From contig JADQAV010000018.1 in the NCBI GenBank assembly GCA_019775845.1, positions 317,044 to 381,043 on the forward strand: DNA of 64,000 nt, given 5' to 3'. The DNA is from Myrmaecium sp. VS I D KN 1. Its lineage: Eukaryota > Ascomycota > Dothideomycetes > Valsariales > Valsariaceae. Positions 1 to 64,000 of this stretch are shown one piece after another. Below the pieces are notes generated by a model. The model was given only the letters and a program-made list of their open reading frames with translations. It ran no database searches and was not told where the DNA came from. The position numbers and the translations under genes were made by a program. Position 1 is the first letter of the stretch. Every line of letters starts with the position of its first letter.

Positions 1-3000
1 CTTCCGTAGCTCTATAAAAGGAAATTTAGATTTAATATAACGAGTTAGAATATTAAGTATTAATAGGAGCGGGTTAATAAGAGGATAGCTTCTAAGAAGC
101 TAAAGGATTTAATAAAGTCTATTATATCTAGCTTATAAAATACTATTAGTTTAATACTATAGACTAAGACCGAGCTTAAACTTATAGATATTATTCTTAC
201 TTCTTTAATAAAATAAAGAAACTAATATATTATCTCCGTCTATAGATAGGCGATAAGATTTATTAAGTATTATAATTAAAGTAGATATAAAAGATAAAAA
301 TAAACTAGATATAGAGATTAGAATAGTTAGTAAGGTAGTAAATATCTAAAAAGTATATAAATTTATTACTCCTTAGCTAGTCGCAGTTTAATATAATATA
401 TATAACTTAAATATATATAATAAGGCGGATTCCGCAGCTATATCTTAATTACTAGGATTTACTATATTATTTAATTCTAGATTATTAGGGTTTATAGCGG
501 AGGGTAAGCCGGTAGATACTCCAGTCTCTAATATAGCTAAATATAAGAAGTTAAGCTATACTATACTATTAAGCTTATTATCTATCTTATTAACGTTATT
601 AGCGATTAGTATATAATTAGTACTCTTATATTAATATAGGTAGAAAAGTTAATTAAAGCTAAGTTTATTATTATTCTTAAGCTCCTTATTATCTAAACTC
701 TAATACTTAGATAGATACTAGGTAAGATCGCTCTTATTAAAATCCTAGTATAGAGTAAAATAAATAATACGCTCCTAGCTTTACTAATTAATATATATAC
801 TATAATACTTAAACTATTAAAGCCTACCCTAGCTTTATTATTAGAGCTTAGATTTTTATACGCTAAACCGGGCTAGAGCTCGGAGGTATTAATAGTAAGT
901 ATTATATATTATTACTTAATTAGTAGTTAGAGAGGCCTAGCGTTTATAATAGCCTTAATTATAAACTATACTTTCTTATAGTAGTAGATAGGTTAAGGCG
1001 CTATTAAGTAGTAGTTTAGAGAGGAAGAGATATATATATAGAAGGTTATATAATAGAACTATAAGAGTTATAGAATAACTAGTAGTATACTACTATTAAA
1101 TTAGTATAAAGTAGAGGCTTCGCCGAGCGGCCTAGCATGCGTAATTATAAGATAGATAAATATTATAACTTAAAGTAGTTATAAAACGCTTATTACGTAG
1201 TATTATACTAGATACTAGTTATATTAGTAGTAGTAATTATTATATAAGTAGTAATATAGGAGGATATAAGATATAAAGTCGTTATTAAGAACAAGAAGAA
1301 GTATAGATATATAAAATAAAATACCGCCTCTAACTATAGTATAATAATAAAAAACTCTCTATAGCTACTAAAATATTACTAAAGTCTAGTTAGAACTTTA
1401 GTATTAAGTATTAAGTATTATAAAGCTATATATGTAGTTCGACTTAAGGGAATTAAATTTATATAATTAATATTCGCTTAATATATAAAAGAGAATTATA
1501 ATTTATAAAATAAGGGTAGGATCTAAATTAATAAAATAGAAACTTATAAATATAGAATATATAGAGAATCCTATAGTACCTACTTAAATATTATACGGAT
1601 ATACTCTACTATTATATATACTTTAGGGTTTTATACTTATAGCTAATAGATATTATTTAATAGCTTACTAAGTTAATAGTATAATTAGCTATATAATATT
1701 AAATAAGGCGGATATAATATATACTAGCTTCCTATAGTAGTACTATAAGAAGCTAGTATAACTTATAAATATTTATCTACTATAGGTTAGTATAGAACTA
1801 TTATAAAAAAACTACTACTAAAATCTATAAGTATTAATATTTATAACTAAGTACTATTCCTAGCGTTTACTAGAAAAAAAGTAAGTAATACTCTATTTTA
1901 GTTTACTTATATATATTATAAGAGGAGTATAAAGAAAGATATAGTATAAAGGAGATATAAAAAGAGATACTAATAAGTATATATTAAAAGCTAGCCTCTA
2001 ATAAAGTAAATATAACTATATAAGTATAAGAAATATAGCGAGATAAAAATAAACGCTATACTATATATAGAGAGAAACTAGACTAATAAGAGCGTACTTA
2101 ATTACTATTATTAAGAGGAGAGGAAGGGTAATTAAAGTATATATAAGCTAGTAAAGTAGTACTTAATTTCGAGACTCTCTTCTTCTTCTTTAAAAGTTAT
2201 TTATAAATCTTAATAAAGTAATAGCTAAGTATATTTATAAAATTAAGATAGCTAGGAGCGTTATTATAAGTCTTAGATAGATTATTATATATATCCTTTA
2301 CTTTAATTCTTAATTATATAGTTTTTTTTAAAGTTATAACCTTAAGTACTAGCGAGAAGAATATATTTAGTATAACTATAAATATTAAAGTTAGTATTAT
2401 TTAGGCGGAAGATAAACTCTATATATAATAGATTCTTAGTATAGATATTATCCTAGTAGTATTAAGATATTTATTTATATAGTACTAAATATTTAAGAAG
2501 AGCTCCGGAGACTAAAGCGTATTAAAGTAAGTATTAAGGCTCTTAATAATTAAGTAAAGTAGTATTAAAGTCTATACGATCTACTTATTAACTAAGTTCT
2601 ATAAGTATTAGATAATAAGAAGTAAATTAAGTTATATAATTTACCTTAAAATTATTTAGTATCTTATTCTTATATCCTTTAATACTATCCGAGAATCTAG
2701 TTAATATAAGCTTCTAAATAGGATTATTAGGATTATAGTTATTATTAAAGATCTTCTAAATAACCTAAGCCTAGCGGAAATAATAGTAATAAAGAAAGCT
2801 CTCTTAACGAATCTCGCGAGTTAGGTAGAGAAACTTAGTATTATTCTCCTCTATTTTAATATTAATAGTAGTACGGAGAGCGGAATATTTATAAATCTTC
2901 TTCTTAAAAAAGGCGCGGACCTAACAGAAGAAGAAGTAATAATTAATAATAATTTTATCTAATTCCTATATATTATTAGTACTATTTTAAAGTTATAGTA

Positions 3001-3790
3001 ATAGGCTATAGTACTAAAGTAGTACGCGGAATAGTAGTTATATTTATTAATATTATACTAGCTAGCGAGTAGATAGAGGCGTTAAAATTAAGATTAATAA
3101 AGGTTTTAGAAATTAGACTAGGTATTATCTCTTATAAAAAAGTACTATATATACTAAGTAGTCTCCGGGGTAGTATATAAAGAGTAAAAATATAAATAGA
3201 TAGGTAGTAATAAATAAATATAAATAACTTAAAGGATAAAAAACTTAAAGAGAAGTTTATTAATTAAAGAAGAGCTAGTAACTTTTAAAAGATAGTACTA
3301 AGCTAGTTATACTAATTATTTTAGTACTTTTTCCTCTTCTATATTACTACTAGCTAAGAACTATATTAATACTATATATTTATAGTATCTTTATAGTAGT
3401 AATAATAGTATATACTAACTCTATATCTATATATATAAGATACTCTAACAGTACTTATTTAAGAACTATATATAAATTAGGAACGAACTAATACTATATA
3501 TATTTCTTAAATATATTATTATACTAATATTAAATACTTTAAAATATTATATATCTACCGCTTCTTATATCTATATTATACTTTTACGCTAATATATATC
3601 TCCTTAGTTACCGTATTAATATAGAAAGTTATTTATACTATTAATCTACTACTCCTCTAGCTATACTATATTTAAGTTCTAATATATATTAAGATAATAA
3701 TAGTACGAGTATAAAAAACCTCTTGTATAGTATAGAAGTATTAACGTACTAGACTATAGATATATAATACTAAATAACCGTAATTATACA
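1..3790. repeat. AT-rich, RIP-mutated repeat relic of unknown family
   Basis: The block is dominated by TpA-rich words, while CpA and TpG are almost absent over thousands of bases and scattered CpG remain. This is the dinucleotide signature of repeat-induced point mutation, which acts on duplicated DNA in Pezizomycotina. No open frame of useful length survives on either strand, and the element carries a great many changes throughout. I could not recognise terminal repeats or a protein family, so whether it was an LTR element, a LINE or a DNA transposon is open. The left edge of the window cuts it; the right edge is abrupt near 3790, where normal base composition returns. Confidence 0.85.
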
Positions 3791-4270
3791 GACCGCTTAC
3801 TCGCTACTAAAGATTCACGGTTCAGAAAACCCCTCTTGCGCGCCTATGTATTATTATAATCTTGTTATATTCCGATCTCTCCCTCGCCTGAAGTGACCTT
3901 TCCTACCCATGTTAAGATGTGGTAGGTACTACGGTAGGTCCACGGACGGTGAGTACAGTAGGCCAACAGTCCAATCGCCCGCAGTTGCCCCCTTGAATCT
4001 CCAGACGCATCTCCAATACTCCATACTCCTAGTACCTTACTTAGGTCCAGTTAACACCCGCGCATGTGCAGGAACCAAACACAAACATACAAGTTACACT
4101 GGCATTTTAAGCCGCCCTCAATCACTACCTGGCACGTAAAAGCGCTCGAGATCTTTGCTTTTAAACCCATGCTCCTCATCACCAGGAGAATCGTTTAAGG
4201 TTATTCACAGCCTTCATTGGATCATCACTCCCCAAGAAAGTACAACCTCAACATCTCCAAGCTACCGATC
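3791..4270 (+). promoter_or_regulatory. SGF29 upstream region next to the RIP block
   Basis: This is 480 bases of normal composition between the mutated repeat and the SGF29 start codon. It must hold the SGF29 promoter and leader. No TATA box or other clear element was recognised. Confidence 0.4.
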
Positions 4271-5974
4271 ATGGCGGCGCGCAACCGACCTCGCGCGGGC
4301 CATAGCAAGGACGACGCGGACGAGGAGCGCAATATCTGGGAGCAGCTGCGAAGCAATGCCAAACGTGTTGATGGGCTCAAGGTATATCCTCACAATCACG
4401 TCCGATCCGGGTCTTCTTTTGTTGATTTCACATCTCCAAGGCGAAATCGGATGAGATCACGAAAAAGGTGGAGGAACTAGTCAATGAACAGAACTCCGCC
4501 GTTGGTAAGCATATAGTTCACATACCTACCGGATCTCCTGAACTTCAGGTCATTTGCAACTTCAACATCTGTTGGGCCTTTCTTCCTGTCAATCGTTCTC
4601 CGTCATCTTCTCTCGTGTGATATCGACCTCGCATCTTCTAACACTCAATAGCACGGGGAGAGTCGCCCTCAGCGGCCGTTGATGACGAGCTCGAGAAGCT
4701 GTTGCGCGAAAACATCCGCCTATGCGAAGAGATTCAAGCTCAGGTCGACACCAACGAGAACCCCTCTTCCATTCTGAATTCGCTATCGATCCTTGCCGCC
4801 CTGCGCGAGTCCAACGAGCCGGAGTTGCCCTCGAGAGGTTCCGCCAGTAAACCGCACCGCCAACTGAAGCGTAAGCTCGACGATGACCGGGACAGCGTTG
4901 CTGCGGATTCTCCCGGTGGGCCGTCGCCGAAAGTTGCCATCCCCGGAGCGAACCGCCTGATCGGAAAGCCCAGCGGTAGGAGTGGGAGCGTTCCCATCAT
5001 GAGAGAACTCTCAGCCAAGCCAGACGATGGCGCTGAGACGGACGGTGCGAAGGGTAAGGGTCAGCTCACCTCTTCTTCCGTTTAATCACGATTCGCGTGG
5101 TCCTTCCTACGCCTAGCCATAGGTTCTATGGTTCACGTTCGGACATGGTAGCTGATCTGGGGTTAATTGTTCGAAACAGTCTCATCGACAAACGAACGGC
5201 ACAAGCTCGTACAGGGGACAGAAGTGCTGTACCGGAATAAGCAGAAGGCCGCGGAAGGCGAGGGCATCCTATGCTCCGTCACATCGGTCATCGGAGAGGG
5301 GAAGCAACGACGGTTAGTCAATGCGCAATTTCCTTCCTATTTTCAGTCACCAAGCTTCCAGTTTCCTTGCTGCTGCGTGACAGATTGGCCCATGGCCGCT
5401 TCGCCGCTCAATTCTACGTCGCCGCGATCTCTTTGCGTATTCCTTCCATGACTCGAAGCTCTGTAGTGCTCCGAGCTGTTCTTGTAGTCTCTTCACATCC
5501 CTGTCATGTTTGGCCTTTCCACCTCTCAACTCCCTCTCAAGCCCAGGGGAAAAAGCACAACGCTGACCATCACCGCCCTTCATTTCCAACTCCTACAGCT
5601 ACGAGATCATCGACTCGGACCCGGATCCACCCACCCCGCCACAACCCTACCGCGCCTCCGTCAACCACCTGATCGCCATCCCTCCCCCCTCCGCCAACGT
5701 CACCCTCCCCCACCTCAAGCCCAAGATGCACGTCCTGGCCCTGTACCCGGGCACGACGACCTTCTACAAGGCCGAGGTGGTCGCCCAGGGGCCCCTGAAG
5801 GCGAGCAAGCCCGGCCGCGAACCCGCCGTCGCCGCCGGCGCGGACGCCACCGGAATCGCTGGCACCGAGCTGAAGGAGGGCTACGTTCGCCTCCGCTTCG
5901 AGGGCGAGGACGAGGCCGATCGGGAGATGGATGTGGAGCGCCGCTACGTCGTCGATGAGCGGACGTTGAAGTAG
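4271..5974 (+). CDS. SGF29: SAGA complex subunit Sgf29 (tandem Tudor H3K4me reader)
   Basis: Sgf29 belongs to the SAGA/SLIK histone acetyltransferase complex in the nucleus, where its C-terminal tandem Tudor (SGF29_C) fold binds H3K4me2/3. Exons read by eye are 4271-4381, 4441-4504, 4652-5053, 5180-5312 and 5599-5974, giving 361 residues. The N-terminal third is helical and charged (EITKKVEELVNEQ, DDELEKLLRENI). A linker rich in Ser, Pro and Lys follows, then the Tudor part from about residue 195 (GTEVLYRNKQ ... RRYEIIDSDP). The second Tudor repeat carries ALYPGTTTFYKAEVV, the family's aromatic hallmark, and the protein ends RYVVDERTLK. The ATG at 4271 opens MAARNRPR; no earlier in-frame ATG was seen. 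The last intron is long (286 nt) compared with its neighbours. It converges with the carrier gene downstream. Confidence 0.9.
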
Positions 5975-6433
5975 GGGGGTTGTGGGTGGGTTGGTCCTTA
6001 CTCTGTCACGAACGAAGGAAGAGAGGATGGGAAAGGAAGAAATATGGGGAGATCTTGGGACGCATCGTTTTCTGTCAACCTATGACGCTAGGAAGGGGAA
6101 CTACTGCCAGAGGAGGAAGAGCAAGAAGGCTGCATGAATGACGGACGACCCCGCATTTGCCCATCATTGTCCAGGATTAGACAGTAACTTCATGTTGGAG
6201 GAAAGGTGTCCGGAGCCGCGATCTAATCTCCTGAAGAGCCCATGTATTCCGAGGTTATCGTTATTTCGTGTTCATGAGGTATTTCTATTCAATAACAATT
6301 GCTTGCCTTTTCGTATCCTTGCGCCGTTGGAATGTAAGGCCGATATAGTGCAACACGATACAATAATTCTGCAAAGCGAGTCTGGCAAACGCAGTCGGCC
6401 ATCGCCAAACGAAGAAAACCTTCATCCGCGCGC
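5975..6433. other. Convergent 3' intergenic region
   Basis: This lies between the SGF29 stop and the carrier stop and presumably holds both 3' untranslated regions. I see no gene or distinct element in it. Confidence 0.5.
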
Positions 6434-7631
6434 TCAGGGCAACGCCCGCATGACGCCCTCGAAGGCCACCAACGCCATCGCATTCGCCGGGAAGGCGCGC
6501 AGAAAGCTAGGCACGAAGCCGCGCCAGTAACCCTTCCAACCGCTCTCCCTCCAGACGGCCTTGGCCGCGTCGCGCCAGCGGGGGAACTGGCGCTTCTCCG
6601 GCTCGAGCGGGTCGGTCATGATGCGCTGCTTGACGACGTCGGAGGGGTAGGCGGTGATCCAGAAGACCTGGGCGGACACGCCGCCGGCCCAGAAGTTGAT
6701 GGCGGGGGCGGAGAGGGCGGTGTGGGCGGCGAGGTGGCGGGAGATGAGGTCGTAGGAGCCCCACCAGCAGAAGAAGAAGGAGCGGAAGAGGAGGGTGGCG
6801 GAGAGGCCGTGGTAGAGGCCCGGCAGCCCGTGGGATTTGAGCTAGGTCGCGGGCGGTGGCGGTTAGTATGGGGAAGGGGTGTTTTGCGTAGGAGCGGGAT
6901 CCGCTGCGCTTACGATTTGCTTGGTGCAGTCGATGGGGCCGGAATAGAGTCGCTTGGACTTGTCGGCGGCGTATTGGACCTGCAGGCGCGCTTTAACGTG
7001 CTCGACCGGTGCGGCGATGAAGCTGACCGTGGCGCCGGAGAAGACGCCAGCGATGGCATGGCCGATGGTGGGCATCCTGCGCTCGGGGTGGTGCGGGTTG
7101 AAGATCCACTCGTTTACCAGGCGGCGGTAGACGGTTAGGGAGCCGAGCATGCTGTTCCCGTGGTCAGATTCGCTCTCATCATAACTCCAAAGGGCAAGGT
7201 GGGCTTCATACACCGAGTCCATGAACATCCACCCGACTAGCGGAGGTGTTGCACCCTTGTACAACCCTCGGACACCTTCATTCCGGATGGTCTGGAGAAC
7301 GCATTCGACCGGTCCGCTGAATCTCGACTTGTTGGAGGTTTGCAGGCGTACTTTGATGGTGTCGAAGCTTGCGGTTTCGTTAACTACACATTATCTGCGA
7401 ACGGAGTGTACTGTCGCTTACGGATGGCCAACTGCAGACTGTTAGCAGTGAAGACGGTATGGGATGAACCGGAAGTGCGGGGTTACCTGAGAGTTTGGCA
7501 ATTCCCGAGAAGACACCAGCAACAAACCCCTTGTAGTTGCTGTGTGATTGTTTTGGGTGCTGCGCATTGGCAGGCACCGTCGTGGAATCTTTCAACCCAT
7601 GCTCGACGGGCAGGCTGGCGGGAGCGGACAT
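6434..7631 (-). CDS. Mitochondrial carrier family (SLC25) transporter
   Basis: This is an inner-mitochondrial-membrane solute carrier of 338 residues. Exons on the minus strand are 7487-7631, 7422-7431, 6914-7367 and 6434-6841. All three carrier repeats are present: HPFDTIKVRLQ at residues 51-61, APVEHVKARLQ near 171 and YPSDVVKQRIM near 268, followed by the usual glycine-rich helices (KGYWRGFVPSFLRAFPANA). The proline of the first signature and the preceding VGH are encoded by the 10-nt second exon. Residues resemble the carnitine/amino-acid-like YMC branch, but the substrate cannot be told from sequence. The start at 7631 (MSAPASLPVEHG) is the first ATG of that frame; upstream in-frame codons include only a GTG. 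Introns are 55, 54 and 72 nt. Confidence 0.88.
7422..7431 (-). other. 10-nt micro-exon of the mitochondrial carrier gene
   Basis: On the minus strand, a CTGCAG acceptor is followed by ten bases and then a GTAAGC donor. Joining exon 1 (ends TCAG), this exon and exon 3 (starts CTTCGAC) yields S-V-G-H-P-F-D-T-I-K, which is the canonical first carrier signature. Skipping the exon loses the proline and shifts the frame, because ten is not a multiple of three. The flanking introns are 55 and 54 nt. Confidence 0.8.
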
Positions 7632-8654
7632 GGAATCGACGGACGGGTGGTTGGAGGAAAACGCAGAATCATCACGCTCGCCGGCAGGAATCGATGCAGA
7701 CGGGGAACAGTGACGGGACACACGTAGTATGTATTATCCAGAGAACATGGCTTGAGAAAGCAGGAAGAGGTTTGGACGTAGGGGAAAATCCATCGGAAAG
7801 CATATGAGTGAACGCGGCGACGGCGGTGTTAAGGACCTTAAGCCGAGATCGGGCATGGGACGTCAGGGTCCCCCCGAACGTCGCGCGGGCAGTGTCGGGT
7901 CGATGCCTCGTTGCCTTACGTCCTCGGTTCGGTTCCTGGCTCCGCCCGCTGACGTGATTTCCGGCAATGATTGAACGGTGGGGTGGTCCCTGCATCCATG
8001 ATGAGTGTGAGTGCCCAACCGGGTAAGTGCATGTTCGTACATTCCTGGCATTGGAACAGCTTACCTCACTCCGCCCTTCAGGGGAACTGGTGGAGGTACT
8101 GTACCTATCTGCTGACGGTTCAGAAAAATTGAGCGCATACCTTACTGACCAAACTGTACAACATAAGTCACAATATGGTAAATTGTAGTAGTCCGGAGTA
8201 GACAGCGACTGACGCTGTCTTTCCACGGCTACTCCACGTGCGATCGTGCCCTTACAGGACGGGACGGGAGGGTACTAGTGGACCTCATCGAGATAAGGTA
8301 CGCGGCATCTTGTATCATGTAACCAATAGGTGGGATTACTATGATACTCAAGGGGTTCTGTGGTAACCCTCAGGTACCACTGGAAACTGAAATACCTGAT
8401 CTACACACCCGGACCCTGGATTCCTTCAAGATCTACTGCCTACCTTTATCTACTCTGTCCACTTCCATTCCTTCTGTACTCCTACTTACTGCTGATCTCT
8501 GATGGTTTCCTCTCTTCCTTTGTTTCTCCCGCTCGCATCCACTCGCTGCTACCTTTTACTATATACCCAATCGCCAACGAGCGACGATATCCCACTCAAA
8601 AGGATCTTACCCTGCGATTACTAAGCTAGATATTCCAAGCCTGGATAGAAAGAG
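7632..8654. promoter_or_regulatory. Divergent promoter region, carrier gene / GT8 gene
   Basis: About 1.0 kb separates two diverging start codons, so both promoters lie here. Open frames in it look like chance. A pyrimidine-rich stretch with CTACC and TTTATC words (8420-8560) precedes the GT8 start. No TATA box was identified with confidence. Confidence 0.4.
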
Positions 8655-9747
8655 ATGGTGCAACAAGCAAACGGAACCGATGACCTTGGGGTACAGAATG
8701 AATCTAATGTGTTCCAACCTAAGAAAGGTAGTATCCGGGAGCTCGCCCTGCGATAGTCAGTGCGTAGGGTAACCATTCCTCTCTTCCGTCTAGTCTGGAC
8801 CACCCTGATCACAAACACGAATTATCTCTCCGGACTTTTGGCTCTGGACTATTCTCTAAAAAGGCATAAATCGGCCTATCCCTTGGTAGCCCTCTATACA
8901 GACACTTTTCCGAAAGAGGGCCATCGAACTCTGGATATCAGAGGCATACCGAAGAAGCATGTGGAATACCTGTTGCCGTCTATGCACAAAGACTTCAGCA
9001 ATGACCCTCGTTTTTACGACTGCTGGAGCAAACTCACACCCTTTTCCCTTACCGAGTACGACCGTGTTGTCCAATTGGATAGTGACATGCTGGTCATGAA
9101 AAATATGGACGAGCTGATGGAGCTAGAACTGGATCCTCCTAGCTTGAAAGGCACGGGGGACAGGGTCTTCGCTGCCAGTCATGCTTGCGTTTGCAACCCA
9201 CGGAAGAAGCCTCATTATCCCAAAAACTGGTGAGCAGCCCCGCCATACTCACAAACGATCGGGCTGTTGCTGATTGATCACCTCAAGGGTACCGGAAAAC
9301 TGCGCTTTCACAACGCAACATCACGACCCGGACGCTGCACAGACTTGCGGGGCACCCGCAACTGCGGGGCTCGGGATGCCAAACGGTGGTTTGCAGGTGG
9401 TCAATCCATCCAAGGATGTATACCAGCTCATCCTCAAGCAGCTGGCATCGACGGCTGCGACGTCAAACTATGAGTTTGCGGATCAGTCGTTGCTCAGCGA
9501 TGTCTTCCATGGACGCTGGGTGCCTATCCCATACGTCTACAACGCTCTTCGGACGATGCGCTGGAAAGGCGTTCATGATGCTATTTGGCGGGATAACGAG
9601 GTCAAGAACCTGCATCTGCTCTTGAGTCCGAAGCCTTGGGAGTTCAAGCCGGAGGAAGTTGAGGATGATACGGACAGGTGGTGGTGGGAGGTCAATCTAG
9701 CCCGGTTAGAGGAGGAGAAGGCACGCGGAATTGATGATGGGTTTTGA
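8655..9747 (+). CDS. Glycosyltransferase family 8 protein (glycogenin/galactinol-synthase-like)
   Basis: A GT-A fold retaining glycosyltransferase expected to use a UDP-sugar and Mn2+. Exons are 8655-8727, 8794-9229 and 9288-9747, giving 322 residues. After a short N-terminus, the fold begins with VWTTLITNTNYLSG at residue 25. The metal-binding DxD is the DSD in VVQLDSDMLV (residues 120-122). NGGLQVVNPS and the FADQSLLSDVF segment are typical of the GT8 C-terminal half. Splicing of intron 2 restores NWVPENCAFT across the junction. There is no signal peptide, so a cytosolic enzyme is likely. The family includes glycogenin and plant galactinol synthases; the acceptor here is unknown. Length is close to the short fungal GT8 proteins and lacks the long glycogenin tail. 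Confidence 0.85.
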
Positions 9748-10567
9748 ACATTGGTTCTGTATGGTACTCAAGCTAGATCCCCGGTAGACTGTTTGCTAGG
9801 AAATCGACCTGAAGACCAGCGTTTGCCCGTAAGGTGACCGGATGGACCACGCCAACTCTTTGAAGAGTACATAGCGGAGACCTTGGGTACTGCAAAGCAG
9901 TCCATCACACTGTTGGTAAGCCGTAGGTGCCGTGTAACCATGATGAAACTTGACGTCCGATAATAAGGTGGGTTCGAGTAAAGTAGGTAGCAGTTGTGTT
10001 TATGTGTCTGGATCAGTGGTCCCGAAGCCAGCATGCTGCCTTTCAATTCCGTTTGATCACCTGGTCACTGGCCATAGAGACAGCGCCTCGTTTAAAGCAA
10101 AGACGTGGGTAACATCATCTGGCTGCTTGCCAAACGAGACTTGTCGACAACCAAGCGCGGGAGGAGGACGGACATCTGTCAGGCTGGGCAGCTAAAAAGC
10201 AGGTAGCGAGATTGCGCCGATCACCACCAAAGAGGTTCCCCTAACACCCCGTCCCCAAACACCCCAAGCCTTGCAACCCTGCCCCCATCCACAAAACAAT
10301 CCCGCTCCTCCCCTTTTATACTAAAACACCCACGAACCTCCGCCCGAAACTTCTCTGGCGCCCTAAACCACTGCGCCCGCTGACCGCCTCACCCCAGCGT
10401 CCCTCTCTATAATTGTATTGCCCTGTCGAGCCGGCGAAACCCAGGTCGCCCTTCCCACCACGTCTCTTCAGCCCCCTTCGCGTCGCAAGGGACACGCAAC
10501 AACCACCTTCCAACACCAACGTGCAAGAGAGCCTTCCCCCGCGCGATAATCGCGTTGATCAGACACA
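9748..10567 (+). promoter_or_regulatory. GT8 3' end and ARF1 promoter/leader
   Basis: The ARF1 side is strongly pyrimidine-rich from about 10220 to 10560, as is common for highly expressed fungal housekeeping genes. A TTTTATA stretch at 10315-10321 is a possible TATA-like element about 250 bases upstream of the start codon. No gene was seen in the remainder. Confidence 0.45.
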
Positions 10568-11457
<890 letters not shown>

Positions 11458-13100
11458 CGGCATTTCACAACAACAAAACTCCAGCGCGTCTTTCTCTGTC
11501 TCGACACACGTTCTACGACCAGCATCTCTCTCTCCCTCTTCTCCTAACCCGTTCCACTGCATATACCCAAAACCCCCTTCTGCTTTTTTTTTCTTTTCCC
11601 TGTAGTACCCCATCCATCCATCCCTGCTTGCCTGCGTCACATGACTCCCTCTCTCTCCTTTCTTACTATCCTTATAATCTGTAATTTCTTTCCTTTGGGA
11701 ACAATCAACACTACGGTGCAGCTGCTGCCATCTTGGCAGTATTGACGACCACTTACACACACATAACACCCACACACAGAAGCTTCCCCGTCCGGAATGT
11801 CTGTCTGTTAATTCCTTTCCCCCTTTTTCCTTGCACCTCTTCTCAGCGTTCGTTTCCCTTTTGAGAAACTGTCCGCTCCTCCCCTACAACCCCCCGAATA
11901 ACCTTCCCCCAGCCCCTCCCCCTAAACGTGGTTCATCCCTTACGGTTGTAACCGAGGAAGGAGGAGGAAGAGGAAGAAGGAAGAGAAAAGATACCCTGGC
12001 TTGAATTCCAAAATCATTCGGAATTTTCCTCTACAATTTCCAAATCTGTGGTGTTCCATACCTCTTCTCTCTCGCTATATCTCTCTCGCGTGTTTTCCGT
12101 TTAGTTTTCATTTGCTCCCTTTTTTCTGTCGTTTTTCTTTTCCTAGGTCTCATGGCGTTTTCAATCCGTTTTTCCTTTTGCTTGCTTGGTACTAGACTCC
12201 TCCGGTTTTTCCTTTTCTTGTTTTTCCCTTTGTCCTCATCGTGCCTAGGTCCATTCTGGTTTCTTTTCCTAATCTGTCTGTCTGTCTGTCTGTCTTGTCT
12301 GCGGTGATGGTGATTTGAGTACTCCTGTAGCGTACTTGGCTGGATTCTCCCTCCTTGTAGATGTATGTTCGTCGTCGAGCCATTGTGCTCAGTAAGGTAG
12401 AGCGTCAATGGAAGATCGATGGTATGGTTACGTGTTGGAAAGGAACGGGGGAGGAGGAGCGGGGGGTAGTCGTGCTTGTTCACGCTCTGTCCTGCCGTGT
12501 CGTGTCTTGCCTTGCCTCGTCTTGCGACTGAAATGCCCTTAGATACCCGCACCCCAACCCTCAACACTCAAATACCGTCCAAAACGCGCTCCATTCCGCT
12601 CGCCCGCCCCTCGTACATTGAACGGTTGGGACGGCATCCCAGGGTTCTCTCATTCGCTGGATGAGAGCTTCGAGCGCTCACGTACAGCTTATCTTATGTG
12701 TATCTAATACCTTACTGAGCGGAAGTAGGAGAGATAGTGTAGGTAGCTCATGTGCGTTCTTGTATGTACAACGTAAATAATGCCTATTCATTTAAATTTC
12801 GATCGATAGATTATCACACATCTCATCGTCAACGTCGTCAACATATCATCATGCGAGATTTTTCCCGCTCTCCGCAACCCCTCACCACGCGCCTCCCAAC
12901 TTTTGGTTCGTCGTGCCACCTACCACGGAACCTGACCCGGTCAAACCCCACACGTGCGCCTCTTGCTCCCCTCCGCGGTTCCCCAACCGCAAACTCCACG
13001 CCGTTTTCGGCCCACCCAAACCGTCGTAGACAAAACGAAGATCAATCAAAAGTCACAGGACGGCTCTCGCCGTCCTCGTCGTCGTCCGCGGGTCGAGCAG
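11458..13100. other. Convergent intergenic region with pyrimidine-rich tracts
   Basis: 1.6 kb lies between the ARF1 and SFA1 stop codons. It is rich in CT runs with a (CTGT)n microsatellite around 12273-12296. Long purine-coded open frames on the minus strand here are a by-product of that composition. I see no supportable gene. Confidence 0.5.
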
Positions 13101-14591
<1,491 letters not shown>

Positions 14592-15451
14592 GGTGGATGG
14601 ATGGGAGGGACGAAGGGTATCAATGGAAGCGAAGCAAGAAGAGAGAGAAGAGAGGAAAGATAGAGAGAGAGGGGAAGAAAGATGTCGGGGGTGAGGGGAG
14701 AATGGGTCGAGATATAACTAAATAGAGGGAGAGAGACCAGAGGCGAGGCGTGCCTGTGCTAGTCAGCTCGATAGCTCGAGTTGCTTGCCGGCGGCGGCGG
14801 CACATGTGGGGGAACATGACCAAGGAGGGGCAGAGGAGGGGAGGGGAGGGGAGAGAGGGGCAGCTCATCACTCTCACTCAGCCTGTCCTCTTCCGATCAA
14901 CCTTGCAATAATAATTCGTTCTTACCCACATAGTAAACTACATACTGTTTACTGTGAATCCAACCGGATCAACCCTACAGCTCAATAAACATACCTCAAA
15001 GAGGCATCACCATACGAGTCAACTTCCATTACTTATCCCTTACCTAATCACTCATCCACCCGGACATGATAAGTAGCTAAACCCCGCCCTCCCCGTTCCC
15101 CCCCGAGCGGGATCCGTTTTCCCAAAGCGGCTGAGTAATGTACATGCACCTAAGGTACCTCACACTCACACTCTTCTAGCCTTTCCATTCCCCGAACGTA
15201 AAGCGATCCGATGAGAAAGCGGAGGAGGGAGGGACTGGATTCACTCCCGGTCCAGTCCTCCCCGAATCTCCCCGCGCAGCCTGAAGTCTAGCCTGAGGCC
15301 GTCAACCAGGCCCGGAACTCATTCACTACAGTGTTTACATATTTCACTCACATCACACAGCCAGAAAAAAAGGACGGGATGATATGTAATATCAGATCAT
15401 ATCCATAACGTATATGAAGTAGTATGCAACAAAGAATCATCGCCACAAAGC
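14592..15451 (-). promoter_or_regulatory. SFA1 promoter and 3' region of the PRXL2-type gene
   Basis: SFA1 is transcribed leftward, so its promoter is the left half of this 860-base gap. Purine runs (GAGAGA, GGGGA) dominate 14620-14870 on the plus strand. Beyond that I see no gene. Confidence 0.5.
14826..14860 (-). promoter_or_regulatory. AGGGG cluster upstream of SFA1 (STRE-like, possible G-quadruplex)
   Basis: Five AGGGG pentamers fall within 35 bases, 235-270 bases upstream of the SFA1 start codon. AGGGG/CCCCT is the stress-response element core bound by Msn2-type zinc fingers. The spacing of the GGGG runs also fits a four-tier G-quadruplex on the plus (template) strand. A simple-sequence origin cannot be excluded. 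Confidence 0.4.
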
Positions 15452-16729
15452 TCAACTCTCAATCTCCTTCTTCATCTGCATCTTCCGCTCCACCTCCTCC
15501 GCCACGGATCCCGATCTTGCTTCCTCCCCCTCCCCACCCCTCTCCGTCTCCTCACTCTCCCCTTTCCGCTCCGCCGGCGCGTGCTCCTCCGCCTTGGTCC
15601 CGCTCTCCGCACTCGCAACACTCTCCTCCCTCTTCCCCCGCCCCTTAGCGCCATCCCGATTCTTCGCCCGCCAGCTACCCGTCCGCGCCAACTCTCGGAA
15701 GCCCTCCGTCCACGTGGGTCTCTTCTTCAACGGCTGCACGGGGGAAGAAGAAGAAGAAGCCTGCTCTTTCTCCTGTAGCTTCTCCTCACGCTCCCCATCC
15801 AACCCTAACACCCGCCTCAGCTCATCCACCTCCGCATGATCGCGCGTGTGCCGCATCCGATGACACCACACCGGCACGCCCTCCTCGAACAGGAACTCGC
15901 CGCCGACCTGCTTGAAGTCGCCGCCCTTGACGGCCCCGCTGCCCTGCCGGATGCCCTGGACGATGCTGCTGACGATCCCGCCCACGGTCGAGCCGTGGAT
16001 GTACTCCGGCTTGGCCGGGCCCATGTCCAGCGTCCGGCCCATGCCCAGCGCCCCGTAAAGCCGTCGGGACGGGTCGGCGTAGAGGGGAAAGGGCCAGCCC
16101 GTCACCGCCTGGTACATCGGGATCAGCTCCGGTCGTCCGCACCCGATCGCCGTCACGAACGTTGGTGTTGGCAGCGAGAGGAGCATCTCCGCCGTCAGCC
16201 GGCTAGCCAGCGTGCGGAGGTATTCCTGGCAGTTCTGTTTTATCGTATACCGTTAGCGCTTCCCCATGTTCACGTATGAGAAGAAAAAGAAAAAGACGAC
16301 ACCCACCCCGCAAAAAAAGTGTCGAATAAAAATCACAAGCTGACGGGGCGCCACGCCCTCCCCGCCCGCGTACACCGACCGGAACGGCCGCGAGGTGCCC
16401 TGCGCGTCCAGCACGAGCGAGTCCGCCACCGCCTCCAGCGCGGCCCGCGTCGGCAGCTCGTCGTTCGTCTCGAACGCGCACGCGGACGGGCCCGCCGAGT
16501 CCGCGCCGTCGTTGTCGTCGTCGTCGTCGTCATCGTCATTGCTCCCGTGCGAACGAGCGGTCATGAAGGACGGCGACGGTTCTGCGGTCGTGGATGTTGT
16601 CGTCGTTGGGTTTGCCGGCGTTGTCTCCGGGACGCGCTCGGTTGCAGGAGCGGGAGCCGGCTCGTGGGATTTGTTCGCATCGGCTGTTGCCGTTGTTGCC
16701 GCCGTTGTTGTTGTTTCTACCGCCGCCAT
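15452..16729 (-). CDS. AhpC/TSA-superfamily thioredoxin-fold protein (PRXL2/AAED1-like)
   Basis: A peroxiredoxin-like protein of 401 residues encoded by exons 16307-16729 and 15452-16234 on the minus strand. The thioredoxin-like core starts near residue 85. Its hallmark is LVIFIRHFFCGNCQEYL, giving a C-G-N-C active-site pair formed exactly at the exon junction. It continues with VTAIGCGRPELIPMYQ, FPLYADPSRRLYGALGM and GGEFLFEEG, typical of the AhpC-TSA_2 family found in many ascomycetes. Outside the fold, the N-terminus is Thr/Ala/Pro-rich and holds an Asp tract (DDDDDDDDND). The C-terminal 130 residues are highly charged (Glu, Lys, Arg) and probably disordered. The substrate is unknown; related animal proteins include prostamide/PGF synthase. 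Confidence 0.85.
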
Positions 16730-17922
16730 GTTCGCTATGCCAGAAAGGAAGGTATGATACGATACGATGAAGGTGGCGGAGGTGACGGTGGGGGAAAGCG
16801 GTCCGGTACGCTTTATGAATCGCTCAGTAGACGGAGACCGGTGGGCTCTTAGAGCACGGCGATGGAGAAGCAGGTATGTATATGTATAGAAGCAAGCCAG
16901 GCGAACGCAGTCAAGAGGCTTCGAATAATGTTAACGTGTGTATGTGGGCAACAAAAGGGGGTAGTGGGTGAAAAAGGAAGGGGAGAAAGAAAGAGAAAGA
17001 GCACGCGCGCAAAAGGGGGGCAAAAGTAGGAGGACGGAGCTGTGCAACGTACATACATACCTTGTACCTATCTATGTACTTCACAACGGGATCTATGTAT
17101 AAATCGAAGAAGGAAGAGCACGTCCACCCACGACGCAGCAGTAATAATAGTCACAAAAAAGGGGCCCCAAGGTTACGGAGGCAGACGAGCCGTATTCACT
17201 TCAAAAGGCCGTTTAACTAAGCGCTCTCTCCCTCTTGCTTTCTCGTAAAATATTCTGGGCGCGCGCGCGAAAAAGAGGTCATGGCTCACATCACTTGTCC
17301 TCCTTTGTTTCAGGACGTGAGAGAAAGAGAGAGAGAGAGAGAGTCTGGAGCGTCGGGGAGTGGAGAGAGGGGTCCAAGGGTTCCGCGGGCGCTAAGGGTT
17401 TGAATGCCTGGCGACGTCATTTGGCGACCCCTGCCTGCTGCTCCCTCACCCCCTTTGGTTTGACTAAATACAATAACATACAAATATTTAATGCTCCCGG
17501 AGGAGGTAGGAAGAGAAGAGGATAAGTATGTGTGGTAGAAACTAATAGCTATGACGACGTCAAGATGCTCGTCGGTGCTATAAGGCTGATATACCTATTG
17601 CAATCAATCTACCTACTACGTTGATGAATCAATCCAGGAGGATAGTGTACAGTAGGTGTGTAAGTAGTATCTCGCTCTCTAAGACGGCTTTCCTCCTCCC
17701 TTCTCGTCCACTCAGAAGACCAAGTGGATGCCATGCTGTGGGAGGAGAGAGTCGGAGCGGAGAATATATAAGATGCTGTACCAAGGTAGGTGTTATACTA
17801 TGTTCCTTCGGTCCATATTGTAGCCATCCGTGTCTCTCCACATCTCCATATCCTTCCAGTTTCACATATTTCAACCTCTTCCCTGTGTAGTCAGTCATTT
17901 ATCCTCTCCTCAGTCTTTCATA
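16730..17922. other. Intergenic region with purine repeats
   Basis: 1.2 kb lies between the PRXL2-type start codon and the SET-gene stop, both on the minus strand, so the left part holds the PRXL2-type promoter. A (GA)n tract sits at about 17321-17342. No gene was recognised. Confidence 0.45.
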
Positions 17923-19230
17923 CTATTCATCCTTCCCCTCCATCGCCTCCTTCAACCTCTTCCTCATCCCATCCAGCGTCTGCACCGCCCAAGCCGTCGC
18001 CGGCGAATCCCACCCGGCGCAGTCCACGAGCACCTCGAAGCCCTTGAGCGCGGCCGCGTACGCGTTTCGATGGTCGCCCGCCTTCTGGGAGATGAAGGCG
18101 ATGTCGAAATATCTGTATTTATTTCCCAGTCAGCGATGATCTTCATCAGTCTGCCATTCCTTCTTCGAAAACCACCCCCCGGTCCAAGTAAAAAGAAAAA
18201 CTTACGTCTCCCCCAACTCCATATCAAACAACCCCTCCTCCCTCAGCAACCCCGCCAACTCAACATACTCCCGCAGCCGCTCCGGCCGCGCCGCCTCCAC
18301 CGAGCGCGCATGATCCTCCTCATCCCCAAACCCCTCCACGACCTCAAACACGCGGGACCGACGACGCTCGCTCGCCTCCGCCGAGGAGCCCGGGACCACC
18401 GGCTCCCGACACGCGTCGCACGCGCACGCGAAGCCATAATGCCGCAGCTGCCACGCGCGGTACCGTCGCGGCAGCGCGGGCCGACAGTACGTCAGCGAGA
18501 TCTCCGCGCCGGCCGGGATCGCGGCGCAGGCGTGCACGGTGAGCGCGCTCAGCGACTCGTTCCAGTCGAAGGTCGCGTTGGGCGTGCAGGAGTGGTTGAA
18601 GCGGGAGCCGTCGAGGAAGACGGCGGCGCCTCGCCCCGCGCTGATGCAGTTGGTTTGGAAGATGGATTGTAGTGTGGGCTGCACGCCCACCCGCGCTGCG
18701 TGCTGCTGCTCGATCCGCTTGCGCTCCAGTGCGTTGACGGTTGGGTGCGCGCCTTTGGTCGGCCACTGGCTGGGGTCCTGTCCGTGGGCGGAGTGTAGCG
18801 CCCAGAACTTCTCCCGGTCTGCGGACGAGAGCTTTGCGTATGCGCGCTCGATGTCGGCGGTGAGGTAGACGGCGTTGGGAATGTGCAGCAGAGGCGTTTC
18901 GGTCAGGATGCGGGTCCCGCGTTTGATGTCCTTCGTCGCGAACACGCCGAGCCCTTTGCCGGGTGACTCGCGCACTTCCCAGAGCTTGTCTTGCTTGTAG
19001 TTCGACTCGGATGAGCTTGTTCCTTCGGCGGTATTGGCGTTGGCATTCTGAGCTGCGTCGAGCTCCTTCACGTTGCCGACCTCGACGTCGACAGCCTTGT
19101 TTGGTGTTAAAAGGCCTTCATCAACGCGATCTCCAGTAGCACCCTTCATGCTCCTGATTTCGTGCACGATGTCCTTGGGCAGATGCCGTGGCTTAGTCAC
19201 CTTTGCCGCATACAGCTCATGACCAGGCAT
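17923..19230 (-). CDS. SET-domain protein (SMYD-like lysine methyltransferase family)
   Basis: A predicted S-adenosylmethionine-dependent protein lysine methyltransferase of 404 residues. Minus-strand exons are 18206-19230 and 17923-18112, with a 93-nt intron. The SET domain starts near residue 82 with LWEVRESPGKGLGVFATKDI. It contains SRFNHSCTPNATFDWNE (the NHSCxPN cofactor and catalytic core) and AEISLTYC, followed by a post-SET cysteine cluster (FACACDACREP). The C-terminal extension is helical (YFDIAFISQKAGDHRNAYAA) and resembles the TPR-like tail of fungal SET proteins. No MYND finger is visible between the SET halves. The substrate is unknown. The start at 19230 (MPGHELYAAK) is the first ATG of the frame. 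Confidence 0.87.
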
Positions 19231-20923
19231 TTTCCGTACTGCAGGTGTAAGTTCGTAGGAGTGTGATTTCGCCGCCTGTCAGTTGTTGATATCAAGGAGG
19301 AAGAAAGGGAGAGAAAGGAAAGGAAGTCTCCTTCGTACATACAAAAAAGAAGAAGAAGAACGGTGTAGGTAGCACGCTTACTACACCGCATCAGTATTGA
19401 CGGGAAATGAACGGGAACGACAGACGGGAACCTACTGCAGATGTTTGACCGCTCATTCCAATCACGAACAAGGAAGGAACGGGTAATTGCACGGCAGAAG
19501 AAAAAGGAAAACCAAGGAGAGAGAGAGAAAATTGAGCATATAAACCACCATCTAGAACATGAGATCGACCGTGAACACTCAGTTTACATCTACCTCACCT
19601 CCTCTTACTACCGTAACGACTACAGTGCATCCCGTGGCCGTACGTAACCTGATCGTATATCAAAGGTAGTACATATGAAGGGCGAAAAAGCATTTGATGA
19701 TGGATGCATCCAAGCGCATCGGCAGGCACCTTCCGGACAATCATTCTCCTACAGCTCCAAGACAGGAAGAAAGAAGGAAAGAGAAGATGAAATCTTTCAT
19801 TAAAGACAACCCTAGGTTTCAAGCAGCGCGAAGCCATGGTTGCGGAACAATCTTCCCTCTCACGCAGCTTAAATTGAACAGCACTTTAGGTTTGGGTTGT
19901 ACATATCTGATTGTTTGTTCGCTTGTGTAATTTGCTTGATTGATTGATTTGATCCACTGATCTTTGATAAATCTTGTCTGTCTGTCCATCCGGCTGTCCG
20001 TCTGTCTGTCTGTAAAAGAAAGAAGAGAAAATAGAAAGAAGAGGATTCGTTTTTTCTTTTCGCTGCGGGAGATGTGACAACGACCTCATTGTCTGAGACA
20101 AAAACAGTAAGGTGTACGGAATGGGGGAAAAACAACGCTGAACTTCTGCCTGTGCCGTTTTCGCCCATTTCTCCGCAGCAGAAAAAGTTCGACAAAGGGA
20201 GCGACGCAGAAAGGTAACAATCGACAGGAAAAGGCTGCAGAAGAAATGGGGGGATAGAGCGAGTGCGCGAAGATGAAAGATGAAGGAAGTAAACTCCAGA
20301 GTGTGCCCGAAAGTCTCGCCATCACGACGGCCTATCTCCTCCCTAGAAAGGGGAGGAGAAGCACGTCCGCACCGGTAGATCTCGAAACGATAAAGAAGAA
20401 ACAGCAAGCAAAAGACATCAGCCGAATACAGCACGAAGAAAAATCTTTCTAACAACAACAACAACAAAAAAACAACAAATCGCAGGCTCCTCCTACAATG
20501 AATGTCGATGCAAATGCAGAATGCTTTGAGTGAGGCGAGTGGACAGAGCAGTAACGATGAGATGGAAAGAAAATAAAGGGCGAAGAGCTTCGAAGCCCGT
20601 TTGGCGGCCGTTCCTTGGTGTTGGAGATTCAGAAGAAATTAAGGCGATGTATGGGAAAAACTGAGACAGACGAAGAGCCGTGATTGCGCCATAACCTAAG
20701 GGGAGTCGTGTGATTGTCCTCTGGTAAAGGGCTCGAAGCTGTGCGGACTGCCGAGCCGATCGTTATCAAGGATGAAGGGAGAAACCGGGAGGAAAAGTGT
20801 CCATCAAGTCGTGCCATCAACATAGGGATTTTTGTTTTCTTTTTTTGCGGGAGGGATCATTTGCGAACCTGGGTGCTAGATTGTTGTGCTTCTAAAGGAG
20901 GTAATAGAATTATCGGCTACTGC
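19231..20923. other. Intergenic region, low-complexity
   Basis: 1.7 kb between the SET-gene start and the stop of the next minus-strand gene. It contains a (CTGT)n-type repeat near 19975-20013, TTGATTGATTGA repeats near 19932 and AG/AAG runs. Long hydrophobic open frames on the minus strand at 19886-20467 reflect the polypurine composition of the plus strand. No supportable gene. Confidence 0.45.
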
Positions 20924-23743
20924 TCAAGGCTTCGAGGAAGAACTCTTCGAGTCTTTCGACTTCCAGAACTGCATCAGCTTGCTCAGCCGCTTCGATTTCT
21001 TCGACTTGTTCTCCTTGGGGATATTCATATGCTCCGACTGCGGCCGTTGCTCGATATGAAGCTTGCTTCTTTGACTACCAAAGTGGTTGCTGACTTCCAT
21101 GAGCCGAGACAAGCTGACGATACTGGAACGTTTGCGTCTGCGGACGGATGCCATGCTTGGAGTAGAAGAAACGGAGGAAGATCGGTCACCTCCATTTCGA
21201 GAGCTGAACATATGGGTGGTGTGCGGTGCATTGGTCATCGTGGACCGACTGCTAGTCAAAGAAGGCGTTCCATGAGTACCATCGACGGAGAGGCGAAACG
21301 GTAGATCCGGCCCAGGTTCACCAAAGACCCACGCCGATCGACCGTCTGCTACGGAAGACGTGGCGGTTTGGAGCCGCGAGTGGTCCTGGTAATCGAAGAC
21401 GTCTTGCGTCTGTCTAAAATCAGGCGACGAGAACGACGAACCGGACAACGTATCGGGAGTCAAGTAGGCGTTGGATGGAAGTGGGAGTGCCATGTCCATC
21501 ATCGGCTGTGGCAACTTGGTGACATGTGTAGGGGTTGTGGCTGTCCCAGCAGATTCTGTACACCTAGAGACCGATGATGTGCGAGGCTCCTCATAAGCTT
21601 CGACCACTTCCACGGGACCCCTTGCACCTAACCCAACCGGGTCCCTGGATCTCGGTACAGGAGTAACATCTCGAGGATCAAAGGCTTCCTCTGATGGCGA
21701 GACATCACGGATCAGGGGGCGACCGCGTCGGCCCTGAACATTACGCGATGCCTCCATGAAATTCCACTGGCAGTTCAGAGGGCTGGATTTACCCTGCCCC
21801 TCGGCTGCATAAAGTCCGGTGCGAGGTACGTCGTCAGCGGACTTCCTCTGAAGAGGCTCTGGCGCACTTCCTGTGCCATGCACTGGCCGGTTAGCTTCCT
21901 CGTCTTCCTCCTCCTCCTCCTCGAAAACATCAGTCATCTGAGAAACGCCGGCCAAGGCCGAGCTTCTACCCTCAAACTTCGCCAGCGCTGGCGCACTTTC
22001 CGCGCGACGGTGGTTATACAGTCCGATTCCAAGTCCTCCGCCGCTATGCAATGTTCTCCTAGTCACCGATTTGCCCCTTCCATGACCCCTTGAATACACG
22101 AGAGGGTCCAAGGCTGCATCCAGATCTATGACGGGACTCATATCGCCAGGGTCAGTGGAGGACGGCTTAGGTTTCCACTGAGAAATGCTAGTGTTGAGCA
22201 CGGGATGGTTCGTGACATATGCCGGCGGTGTGACGAGGGTGACAGTGTTGTCATCATCGAAAAGGGTCGCAGAATTAAGATCAAGAGCGTCCAGATCAAC
22301 TGAGGCATCCGTCGGAGCGACGGATTCGTCCGTCCCTGCGTCCTTTTTCTGGTCAGGATGACCTTTGGTCTTCCTCGAAATAATGGTGTTCGCCCACGAC
22401 TTGACTTTGCGGGGAGTCTTGTGGGACTTTCGCGGTGGCGTCGGTGGGCGCTTCTGGAAGTAATCGCAGCTATGCTCCACACCATCGACCGTGCAGGGTG
22501 AGATTGGAGGTGTGATACCAGGGGGAACTTGCAGAGTAGGTTCAGATAAGCTGATAGGAAGCTTATGCGAAGACTCTGATCGAAGATGGTCAAACCTGAG
22601 CCAGCTCTTTCGCTTAGGCGGCAAAGCTGGGCTCGAAAGACCGCCAGTGAGGTTGAGAGAGAGGGCCATCTCGGCACCTGTGGAGACAGGTCGTTTACGT
22701 TGCAGGTGTTCTTTCGATCGGTGCTTTGGTTTTTCCTTCATGTCCAGAATCGCACCTGCGGTGCTTGGCCGAGAGGAGCTCGCATCCTCTTCTACAGTCC
22801 TGCTGAGGTTCGGGCGGCCGATGCAGGCAGGAGGTGGGCTAGTTGCTCCTGAACTGATCACGGAGGTGAGGCTGTTCGATACAGAGTGGCCGCGAATGGT
22901 TGACATGGAGCTCTCGGTTTCGGAGGATATCGTCGACAACGGTCGTATATACTCCACCCTTTCCGAGAACCCAACTCGCGCTCTTGATAGCGGACGGCTT
23001 GGGGAGGAGTCCATGTCATCCGGAAACATACCTTGCTCCGAAGTGAGCTGGGTCGGGGACGGTTGTGGGGTGATTTCAATAGCAGGACGAGCCGGGGAGC
23101 CAGTCGCGTTCGATGAGCTGGTAGGGCTGGCAGGACTGTGACTTGATTCATCTGAGCTCGATTTAGTTTTTTGCAGGATCTTGGGTATGTCATGAGCGGA
23201 AATGGCCCCCGATCTCCTGTGAGCGTGCCCGCGCCTGCCGGCAGGTGGTCCGGGACGAAGAGTAGAATTAGGCGCCGGAAGAACACCATCACCATTACTC
23301 GGACTCGTACTCATCAAACCAACACCACCAACCTTTCCATCACCTCCGATAAACTCACTTCCACCACGACGATGGCCAAAACCCCTGGATGGAGAATTAG
23401 GCGTGTGCCGTGCCGGCGAATGTGGAGGAGAAGGTCGAAGGGATTGGCTCTGGTCGGAAGCGCTAGGGTTGAAAGAGAAATCCGGGAGAGCGCTGACAGA
23501 TTTCCGCTGGGTAGCTCCGACCATCTGTCTGCCTGTGGGTGGAACTTGAAGGGATATGGGCCTTCTGCTAGCAGCTCGGGGGACATGCTCCTCCGCTGAC
23601 GGCAGGGGAAATACAAAATCCGGGTTTGGCAGCATTTCCACAGGCCCAATGTTCGAGGCCGTGGAGAACAGCGGCGAGCCAACAGCGCCGGCTAGTTCCG
23701 ATGGACGAGGTACCTGGTGTCGTGCCATCGCGACCTGAGCCAT
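20924..23743 (-). CDS. Large Ser/Pro-rich, mostly disordered protein, conserved in Pezizomycotina
   Basis: A single-exon gene of 939 residues with no recognisable enzyme domain. The sequence is rich in Ser, Pro, Thr and charged residues. Islands that look conserved are GRRGHAHRRSGAISAHDIPK near residue 180, RKVKSWANTIISRK near 460, RGHGRGKSVTRRTLHSGGG near 560 and a C-terminal basic tail from SSIVSLSRLMEV to KSKKSKRLSKLMQFWKSK. From memory, related ascomycete proteins are labelled cell wall proline-rich protein, but there is no signal peptide or membrane segment here, so a wall location is doubtful. The many RRxS and SP sites suggest a phosphorylated intracellular scaffold; this is inference. 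The start at 23743 (MAQVAMARHQ) has a second in-frame Met five codons on. Confidence 0.85.
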   Translation of the reverse strand: MAQVAMARHQVPRPSELAGAVGSPLFSTASNIGPVEMLPNPDFVFPLPSAEEHVPRAASRRPISLQVPPTGRQMVGATQRKSVSALPDFSFNPSASDQSQSLRPSPPHSPARHTPNSPSRGFGHRRGGSEFIGGDGKVGGVGLMSTSPSNGDGVLPAPNSTLRPGPPAGRRGHAHRRSGAISAHDIPKILQKTKSSSDESSHSPASPTSSSNATGSPARPAIEITPQPSPTQLTSEQGMFPDDMDSSPSRPLSRARVGFSERVEYIRPLSTISSETESSMSTIRGHSVSNSLTSVISSGATSPPPACIGRPNLSRTVEEDASSSRPSTAGAILDMKEKPKHRSKEHLQRKRPVSTGAEMALSLNLTGGLSSPALPPKRKSWLRFDHLRSESSHKLPISLSEPTLQVPPGITPPISPCTVDGVEHSCDYFQKRPPTPPRKSHKTPRKVKSWANTIISRKTKGHPDQKKDAGTDESVAPTDASVDLDALDLNSATLFDDDNTVTLVTPPAYVTNHPVLNTSISQWKPKPSSTDPGDMSPVIDLDAALDPLVYSRGHGRGKSVTRRTLHSGGGLGIGLYNHRRAESAPALAKFEGRSSALAGVSQMTDVFEEEEEEDEEANRPVHGTGSAPEPLQRKSADDVPRTGLYAAEGQGKSSPLNCQWNFMEASRNVQGRRGRPLIRDVSPSEEAFDPRDVTPVPRSRDPVGLGARGPVEVVEAYEEPRTSSVSRCTESAGTATTPTHVTKLPQPMMDMALPLPSNAYLTPDTLSGSSFSSPDFRQTQDVFDYQDHSRLQTATSSVADGRSAWVFGEPGPDLPFRLSVDGTHGTPSLTSSRSTMTNAPHTTHMFSSRNGGDRSSSVSSTPSMASVRRRKRSSIVSLSRLMEVSNHFGSQRSKLHIEQRPQSEHMNIPKENKSKKSKRLSKLMQFWKSKDSKSSSSKP

Positions 23744-26700
23744 ATTGAAACCAGAATGAGACGGTTCCGGTGTAAATCCGGAGACAAGGATGATATTCGC
23801 GTTTTGCGTGAGGTGGGATTCCGTGGGCGCACGAGGTGGTTACGGCGAGGTATTCGCGCGGTCCAGGATACGGCGAGCTAGGCGGTGGAACGAGAAGGTT
23901 TAGAGGTTGAAGGGTAAGGTAGCGAGAATGAAATGCCGCACAGCGAGACAAGGGTGGGAAGAAGAGGCGGAAGCGCGGCGCTAAGAATGAAGACGAAGAT
24001 GCAATTATCTAGAGCGGCGAGTGTGAGTTAATGCTGGCGGGTGAGAAGGACAATTCGCGTCGAGCAGTGAACGTACAAGATCCTCGTAGGCGACGACAGG
24101 CGCATCGACACTGCGCCCGCGGATGAGCTTCAGGAAGCAATGAATGACAAAAAGGTTAAGAAAGGAGCGGACGGTCCACGACCTCAGCAAGACAGGCGAC
24201 GAAGCGGACCTGTCGAGTTGAGGATCGTTGAGGCCTGGAGGGGAAGATGGAGGAGGGGTGGTGGGAGAGTGGAGGTGTGGGCGGAAAGAGGTGTGAAAGG
24301 TGATGGAGGAGGTTGAAGGAACGACGACGGCGACGACGACGACTACCTTACGGCTTGCGGAACGGCACTTGGACGGAGCGCTTCGACAGGCCCCAGCAAG
24401 TTGCAGGCAGGCAAGGCAGGGCAGCGCAGGGAAGGCGGGGCGGACAGGCGGGCAGATCAAGCAGACCACTGACCACTGACCAGTTGAGTGCGAGGCCACA
24501 CAGGCCACACAGGCTCACACAGACCACACAGGCCACCGACCACTCACCACCGACCACAGGCGAAGTGGCAGGGTGCGCCGAGCGTTGCTAAAGTCGACCG
24601 CGTATCATGTCGGATAGTCTGTGGGGGTTTTGAGGGTTGAGCTGTCCAGTAGTCTCGGTCGCCTCCACGCACCGGGTCAGGACGGCTCGGAAGGAAGAGC
24701 AAAGAGCAGAGACTCGATGGAAGCCGGTGGTGTACCTCTATACGACAAGACTGCCTACCTATGTACAGTATCTATGTACCTACTACTGTACCTATCAGCC
24801 ATCGCCGGGGTGCTCCGCTCCTCACAGTGTGTGAGGTGGTGGGTATATAGCGGCCGTGATATTAATGTACGAAATTGTACCACGAGCCTTAACGAAGGGC
24901 AAATATGCCGCTGTTCACGCCTATCGTCATTAACACTGCAATCGCACTGCACTCACCACCTCCCGAATACTCTCAAGAACGACGGCCTTTTGTTCTCTCG
25001 CAGCTGTGCGCGCGCGCGCAGTCGCCCTTCCCACCTTCTCACAGCCACCGCACGCCTACCGTAGTCGGCTAGCCGGTCGGGACCCCGGAGATTTCGAGCT
25101 GCTGCATTCCGTCCCCGGCCGCGCCGTCTTGCCATTGGAGAGTGGGACCTCGCTCATTAAACGGCCAAAGATTACCTCCGTACAGCCTCATCTCGTCTGC
25201 GTTATCTTACCGTCTTCCAGCGGGATACGCGCCGCCCATCCAACCGGAAGCCCTTATCATCATTCTCACCTGCAATCTATTCCGTCAAAACACGGTTAGT
25301 CGCTGACGCCACGCCTCTGTTCAACCGAACGCTCGCATGCGCAAACGCGACCCTCCCTTACACCAATCACCTCGCCGTCCCACGCCCATCCGTTACCCCT
25401 GCGAAGAGGCGTGCAGCCCATGCGACACTAATTCACCGTCTGCGCCAGGAGACTCCGTACATTCCTCAGATGGATCTCTGTACGGATCCGAGTACGGTTT
25501 GTCCAGCGCAGTGCTGCAGGGCAAGGCAAGCCGCAGGTTAGCTTCGAGACTCAGGGTGCAAGTCACCAAAAGCATCAAGCCCTCCGGTAGCCACGCGCAG
25601 GACATCGAGACCCTCCCCATCGCTGCGCTGTCCGGTTTGTCCCCCAACAAGACCTTCTCCGTATCATATTCGGAGCGGTCCCGGCTCGCGATTGTCCTGA
25701 AATGGCCCGAATGGATCACTGTGAAAGCGTGCCTTCATCTCGGCTGACTCCATCCGGAACGATGGCTGGGCCGCCGGCGGATGGTGGGGAAGGAAATGGC
25801 GCTCGCTCTTCACAGCTGTCCATCCCTCGAGACGCCGTCGATTGTACGATGCCCTTCTGGCCCGCACCGATCCGTCGTCCATCAAACCCCGTGAACGTTT
25901 TTCCGCAGGGCGCGCTGGAACTTCGTCTTCGACGGTGTTGAGCGAGTTTGCTGTCAAACAATGCTTCGGTGCAGCGCGCTGGCTCCTTCGACTGGCCCTG
26001 GCTCGCCCTGGCTTGCCCCTCGAGGGCAAAAATAGCTGACGGGGTATCCGTGCCTGATCGTCACTCTCCTCGCTCTCTCCCGCCCCCCTTCAATTTGTAG
26101 GGCGCCTGCCCGTTGTTTGACGAACCTCGCTCAACGACCACCCCCTTGTTCCCTCCATCTCGATCTGCTCGTCGGCAAGGATATCCCTCAACGGTCCTCC
26201 TCGACCTCCCACCCGCGTCTCCCCTCCAGATCTCTGTGTGCCCTTGCTCCCAAGATCCTCTCTCCTTCCCCGTCTTCGTCTGTGAATCGCCATGTGGATG
26301 TCATTCTCAAACCTGTTCCTAGCCACCATAGTCGATTCGCACAGCGGAGGCATCGAACTCCTGTACTGTTGCAACAGGTAGACGATGTGCTCCTCCTCCA
26401 GGGTGAGCACAAGCCCTGCAAGCTTGAGCCAACCAACCACATGATGTACATGTGCAGCGTCACACACACGACCCAGCTGCCGTGATTCATGCCCAGTTCC
26501 CTTCCCCGGTCGTTCTGTAGGATGTGCCAGGATGCAAGGTCCTGCATCAGCTTCCTGCGGGGACGGAGGCTCATCTTGGCGCGTCTCTGATCCGGATGTT
26601 CTGCATATGTTTCTCCCAGTAGAACGCGTCCTTCGCAATGACATGCATGGAAAGGCGGAAATCCGCACTGGGACATCCAACACTTTCCGCCATCGAATTG

Positions 26701-26967
26701 TGATTTTTTAGAGGGGCGCGTCGCGAGGGGTGACACTCGCAGTACAAGTCTTTGACGGTATGAAGGCGTACGTCGATGGATCAACCGCTCTGAAACTTGA
26801 GTTGTAACGGCCGCTGGTCGCGCGATGACAGGCCAACCCCCGCGGGACAGGGTCGGAGCCGCCGCATCCTCCGTCATCGTGAAGTCCAGCCCGCCCGGAC
26901 CTGACCCAACGATCTTGTCCAACAACATCCAACACCACAGCTGACTTCGTTAGCCGTTCTCCCAACG
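23744..26967. promoter_or_regulatory. Long divergent intergenic region
   Basis: 3.2 kb between two diverging start codons. Short tandem repeats sit at 24463-24556 (CACACAGGC and ACCACTGACC units). Several open frames of 80-250 codons occur on both strands between 25300 and 26930, but they overlap each other, carry no recognisable motif and have odd composition (many Trp, Cys and His), so I do not call genes. The right-hand 800 bases probably contain the RRD2 leader, possibly with introns. Confidence 0.4.
24494..24540. repeat. Short tandem CACACAGGC-type repeat
   Basis: Imperfect copies of a 9-base unit (CCACACAGG, CTCACACAG, CCACACAGG) run in tandem, flanked by ACCACTGACC copies. It is a local simple-sequence expansion in the divergent intergenic region. 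Confidence 0.6.
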
Positions 26968-28239
26968 ATGGCGCAACGACCTGCAGAAGCACCCATGAAC
27001 GGCCCGGAACTTTCAGAGAGACTACCCCGTCTCATCCCCCGTAGAAAGCCCAAAGCGCAAACCGATGCACCGACAGAACCGCCTCCGGAGACCCCAGCGC
27101 TCCCCGCACCGCCGTCCTTGCAAGACTGGAACTTCGTCCACCCCACTCGCAGGATCCTGTCTCAGCATGACCACGAGCTGTTTCTGTCCTCCAAAACATA
27201 TACACTCGTGACAGGCTTCGTATTTGGGCTTTCGGACAGCGTCAGAGATAAACCGATCTCTTCCGTCGACACCGCATCCCTCTCTCCCACCATAAACACT
27301 ATCCTAGGCATCCTCGACTCCGCAGAAGAACTCCTACAGAAATGTCCTCCAGAGGACACCGGATCGCGATTCGGCAACCCCGCCTTCCGCACATATATCG
27401 ATGCTATTGGCGAAGCGCAGGCCGAGTGGCATGGCAGATTCAACATTTCGTCTGCTGCTGCAGTCGACGAGGTCTCCACTTACCTCCAGAATTCCTTCGG
27501 CAATCGCAGCCGCATCGATTACGGCTCCGGCCACGAGCTCAACTTCATACTGTGGCTGCTGTGTCTTTACCAGCTCTCCCTCCTATCCACCTCCGACTTC
27601 CCCGCCGCCGCGCTCGTCGTCTTCCCTCGATATCTCCGGCTGATGCGCCACATACAAACCACATATTACCTCGAGCCCGCCGGATCACACGGCGTGTGGG
27701 GTCTCGACGACTACCAGTTCCTCCCGTTCCTGTTCGGCGCGGCACAGCTCGTGCACCACCCCTTCATCCGCCCCAAGAGCATCCACAGCAGCCTGGTCAT
27801 CGAGGAATGCAAGAAGGATTACCTGTACCTCGACCAGGTGGCCTTCGTGAACAGCGTGAAGAACGTGGAGGGCCTGCGCTGGCACAGCCCCATGCTTGAC
27901 GACATCAGCGCGGCCAAGAACTGGGAGAAGATCGAGGGCGGGATGCGCAAGATGTTCGTCAAGGAGGTCTTGGGGAAGCTGCCCGTGATGCAGCACTTCC
28001 TGTTCGGCTCCTTGATCCCGGCGGTCGATGGCATGAGCGCGGAAGAGGACGGGGCGGCGTCCGGCGAGGAGGGGGAAGAGGAGGTGGAGGTCGTCATGAA
28101 GGATGGGATGCGTCACGTTCACTCGCCGAGCACGTGGGGCGATTGCTGTGGGATTAAGGTGCCGAGCTCGGTCGGCGCGGCGCAGGAGATGAAGAAGCGG
28201 ATGCGGGCGGAAGGGTTGAGGCGGGTGCCGTTTGATTGA
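26968..28239 (+). CDS. RRD2: Serine/threonine-protein phosphatase 2A activator (PTPA, Rrd2-type prolyl isomerase)
   Basis: PTPA proteins act as peptidyl-prolyl isomerases that help load the catalytic metal and activate PP2A-type phosphatases. This single-exon gene encodes 423 residues. The conserved core includes RRILSQHDHELFLSS, SFGNRSRIDYGSGHELNF, TYYLEPAGSHGVWGLDDYQF, LRWHSPMLDDISAAKNW, VLGKLPVMQHFLFGSLIP and WGDCCGIKVPSS, ending in PFD. The HSPMLDDIS, MQHFLFG, WGDCCGIK and PFD features match yeast Rrd2 better than Rrd1. A Glu-rich insertion near residue 355 (SAEEDGAASGEEGEEEVEVV) is not part of the core. The N-terminal 45 residues are Pro-rich. Codon use is strongly GC-biased in the second half. 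The start MAQRPAEAP is the first ATG in frame. Confidence 0.95.
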   Translation: MAQRPAEAPMNGPELSERLPRLIPRRKPKAQTDAPTEPPPETPALPAPPSLQDWNFVHPTRRILSQHDHELFLSSKTYTLVTGFVFGLSDSVRDKPISSVDTASLSPTINTILGILDSAEELLQKCPPEDTGSRFGNPAFRTYIDAIGEAQAEWHGRFNISSAAAVDEVSTYLQNSFGNRSRIDYGSGHELNFILWLLCLYQLSLLSTSDFPAAALVVFPRYLRLMRHIQTTYYLEPAGSHGVWGLDDYQFLPFLFGAAQLVHHPFIRPKSIHSSLVIEECKKDYLYLDQVAFVNSVKNVEGLRWHSPMLDDISAAKNWEKIEGGMRKMFVKEVLGKLPVMQHFLFGSLIPAVDGMSAEEDGAASGEEGEEEVEVVMKDGMRHVHSPSTWGDCCGIKVPSSVGAAQEMKKRMRAEGLRRVPFD

Positions 28240-29862
28240 GGTATACACACTTACACCTGTGTTGTGCATCACCATATGCCACGGTTGGCTTTGATCTTCC
28301 TTAGGGACGATATAAAGAAACTAGTAAATGCCATGAATCTATGACGGGAGATTGCAACACATGAGGACCGACGTGATTTACATCCAGCCTGGCTTGACCG
28401 GCGCACCGTTCGCAGATGATCAACCATACTATCCAGCACCTCCCATCTCTTTCGTCCACACACACGGCCCCTCCCTCCCCCCTTCCTCTTCCTCACTCAC
28501 AGTGCTCAAATGTCAAGCACCCGGCATCCCAGGTTCCAGATCGCAGGCGCAACCACGCCCCATATTACACCACGACCAGATTGAAGGAAGGAAGCATATA
28601 TGTACCGACTAAGGAAAACAAAACCAAAATGGAAGTCTGGATTTAAATCAAACAGATAGACGAAAACACAGCCACAAGAGGCAGGCCGTGAAGGGGTTAT
28701 CATGGTACTAGGTACTCAACTCAGGTACACTTACCCAGTAGCTACCGATGCCGTGGTGGAGATTCCGGATAGATGGATGAGTGCTCCCAAGACACATATT
28801 TAGAATTCTCTGAATGGTACGCTACCACGGTAACTAAGGACATATACAAGTCATCTCTGATCTAGCGGGAACCAAATATAGTTGGACCAGTTAAACCTGG
28901 TACGGGGTTACGGTAAATAGGTCCTCTAGTAAGTATGTATATAGATACATAAAAGCCGGTACCGAACGCCATGCTTCGAAGCTACCTACCACAACATAGC
29001 AGAAAAAACACCACATTACGCTTTGCCCGGAGATGTATCCGCCCGCGCCTCTCTAGCGGCACCTAAGGTCAGGAGGGGAGAATCTGGGGTACGGATACAT
29101 AGACGCCTCACCACCCTCCGCCGCCCTTCTTCTCCGGCTCGTCCCGAAATTGAAGTTGGATTTGGGTTTAGGTGTATTACGAACGATCACATGTGATGGC
29201 TAGGGTTATGGACGTGATAGAAGATTGTCTTTTTTGCTGTGTTTGCGGTTTCTTGTTGCTTCTTTTGCGTACATAACTATACACGTACGCTGGCCGGGGA
29301 AGTGAAGGTTGGCAAGTGCTTTATCAGCAGCTACAGCAGCCATGTCTGGAGGAAGGCTTGTGTAGGGAAACCAAGTGAGCGGCGACACCTGCTTCTTCAA
29401 ACCTTCCATGCGGGCGAGGAAACTGAAACTGTTGGACTGCTGATTCCACCGACGGCTTTTTGATTTTGCTGCTTGATGACGGATCCATAACCTGCTCTTC
29501 TCCGCCATTGGGGCAGCTTCCGTTCCCGGGAGGCTAAGTACCGCCTTTGCTTCGCGTTTGCCCCAGCGCGGTCCACGGTCACCGCGGGGTCTAGACATGA
29601 GCTTGTCATGCTGGATCATAAGGAGGCTTTGAGCTTCGTCCTTTGATTCCCTGCGCTTGGCAGCTGATGTGGCTGCGTCCTCCGTCTTCTTCAGGCCAAT
29701 ACCATCGTCTTGCGTTTTGCCGAGGGAAATAGGTATTCAGTCCTCACGTCAGCCTCTTTATGACTTTCGTGTGGTCTTCTTCGGAATGGAACTTTTTCGT
29801 GGGGTTCGCATAACCCCCTTGGCATCATTCAACCTCCTACCGTGTCGAGGTGACTCCACTCC
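28240..29862. other. Convergent intergenic region RRD2 / USE1
   Basis: 1.6 kb between two stop codons. 28700-29100 is relatively AT-rich with repeated GGTAC/TACC words and holds nothing I can identify. A doubtful open frame at 29206-29619 is listed separately. Confidence 0.4.
29206..29619 (-). CDS. Doubtful open reading frame, 137 codons
   Basis: An open frame that starts MIQHDKLMSRPRG and stops at 29206; the frame is in fact open for about 36 codons further upstream without an ATG (GLKKTEDAATSAAKRRES). It is basic and mildly Ala-rich, with no recognised domain, signal or membrane segment. A second frame of the same strand (29397-29609) is also open, so a gene with an unseen intron is possible. 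It lies 240 bases downstream of the USE1 stop on the same strand and may simply be the USE1 3' region. I do not recognise it. Confidence 0.2.
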   Translation of the reverse strand: MIQHDKLMSRPRGDRGPRWGKREAKAVLSLPGTEAAPMAEKSRLWIRHQAAKSKSRRWNQQSNSFSFLARMEGLKKQVSPLTWFPYTSLPPDMAAVAADKALANLHFPGQRTCIVMYAKEATRNRKHSKKDNLLSRP

Positions 29863-30845
29863 TCAAAACCTCAGCTTTGGACCGACGAACACAATCAAAA
29901 ATGCCACCACCCAAAGCCCAAATATCCACGCGTACAGCATGATCCTTCCCCACCATCCCTTGCCTTCCGTCATGCGCCTGAGCGTTCCCATCCGCTTCTC
30001 TGCCGCTTCCATACCTTGCGCCGACTTATCCAGCCCTTGCGCCGCCTGGTCCAGTATCGGGTTAGAGGAATCGAGCGACTGTCCGAAGGCTACGGATTGC
30101 GACTTGAGGGCTTGCGCCATTGCCAGCAGGGACGATGTGAGCTGCTCCTGCTCCATGCGGTTTTCGGAAAGGACCCTCTCCGATTGAGCGAGATGGGAGA
30201 CACCGGCGGGTTGTTTCGAATGCCCTTCGAAGAGGGCGGAGGATGTGGTGGTTGCGGTATCCACGGGCGACGCAGCAGGGTTCGCCCGGCGTGATCGTAA
30301 TGTAGATGTCAGCTGCTCTGCAGCTGCATGCAACGCTGGGTTGCCAGCTTCCGGGTTGTGCTCGCGGTCGATGCCGCCATTTGCGGCGCGTGCCGGGGCG
30401 TATGACGGGTATGAGTTCGGGTCGGAATCCTCGAGGTCGGACGCGTCCGAAATCTGGTCGTCGAATCCACCGTCGTCGAGTTGGTCGAGCTCGGTGAGTC
30501 GTTGATTGAGTTGCTTTATCAGGTTGCGCTTGGCTTGTAGGTCGGTGTGCAGGTGTTGTTTGCGAGACTGGATCTTGATCCCGGCACTGTCATGCTCGAT
30601 ACGGAGCAGGAGAGAGCGCGCATATTCGATATTCTAGCATGGCTTGAGTCAGAAATTTGCTGGTCCAGCCGTGGCTTTGCCGCTCAACTCACAGCGTTGG
30701 CTTTCGCACGGGCGAAGCTCGACGTTCGAAGAGAGGGGTCTGCATTTGGAGAGAGTATCGACTCTTCGAGCCGGGCGAGGATACGATTTAAGCTGAATGC
30801 TGCGGACTCGTTATTCGCCGCGCTGGATGGTATTGTTCGTGACAT
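29863..30845 (-). CDS. USE1: ER Q-SNARE Use1-like vesicle transport protein
   Basis: Use1 is the SNARE that, with Ufe1, Sec20 and Sec22, drives fusion of COPI retrograde vesicles at the endoplasmic reticulum. Minus-strand exons are 30693-30845 and 29863-30633, with a 59-nt intron, giving 307 residues. The N-terminal half is helical (SLNRILARLEESI, LIKQLNQRLTELDQL), then an acidic linker (DDGGFDDQISDASDLEDSD). The SNARE-like heptad region runs from LTSSLLAMAQALK to MEAAEKRMGTLRRM, near residues 215-270. A C-terminal transmembrane anchor (LYAWIFGLWVVAFLIVFVG) and a short KLRF tail follow. The start at 30845 (MSRTIPSS) is preferred; another in-frame ATG lies 15 codons upstream at 30890. It works in the same trafficking step as coatomer (SEC28, 38968-40215). 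Confidence 0.87.
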
Positions 30846-33800
30846 ATTGGCTTCGTTGTGTGGTTGCGATCTACAGCAAGAGGACAGCATCCCCAGGGAC
30901 CAAGAGAGCTGATGTCAAAGTGAGGCTGAAAGTGGCTGTGGTGGCTTGGGCACCATGCATCACGTAAGATGAGACTTCCCCACAGCTCTCACTTCTATTT
31001 CTTTCGTCCCTTTCTCGTCATCCTTTTCCTCACCCTTCATCTTCCTTCCGGTCACAGCACCCACGACACCCCTCTTCTCATGCCAGCACCCCTCGTGCAA
31101 ATGACGTTGTGGCAGACCTCTCCGACGTAGCCTGCCTCGGAACAAGGGGTAGCGCACGCGGACTTCCGGGGATTGTCCAACCGCCTACGTCCTTGTCTGC
31201 ATCACATTCGCTCATTGAATGGTTTTCGGGCCATTCGGAGGCATTCTCGCCAATGATCGACGCACGGCAGTGGGCCGGGCCTTAATCTCCCGAGAGTCTC
31301 CTATGAGGCTTGCTTTCGAGCCGTTCGTCGGGCATCAGGCATCAATGGTTCTCGGCAACTACTGACCACGTGAAGATGTGGCGCGATGAAGGGATGCTCT
31401 CATTTCGTATGGCGATCGGAAAGGATCCTCTGATAAAGCGGAATCCGCTGCTCGGCTCAACATAGGTCTCCTCGCTCACCTGTTGTACCGACTTCCGCGT
31501 ACAGCGCGCAACTGATGTCAATGGCATTGCCTCCTTTTCAAGGGTCCGAGACATGAGCTCTGATCGTCAGGAGAAGTCCATGTCCCTCCCGGACGGCTGG
31601 CGGATGATTCCAGGTCCGCTCGTCGTCCGTAACGCGACTCTTGCTGTCGTCTGTTGTAAGGTACGTGGATGCATCCGGGTTTCCCCTTCCCCCCTTCCAT
31701 GATGATATAAATTGTGCCAATGGTCTACTAGTACCTGTGTGGAAACAAAATAGCAAACGTCTTTCGCTCCTATCTGACATCGCAAGACCACATTTGTTTG
31801 ACTATCATTCTTTTGATGCACATCTGCTGACTTGCGACTTATAGATTGTAGGCTATCTGCAAGGCTATGGTCCTTCGAATGTTTGTCGACATCTTGCGGA
31901 AGGGCAGGAGCTAATCAATTGTCGGATCTGTGATCCGGTTTATGAAGACAGGACTTCCAGAACTCTTCCATGCTTATGTTCTCACAGCACAGTATCTGGC
32001 TTCGCGCCGCAGATGTCATGACTGTGCGAAATCATTATTGTGCCATATGCGGAGCAGATCCGAAGATTATTTGTGTCTTCTATGTGCAACTCACGCATCG
32101 ATCTACCTGGCTCACGGACAGGTTCATGTCCCTTCGGACAGCAATCTGGCGAAATTTTGATTATTCGGTGTACCCGTTATTGCTTTAGTAATGCACTCCG
32201 CTAGACCCGTATCGTGTCTCGTCTCTCACTCACGAAGATGGGTCGCTCGCACTGCGGGAGTGTCAATCAATCTTGCATTCTGCTTTCCGCAATTGCTTCA
32301 TCCCGGATCGCTTGTCCAAGTGCCTTCTCAATCGCTCCGTCTTCCTTGCTTTCGTCGCTTCTGCTGTTGTCTCATTCGTCCCCGAAACCGGCAGCGCCGC
32401 CGAGGTTTCTAGTCGAGGGATGGGATGGGGATGGAGTGGGCAGATAGCTTCGCAGAGCTGATGAGTTGATATCACTGCACAGCCTTCTGCAACACCGTCG
32501 CATCTCACCGAGGGTAGATCATGCCCTGATCCTCCCGGTAGACGGCGCTGGCTCGCAGGAAATCTCTGACTGGAAACCTTTCGACCAAGGTGAATGAGAA
32601 TTCCTTTGCGCTTCGGCCGCTCGTCGACCACGTCACCTACCACATCCGGCCAAGGAGCGTGCCGGGCGCTACTAGGCGCTGCATCTACAGCAGGAATCCC
32701 AGAATGTGATGGGATTGCAACCAACCAACACCCGCTGTAAATCGCTCATTCGCGCCCGTGCCATACCGCTCCTCTCGCGAAAGGCACGGCAAGCCGCTTT
32801 CGCAGCGAGTCAGCATGTCTTTAAGAGAGCACCCCTCCCCCGTTCCTCACCAATCTGCCGACGAACACCCAGCGCTGCCAACTTCCCCCCTACCCCTCGC
32901 GGCCCCACCTATGGACAACGCATCAGACACAGCTTGTCGCTTACGCTCAGCCTGAACCCCCTCACCGACCTTTTCTATCTCCCTCCCCTCTCTTCTTCCC
33001 CTCTTCTTCCCTTTCTGCGTCCCAGTAGAGATTGAACGAAAAAATCACATTCAGTCCGAAGCGATCATCAGCACATTTGATTTCGACCAGCTACCCCCAT
33101 CAGCATCTGCAGCACTCAGTTCGCAACCACCTGCGATCTTGAAATATCAGAACGAGCGCCCTTGCTCTCAGGATGAAAAATCGCAGCCGCGACAAAGGAG
33201 GCGACACCAGGTACTACAAATTGGTCCTTTCCCGTCGCAACTTTCAGTCCCATTGAATTTGGAGAGATCATGTAGTCCGCTTGAATTGTTCTTTTCCTTA
33301 TCATGTTTCTTTATTTTTTATTTGTTTGTTATTTCTTCTTGCTGCCGAACAGGTTCCACAAGGATTGCCGGACTTTTTTCCAGAAGGAATTTCCGCGGAC
33401 TCGTTTTTCAATATTTCCACATATCATGGGCCAAAGGACAGCTCCCAGGATCAAGCTCACATTCACCTCGCGGCACCGGATTTGTCGCCTGGTCATTTTG
33501 CCGGATCTACCAACAATCTCGTAGGACGAACGTGTGGTTGTCGAATGAGGCGCCATACGTGAGCCGAAGCAATTGCTACCAATCTGCTTCCGTACAGTAT
33601 CAACCATGCCGCAGCGGCGTGATGTAGTCCATTCGACGCCTCAGAGGGGCTCCATTTGGATATATCGACATCCTGGAGATCTTCCTTCGGATTCTCTGCA
33701 CTGCACGATGTAGGCTTCTGCTGTTATTCTATCTCTCCCGGATGGGCTCGATATCCAGAAATCCCCTCTAGGCATTTGGTTTGCCCTTGATTTTGTTCTG

Positions 33801-34567
33801 CTCGAAACCGGGACCGACTGCTGGTGAAGCACCTGGACTGCGGCTGCTCGTGAGAAAACTTGGGCGGAGCGCACCCAAGTTACTCTACAGTACGTACACA
33901 GGCGGCTGCCGCCACTTTGCTCACCCAGACACCGGTGTTGTATACTGACTTATGCCACGATGAAAGTCTTGCGTTCTCTTTGGTGTAGCAATTGCATCGC
34001 AATAGCGGCCTTGGGCTTCTTCTAGTCGGCTTTCCCTGGATTCTCTTGATTCGTTCTCGTGACCTGATTAGGCCGCTTTGCATTCTGCATGACTGGACAT
34101 GATCCTGGACCCTGGTACTCCATCCGGAAGGACTTCCTGGTGGTCTTCACGTTCCGGTGGATTTACTTCCATTCATCTTTTCATGCTCGGACCCGCAACA
34201 ATAACACCTCGTTACTTTGTCTGGTCAGTAATCTCCAATCATCCGCCTAGGCTGAAGTACTGATCAAGCTTGCAGGAACGTTCTCACCGCCTATCTCGCG
34301 TGGGACTTGACTAACACGGCACATGACCTCATTTCCTCTTTTCTTAGTGGTTTCTTTGCTTTTCTCTAATTATCTCATTCAATGTTCATGATGCGCCGCC
34401 TGTTTCGAAACTGACCCTCATTTTTCAGCGAGCTTTTAGTCGACGAATCTCCAACTGGAAGCTTTTCTTTGTACAACCCTGTTGACGTTGCCCTGTGGAG
34501 CCAATCTGTTTCTGGCGTTCCTTTCTCTGAGGCCGATCTCTTTTGTTTCCCGCAGGATCTGCCGGAT
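30846..34567 (+). promoter_or_regulatory. 3.7-kb upstream region of the zinc-finger gene (and USE1 promoter)
   Basis: The leftmost few hundred bases must hold the USE1 promoter. The rest lies upstream of the C2H2 gene on the plus strand. Many short open frames exist on both strands but none has a recognisable product. A polypyrimidine TTTTTCAG acceptor ending at 34435, followed by an open frame in phase with the zinc-finger protein, suggests a spliced leader or a short upstream coding exon. Fungal developmental regulators often have kilobase-long leaders; that this is one is inference. Confidence 0.4.
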
Positions 34568-36248
34568 ATGACCGGACACTTCCAGGAGCAATTGTTCACC
34601 AAGGATGACGAAGCCTCTATTTCCTCAAGCATGGACGACAGCACATACATGAGCATGCCTGACACAAACCAACGCGCTGCGGGCGTTGGAGAGTCCAGTT
34701 ATGGACAGAATCCACGGGAATCCAGAGGACAGATGGATTCTTTCCTGAATAGCAACATTTACTCACCAGCCCTCAGCTCAGAGAGTCAGCTAGGATACCA
34801 AGGACCGCAGGCAGAGATGAGCCAGATGTTCCTGCCGCCTTCGGCAGGGGAGGCCGATGGCTCGGAATTGACTAACCATACCGCCGGACAGGTGTATGGT
34901 CGATACAGCTTCGACTATCAAAGCCACATTAACCAGGACCAGTGGGCTGCGAACGATGTGCAGATGTACAGCTGTCCATTCGCTGTAGGGCCCACGGAAG
35001 CTCCAAGCTACTATGTTCCGCATAACCAACAAAGCCCCATTGACCAGCCCTTCGTGATCCCTAGTTGGACTGCGAGCAGGTATACTGCTAGGTCTACCAA
35101 TGTACAAGCCGCTCAGACGCCGCGACGGCCTTCCTTGTCTCGAATGTCACGCTCTGTGACGTCCACCTCCGAGCTCAACTCATCCAATGCAATGTCGTCC
35201 ACACCACAGGAACAGACCGCACGCCCGTCGTCCAGAACATCTTCTGGAATGGCTCAATCCAATGCCTTCCACCCGTCCGTTCTCATGTCCCGAACGACGA
35301 GTGTTGCAAGCCAACCCCACACGAAGGTTGAAAGCATCGCGGAAGAGTCCCACCATTACATGGACGTATCACTGTGAGTTGATTCGTCTGTACGCTTTGT
35401 CTGAGGCTAACCCACCATTCAGTGAGAACGCGATGGAGCAGTCGACCTCCGGGTCTGTTATATTTTCTGCAAACAAAGAGGACGAGTTCGAGGAGGAGAG
35501 CTTCCACATGGCTCAAACGGCCAATGCCCAAGCGTCTGTGGAGGAAGCCGAGAGTAAGCTCGCGAGGACGCACCCGCTCTACAATGCGACCCCGGGAGCG
35601 GATGACCTCTATCATTGTCCTCACGAAGGACAAGCTGGTTGCACCCACAAACCCACCAAGCTCAAGTGCAACTACGACAAGTATGTGGACTCGCATCTGA
35701 GACCTTTCAGGTGCAAGGTTCCTTCTTGCAATGGCGTCCAATTCTCCTCGACAGCTTGCCGTCTGCGCCATGAACGCGAGGCTCACGGCATGCATGGTCA
35801 TGGCTCCAAGCCTCACCTGTGCACGTTCCAAGACTGCGATCGTTCAATTCCGGGCAACGGCTTCCCCCGTCGGTACAACCTCTTCGACCACATGAAGCGC
35901 GTCCATGACTATACGGGCTCCACGTCGCCTATCGAGACTGAGTCTCCTCGCCTCGGTCAGGCTACTCTCAAGCGTCAAGTTGGGCGCAAGAGGAAGTCCG
36001 CTGCCTCGGATGAGCCCAGCGAGAAGCGTGCGAAGACCAGCAAGGCCGCCTCGGCCGCTGCTGCCCTGCGCAATGCCAAACTGCAGGAGACAAGGCAATT
36101 GCAGCAGGAATGGGAGCAGCAGAAGGCTCTGCTTCACCAACGCATCGAGAGCCTGCAGAACCCGCGCGATCTGACCTCGCACGTCGAAGTCAGTGAGGAA
36201 CTGGTCAAGCTTCAAAAGATCTGCCAGAGGCTCACAGAGCTCGGTTGA
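34568..36248 (+). CDS. C2H2 zinc-finger protein, putative transcription regulator
   Basis: Exons 34568-35373 and 35423-36248 (intron 49 nt) give 543 residues from the chosen ATG. The first 300 residues are Ser/Gln/Pro-rich and disordered, like an activation region. An acidic patch follows (NKEDEFEEESFH). A compact zinc-finger block lies at about residues 330-430: YHCPHEGQAGC, PFRCKVPSCNGVQF with LRHEREAH, and HLCTFQDCDRSI with LFDHMKRVH. Next is a basic nuclear-localisation-like stretch (GRKRKSAASDEPSEKRAKT) and a Gln-rich coiled coil (LQETRQLQQEWEQQKALLHQ). The start is uncertain: the frame is open back to a splice acceptor ending at 34435, so 44 or more residues could precede the ATG at 34568. 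The DNA target is unknown. Confidence 0.82.
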
Positions 36249-37689
36249 AGTTCCTCCACGTCGTTATATACTCTCAGGTAAGAGCCCTCTTCTCGCTCTG
36301 CGGTCCTGCCACCCATTCTGATCGCCCGTCCCGCAGATCAGATTGATCAACGACTTCCATGTACCTGCATGGTCCCCTGTCGTTATCTCCCGGATACTTG
36401 CCCGAGTATCCCTCAATCCCCAGGATTTGTTACATATACACCTCCCGTTGGCATGACGACCCTTAGCAGCAGGTGTCATCATCTCGGGCTTTCCTTCTCA
36501 TCGTCACTTCCGACAGAAATCGTCCGCGCCGGCCTCTCCCCCCTTCCCCACAGGACTGAGCCCGGAGAGGACCTACTTTATGACCCCCTCCTGCGTCTGG
36601 TGGATTACCTTCCAAGCAGGGGAACTCGCGCCGGAGTTTGGGGAGGAAAAAAATGGTTGATTGATTGATTGACTTTGCCGGAAGTGAACCATGCCCGAGT
36701 TGTTTTTTATCTTGATTTTTTTTTGTGCTTTTGATACCTCCCCTTTCATTGTTTCCCTTCTCAAGGAAGATGGTTTGAAGCCTCCCAATTGTGGTGACGC
36801 GTGGGGGGTTGTCAGTGGCCGTCCTTGAGGACTTGCTTACTTACTTCTTCATCCTCCTCCTGCTCCGTATCCTTCGTCCCTTCAACCGGATGGAAGTTCC
36901 TTATATTCATATGGATTTTCTTTTTTCCTTTTCTTCTCATCCTGGCCCCGTGGAACCCCCCTCCCTTCCACGCGGATATGGTTGCGATAGTTGTGGCGAG
37001 TTGATTTTGACGGTGATATTTTACTGCCTTACTACCACTAGATTTGCGGATTTTTGATCGGTTTGGTGCTGCTTTTTTTTTTTTTTTTTTTTTTTTTTTT
37101 TGTCGTTCGCTTGATACCCGGTCTGGGCTTGCTCATGGGGGCATATGCACGGAGATAGAGAATTAGGTAGATAGAATATTTTCTTTTTATGAGATGAGTG
37201 ATATTGGGTTGTTTGATGTACTGGAGGGTTGTGTCCGCACACACACTCTCCTCCCTCTCTATGGTCTGCTGGTGTTGATGCTTGCCGTGGATGCTCTACA
37301 TGACGAGCACGGAAGTATTCCCTCCCTGTAAAGACAACTCCATGCATTCTATGCAACATCTCAATCGCGTGTGCCCACGAATCTATGCACAATTTCATGC
37401 AACCTCAAGTTCCGGGTCGCGTTTCTTCCGAGTGCCGAGGTTGTCAGCAGTTGGACCCGAGGCGGAGGGAGCGGGTGATGATGCTTACGAGAGAGAGAGT
37501 CGGGATCGGCTGTTCGTCCGACAATCTCCGCATCCCGACCGGCTGCATATGCATCACTTGTGTCTCGGATGACGAACGAGAGTGTGTGCCTCAAAAGCGT
37601 GCCTCAGAAAACCGCTGTCAATCCTGCTGCCATTCACGTATCATCAACCAACCCCGAAGCGAGCCGACACCGAAGACATAACTTATCAC
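36249..37689. other. Intergenic region, zinc-finger 3' end and GPx promoter
   Basis: 1.4 kb with T-rich stretches, including an uninterrupted run of 29 T at 37073-37101. Its right part, from about 37300, is the promoter and leader of the glutathione peroxidase gene. No gene was recognised. Confidence 0.45.
37073..37101. repeat. T29 homopolymer tract
   Basis: Twenty-nine consecutive T on the plus strand in the intergenic region about 820 bases downstream of the zinc-finger stop. Such a tract is unstable and prone to sequencing error in exact length. Confidence 0.85.
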
Positions 37690-38612
37690 ATGCCTCCCCT
37701 TCCAGTTCCTCCCTTTCCTCCCTTCGCTCCCCGATCGCTAGCGCCATCTTATTGCCGTCGTCGTCTCACTCGCCCGATAGCAGCCTATCGACAAGCTTCT
37801 TTGTTAGCACCATCATCACCATCATCACCCTCATCACCACCTGCTACAACTCCTCTTCGCAACTTCATCAGCAGCCCCGCCACCCCGCCACCGTCATCAA
37901 CAACTCTTCTTGCCCACCGCTCGCAAAGCGCAAGACTACTACGACCGCTATCCACTCGCGCGCCCCCACGGATACCTGCATACCCATACACAACCATGGC
38001 TTCCGCAACAACCTTCTACGACTTCAAGCCCGTCGACAGTACGTCCCCTTCCCTTCCCTCCCTCAAACAAAACCAACCAAGTACCTCCACCACAAAAACA
38101 CAACTAACCTCTCTTCCCAACAAACAGTCAAAGGCCAACCCTTCGACCTCACCAGCCTGCGCAACAAAGTGACCCTCATCGTCAACACCGCCAGCAAATG
38201 CGGCTTCACCCCGCAACTCGCCCAGCTCGAGTCGCTCTACGAGGACATCCGCGCCCAGCACCCGCGCGGCAGCGACTTCACCATCCTCGCCTTCCCCTGC
38301 AACCAGTTCGGCAACCAGGAACCCGGCGCCCCCGGCGAGATCGTCGAGTTCTGCCAGCGCAACTACGGCGTCACGTTTCCCGTGCTGGGGAAAGTCGATG
38401 TCAACGGGGATCACGCCGAGCCCCTCTGGGAGTGGCTCAAGGCGGAACAACCCGGTCTGCTGGGACTGAAGCGGGTGAAGTGGAATTTTGAGAAGTTCTT
38501 GGTGGGACGGGATGGCAAGGTGAAGGGCCGCTGGGCGAGCACGACGAAGCCCGAGGCGCTGCGTTCGGTGATTGAGAAGGAGTTGGCGGAGGCGCCGGCT
38601 GCGAAGGCGTAG
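37690..38612 (+). CDS. Glutathione peroxidase (Gpx3/Hyr1-type thiol peroxidase) with alternative N-terminus
   Basis: Thiol peroxidases of this family reduce hydroperoxides with thioredoxin or glutathione and can relay the signal to AP-1 factors. Exons are 37690-38038 and 38128-38612, with an 89-nt intron. The catalytic core shows the peroxidatic Cys in NTASKCGFTPQ, Gln in PCNQFGNQEPG and Trp in KWNFEKFLVGRDG. A downstream ATG at 37996 in excellent context (ACAACCATGG) gives the usual 175-residue cytosolic form starting MASATTFYDF. The frame stays open upstream to an ATG at 37690 in weaker context, adding 102 residues. That extension is rich in Ser, Pro and Arg with almost no acidic residues (YCRRRLTRPIAAYRQ, SARLLRPLSTRAPPRIPAY), the look of a mitochondrial presequence. 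The dual form is inference. Confidence 0.88.
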
Positions 38613-38967
38613 ATGAGGATGATCATGATTATGATGCCGTGCCACGAGACCTGTCTTTCTCTTTGCTTTTTTCCTTTCGGAGGGACCTACGATAATCTAT
38701 GGAGACCGTTATATTTTTTTCTCTCGGGAACCTTACTGGAGCGACCCTGACGTTTGTTTGTGGTGTATGTAGCTTGACGACGTCTGTATGTCTCTATATC
38801 CGTAACGTCATGAATTTGATGCTGCTGGACGCTCTGCCATCTGAACCGCCTTCTCCTTTTGACCACCGTTCGAATGCTTGTCCGAGAGAAGAAGACCGCC
38901 CCTGAACTCTAACCCTCCCCTGCCAAAACGAAAATTCCCAGTCCTTCATTCCTCCCTTTCCTCGAGT
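38613..38967. other. Convergent 3' intergenic region GPx / SEC28
   Basis: 355 bases between two stop codons. T-rich segments on each side fit 3' ends. Nothing else seen. Confidence 0.5.
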
Positions 38968-40215
38968 TTATGCGACCTCAAACTTAGGCGTGTACTTCCG
39001 GCTCGCCTCCTCAAACAACGACCGCTTCTCCCGCAGACCCCGGATCAACTCATGCTCGGGAGCGACCTGCTCGAGCCGGGTCCGGAGCGGAGCCGCATCG
39101 TGACCGAGGAGGTCGTGCAGGACGATCAGATTGGCGAGCACGTCCGGGTGATCGGAATCGAGGGCGCGGGCCTGGTCGAGGGCGGCCTCGGCCTCGGGCA
39201 GGCGGCCGAGGTGCAGCTCCGTAACGGCCTGGCCGAGGAGGGCGGGGATCGACTGCGTGTGCGGGTTCTGCGCCAGCTCCTCGAACACGTAGAACGCGGC
39301 TTGGTATTTCTCGCCGCCCTGGGGTCAAGGGGGTTAGTGATTTCGCTTCGTCTAGGTTGGGAGGAGAACACGGTCGTCGTGACCGGGTATCGTTCGTACC
39401 TCGCGCAGTCCCACCCACGACTCCGCCACGTTCACCAGCAAGCTGTCCTGCGCCCACTTCCGCGCGCTCGCCGCCTCGCGGGCCGCCAGGTCGGTCCGGT
39501 TCTGCTGCAGATGGATCTGGATCATAAGGGCGACGCTGTAGGGGCATAAAGCGAGAGTTCGCAACCGTCAGTATAACCACACCTCCCTTCAATATACCCG
39601 TCAAAAAAGACAGAAGCACTCACGCATCCAAGCTCCCCTCCACCCGTCCCAGCACCCGCAGCGCCTCCTCCGTCTCCCCTGCCGCCGCCAACACCGTCGC
39701 CGCACACAGCACGCCCTGATTCCCATCAGCAATAGCATCATGATTCCCACCCTGCAACTCCGCCGCCACGGCCTTCGCCTCCTCCGCCAGCGCCAAATCC
39801 TTTGTCGTCTCCCACGCAGCCAGCAGACGCGCGGCGCGGAGCGGCGCAGATGCGGCGCCCGTCTCGCCCGCCAACTCCGCGGCCACGGCCGTAGCCTCCC
39901 CGACCGCGATCCGGGCGCGCAGCTGCAGGAGCCGGGCGGCGAGGGCGTTGGAGGGGCTCAACGAGGAAGTGTCGCTGGCGATCACGGCGGCGTACTGACC
40001 GGCCACGAAGGCGGAGTGGATGGTGAGGAGTTCTGTGGCGCGCGCGCGCGTGCGCGTGTGAGTTAGCGGTTTTTTTGCGATCTTTCTGTCTGTCTGTCTG
40101 AGTCTGAGGGAGGGGGATACGATGGGGTGTTGGGCTGGGGCGAGGGGGGGGGGGAGGTAGTGGTGGTGGTGGTGGTGGTGGTTTCCTTACCTCCTTCAGC
40201 GGAGAAGGGATCCAT
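38968..40215 (-). CDS. SEC28: Coatomer subunit epsilon
   Basis: Epsilon-COP stabilises alpha-COP in the COPI coat that carries Golgi-to-ER retrograde cargo. Minus-strand exons are 40191-40215, 39624-40032, 39400-39535 and 38968-39318, giving 306 residues. The first exon is 25 nt and encodes MDPFSAEG. The protein is an all-helical TPR-like solenoid: AGQYAAVIASD, ALAARLLQLRARIAVGE, GVLCAATVLAAAGETEEAL, LMIQIHLQQNRTDLAARE, ESWVGLREGGEKYQAAFYVF, and PHTQSIPALLGQAVTELHLG followed by DSDHPDVLANLIVL, which are the best-conserved parts of the family. Length matches the usual 290-310 residues. Intron 1 (158 nt) is made almost entirely of simple repeats. The partner GTPase gene ARF1 is at 10568-11457. 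Confidence 0.92.
40033..40190 (-). repeat. Simple-sequence intron 1 of SEC28 (alternating GC, CTGT, G-run, TGG repeats)
   Basis: On the plus strand the intron reads in order: a 23-base alternating purine-pyrimidine tract (GC/TG, 40038-40060), a CTGT repeat near 40086-40100, G-rich sequence with an 11-G run (40144-40154) and a TGG/TGGTGG repeat (about 40158-40182). The transcribed strand is the complement. The Z-DNA-type tract starts only four bases from the 3' splice site. Confidence 0.75.
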
Positions 40216-40816
40216 TGTGTTTGAAGGTCCTCTGCGGCGATTGGTTTGGTTGATTTCGGAATTCGGGTGCTCTGGAGGATGAAAAAGAGAGAGGGCGAGG
40301 AGGTTCAGCTGTGCGCAGGAGGGACAATGAGGGTTGATGCAGTATAGTAGTAGGGTGGAAAGAGGTCTGGGGAAGCTGGGACGGGGTTACAGTAACCTGG
40401 CCAACTTGGTGTGGGCACACCCAAGCAATCAGGGACCGCCCCGATATGACACGGTCTTGGCGGCGACTCGAAGAAGGCTGAAATCTAGCATTCATTTATA
40501 AATAATGAAGTACTTCGATATCTAATTCTCTAGTCAAAAAATAACCTAAAAACTCTTATGGACTGTCCTGTATCACCCAGAATATCCAAGCGTAATGTAG
40601 ACATCCAAACAAACTCAATCAACCCTAGAGATTCTTTGAGCCGAGACCAAGCACACCAGCAGCTGATATAGAAATAGAACCGGTTCGCGAACGAGGTACG
40701 CGCCACAGACTTGGTAATCTACCCGGCACGAGGATGAAGGCCAGAAAGCGGGAAGTATTGCCATGACAGTCGGTCGTTAAAGCGCCGGTTTAAACCGCGT
40801 TGATCGGCGAAAGCTT
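40216..40816. promoter_or_regulatory. SEC28 promoter region and 3' end of the orphan gene
   Basis: 600 bases; the left part drives SEC28 on the minus strand. The middle (40490-40570) is AT-rich. No distinct element was recognised. Confidence 0.4.
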
Positions 40817-41335
40817 TTACCATTGCATTTGGTGGTCATACATGAATTCGAGAGCCGGATCGATCACCGGGGAGATATCCATTGGCGACTGGTGGTCAAG
40901 AACCGGCTCAGAAGCTGGGTTGAACGGCGGGAAACATTGCAATGGGGGCTGGTCGTTGTAGAACGGTTCAGAAACCGGATTGAACGGCGGGAAGTGCTGC
41001 AATGTCGGTTGGTAGCTGCGCTCCAGCTGAGCAAACGGCCTGGATGAGGTGAGAACGCGAGCGACAGCAGGTGGGTTGAGCGCAGGTTGCCCAGCTTCAT
41101 ACAAAGCACCACCAAAACCTGGCTGATTACTCCAAGAAAATGTCGCTGATGCGGGTTGTGGGACGAACACTGTCGCTTGGGGATCGAGAGTCGAGGCGAG
41201 CAGGGTGGGTTGACCGAAGCTAGCATCGTACGGATGCATGGCAGTGAGTGCCTGCGCAATAACGTCGGACTGACTTGCATCGATGTTGTGACAGTCTGCA
41301 AGGGGCAATTCAAGCCGGGAGGGATATCGACTCAT
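40817..41335 (-). CDS. Hypothetical protein with three C-terminal 20-residue repeats
   Basis: A 172-residue open frame starting MSRYPSRLELPLAD. I do not recognise it. It is rich in Pro, Gln, Phe and Ser, lacks charged clusters, and has no signal peptide or membrane helix. The C-terminus carries three tandem imperfect 20-residue repeats with the pattern QPxLQxFPPFNPxSEP: copy 1 QHFPPFNPVSEPF, copy 2 QCFPPFNPASEPV and a diverged copy 3 SPVIDPALEFM, then QMQW and the stop. The DNA of copies 1 and 2 is clearly similar. It lies 104 bases downstream of the SSN3 stop on the same strand, so it might be transcribed independently or be part of the SSN3 3' region. A missed upstream intron is possible. 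Confidence 0.45.
   Translation of the reverse strand: MSRYPSRLELPLADCHNIDASQSDVIAQALTAMHPYDASFGQPTLLASTLDPQATVFVPQPASATFSWSNQPGFGGALYEAGQPALNPPAVARVLTSSRPFAQLERSYQPTLQHFPPFNPVSEPFYNDQPPLQCFPPFNPASEPVLDHQSPMDISPVIDPALEFMYDHQMQW
40832..41011 (-). repeat. Three tandem 60-bp coding repeats
   Basis: Positions 40952-41011, 40892-40951 and 40832-40891 encode successive 20-residue units. The first two are close at both DNA and protein level, while the third is diverged. Confidence 0.6.
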
Positions 41336-41439
41336 GGTTTGTTTAGGAGCGTACTCAGGGAATCCGAAGTCTACCGTGATCTGTAGACACGGTCATTAGC
41401 TGCGGATTGGAAACGAGAACGAATCTGGTATCTGCTCCG

Positions 41440-42722
41440 TTAGCCCTCCTTGAGCCGCTTCGCTGGTCTCAGTAGAGAATCATCCGGTAGACCACTCCGC
41501 TTGGTGCCCGGCAGACTCGACGTTCTAATGTCGTTGTCTTCCTGGCTTACCCTGCGGTGCGGGTATTCCGTCTTGTTGCCCTCAAAGCAGTTATCCGAGG
41601 GCTTCAGCTCAGGGCGGTCGTCGTGAGCAGTGAAGTAGGGATGTTCAAGGGCTTGCTCGGCAGTGAGTCGCTTCTGGGGGTCATATTCGAGGAGCCCTTG
41701 TAGGAGAGAGAAGCCGGCCTCGCCGGGAGAAGTCGGGTTTCCCTTAGAATCCAGGGGGTATTGATTTGTTTTGAGGCACTGATCATACCAGTTTTCGAGA
41801 CCGAGCGGACGGTGAATGCGCGGATGACTAGCTGACAGTGATGACAGGTTCGGATATTCGGGCATCGCGGTCAGAAGTGGCCATTTTTCTTTCGTCGGCA
41901 TGCCGAGGACTTCGACAATCTTTTGCATCTGGTTCCTCTGGAATGGAACGGTTTTCTTGCTGTCCAACTTCGCTTCTTCGCCCTTGAAGATGGGCCGGAG
42001 CGAGAGGAGCTCGGCAAAGATGCAACCCACCGCCCAAAGATCGACGGCGGGCGTATAGTGCCGACTGCCAAGGAGGAGTTCCGGGGCTCGATACCAGATA
42101 GTGACGACGACTTTATCGCCGTTGAACAAGGAATGAAGTGGTCGACAGAAGATTCGAGCCAGACCAAGATCGCCAATCTTCACCTGGCCAGAGCTGGTGA
42201 CCATAATGTTGGCGGGCTTGAGATCTCGATGCATGACCCAGTTCTTATGGAGATATACCAACCCTTTCAACACTTGATACAAGATTGATTTGATGCTGCG
42301 GGCAGGGATCGGATGGCGCTGGGGCTGAGTGTGGTGGTGAATGATCTGAAGCAGATCATGCTCCGCATATTCGAAGACGATGAAAATGCATTTGTCTTCC
42401 AAAATGATCTCGACCGTATGGACGAGGTTCGGGTGGGAGAGCTCGGTGCAAAGAGCCATCTCTCGCATTGCAGACTGCGAGATGCCCGTATATTGCACCT
42501 CGCCTTCTTTCTCCGGCTTGAACCTATACGAATCAGCACGTCAGCTCGGGAGGGATGATCGCACACTTTTCGAGGAACATACTTTTTGATGGCGAACATT
42601 GCCGTGCCACCATTTCTGCTCTGCGCCTTGTACACTCGACCATAAGTCCCGCTGCTGATGAAGCCGATGATTTTGTAGCGCTCATTGACGCGCTTTTTGC
42701 TGGAGTAGCCACCGGACAACAT
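41440..42722 (-). CDS. SSN3: Cyclin-dependent kinase 8 of the Mediator kinase module (Ssn3/Srb10)
   Basis: Ssn3 pairs with cyclin C (Ssn8) in the Mediator CDK8 module and phosphorylates the RNA polymerase II tail and transcription factors. Minus-strand exons are 42583-42722 and 41440-42523, giving 407 residues. Features in order: glycine-rich loop [14 protein letters not shown], catalytic Lys in FAIKK, the cyclin-contacting helix [10 protein letters not shown] replacing PSTAIRE, hinge [14 protein letters not shown], catalytic loop [12 protein letters not shown], metal-binding DLG (GDLGLARIF), then [23 protein letters not shown] and the CDK8-typical [20 protein letters not shown]. The activation loop lacks the usual phospho-threonine, as in other CDK8 kinases. 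The tail ends with a basic PAKRLKEG. A short intron (59 nt) splits the Lys codon region. Confidence 0.95.
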
Positions 42723-44567
42723 GTTTCTGCCAGAGTCGGCGGGATCTAAAGGATCCGGAGAGTTTGATATCAGCGAGTGCTCGCCTATTAACGCTCATGC
42801 ACAAAGGCCGGCAACGACAACAATGCAGAGGAGAGACGGGGGATGCAGGAACCAAAAGCCCTCTATGAGCAGCCCAGCTGATCGCAACCCGTGACCTCTG
42901 ATGAGGTTGGCGGGCAGATCCGTGGGAGGGAGGAGGCTACTGGAGATAGAAGGGGGCACGGTCCCTGGGGCCAGGAGGTGGCGGCAACTGCGCAGGCACC
43001 ACGCACGCCCACAGCTCCTGCCAAAGTCAAAAAAAGGACAGGTAACCAGGAACAAAGACGAATGACGAGAAGGAAAGGGGGCCCCGCGTGGAAACAGAAT
43101 ATATGGGGGTATGCGGGCAGGCGAACTGCGCAAGCCAAGGAAAGAGGGCGACGAGGCCTTCAGTCCGCCCGCAAGATAACCCGAACGACAACGACGAGAG
43201 GACGACGACAATCGGAATTTCACCCACCGTCAAAAGCAGCCTGGACCGGGTTGATGGCCGTGGGGCCTCGGGCGGAAGCAGCAGCGGATGGCGCCCCTCC
43301 TCCGGCGGCGGAGCCAGAGGCGTTCGGGTTTTTAGCACTCGCTGACGGATCGTGCCGATCCATCTCGTCCGTCCGTCGGCGTCGTCGTCGTTGCCGGGCT
43401 TTGTTTTGCCGCTCACGATCTCTTTCTCTCTTCCAAGACCTCTATCCGGTGCTGTCCATGTCGGTGCGTGTCCTTTGAGGCGCTACGGTAGGTTAGGTTA
43501 GATTACTGGTCGCTGCAGGCGCCCTCCAACGGTCGGACGGTGGTGGAACCCGAAAGTCCGAAGGATGATGGAACGGCTGAGGGCATGGAGGGATGGATGC
43601 AGGACGTTGGCCCGGTTGCCGAAACAGGAACATCGACATGTAACCGAGTGAAGTCTGAGGTCAATCCAACTCCAAGACGGACGAAGTGCGGAGGATGCTG
43701 ATCTAGCCTATATCCTTATGAGAAGCACACTACCTGTGGCTGAAGCTATGCTAGGATCATTCTTACGGCTATTCACAAGGCAAACGAGCACCACCTCGTT
43801 CAAGAAGACATTGGTGAGAGTCTGTGTCTTATGACAACAACGTTCCGTTCTTTGCGAGACCATAGCCAGCCATATCTTCAACTGCTATCGAACCCGCCTT
43901 CTTAACTCCGGTTGATTCCCGACGGGACTGTCCGTTGCTGAAGGAGATGGATGGCGCGGGGTTCAGCAGGCAATTTTTAGGCCTTAGGCACCAAGGAGCC
44001 CATGCTTCGTCACCTCGCAAGGGTCCAAGGCTTGGTCGAAAAAGTCGTGGCCACGCCAGAATAAATCAGTCACTACTAGACCTGTATACCACGTCTCAAC
44101 ACCCCGTCAGGGCTCGATATAGACCGAATAAATATAAATAGATGATACTTTGGTATAGTTTGACTCTCCATCGCCCTCAAAAACGGCCTTTAAACCAGCG
44201 TTAGGTGGTGATTTATATGGGCCAAGACATTGGCGTGGCCATGACTTTTCCGCCCAAGCCTTGGTCCTCATCCACCTCCTACCTTGATATCGCAAGCTGC
44301 ATTCCAACCCCCGCGCAACCTTACAGTGAACCACAACCACGCGTCGGACGACCCCTCTTGGACATTGCACGCGCAGCGAAGGTAATCTTGTGGGAAAGAA
44401 TGTACGTGCCATTATATACCCCAGTGGACTGTCAAGAACATGATCCCGTCAAGCCTTCCAGGCCAGCCTCATAGAACCAGAATGGCAGCTGATCACACTC
44501 CACAGTATCGCCTCCTCTCGGAGAGCTTTCTCCAGAGCCGAAGCGAGCTTTCCGCGACCCGCCTGTT
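42723..44567. promoter_or_regulatory. Divergent promoter region SSN3 / MFS transporter
   Basis: 1.85 kb between diverging starts. 42890-43450 is purine-rich on the plus strand with long but featureless open frames on both strands. AATAAATATAAATAG at 44127-44141 is a possible AT-rich core element, though it lies some 430 bases before the transporter ATG. No gene was recognised. Confidence 0.4.
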
Positions 44568-46188
44568 ATGGATCCTCGGACGTGGTTCAAGGACCTAACG
44601 CCCTATTTCATCTACCTCCTCTTCGTATCCACGCTGGGGCCGCTGCTGTTCGGGTTTCACCTGGTATAGCCCCTCGATCTCCTCTGAAGATATCTCGAAT
44701 CTAACAACCTTCCCGTCCAGTCTGAGCTTAACACGCCTGAAGATGTCATCCGATGCAATACAGACTCCCTGTTCATCGAGGGAGTCAGCCTTCCCCAGTG
44801 CATACCGATGAACTCGACGCAATGGGGCCTCGTCGGCTCGATCTTCACGCTGGGCGGTCTCATGGGAGCTCTGGCAGCAGGACCAGTAGCTGGAAAGTAC
44901 GGAAGACTGGTCAGCATGCACTGGACCACGGCCTTTTTCGTGGTCGGACCGGTGTTCGAGGCCGCTGCTTCCAACATCGCAGTACTCGCCCTCGGTAGAC
45001 TGATCTCCGGCGTGGGGGCCGGAGCATCTGTTGTGGTCGTTCCAATATATTTGTCGGAAGTTGCACCTCCTGCTGAAAGGGGCTTCTTCGGAGCGTTCAC
45101 GCAGATCATGACGAATGTCGGGATACTGGTCGCTCAATTGCTTGGGTACTTCCTCAGCAGAGGGCAGTACTGGAGGGTAATCCTTGCGACAGGCGGTTTC
45201 ATCGGCGCTGTACAGGCTGCTGGCCTGTTCTTCGGGGCAGAGAGCCCCAAGTGGACTGCGAACGAAGGCAAACTATCCAACGCAAGGAAGACATTGCACA
45301 AAATTAGGGGTGATGACACAGACATTGACGAGGAGATTAGGAGCTGGGGGATACGAGGGACGCCGCATGTAGAAGGTAAAGACCTGCTGTCTGATGCGGA
45401 ACGTACAATAGCTAACATGCTGCAGAAGAAGAAGAGGCTCTTCTCAGCAATGAGAGCCATGCCGGACACAGCAACAACAAGTCTAAGGGCAAAAAGGAAG
45501 CTCTAGGGATCTTCGAAGTGATACGCGACCTGGATTGCAGGCCTGCTGTTATTGCTGTTGTATTGGTCATGGTAGGGCAACAACTTACTGGTACGTCCAC
45601 CACACGGTATACGAAAGTACCCATTCTTACTGGCGTTTAGGCATCAACAGCATCATCATGTACGGCGTCCACCTCCTCTCCGACCTACTCAAGTCCAACT
45701 CCGCCCTCCTCAACCTCCTGGTTTCGGCAGTCAACATCTTCGTCACCGCCGCCTGCGCTCCCCTCGTAGACAAACTCGGCCGCAAGACCTGTCTGCTCAG
45801 CTCCATCACCGGCATGGGCGTCAGCTCGCTCCTGCTCGCCATCGGCATCCTCCGCGTCGTGCCCGTCCTCTCCGCCGTCGCCGTCATCCTCTTCGTCTCC
45901 AGCTTCGCGGTCGGCCTCGGCCCGATCCCGTTCATCCTGTCCAGCGAGCTCGTCGGGCCGGACGCGGTCGGTGCGACGCAGAGCTGGGCTCTGGTCGCCA
46001 ACTGGATCGCCACCTTCCTCGTTGCGCAGTTTTTTCCTCTGGCTAACGAGAAGCTGCATGGGAAGGTGTACTTCATCTTCGCGGGCGTCGCGGCACTGTT
46101 CTGGTGTTTCGTGGCGTGGTATCTGCCGGAGACGAAGGGGAAGCAGAGTGCGGAGGAGGTTTGGGGCCGGGAGAGGAGGGTTGATTAA
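44568..46188 (+). CDS. MFS sugar-porter family transporter (Vps73/YBR241C-like)
   Basis: A 12-helix major facilitator of the sugar-porter type with 487 residues. Exons are 44568-44663, 44721-45375, 45426-45590 and 45641-46188. It begins with the first helix (PYFIYLLFVSTLGPLLFGFH). It carries GKYGRLVSM (loop 2-3 signature), GRLISGVGAGASVVVVPIYL with SEVAPPAERG, AESPKWTANEGK after helix 6, a charged central loop (EEEEALLSNESH, SKGKKEALG), VGQQLTGINSIIMYGVHLL in helix 7, VDKLGRKTCLL and a C-terminal LPETKGKQSAEEVW. The PESPR motif is modified to AESPK. Yeast relatives such as Vps73 are vacuolar, so a vacuolar rather than plasma-membrane site is plausible. The substrate is unknown. Introns are 57, 50 and 50 nt. 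Confidence 0.88.
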
Positions 46189-47355
46189 AGAGAATTTCGG
46201 GGATCATGTGATTACTTTTTCGGATCTACTTTTTCATTTACATTTCTTCTACCTCTTTCTCATGTTGGGGTGGAGGGCGTTTGGAAAGCTTTCGTGCACT
46301 TAAACAAATACATGGCCGATTCCGAGGATGTGATAATCGGATTAATTGATGGGTTCTATTTACCGGCATTCTCGTCTCTCGCTTCCCCCGACCCCCCTCC
46401 CTTTGATCTTCGAAGTTGGTCAAGATAGAATACTGCTATAAGCAAGCCAAGCAGGATATCAACATCGGCAGTTTCAGCCGGCGAGGCTCTTCCTTTTTCG
46501 GAATCCCGAGGGAGCCAGCCGAACCCCGCGCTTGCCATGTCATGCAATGCATGTGTATGTACCCCGCAAAAACATACCGACCTACCTGCGTATTCGTGCA
46601 GGGGACGGAAGGCGGGGAAGGGGTGCTTGATGTCTCTTCTTCTTCACTGCTTCGCGGATATGTATGGATGTATGTATGCATGTATGAAGGTGTATATCCG
46701 AAGAAGGACGAGGGGAAAGCGTATCCGTGTTTAGTGCCTTTGTATGTACTCTATACATACTGTATATGTATGTCAAGATCTTCTATCCAGCAGTAGGATA
46801 GCACAGAATCCCTCACCTAAACATTGACATCCATCGGGAAAGCGTACGCGGCCGCAAAGCGGTATAACTCATGTACCTACCTGATCCTGCGGGGTCGGCT
46901 CTGTTAAATCCGTAAACCCGCCTGGCGGTCTGGCTACTCCTAGCCGAGCGCCACCTCCGACTCGTGTTCCGCGGGAGAGGGTGAGTGGTCGGTGCCAATA
47001 GGGGACCGGCTGTTTCTATTTTCTTTTTACCACTTCGTCTTGTCTTTTAGCGGCCGTTTATCGGAGGGGGTCGAGGAGGAGGAAGAGGAAGGGGATGGTG
47101 TGGATGGGTGGGTGGGGAAGAAAAGAATAGTGATCTTGTGAATGTTTATCACCTCTTGCTTTCTCTTTACTTTCCATATTCTATATTCTAGCTTTCCTCT
47201 TCTCCCGTGGTTCGGCAGCAAACGTAAGGTTATCTCACGATCTTGTCGTCGTTGTATACCTTAGTACACACGCTACATCCAGAGACCCCCTTCCCATCCC
47301 CCCCTCGACCACCTCCTCCGAACCAGCATCTATCTCCCCCCCAGTTCACACGACG
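46189..47355 (+). promoter_or_regulatory. Transporter 3' end and MetE-like promoter
   Basis: 1.2 kb between same-direction genes. TATGTATG/ATACATAC runs occur at 46660-46775. The 150 bases before the MetE-like ATG are CT/CCCC-rich. No gene was seen. Confidence 0.4.
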
Positions 47356-48786
47356 ATGGCCTCCTTCCAGCTTCACCAGCGCCCGCCCTTCCGCGCCGAG
47401 CACCTGGGCTCCCTGAAGCGGCCCGACTACCTGCTCCAGAAGCGCGCCGAGGTCAACCAGAAGAAGGCCAGCCCGGAGGAGCTGAAGCCGGTGGAGGAAC
47501 AGGCGATCAAGTGGGCGGTGGATGAGCAGGTCAAGCTGGGCTACCGCGCCCTCAGCGATGGCGAATATACGTATGCGAACACTCTCTACCTTTCCTGGGG
47601 AACCTCTCGCGGTCCTCGACGAGTAACATGCTGACGGTGTCAAACGCAGCCGCCACATGTTCTGGGGCAGCTTCTTCCACGGCCTCGAGGGCTTCGAGGA
47701 GATCGCCGACCCGCCGATGGAGGCCTTCCGGGCCTACGCCCCGGACGTCGCCGTCTTCATCTCCGAGGGCAAGAAGCCGGGCGAGTCCGTCTTCTGCACG
47801 GGTAAGATCCGGCACACCGGCCAGAGTACCTACGTCTCCCAGGTCGAGTACCTCAAGACGCTCGTGCCGGAGGAGCGCTGGGGCGAGATCAAGCTGACGC
47901 TCGCGGCGCCCAACTGGTATCACCTGCGGTACACCGACGGCCACGCCTACCCTAAGGAGGTGTACGCCAGCGACGAGGAGTACTTCCACGACATCGCCGT
48001 CGCTTACCAGACCGAGCTGGACATCCTGTACAAGGCTGGCCTGAGGAACGTGCAGATTGACGACCCGAACTTGGCCTGTAAGTCATGGACTGGAGTCTCA
48101 TTGCACTGATTCGTGCTATTCTGACGGTTAGCGTAGACTTCTGCTCCGACAAGATGCTCCAGGGCTGGACCGAGGACAAGGCCAACAGGAAGACCGCCGA
48201 CGAGACCTTCGACCTGTACATCAAGCTGTACAACGACTGCATCGCCAAGGCGCCGGAGGACATGCACATCGGCGTGCACCTGTGCAGAGGCAAGTCCCCT
48301 TCCCCCCCCCACTTCACCGCGTCCGCAGTCGCGAGCAGTTGCTAACTCTTGTCTTCGTCGAATCCAGGTAACTTCGTCAACTCCCGCCACTTCGCCGAGG
48401 GCGCCTACGACCGCATCGCGACCAAGCTCTTCCGCGACCTGAACGTGCACACGTACTACCTCGAATACGACACGCCGCGCGCGGGCGGCTTCGAGCCGCT
48501 CAAGCACCTGCCCCCGAACAAGAACGTCATCCTCGGCATCGTGACGAGCAAGTTCCCCCAGCTGGAGGACAAGGAGGCGATGAAGGCGAAGGTCTACCAG
48601 GCTGCGGATATCATCGCCGCCGCTCAGGGCGAGAGCCGGGAGCAGGCGCTGAAGCAGCTGGGCGTGAGCCCCCAGTGTGGTTTCGCGAGCCACGAGGAGG
48701 GCAACTTGATCGATATCCCGGCTATGTGGGCGAAGCTGAAGCTCGTCCGGGAGATTGCGGACGAGATTTGGAACGGTGAGCCGTAG
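47356..48786 (+). CDS. MetE-like protein (cobalamin-independent methionine synthase C-terminal domain)
   Basis: A stand-alone TIM-barrel protein of 404 residues related to the C-terminal half of MetE. Exons are 47356-47570, 47650-48077, 48137-48289 and 48368-48786. Landmarks are PPFRAEHLGSLKRPDYLL, LGYRALSDGEYTRHMFWG, NVQIDDPNLAYFC, and HIGVHLCRGNF, where the His-x-Cys zinc ligands sit. SPQCGFASHEEG supplies the later Cys. The zinc ligands of MetE are therefore kept, but the N-terminal folate domain is absent, so it may use another methyl donor or have another role; fungal copies are often labelled only UROD/MetE-like. Intron 3 has a GC donor (G/GCAAGT) exactly after HLCR. The start context follows a CCCC/ACGACG leader. 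Confidence 0.87.
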
Positions 48787-49416
48787 AAGGGGAGGCTTGC
48801 TTGCCGGTGGTCGTGATGCATGGTTTTCGACTTGAGGGCTGAATTCATGATCTCAATGAACCTTTTGAGGGGAGAGGTGGATCGGATGTTGACATCTGCA
48901 TATTGTAAGGAAATGTGATTGATTCGTAAGCCCCAATTTGTTGAAACGTCCAATCTTTCTGTGGTTGTTAGTCGAAGATGCCTCTGTGGTGACCTGCTTT
49001 TTCATCCTCTCTCAATAATTCACTGTAGGTCAGTGTGATATTGGATGTCATAGTGAATGCCTCTGTGCATGTCGTCCAGAGATGAGAGAGAACAAGAAGG
49101 AGGAGGAGGAGGAGGAGTCTCCGAAGGGATCCGCGCTCATCACGGTGTTGCCAGCGCTTACGGCGTGCTGGGGAAGGTTTAGCCGACGGGACCCTGAAAC
49201 CCTGCAGTATCACTTAGAGCAATTATTCCCGAGAGACGTCGGACTTCCCAGCCCATTCACAATTGAGGTGATACTTACTATATTTCCCAACGATCCAAGC
49301 AGATACTGAACACATCCTCTTCTTCCTTCTTCTCGTATCTGCCACCAATTCAGAATCTTCTCTGGATCGGTACAAGTGCATAAGAACGGCCTTGAGTGCG
49401 GGCAAAGTCTAGCATC
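48787..49416 (+). promoter_or_regulatory. Intergenic region before dynactin p25 gene
   Basis: 630 bases between same-direction genes, with a GGAGGA repeat near 49099. No gene or clear motif was recognised. Confidence 0.4.
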
Positions 49417-50287
49417 ATGTCGCGTCCCGCAGCGCGCAAGCCCGTCAAGGGCGAGTATATCGAAACTGTTCGTTCATCTCTTCTTGTACTTGTTTCTTGG
49501 TGGATTCACTTTTCATATCCTAAGTCCTACATTTCCAGTCTTCGTTTCCAGAGTTTCCACTTCTTCTTCAGCAATCTCTCTTTTTTCACAACCCGTCCAT
49601 CTCCATCCTAACATCTCCTGGCCCCCCTTCTTCTTTCACAGGACTCCGGCAACAAAGTCTCCCGCCGATCCTTCATTTCCGGGACCGCGAACATCACCCT
49701 CGGCGGCAAGACCGTCATCCAAGCCGACGTCCAGCTCCGGGGCGACCTGCACCCGAATCAACGGTCCACCGCCGCTTCCTCCTCCTCTCGGCCGGACACC
49801 GTGCCCACCAGCATCTCCATCGGCCGCTGCACCGTCATCAGCCAAGGCTGCGTCATCAAGCCGCCGTGCCGGGTGAGCCGGGGCGGGGTGCAGTACTACC
49901 CCATGAAGATCGGGGACAACGTGTTCATCGGTACGTCCTTCTCCCCCATGCCAAGGGCCGCAAAGGAAACTGACACCAAACCCAGGTCCCGGCTCCCAGA
50001 TCTCCTCGATCGGCATCTCCTCCCACGTCCACATCGGGCCCAACTGCGTGCTCCAGCCGTTCAGCATCGTCAAGGAGAACGTGAAGATCCTGCCGAACGC
50101 GGTCGTGCCCGCCTCCATGGTCATCCCCGCCGGCTCCGTCGTCGCCGGTGCCCCCGCCCGCGTCATCGGCGAGATCGGCGAGGGCTGGGGCGTCGCCGGC
50201 GTCGCGGCCGGAGGGGGCGGCGGCGGCATGGATGCGGAGTGGGTGGAGGGGGGTGATCTGAGGGAGTTGGTGAGGAGTATTCGATGA
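49417..50287 (+). CDS. Dynactin subunit 5 (p25)
   Basis: p25 is a pointed-end subunit of dynactin that helps link dynein to early endosomes in filamentous fungi. Exons are 49417-49467, 49642-49930 and 49986-50287, giving 213 residues. The fold is a left-handed beta helix built from hexapeptide repeats: SFISGTANITLGGKTVIQ, SISIGRCTVISQGCVIKPP, KIGDNVFIGPGSQISS, SIGISSHVHIGPNCVLQPF and VIPAGSVVAGAPARVIGEIG. Two features sit outside the core: a Ser-rich insertion (STAASSSSRPDT) between the first coils and a Gly-rich stretch (AAGGGGGGMD) near the C-terminus. Length is slightly above the usual 180-200 residues because of these. The second intron is 55 nt and the first 174 nt. Confidence 0.92.
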
Positions 50288-50695
50288 GGTGTTTAGGACA
50301 CGGTCTGGTTGCGGTTTGGTTCGATTGATACTTTCTTTTCTCTTCTTTGTTCATGTGGCAAGCGTTGGCGTTGTTGGGAGAGTACGAGTTTGTTTCCGCG
50401 TTGGGCACAGGAGGAAGCTGTGCGTTCCGTTTAAGCCGTAATGTATACCCCAAGAGATGTTTTCCTTCTAGCTTCCACGGATGAGTACGCGAGACACATG
50501 ACGGAGATACCGAAGCCGTTCATCATCAAACAAACAATAACTCCATTGTCGTTGTTACCCCTAGACACACCCAGATGCACCTGTCCTAAGCCGTACAGAG
50601 AAACCACCACCCTTCTTTCCCCGAGAAAATGCTCAATGCCAGCCCAAACCCGCCTCAGGTCATACACGAAAGAGAGAAAAACTCAACAACCACTC
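50288..50695. other. Convergent 3' intergenic region
   Basis: 408 bases between the dynactin p25 stop and the coiled-coil gene stop. It holds both 3' ends and nothing else I can see. Confidence 0.5.
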
Positions 50696-52626
50696 TTACA
50701 CCTCAAACACACCTCCCAGTCCCGCCCGGATATCAACGATATCCACCTTCCAACCCTTCCAATTCGGCAGCGCCCGCTTGACCTCCCGCACCCGCTCCAG
50801 CCGTCGCTTCTGCTCCTCCTCCTGCGCCTGGCGGAAGGCAGCCTCGTCGAAGGCAAAATCCCCATCGTCGCTGAGGAGGCCCAGACTCTGTTTCCGGGGG
50901 CGGCCGTGCTGCTGCGTGCTGGACGAGCGGCGGGCGTCCCCGCCGGTGAAGGCGGAGATGCCGCTCTGGATCACGTCCGTGAAGGAGCTGGTGCCCCGGG
51001 AGGTGGTGGAGTTGCGGTGCGCGGCCACCGGCGGCGGCGGCGCCGCCGTGCCGTAGCCGCCGGACAGGTCGACGTCGTCGAAGCCCGCGCCGTAGGGCGC
51101 CGTGGCCGCGGCGACCGTGCTCGGGTCTTCCTCCAGGCCCGGCTGTAGCTCCCTGCGCTTGTCCCGCCAGATGCCGCGGCGGAGCTCGGTGGTTTCTTCT
51201 TCCAGTTCGCGGATGCGTTTGCGTAGCCGCTCGCGCTCTTCGTCGACCAGCTCGTCCACGCCGTCGTCGTCGCCGGTGACCTCGCGCTTGGCGCGCTGCT
51301 CCGCTTCCTCCTTGAGCCGTGCGTTCTCGTTCGAGAGGGTGGCGATGCAACTGCGGAGCTCTTTGGCTTCCGCTTCCGCTTTCTCGGCTTCCTTGAGCTT
51401 GGCGGCGTTACGGGCGTCACTCTCGCGATGCAGGGTCGTGAGGGTTTCGGCTTTCTTCTCGAGGGCTTCTGCTCGCTCCTTGGCCTCGTCTGCCGCGCGT
51501 TGGGCGGCGGTAAGCTCCGTCTCCAGTTGCGCGATGCGCGTCTCGGCGCTCGCGAGAGATGTGCCTTCTTTTGCTGCCCGCTCGCTGGCGCTTTCAAGGT
51601 TCTTTTTCAGGTCTGCCAGTTCTTGCCCGCTGGCTGACGCTGCTGCCTCAGCCTTTTCTAGCGAGGCTTCGAGAGCTCCAATGCGCTCCTGCAGGGTGGT
51701 GTTGGTAGTCGTAGCCTCGGTAAGCTTGGCGTTGAGGTTGCTGATTTCGAGCTCGAGAGACTCGATCGTGCTAGTCTTCGAGGCAATCTCGGAGCGGAGC
51801 TCTTCGGTGACATCGTTTGAGGGGCTTGAGGTAGAGACGCGGCGGGCTTTAGACGCTGCCGATTGGAGATGTGCGTTCTCTCGGCGGATAGATTCTAGTT
51901 CTGAGTTCTGTACGAAGAAACGAGTCAGCCAGCCGAGCTACGGGACCAGGCGTGCTTGCGCTTACTAGCTTCTCAAGCTCTGCCGCTCTCGATTCTGCTT
52001 GCTCAGCCTTGATCTTGAGCTCTGCAAGTTCGTTGCTCGATTCCCTGAGATCCTCGAGTTCTCCCTCGAACTTTTTTAACCGCGCTTCCGTATTTTCGGA
52101 TTCTGCCTGTAACCTCTTATTCTCCTTCTCAAGATCCTCTATGCGTTGTGCCTGCTTTCGGTATATGTCTGCAGCCTCACCACTCGGGCTGAGAGGCGCG
52201 GACGTAGAGCCTCGTCGGAAGGAGTCTGATCGCAGCTTGGACTGGACAGACAAAGACGGCTCGCCATCTTCCGCTGGCTTCGACGCAGCCGCATCTTCCC
52301 CTTCACCAAGCGCTTCTATCTGCTCCGCTGCTGTTTCCGACTCCTCTGTTTTGGTTCCCTCGGCGGCGGCGCCGGTGCTATCTGCTGCCTTCTCTACGGC
52401 TGTCTCGGATTCGCCTTCCGTCTTCGTGTCCTTCTTCTTTCCTCCAGCTTTCTTCGCTTTCTGCTTCTTCAATTGCTCGTACTGGAGACTTGATGTCAGC
52501 AAGCTCGGCGGCGGGAAAGGACATGGCTAGCATTCGTAGCTCGCTCTTGCAGCGATGGTGAACACATACGCGCTTCTTGGCGGCAGCAAGCTTCTCTGCT
52601 TTCTCCTTATCATCAACGTCCGCCAT
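50696..52626 (-). CDS. Long coiled-coil protein (golgin/M-protein-repeat-like)
   Basis: Minus-strand exons 52570-52626, 51966-52481 and 50696-51907 encode 594 residues. The N-terminus is Lys/Ala-rich (KAEKLAAAKKR, YEQLKKQKAKKAGGKKK). An acidic, disordered stretch follows to about residue 115. Residues 125-410 form a nearly unbroken coiled coil (IEDLEKENKRLQAESENTE, LESIRRENAHLQ, LERIRELEE-type heptads). A linker rich in Ser, Thr and Pro comes next, then a compact conserved-looking C-terminus (DFAFDEAAFRQAQEEEQ, LPNWKGWKVDIVDIRAGLGG). From memory, ascomycete relatives are named M protein repeat protein. The architecture fits a Golgi tether, but no GRIP or other targeting motif was recognised, so the role is inference. 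Confidence 0.85.
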
Positions 52627-52942
52627 CTTTGTGGACGCTCTGACGGCTTGAACTTCGTTGGTTACTTCGCAATGCCTCGAGTTTCGCGACACCTTGATGC
52701 CACCGGCAGCTCATGCTTGGTCGGACCGAGGATATTCCGGGCCGTCTCAGCCACTCACCTCAGTTCAGGTACTACATGAAACCGTGACTTCTCTTGACAA
52801 ACACTGATGAATATATGTCTACTTTCTTCTAGATGAAAACAACAGGGGGTATAAAACAGCACGAACAGACACTCCACCCCGGGCCTCGGGACCCAGTCTT
52901 CGTCAGCTCACACTCCTCAAATTCACCATCATCGTTGTCTTC
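52627..52942. other. Short intergenic region, coiled-coil promoter / HET 3' end
   Basis: 316 bases between the coiled-coil start codon and the HET-gene stop. It must contain the coiled-coil promoter. No element was recognised. Confidence 0.4.
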
Positions 52943-54886
52943 TCAACGGATGTTAAAGGTCTCATCCGGAATTTTACCTTCGATCTTGTGAGACATGGCT
53001 TCCCCATCCATCATGCCATTGAGGTAACATTCTCCAATCAATATGCAAAATGGCTTTTTTGTCTTCTTATCCTCCTGTTGCCTTAACACAAGTGGCACGC
53101 TGCAACCTCCTATAATGCAAACCATGTCCCCCGGCTGGCACGCCTCCGGACCAAGGCCGAGGAAACCTTTCTTTGTCTTCAGCATGCGTCTGTTGTACGT
53201 CACAGCTGCGATTCTTTCGATGATTTTGTCCAGACAAGAGTTATTGGCTCCCCTCATTATAGCACTGAGACTGAGGTCGTTGCCGTCAACTCTTCTTTGT
53301 CTAAAGACTTCCTGACAAACTAATTGCCAGTGATTGGGTGGAATTTTGCCCTCAGAGTCTCGGTCTGCGACGAATATGCGCCATACGTTCCTTGGAGGGT
53401 TGCCGTTGGTGTCCCAGCATACCATCTCGAACCATGACTTCGGAATTGTCCCGAGCATATTCCGTTCCGCCGTTGCCTCGATAGTATCAACAACCCACCC
53501 ATCAGCTAACAATATCGGGCTTGTACCTTTAGTCACTCTGAGACTGGGTGGGTTCTTGCTCTTGAATCCTTTGAATGCATAATAGCGGCGCTTCCCAGGA
53601 AGATCCACAAGCGTGTCGGCGTTCTTGCGTACAGCGAACTTATCAGATCGCATTCCGTGGGACTCTTTATCGAGCGTACATATCCACGATGGCAGCGCGG
53701 CATCCGAGATGACAGGAGCCCATAGTCGACATATTATGTCAAGACAACTCGCCGTTTCGTCTTCGTGGGAATCGAGGACAAATCGGATGAACCAGAGTGC
53801 AAGGTCGACGAATGGCTTCGCGTAATCGACTGGACATGCCGCCTTGTTCCCTCTTAATGCGTGCACAGCATCGAGGACGATTTTGCCAGTACTCTCCGGG
53901 AGGCCAAGGAGTGACGTATCAGACACGCTAGGTGCACTTGCTGAAGCGTCTTTCGCAAGAGAAAGCACTGCGTAAATGATATCGTGCGCTTTCCCCGCGT
54001 GGAAAGTGGTCAACATTGAGACCAAGCTTTCCAAACCCAAAATCTTAATGACCTGGCCGTCGTCGTTGAGGCGCACCATATCTTCCAGGACTGTAACCAG
54101 CCTACTGGCGCCCAGGCCCTCGACGTCCCCTAAGCACTCAGGGTCATTTTTGAACTCCTCGGATCGTCGGAACTTGGATTTCAGGAGAGGTGACAGCGTT
54201 TCCAGCAGCTCGACCGCGCAGGAGAAATCATACCACGTAATCTTGTATTGGTCCCAGTACAACCAAGGATCTGTCGCTAGGGCAGCTTCCTGAAGGACCC
54301 ATCGTCGAGAAAACCAGTCTCTGCGCATGATTTCCGTCAAGGCGTACCACATTCGACAGGAGGTTTGATCATCATCAACAATCCGATTGTAATCGCTGAG
54401 GACTGGAATTTGTTTTAACATCTGCTGGATCATGTTGAATGCCAGTCCACCTTCCTCGCCAGCCGTGCCGAGCCATATGCAGACTCTTTCTGCTTTGTGG
54501 AAGATTTGATCCATTATCTCCACCTGGTGGGACTTTTCCAGGTTATCCAGCTGGTTGATGCACACTGCATCGACCCAGAAGTGCCGGGCTGCGGACTTGT
54601 CTCGCAGCTGTCTGAGAGCTGCTTCAAGGTTGCTCGTGATGGCGAACCGCCTTTTGAAATATCCATCACATACACTTAACACTCCCGTCGCTTTACCGGT
54701 TCCCCAGGCGTAAGAGAGGGCCCAATATGAATCTTCAACGTCCGAGTTTCTTAACGTACATTCGATCTTATCATCGTGTTGCGCCGACGGATGCAAGGTT
54801 AATATTCTAATTCTTCTAGGTCCGAGTTCCGCATACTTGTAATCGGACACTACTGTCGAGCGACCGACGCTGGCGGTATCGTCCAT
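52943..54886 (-). CDS. Heterokaryon-incompatibility (HET) domain protein
   Basis: HET-domain proteins trigger cell death when incompatible fungal cells fuse; many in each genome have no known trigger. This single-exon gene encodes 647 residues. The HET domain lies at about residues 25-210. Its first block is SYWALSYAWGTGKATG, its second FWVDAVCINQLDN with KSHQVEIMDQIFHKAERVCI, and its third RDWFSRRWVLQEAALA. A long helical middle follows, and a C-terminal module with PGDMVCIIGGCSVPLVLRQQ and GECYLNGMMDGEA, common to HET proteins of the HET-6/Tol type. There are no NACHT, WD or ankyrin repeats. It has only about 320 bases to the next gene on one side but 3.4 kb of empty sequence on the other. 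Confidence 0.92.
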   Translation of the reverse strand: MDDTASVGRSTVVSDYKYAELGPRRIRILTLHPSAQHDDKIECTLRNSDVEDSYWALSYAWGTGKATGVLSVCDGYFKRRFAITSNLEAALRQLRDKSAARHFWVDAVCINQLDNLEKSHQVEIMDQIFHKAERVCIWLGTAGEEGGLAFNMIQQMLKQIPVLSDYNRIVDDDQTSCRMWYALTEIMRRDWFSRRWVLQEAALATDPWLYWDQYKITWYDFSCAVELLETLSPLLKSKFRRSEEFKNDPECLGDVEGLGASRLVTVLEDMVRLNDDGQVIKILGLESLVSMLTTFHAGKAHDIIYAVLSLAKDASASAPSVSDTSLLGLPESTGKIVLDAVHALRGNKAACPVDYAKPFVDLALWFIRFVLDSHEDETASCLDIICRLWAPVISDAALPSWICTLDKESHGMRSDKFAVRKNADTLVDLPGKRRYYAFKGFKSKNPPSLRVTKGTSPILLADGWVVDTIEATAERNMLGTIPKSWFEMVCWDTNGNPPRNVWRIFVADRDSEGKIPPNHWQLVCQEVFRQRRVDGNDLSLSAIMRGANNSCLDKIIERIAAVTYNRRMLKTKKGFLGLGPEACQPGDMVCIIGGCSVPLVLRQQEDKKTKKPFCILIGECYLNGMMDGEAMSHKIEGKIPDETFNIR

Positions 54887-57800
54887 GATGGCTTGAAACC
54901 ATGACAGTATGGTATTATAGCAACACCAGTATGCCCTTATGACACTGGGAACACGTTAGCCAGCCAATGCAGCTTTCGGGAGAAGGAAGAACGAACCGTG
55001 CAATGAGATTGTGGACTCAAGCTCCGATGCTTCATACTCCCTAAGTGGTGAGTACGCTCCCTTATTTATCTATGGTCCTGAGGCCACCTTCACCACGGGA
55101 TCTGATTCCATAGCAATGGCCATCTGATGCATTCAGCTGTTCATCTGCAGTCTGTACCCCAAGGTTCCTTGCATCCTGCGATGGGACTGGACAATGGGTC
55201 TGGAGGCCTCCTGACTTGGGTTGCTCATAGCATCCAAGCGTCGGGGGTGACGAGCGTCGACCTGCATCCTCTGGAAGTCGACCTGATCAAGGCGAGCTCG
55301 GCGACTGGTACTGTGAGGGCGAATCGCAGGAGACGAAGTGAACAGCGTGATGGATCTTGATACATTCAATATGGAAAGGTGCGTTATTGAGCATCCATGA
55401 CTGACAGCTTGGCGGCAATCCCTCGAAGAGTGACATCTGCGGCAGTTCATTATGCTCTCGTGAGTGTGGATGCGGCCTCCCAACTGCTCCGACTGAAGCA
55501 TTATTGGTCGCGCTCTTTCTTTGTTCTGCAGGCTTGGATGTCATGCTTTCCTGCAGGGGAAGAATCCTCTACATGTGTACTACGTTTGGACTGGCATAGG
55601 ATGGGCCGCACTACACTCTCCACATGTGCGGCCTCTTGCGCGAGCGCGGTTGTCCTTGAAAAGGCCTCACGTCTCTTGCTCCATCTGGCTCCTGCTGAGC
55701 GCTGCAGAAGTTCGCTTCAAAATCGTCTTGAAGGTGACCTTAATGGGAATACAGTCTAGCGCATGGGGTAATCCAAGTATTCGGTTGCGCTGCCGACCCA
55801 TGTGCAACCAAAAGGCGCGTAGCAAAGCTATACCAGCCATCCGAGGGACGTTCTCCTGACCACGGGCGGTGCTTCGTTGCACGAAAACTGAGGGGAGTGG
55901 CGTCCAGCTGCGTTCGAGTCTGTGGCAAAGGTTTGGGAAAACAGGGGGTTCCTGAAGTCCAAGATTTAGTTTGTGTAGGAAGACTCAAGGAAAGGCAACT
56001 CTGCGCTTGGTATATATCTTTTACTGGATTTAAGCTGTTTAAGCTGACAGAATTGAAGCATCTGCAGACGGCATATCTCGAAGAACGTCTCTTATGCCCT
56101 GATCAAGAACAGTGACCGCATTCCCGTCCATCATGGTCTTGTCGGGACTCGACTGCCCCCTCTTCCCCCCTCTCCGCCCCGCCCGCCCCCTCACCCTTTC
56201 CCCGGCCCGAGCCTCGAGGGAATTGGTTTCCAGATACACAGAGACTCATAGAACCTTAACCCGGAAAATTGGGCAACACAAGCAGGTGGTGTCCAGCGCG
56301 GCGTGTTGGCAGGAGAGGCCCTCTCCACATATCCATACATCCCGAAAACTTCTGGCAGTCACCTCACGCACACACTTTCGAGCCCAACGTGAAATTCTTA
56401 CATCTCGAACCTGGTGTCTCTAGCCAAGCGAAGGCGAAACAGAGCTGCATGTACGCCGGGATGGGGACGATGATCTGCATTGGGCAATCCGCAGGGGTGG
56501 ACGCGGATAGGCAGGCACCGTGGAAGCAACGCACGAAAGAGTTCCCTCCCCTGTTGCTGCTGTTGTTCACCACTTACTCTTCCCTGGTAACCATGCAGTC
56601 TAGGGTCTGGATCTCGGGAAACCTGTCAGAAGAAACCTGGAGGGTACAAGGAGAGTACTGCAGATGAACCACCTACTACGGTGCCGGTTGTAGTGGTCCA
56701 CGCCTGCGCGTCTGGCTTCGGGCGTCAACACCTCCCTGCCTTCCCTTTCCGGAACGACTCGGAATGGTCCTCTGATGCGTAGTAACGCGTTTTCTTTAGG
56801 GGTAGCAGGGTGGAGCAGACACTAGGACCGCAGGAAACTTGGGAAATATATCAAATACACAGCGAGATACTTGGGCACCTTCGGCTATACGATCCACGGA
56901 CGAGAGCCTCTGCAGATCCGGCCGCCAGGTGTGTAGCAATCTTGAGAAGTGCCTCAGTTATGCTTGTATGCATCATCGACACCAATAGAAGACAACCACA
57001 ACTGATGACTTTAGCATTGGAGCACCTGGCCACATCGACGGTGCTGTGCTTCATCTTTTGTATCTGTACTTCCAGATGTACAGGTTCATGCATTGGTATG
57101 CAGCAAGGAAATTGCAGGAAGGATGAAAGAACATGGTCCGTCTGTGTCTACATTCAGCGAAGACATGCGAAGGGTAGATCTCACCGAATCGCAGTCTAAA
57201 GAGACTGACGTTGTGCTGAATTTGCCCTACTCGCGTGTTCCCTCTCATTGTAGGTCTACCCATACTGATATCACTACCGCAGATCCAGTGTCCATAGGAA
57301 ATGAAGCAGGCGTCCAGCCTATCCTTCGAGGGCTGCAACAACCTGCCTCCAAGCTCTTCTCCATCCACACTTCCAAGGCAGCAGTCATCTAGGATACACC
57401 TGATGGATCCAATGCAGGCGGACGGGGTTGAAATGATATGGCGGACAGTGAAGATGATACCCAGTTCCCACTTAGATAGGCAATAATATTCAACCAGCCG
57501 ACTGGCAAGGTGCGCTACAACGTCCCACACCTTTTCAACACGACCACCGCCATTCCTAGCCTGAACTGATAAATCCATTCTACACGTTCTTCCTCGGCCT
57601 TCGAGGCCGTACATGTGGCTAACATCTCTCTCTCCCTCGTCCGCGGCCTCATCCTCTTTATTCTTCACCCCTTCCCTGTCACGCTCCCTTCCCATCTGAT
57701 TGGATTGCCGGTAAGGTGCAGCAGGGCGGGGAGAGGAGGATAAGGGGTAAAGACGGAGGAGGGCATTGAAAAGTCCTCGAGGAAGGCTTTGAGGAGTCTT

Positions 57801-58309
57801 TGGGAAGTGCATTGAGGGAGTGAGTGGAGGTCCACAGGGGGAGAGGAGCTGTATCTTAGTATTTGTACACCACTTCAGGTATCATTATGGGGTCTCTACC
57901 TTGACTATTCCTTCGACAAATTGAATTTATATTGCTTTATTTCGAGCGTCGATAGCTTTCATATACATCAACGCAACGACGGTGAATGAAGCCAAGGAAC
58001 GTAATGTTTAGACGATCAAATAAAAACAAACCTACCTCGTCTACAAACCAGGACCGCGGCACAGTTTTCTGTCCCGGTTCGAAGGCAAGACAAGTCGTTC
58101 AGCCTTGCGCGCGGTACTGATAAGTATATTTATGCCTTAGGCATGAAAGGCAACCACAAGCGAGAGCCTCGCCTACCACAAGTCTGGTTCATCCCCGGAC
58201 GCCGAAGAAATTGCGTGCTTCCCTTTTGGACAACCACCCGCGCATTCACATACTCACCTCCCTCCCCTTCGTTCATAGCATTTCTCTTAAATCCCTCGTG
58301 TGTCTCACG
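54887..58309. other. Long gene-poor region upstream of the HET gene
   Basis: 3.4 kb of roughly balanced base composition without RIP-like depletion of CpA. Its left part holds the HET promoter and its right end the fRMsr promoter. Short open frames on both strands (up to about 130 codons) have no recognisable motifs; the longest, at 57051-57812, is listed separately. I see no repeats or RNA genes here. Confidence 0.4.
57051..57812 (-). CDS. Doubtful 253-codon open reading frame
   Basis: A long unbroken frame starting MHFPKTPQSLPRGL. I do not recognise it. It has no domain, is rich in Cys, His, Arg and Trp spread without pattern, and its central part (IIFTVRHIISTPSACIGSI) is mildly hydrophobic. 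The length is somewhat more than expected by chance. It lies 500 bases upstream of the fRMsr start on the opposite strand. It could be an orphan gene, a decayed gene or chance; chance is favoured. Confidence 0.18.
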   Translation of the reverse strand: MHFPKTPQSLPRGLFNALLRLYPLSSSPRPAAPYRQSNQMGRERDREGVKNKEDEAADEGERDVSHMYGLEGRGRTCRMDLSVQARNGGGRVEKVWDVVAHLASRLVEYYCLSKWELGIIFTVRHIISTPSACIGSIRCILDDCCLGSVDGEELGGRLLQPSKDRLDACFISYGHWICGSDISMGRPTMRGNTRVGQIQHNVSLFRLRFGEIYPSHVFAECRHRRTMFFHPSCNFLAAYQCMNLYIWKYRYKR

Positions 58310-59285
58310 ATGGTTCATGCGGAAGCGAGCACGTTCGGCTCCGGCATCACGAAGCGGGAGGCGTATGAGCAGGTGCTGGAGCAGGCGAAGGCTTTGTTTG
58401 ATGGGCAGAGGAATTGGGTGAGTTCTGCTTGGTTGATTGGCTTTTGATTTGATATACTATGTTCTTTTCTTGTGAAGTCAATACGTTTCTTTTCCGTCTC
58501 TTGTTTCGGTCTCTGCGTCGCTCTTTCGATGTCATACATTTTCAGTCAGATTACAAGAACATTTCTCTTTCGGTCTCGCTCTCATGAGTCTGTGCACTTT
58601 ACTTCTGTCGCCATTATAGGCGCCATTATGTATAAGATGAATATGGAGATATCCTCGAGATTTCCACACATTTATGCCGTATATACTAATGATCGTTCGC
58701 CCAGGTCTGGTAATTAACCCTCAACGGCACTCATACACCATACCATCCATCACTTACACTCCCAACCTTCCTCCTCCCAAACTACAGCAACCTATCCAAC
58801 ACCGCATCCCTACTGCACCACGCCCTCCACTCGCTCCCCTCGCCCAGCAACCAGGTCAACTGGACAGGCTTTTACGTGGTCGACCCGACGACACCGGACC
58901 AGCTCATCCTCGGCCCGTTCCAAGGCCACGTCGCCTGCCAGACGATCCAGTTCGGCCGGGGCGTCTGCGGCACGGCCGCGCAGCGGCGGGAGACCCAGCT
59001 CGTCCGGGACGTGGACGCGTTCCCGGGCCACATCGCCTGCGACGCGGCGAGCAAGAGCGAGATCGTGGTGCCGATCGTGCAGGATGGGAAGGTGAGCAGC
59101 CGGAGCGAGCGGGCTGGGCGACCTTCCTCCCTTTTCTCGTTATTGAGGCTGACACGGTTACTTTATTTCTTCAGGTCAAGGCGATCATTGACATCGATTG
59201 TGCGGAGCTGAACGGGTTTGATGAGGAGGATCAGAAGGCGTTGGAGAAATTGGCGGCGCTCTTGGCGGAGTCGTGTGATTTCTAA
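58310..59285 (+). CDS. Free methionine-R-sulfoxide reductase (fRMsr, GAF domain)
   Basis: Reduces free methionine-R-sulfoxide using thioredoxin, repairing oxidised methionine in the cytosol. Exons are 58310-58417, 58705-58709, 58788-59091 and 59175-59285, giving 175 residues. The N-terminus MVHAEASTFGSGITKREAY leads into AKALFDGQRNWVCNLSNTASLLHHAL, where VC is encoded by the 5-nt second exon. The GAF core has NWTGFYVVD, LGPFQGHVACQTIQFGRGVC with GTAA, and GHIACDAASKSEIVVPI; these hold the three cysteines used in catalysis in the family. It ends with VKAIIDIDCAELNGF and LLAESCDF. Length is normal for the family (about 170-180). The neighbour downstream is an Old Yellow Enzyme, also a redox protein, in the same orientation. 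Confidence 0.92.
58705..58709 (+). other. 5-nt micro-exon of the fRMsr gene
   Basis: CGCCCAG acceptor, five exon bases (GTCTG), then a GTAATT donor. Exon 1 ends after the Trp codon and exon 3 starts with C-AAC. Only with these five bases does the frame join as N-W-V-C-N-L-S-N, matching the family's usual NWVCNL. Direct joining of exon 1 to exon 3 would read Gln-Pro-Ile in the wrong frame. The flanking introns are 287 and 78 nt. Confidence 0.75.
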
Positions 59286-60062
59286 GGGAGAATGAGGATG
59301 TGGAGGAGGAATGTATATGGCTTTTTACGCTGGTAGGTACACAGGAATTCTAGGCAGTTTCACCTTTCTTGCCTTCTCTGTCGTTGTTGCGAAGGATCAC
59401 GCCGTATCTCCACCACATGCAGGTCGATGCTTGGGGCAATTGGGTTAGTGACCCTTCCCCATATTTTGCCACGACACCGTACATATCCTCAACAAGTCAA
59501 AGTCCGTCGTTGTCCTGCATGCTTGAAGTCTTCCTAAGTCGCCACGTCGGACTCGCTCACATCTCGCATTTGTCACCCGAGTCCCAAGGCAACAAGGCAT
59601 GACACTTCCCCTTGCTTTGTAAGCGGCACATCTCCCCGAACCCCGGGTTCCATACAGAATTCTCCGAGGAGCAAGGTTGTGTCGTCCAATCAGAACCCAG
59701 CACGATCTTTGCTCCCACAATTATCGTCACGCCCGCCTCATCCCCCAGGCACTTTCTAGAAGACAACGGTGTTTACCGCCTTATCCCCGACGGTTGGTAA
59801 TCAGAGAGAGGGAGAGAGGATGCTCACGGTGGAGCTACCCTGATCCCCTTAGAGTTAATGCAACCAAGGTACCACACTTCCTTGCCCATCATGCGTCGTT
59901 CCGTTAAAAGGGTTTCCTTCTCCGCTTCCTTCAACTTCTTCTCTACCACATCAAACCATTGTACTTGAATCTGCTACTTGACACCCTCTTTGTTTCGTCA
60001 ATTCCTCCTGGAACCGCTGTGATACCCTCCCACTCGTTGACATCTCACCACCCACACACACC
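59286..60062 (+). promoter_or_regulatory. fRMsr 3' end and OYE promoter
   Basis: 777 bases between same-direction genes. The OYE side is pyrimidine-rich (59905-60060). No clear TATA box. No gene was seen. Confidence 0.4.
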
Positions 60063-61409
60063 ATGGCACCTGCCGCACGTTATCAGTCCGAAGACGTCTC
60101 GGCTGCGCCGTTGGGCGAGCCGCTCAAGTTCGAATTCTCCGGTAAGAGCGCGCCGAACCGCTTCCTCAAGGGTGCGATGACGGAGCGTCTCTCCTCCTGG
60201 GATCCGGTCAACCTCGAAGCCCGCGGGATCCCCTCGAAGAACCTCATCAACGTCTATCGCCGGTGGGGCGAGGGCGCCATCGGCAACATCCTGACCGGCA
60301 ACATCATGATCGAGTACGACCACCTCGAGGCCGCCGGGAACGCTATCATCCCCCGTACCGCGCCTTTCTCGGGCGAGCGCTTCGAGCGCTTCAAGGAGAT
60401 GGCGGAGGCCGGCAAGGCCCACGGCATGCTGATGGTCGGTCAGGTCAGCCATCCCGGTCGACAGGTCGAAGACCGGATCCAGAAGAACCCCATCTCCGCC
60501 TCGGACGTCCAGCTTCAGGGCAATGTGTTGGGCATGACCTTCGCCAAGCCGCACGCCGCGTCGGAGGAGGAAATCCAGAACGTGATCGAAGGCTTCGCGC
60601 ACGCGGCCGAGTACCTGGACAAGGCCGGGTACGACGGCATCGAGCTGCACGGCGCGCACGGCTACCTGCTCGCCCAGTTCCTCTCCCCGACCACGAACCG
60701 GCGCACCGACCGGTACGGGGGCAGCCTCGAAAACCGGGCCCGGCTGATCCTGGAGATCGCGCAGGCGGTGCGGCAGCGCACCCGGCCCGACTTCATCCTC
60801 GGCATCAAGCTCAACTCGGTCGAGTTCCAGGACAAGGGCTTCACGCCGGAGGAGGCGAAGCAGCTCTGCCAGATGCTTGAGAGCCACCAATTCGACTTCG
60901 TGGAGCTGTCCGGGGGCACGTACGAGAGCCTGGCGTTCACGCACCGCCGCGAGAGCAGCCGGCGACGGGAGGCCTTCTTCCTCGACTTCGCCGAGCTGAT
61001 CGCGCCCGCCCTCACCAAGACCAAGGTCTACGTGACCGGCGGCTTCAAGACGGTAGGCGCGATGGTGAAGGCGCTGGCGAGCGTCGACGGCGTCGGGCTC
61101 GGCCGCCCCCTGTGCCAGGAGCCGCGGCTGTGCCGGGACATCCTTGACGGCAAGGTCACGGGCGCGATCCGCATGCGCTTCGACGAGGACGACTTCAAGG
61201 TCACGAACGTGGCCGCCGGCACGCAGATCCGCCAGATCGGCAAGGACGAGGAGCCGATCGACCTCAGCAAGGAGGAGAACGTGCAGGCGTTCGTCCAGGA
61301 CATGCAGCGGTGGGGGCAGAAGCTGGCGAGCGACAAGGAGATGAAGGAGTACGGGTTTATCGATCTGGAGAGCTACCAGGCGAAGCCGTACGGGAGCGAC
61401 GATGCGTAA
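60063..61409 (+). CDS. NADH:flavin oxidoreductase / Old Yellow Enzyme family protein
   Basis: An FMN-dependent TIM-barrel ene-reductase family member; such enzymes reduce activated C=C bonds with NAD(P)H. It is a single-exon gene of 448 residues. Key segments are SAPNRFLKGAMTERLSS, WGEGAIGNILTGNIMIE, MLMVGQVSHPGRQ, GYDGIELHGAHGYLLAQFLS with PTTNRRTDRYGGSLENRARL (the FMN and substrate-binding core), VELSGGTYES and VYVTGGFKTVGAMVKAL with VGLGRPLCQEP (phosphate binding). A C-terminal extension of about 60 residues follows the barrel and ends SYQAKPYGSDDA. There is no iron-sulfur cluster domain. No signal peptide, so cytosolic. The natural substrate is unknown. GC-rich codon use is uniform. Confidence 0.93.
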   Translation: MAPAARYQSEDVSAAPLGEPLKFEFSGKSAPNRFLKGAMTERLSSWDPVNLEARGIPSKNLINVYRRWGEGAIGNILTGNIMIEYDHLEAAGNAIIPRTAPFSGERFERFKEMAEAGKAHGMLMVGQVSHPGRQVEDRIQKNPISASDVQLQGNVLGMTFAKPHAASEEEIQNVIEGFAHAAEYLDKAGYDGIELHGAHGYLLAQFLSPTTNRRTDRYGGSLENRARLILEIAQAVRQRTRPDFILGIKLNSVEFQDKGFTPEEAKQLCQMLESHQFDFVELSGGTYESLAFTHRRESSRRREAFFLDFAELIAPALTKTKVYVTGGFKTVGAMVKALASVDGVGLGRPLCQEPRLCRDILDGKVTGAIRMRFDEDDFKVTNVAAGTQIRQIGKDEEPIDLSKEENVQAFVQDMQRWGQKLASDKEMKEYGFIDLESYQAKPYGSDDA

Positions 61410-61925
61410 GGTGATGTTCGGGGGCTTTCAGAGAAGGGAACATTGGATACTGGTCTAGACGAGTGCATATTAGACGGTAGACGATTAGGACAAGACAGAT
61501 ACAATCAAATTAGAGATTTCAGAGACAGACTGTATCCCACTACGTGAAACCCAAGAGCAAATCCCTCAGCCTTACATGAAATCCGGAACGGTAGTAGTAC
61601 CTGATTCCTCACATGCAACATGCAGTACCGTAGTGGCAGGGCAGTGACGACGTCACGTCATACAATACGTACCTATGCCCCTCCCCTCCCCTACCCCAGG
61701 GACACCAATGGCTGTTTGGCGGGGGAGGGGCAGTTGAGGCGCCGAGGGGGCGTACCGATGATGTCATATGCGCCACCCCATCCCCGCCGCACGCGACTTC
61801 CAGAATACTACCTTGCTGGGCGGGGGGGTTTGATGTCAGAAGCAATGCAGGTCAGTGGTTTCCAGGTTCTTGTGCTGCTGGAGGATGTGGGTATATAAGG
61901 GACCTCCTTTCCTGGGTGCTTTGTC
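61410..61925 (+). promoter_or_regulatory. Promoter of the CsbD-like stress gene: STRE cluster, CRE-like sites, TATA box
   Basis: Five STRE cores (CCCCT at 61678, 61683 and 61688; AGGGG at 61726 and 61745) lie within 72 bases. A CRE-type GACGTCAC is at 61649-61656 and TGATGTCA occurs at 61759 and 61831. A CCAAT box is at 61705-61709. A good TATA box (TATATAAG) is at 61892-61899, about 230 bases before the ATG. Together these resemble a strong stress-inducible promoter, an inference from motif content. Confidence 0.6.
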
Positions 61926-62049
61926 TTTATTCTCACACCTACACACTCAATCCACACATACAAAGACCTTCGTCTACAAAGCAAAGCAATCAAGCAAACC
62001 TATACATCTACCTACCTCACCTGAACACTCCTCTACATTACATTACCTC

Positions 62050-62125
62050 ACATCCACCACAACAACAACAACCAACAACAACCAACAACAACCCACACAA
62101 ACAACCCACACAAAAACCACCAACC
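62050..62125 (+). promoter_or_regulatory. G-free CAA-rich mRNA leader
   Basis: The 76 bases before the start codon contain no G and almost no T. They consist of repeats of ACAACAACAACC. Unstructured CAA-rich leaders are known to support efficient translation; no upstream ATG is present between the TATA box and the start. Confidence 0.6.
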
Positions 62126-62689
62126 ATGACCGACAAAAACACCTCCACCCTTCAATCCTACCTCAACAGCGCCAGCGCCAGCGTGCAATCCGCCCTCGGC
62201 AGCCTGACGGGGAACCCCGCCGACAAACACGCCGCCGCCGCCCAGCAGCAGGGCGCCGAGCGCACCCACGCCGCCTCGCAATCCGGCGGGTCCCTCGGGC
62301 CCCTCAACATCGGCCCCGAAGGCGGGATCGCGCGCTCGCACCCGCAACGCACGGCGGGATCCTACGACCAGACGGTCGGGGCGGTGAAGGAGGCGGCGGG
62401 ACGCGTAACGGGCGCCGAAGGGCTGGCGCAGGCGGGGCGGGAGCAGAATGAGAAGGGACAGCGGGAGGAGGCGGAGGGGCGGGTGAAGGATTTGGGGACG
62501 GGGGTTGGGCAGCGGGTGGTGGGCGCCGTGCAGGGGACGGTGGCTGGGGTGGTGGGGGATGAGGAGGGGCAGCGCGAGGCGCGGGAGAGGCATGATGTGG
62601 GGAAGGCGAGGCAGAGGGGGGTGGAGAGTGAGGTGCGCAGGGAGGTGGAGGCGGAGGAGGAGAGGAAGGGGAAGGGGGAGGGGGTTTAG
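62126..62689 (+). CDS. CsbD-like stress protein (Hmp1-type, mismatched/cruciform DNA recognition family)
   Basis: A single-exon gene encoding 187 residues, very hydrophilic, rich in Gly, Ala, Gln, Glu and Arg. The N-terminus (TSTLQSYLNSASASVQSALG) is a probable amphipathic helix. The middle contains IGPEGGIARSHPQRTAGSYD, then two CsbD-like segments: TVGAVKEAAGRVTGAEGLAQ and VKDLGTGVGQRVVGAVQGTV. The tail is charged (RREVEAEEERKGKGEGV). Related fungal proteins are named mismatched base pair and cruciform DNA recognition protein after Ustilago Hmp1. Bacterial CsbD is a general-stress protein. The biochemical role is unclear; the composition resembles LEA-like stress proteins. The promoter carries stress-type motifs and the leader is CAA-rich. 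Confidence 0.87.
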   Translation: MTDKNTSTLQSYLNSASASVQSALGSLTGNPADKHAAAAQQQGAERTHAASQSGGSLGPLNIGPEGGIARSHPQRTAGSYDQTVGAVKEAAGRVTGAEGLAQAGREQNEKGQREEAEGRVKDLGTGVGQRVVGAVQGTVAGVVGDEEGQREARERHDVGKARQRGVESEVRREVEAEEERKGKGEGV

Positions 62690-63321
62690 AGGTGCGGTTG
62701 TGAGGAGTACCGATGTCTTTGTGGTGAGGGAGGTTGTACGATATTTGATACCCTGAGAATTCTTACAGCAAGAAATTGAAATCGAGAAGCAGTATTCACG
62801 CTCTTACATCTTGATCAACATCGATCTGAACAAGCGAACCTAAACCGATCTAAGAAAGAAAACTGCAGTGATCCCTCCCATGTCTTTTTTCTCCTCCAAG
62901 TGCCCGTCCACAACGAACTTCTTCAATGTAGTAACGTAACCTCCCAAACATATACAGCGTAATCCGGTCCCTGCCAATATCTCCTGTAGTACATGAGAAG
63001 ACAAAAACACCATGCAGTAAAAAAGGGGGAAAGATCCTGCTTTTCCCCCCTCTCATAACAGAAAGTAAAAAAGGCGAAGAGAAGTCTCCGTCATGAATCC
63101 CAAATAACCACCCGAGAAAAAAAAACGCCCCCCTCTCTGCAAACAAACAAAGTTCTCCGATCTTATCGGATGCAAAGAAAAAAGAAAAGAAAAGAAAAGA
63201 GAAGATGCAGTACCATGCCAACGACACATCCTCCCTTTCACTCACGGAAACACGGCAGAGAAAAACGAAAGAAAAAGGAAAGAAAAAGCAGTCAACCGAC
63301 GGGAAGAGACCGCACTCCCAA
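62690..63321. other. Convergent 3' intergenic region CsbD-like / IDO
   Basis: 632 bases between two stop codons. Poly-A and AAAGAAAAGA tracts at 63100-63290 give long hydrophobic minus-strand open frames that are not genes. Confidence 0.5.
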
Positions 63322-64000
63322 TCACCAATGACAAATCCCCCCCTCACTATCATCCACACTCCACGTGCCGGCCAGGCCCACGATCTCCACCTCGCCGCTG
63401 GCGTGCTCCTCCATCTTGTTCAGCCGGGCGACGCCCGCGCCCAGCATCGAGGACGTCGAGTACGTCGAGTACGTCGACGGACTGGAGCCGGAAGAGGAAG
63501 GTCCGTTGTTCAGCAGCCGCCGCGCCCAGGCGTCGATGGCCGGCTCGCCCGTCTCGTCGCGGGCCTGCTTGAGAAAGGGGATGAGGGCGGTGCCGCCGGT
63601 GCCGCGGAGGTTTTTCTTGGTTGCGGTGGTGGCGGCGGAGGAGGAGGAGCCCGTGGCGATGTTGGTCCGGCGCGGCTGGGGTGGTGGGGCGGAAGGGGAA
63701 GGGGTGGTGCTGGTGCTGGTGCTGTTGCTGCGGGCGCGGCTGCGGGCCTCGTGGGACTTGATGATGATGTAGCGGCTGACGATCTGGAGGTGCTTGTCGC
63801 GGAAGGCGCGGAGCATGGCCAGGCAGGCGTCGAAGGCGGTGGAGAGGGCGCGGTCGGCGCGGTGGCGGACGACGAAGTCGCGGATGTTGGCCACCTTGTC
63901 GAGCTGCTCGAGGAACCGCCGGTGCGGGCCGGGCATGTAGGTGCGCATGTCCTTGATGAAGTTGTGCCGCGGCGCCGGCGGCGCGGTGCCTTCCGAGTCC
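63322..64000 (-). CDS. Indoleamine 2,3-dioxygenase, C-terminal part (cut by the window edge)
   Basis: IDO is the haem enzyme that opens the indole ring of tryptophan to N-formylkynurenine, the first step towards NAD+ and kynurenines. Only the last 225 codons are in the window; the 5' part lies beyond 64000 on this strand. Visible features are MRTYMPGPHRRFLEQLDKVA, NIRDFVVRHRADRALSTAFD and LRAFRDKHLQIVSRYIIIKS, whose His corresponds to the proximal haem ligand, then GTGGTALIPFLKQARDETGE. Between the last two blocks sits a low-complexity insert of about 45 residues rich in Ser, Thr, Pro and Ala (SNSTSTSTTPSPSAPPPQP). After the catalytic part there is an additional Ser-rich tail ending GGICHW. 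No intron was seen in this part. Confidence 0.9.
   Translation of the reverse strand, partial: DSEGTAPPAPRHNFIKDMRTYMPGPHRRFLEQLDKVANIRDFVVRHRADRALSTAFDACLAMLRAFRDKHLQIVSRYIIIKSHEARSRARSNSTSTSTTPSPSAPPPQPRRTNIATGSSSSAATTATKKNLRGTGGTALIPFLKQARDETGEPAIDAWARRLLNNGPSSSGSSPSTYSTYSTSSMLGAGVARLNKMEEHASGEVEIVGLAGTWSVDDSEGGICHW

Follow-up and report, generated by a model that had tools for sequence, protein, structure and literature searches.

Does the gene for a putative free methionine-R-sulfoxide reductase (fRMsr) in the 64,000-nt window (the whole stretch of DNA analysed here) contain an exon of only five nucleotides? A preliminary description of the locus had proposed that the bases GTCTG constitute such an exon and that their inclusion is the only way to bring the downstream part of the gene into frame. 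Our analysis indicates that this fRMsr gene very probably does carry GTCTG as a micro-exon; the second part of the proposal proved too strong, as several other splicing models, among them one with a single GT-AG intron (58432-58787), also leave the frame open.

The spliced product looks like an fRMsr, an enzyme that would repair oxidised methionine. Two Pfam families, GAF_2 (E = 2.5e-13) and GAF (E = 4.3e-10), pass the cut-off with the spliced protein, and the best relative of solved structure is yeast YKL069W (1f5m; E = 4.5e-59, residues 3-175), which we take to be the yeast fRMsr; another match is 3mmh, named "Methionine-R-sulfoxide reductase" (E = 3.1e-35). Three cysteines (C88, C98, and C122), presumably the catalytic or active-site residues, are invariant in a five-sequence alignment (A1). 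The alignment with YKL069W runs without a gap through DGQxNWVCNLSN, with VC identical in yeast, and the motif NWVCNLSN that inclusion of GTCTG had been said to restore is an exact match to that of the yeast protein.

The predicted gene consists of four exons on the plus strand. Exon 1 (58310-58417, 108 nt; MVHAEAS...DGQRNW) starts at the first ATG downstream of the preceding in-frame stop, is aligned to YKL069W from residue 3 onward, and has a complete TGG codon at its 3′ end. Exon 3 (58788-59091, 304 nt) opens with the third base of the codon for C38, continues with NLSNTASLL... to DGK, and contains C88, C98, and C122. It is followed by intron 3 (59092-59174, 83 nt; donor GTGAGC, branch GCTGAC, acceptor TTCAG) and by exon 4 (59175-59285, 111 nt including the TAA stop), which aligns to the C-terminus of YKL069W. 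Since exon 1 closes on TGG and exon 3 resumes at the final base of the C38 codon, five bases are missing between them. The candidate micro-exon (58705-58709) would supply these: GTC encodes V37, and the remaining TG opens the TGC codon of C38. The four exons together form a 528-nt coding sequence for 175 amino acids and a stop. The preliminary description had given the same position for GTCTG, between CCAG and GTAATT, the same length of 287 nt for the preceding intron, and a spliced total of exactly 528 nt; all of these were reproduced.

The micro-exon lies in an AG-GTCTG-GT context between two introns of plausible length (287 and 78 nt). Intron 1 (58418-58704) has the donor GTGAGT, a match at six of six positions to GTRWGY, the Aspergillus nidulans consensus given in PMC6616335. 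Its acceptor is CCCAG, and a predicted branch site, TACTAAT, is located at 58684-58690, where ACTAAT (from 58685) fits RYTRAY and 14 nt separate the motif from the 3′ end of the intron. Intron 2 (58710-58787) appears weaker: its donor, GTAATT, matches five of six positions and is without G at +5, its acceptor is ACAG, and the best-placed branch-like motif, CACTTAC, is imperfect, as is CACTCAT; the sole RYTRAY match is 3 nt from the donor and hence unusable. To derive a local splice-site model, the window was also searched heuristically for other introns; this crude search returned 89 candidate placements with 38 acceptors and at most four placements per donor hexamer, a set too small and too noisy for that purpose. 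GTAATT is present ten times in the window, counting both strands, and is the donor of none of these 89 noisy candidates, which is weak evidence against the intron 2 donor.

To estimate how often such an arrangement arises by chance, we subjected the 370-nt interval to 20,000 dinucleotide shuffles and required the intron on each side to be 40 nt or longer. An AG-N5-GT arrangement of any sequence arose in 42% of the shuffles, so a five-nucleotide candidate alone means little. Candidates that encode VC were far rarer (0.175%), and those that also had a CTAAY or CTGAY branch motif upstream rarer still (0.025%). When the requirement was relaxed to any dipeptide with a score equal to or above that of VC, the frequency was 4.5% with a profile of bacterial relatives and 2.1% with the same profile plus yeast; this looser test combined with a YAG acceptor, an RYTRAY branch site, and a donor matching at five or more of six positions gave 0.06% and 0.01%, respectively. 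At the actual site, the acceptor is CCCAG, ACTAAT lies 14 nt from the 3′ end of intron 1, and the intron 2 donor matches at five of six.

The bacterial relatives were found with alignment A1, which is led by the window protein, using search patterns placed outside the micro-exon region; the best 80 of at least 590 confirmed bacterial loci were retained, and bacterial records were the only ones among these best 80 of at least 590 matches. Scans with the protein as query gave one pattern match in viral contigs and 41 in prokaryote contigs, with no relative in either set. Within the best 80 of at least 590 bacterial loci, exactly two residues separate the W36 and N39 columns in every sequence (80/80), and exactly twelve separate L29 from N42 (80/80). 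At position 37, 77 of these 80 have I, V, L, or M; at position 38, 73 have A and none has C, so C38 is not conserved among these bacteria. The five bases are thus needed for the conserved reading frame: a transcript that skips them is out of frame, the spacing they provide is that of 80/80 relatives, and the model that contains them heads the 887 in-frame models described below.

Splicing models were enumerated with at most two introns in place of 58418-58787 and with an intact frame required; the start codon, intron 3, and exon 4 were held fixed. Single introns of the GT-AG, GC-AG, GT-AC, and AT-AC types and two-intron combinations with GT or GC donors (10,584) were considered. Donors were taken from 58370-58560 and acceptors from 58420-58860; a second exon could be no longer than 150 nt and an intron no shorter than 40 nt. 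The enumeration yielded 887 distinct in-frame proteins. These were scored with two profiles, one of the 80 bacterial sequences and one of the same sequences plus yeast. The micro-exon model ranks first with both (209.6 and 218.6 bits for the bacterial and the bacterial-plus-yeast profile, the order used throughout); the window protein was excluded from both profiles, which are not fully independent of it in that the bacterial loci were found and ranked with A1, where it stands first, and their rows were aligned together with it before its removal. By profile score alone, VC is 21st of 400 dipeptides with the bacterial profile and eighth when yeast is added. The micro-exon reading of the preliminary description is therefore supported as the best of the enumerated models, with inclusion of GTCTG as a prediction. 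Two further classes of model were rejected. The best U12-type AT-AC intron scores lower than the micro-exon model, at 200.8 and 208.9 bits. Extended second exons of up to 116 nt, in phase and with a GT donor, have an open frame at ten other placements, but add residues inside the motif where the examined homologs have none.

Among the rivals to the micro-exon, the serious one is a single 356-nt intron from 58432 to 58787 (GTTGAT...ACAG), which would give NWVSSACNLSN and a protein of 178 amino acids, with three extra residues. It is canonical GT-AG, in frame, and free of stops, requires no unusual exon, and is the best of the six single GT-AG models at 202.4 and 210.9 bits. These scores are 7.2 and 7.7 bits under those of the micro-exon model and place it only 10th and 8th; the three residues are inserted where yeast and all 80 bacterial relatives (the best 80 of at least 590) have none, and its donor (58432-58437) matches the A. 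nidulans consensus at three of six positions while leaving unused a six-of-six donor 14 nt upstream. We regard this single intron as unlikely. Closer in score, and less probable still, is an intron from 58418 to 58782 with a non-canonical acceptor (GTGAGT...AAAC), for which the product reads NWYSNLSN. It has the correct length and frame and is second of the 887 with both profiles (207.8 and 215.9 bits), leaving the micro-exon model a margin of only 1.8 and 2.7 bits. Introns of the required GT-AC type are hardly used by the major spliceosome, and both residues that it introduces are rare among the best 80 of at least 590 relatives (Y at position 37 in 1/80, S at position 38 in 1/80), which makes it highly improbable.

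A different tiny second exon could also restore the length and frame; the five nucleotides at 58589-58593, which would give NWSVNLSN, rank third of 887 with both profiles (206.1 and 214.4 bits). This choice needs a GC donor, scores 3.5 and 4.2 bits below the micro-exon model, and puts at position 37 a serine found in none of the best 80 of at least 590 relatives; alternatives of this kind are the least credible of all, to the point of being negligible. Finally, the entire 370 nt from 58418 to 58787 might be removed, by skipping or as a nested twin intron, with a truncated product or a decaying locus as the outcome. The outer donor is the six-of-six GTGAGT and the outer acceptor is CAG, and skipping is the simplest GT-AG pairing. 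The result would be a protein of 142 amino acids with the frame lost after residue 36, at odds with the good conservation of the fRMsr sequence encoded by exons 3 and 4, in which all three cysteines are present; we consider this outcome very unlikely.

We thus hold with considerable confidence that the locus is a four-exon fungal fRMsr gene in which exon 2 would be the constitutive five-nucleotide GTCTG, included most likely through ordered removal of introns 1 and 2. Only five bases separate the intron 1 acceptor from the intron 2 donor; the factors for the two sites probably could not bind at once, which suggests that splicing is ordered. Intron 1, with its strong donor, TACTAAT branch site, and CAG, would be paired across the intron and leave first; its removal would join GTCTG to exon 1 as the new end of that exon, after which the weaker intron 2 would be spliced as an ordinary 78-nt intron. 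Prp40 may have a role in the splicing of GTCTG: according to the accessible text of the review PMC8624252, this protein bridges U1 and the branch-site factor SF1, is needed where an exon has no room for enhancers, and may secure intron definition there. A hairpin that draws the splice sites together was also considered and is unsupported, as RNA folding of the interval revealed no unusual structure (z = 0.17).

Errors at either intron would be costly. Skipping of the micro-exon leads to the frame loss and 142-residue product given above, retention of intron 1 to 45 amino acids, and retention of intron 2 to 38; since skipping or either retention destroys the protein, inclusion of GTCTG would be all-or-none for function. 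The micro-exon might in addition serve as a regulated on/off point, with fRMsr output (for example, under oxidative stress) tuned by the order or efficiency of splicing. This suggestion follows from the weaker donor and branch site of intron 2 and from the absence of enzyme after skipping or retention; we think it unlikely.

Several other features of the window were recorded. An NADH:flavin oxidoreductase domain of the old yellow enzyme type (59982-61406, plus strand; E = 6.1e-40) is encoded about 0.7 kb downstream of the fRMsr gene, and a glutathione peroxidase domain (37482-38609, plus strand; E = 9.6e-34) marks a second antioxidant gene about 20 kb away. The minus strand carries a 670-amino-acid open frame with a HET (heterokaryon incompatibility) domain (52943-54955; E = 5.1e-30) and a 970-amino-acid open frame, measured from stop to stop, with no Pfam match at E = 0.001 (20924-23836). 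Positions 1-4000 have a GC content of about 0.25 and are set off from positions 5000-64000 by an edge near 4 kb; TpA/ApT is 1.55-1.61 per kilobase of 1-4000 versus 0.65 in 5000-64000, and (CpA+TpG)/(ApC+GpT) is 0.01-0.21 versus 1.15. This composition is the mark of strong RIP-type mutation, and together with the HET-domain gene it suggests a filamentous ascomycete. Scans of the window with Rfam and for tRNAs produced no matches.

The predicted exon would add a housekeeping redox enzyme to the documented cases of ultra-short fungal exons; a search of the open-licence literature found no paper describing a micro-exon or an intron in the fRMsr genes of fungi. GTCTG lends itself to a clear test: its length is not a multiple of three, a conserved motif fixes its sequence, and the intron before it (287 nt) far exceeds the gene's other two (78 and 83 nt) in length; given these three properties, the order of intron removal should be directly measurable. 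The locus also illustrates a hazard for annotation, in that a gene finder blind to exons of 5 nt could choose the poor donor at 58432 and produce an acceptable-looking protein with three false residues.

The preliminary description had placed an exon of five bases near the lower limit known; published examples are smaller. The available text of PMC12940212 reports a 1-nt exon in 20 Fusarium CYP621A orthologs, supported in two species by RNA reads. It also refers to 2-5 bp exons in Arabidopsis, Drosophila, and humans and to a 1-nt exon in Arabidopsis APC11. The Fusarium case is close to ours: both concern filamentous ascomycetes and a tiny exon within a conserved motif, with a length that is not a multiple of three, and in both the argument proceeds from a phase mismatch and an intron-free relative. 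The Fusarium exon, which in that text is absent from nearly all gene models, differs in its length (1 nt versus 5), in belonging to a P450, and in its backing by 20 orthologs and RNA reads; the fRMsr exon is predicted from the gene sequence. Exons down to 6 bp are described for P450 genes of Phanerochaete chrysosporium in the accessible part of PMC1184071, and an 8-nt example in that of PMC12940212; as far as these texts go, they too are very small, fungal, and in some instances part of conserved motifs, in a basidiomycete and a P450 family, unlike fRMsr.

The Xlr2 gene of Trichoderma contains a 20-nt micro-exon regulated by glucose (PMC11121469, in the text available). It resembles the fRMsr exon in its ascomycete host, its length not divisible by three, and its absence from the annotated gene model, and differs in its greater size, its place in a transcription factor, and its glucose regulation. 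Stwintrons, as presented in the accessible text of PMC6616335, share with the present gene two adjacent intervening sequences in a fungal gene and their consecutive removal. The introns of a stwintron are nested, one lying inside a splice signal of the other with no coding bases between them, whereas five lie between the fRMsr introns, each of which has its own donor and acceptor; since removal of the whole of 58418-58787 breaks the frame, the arrangement is not a stwintron. Exons of five bases and below are already known in fungi, and the fRMsr gene is a good new example.
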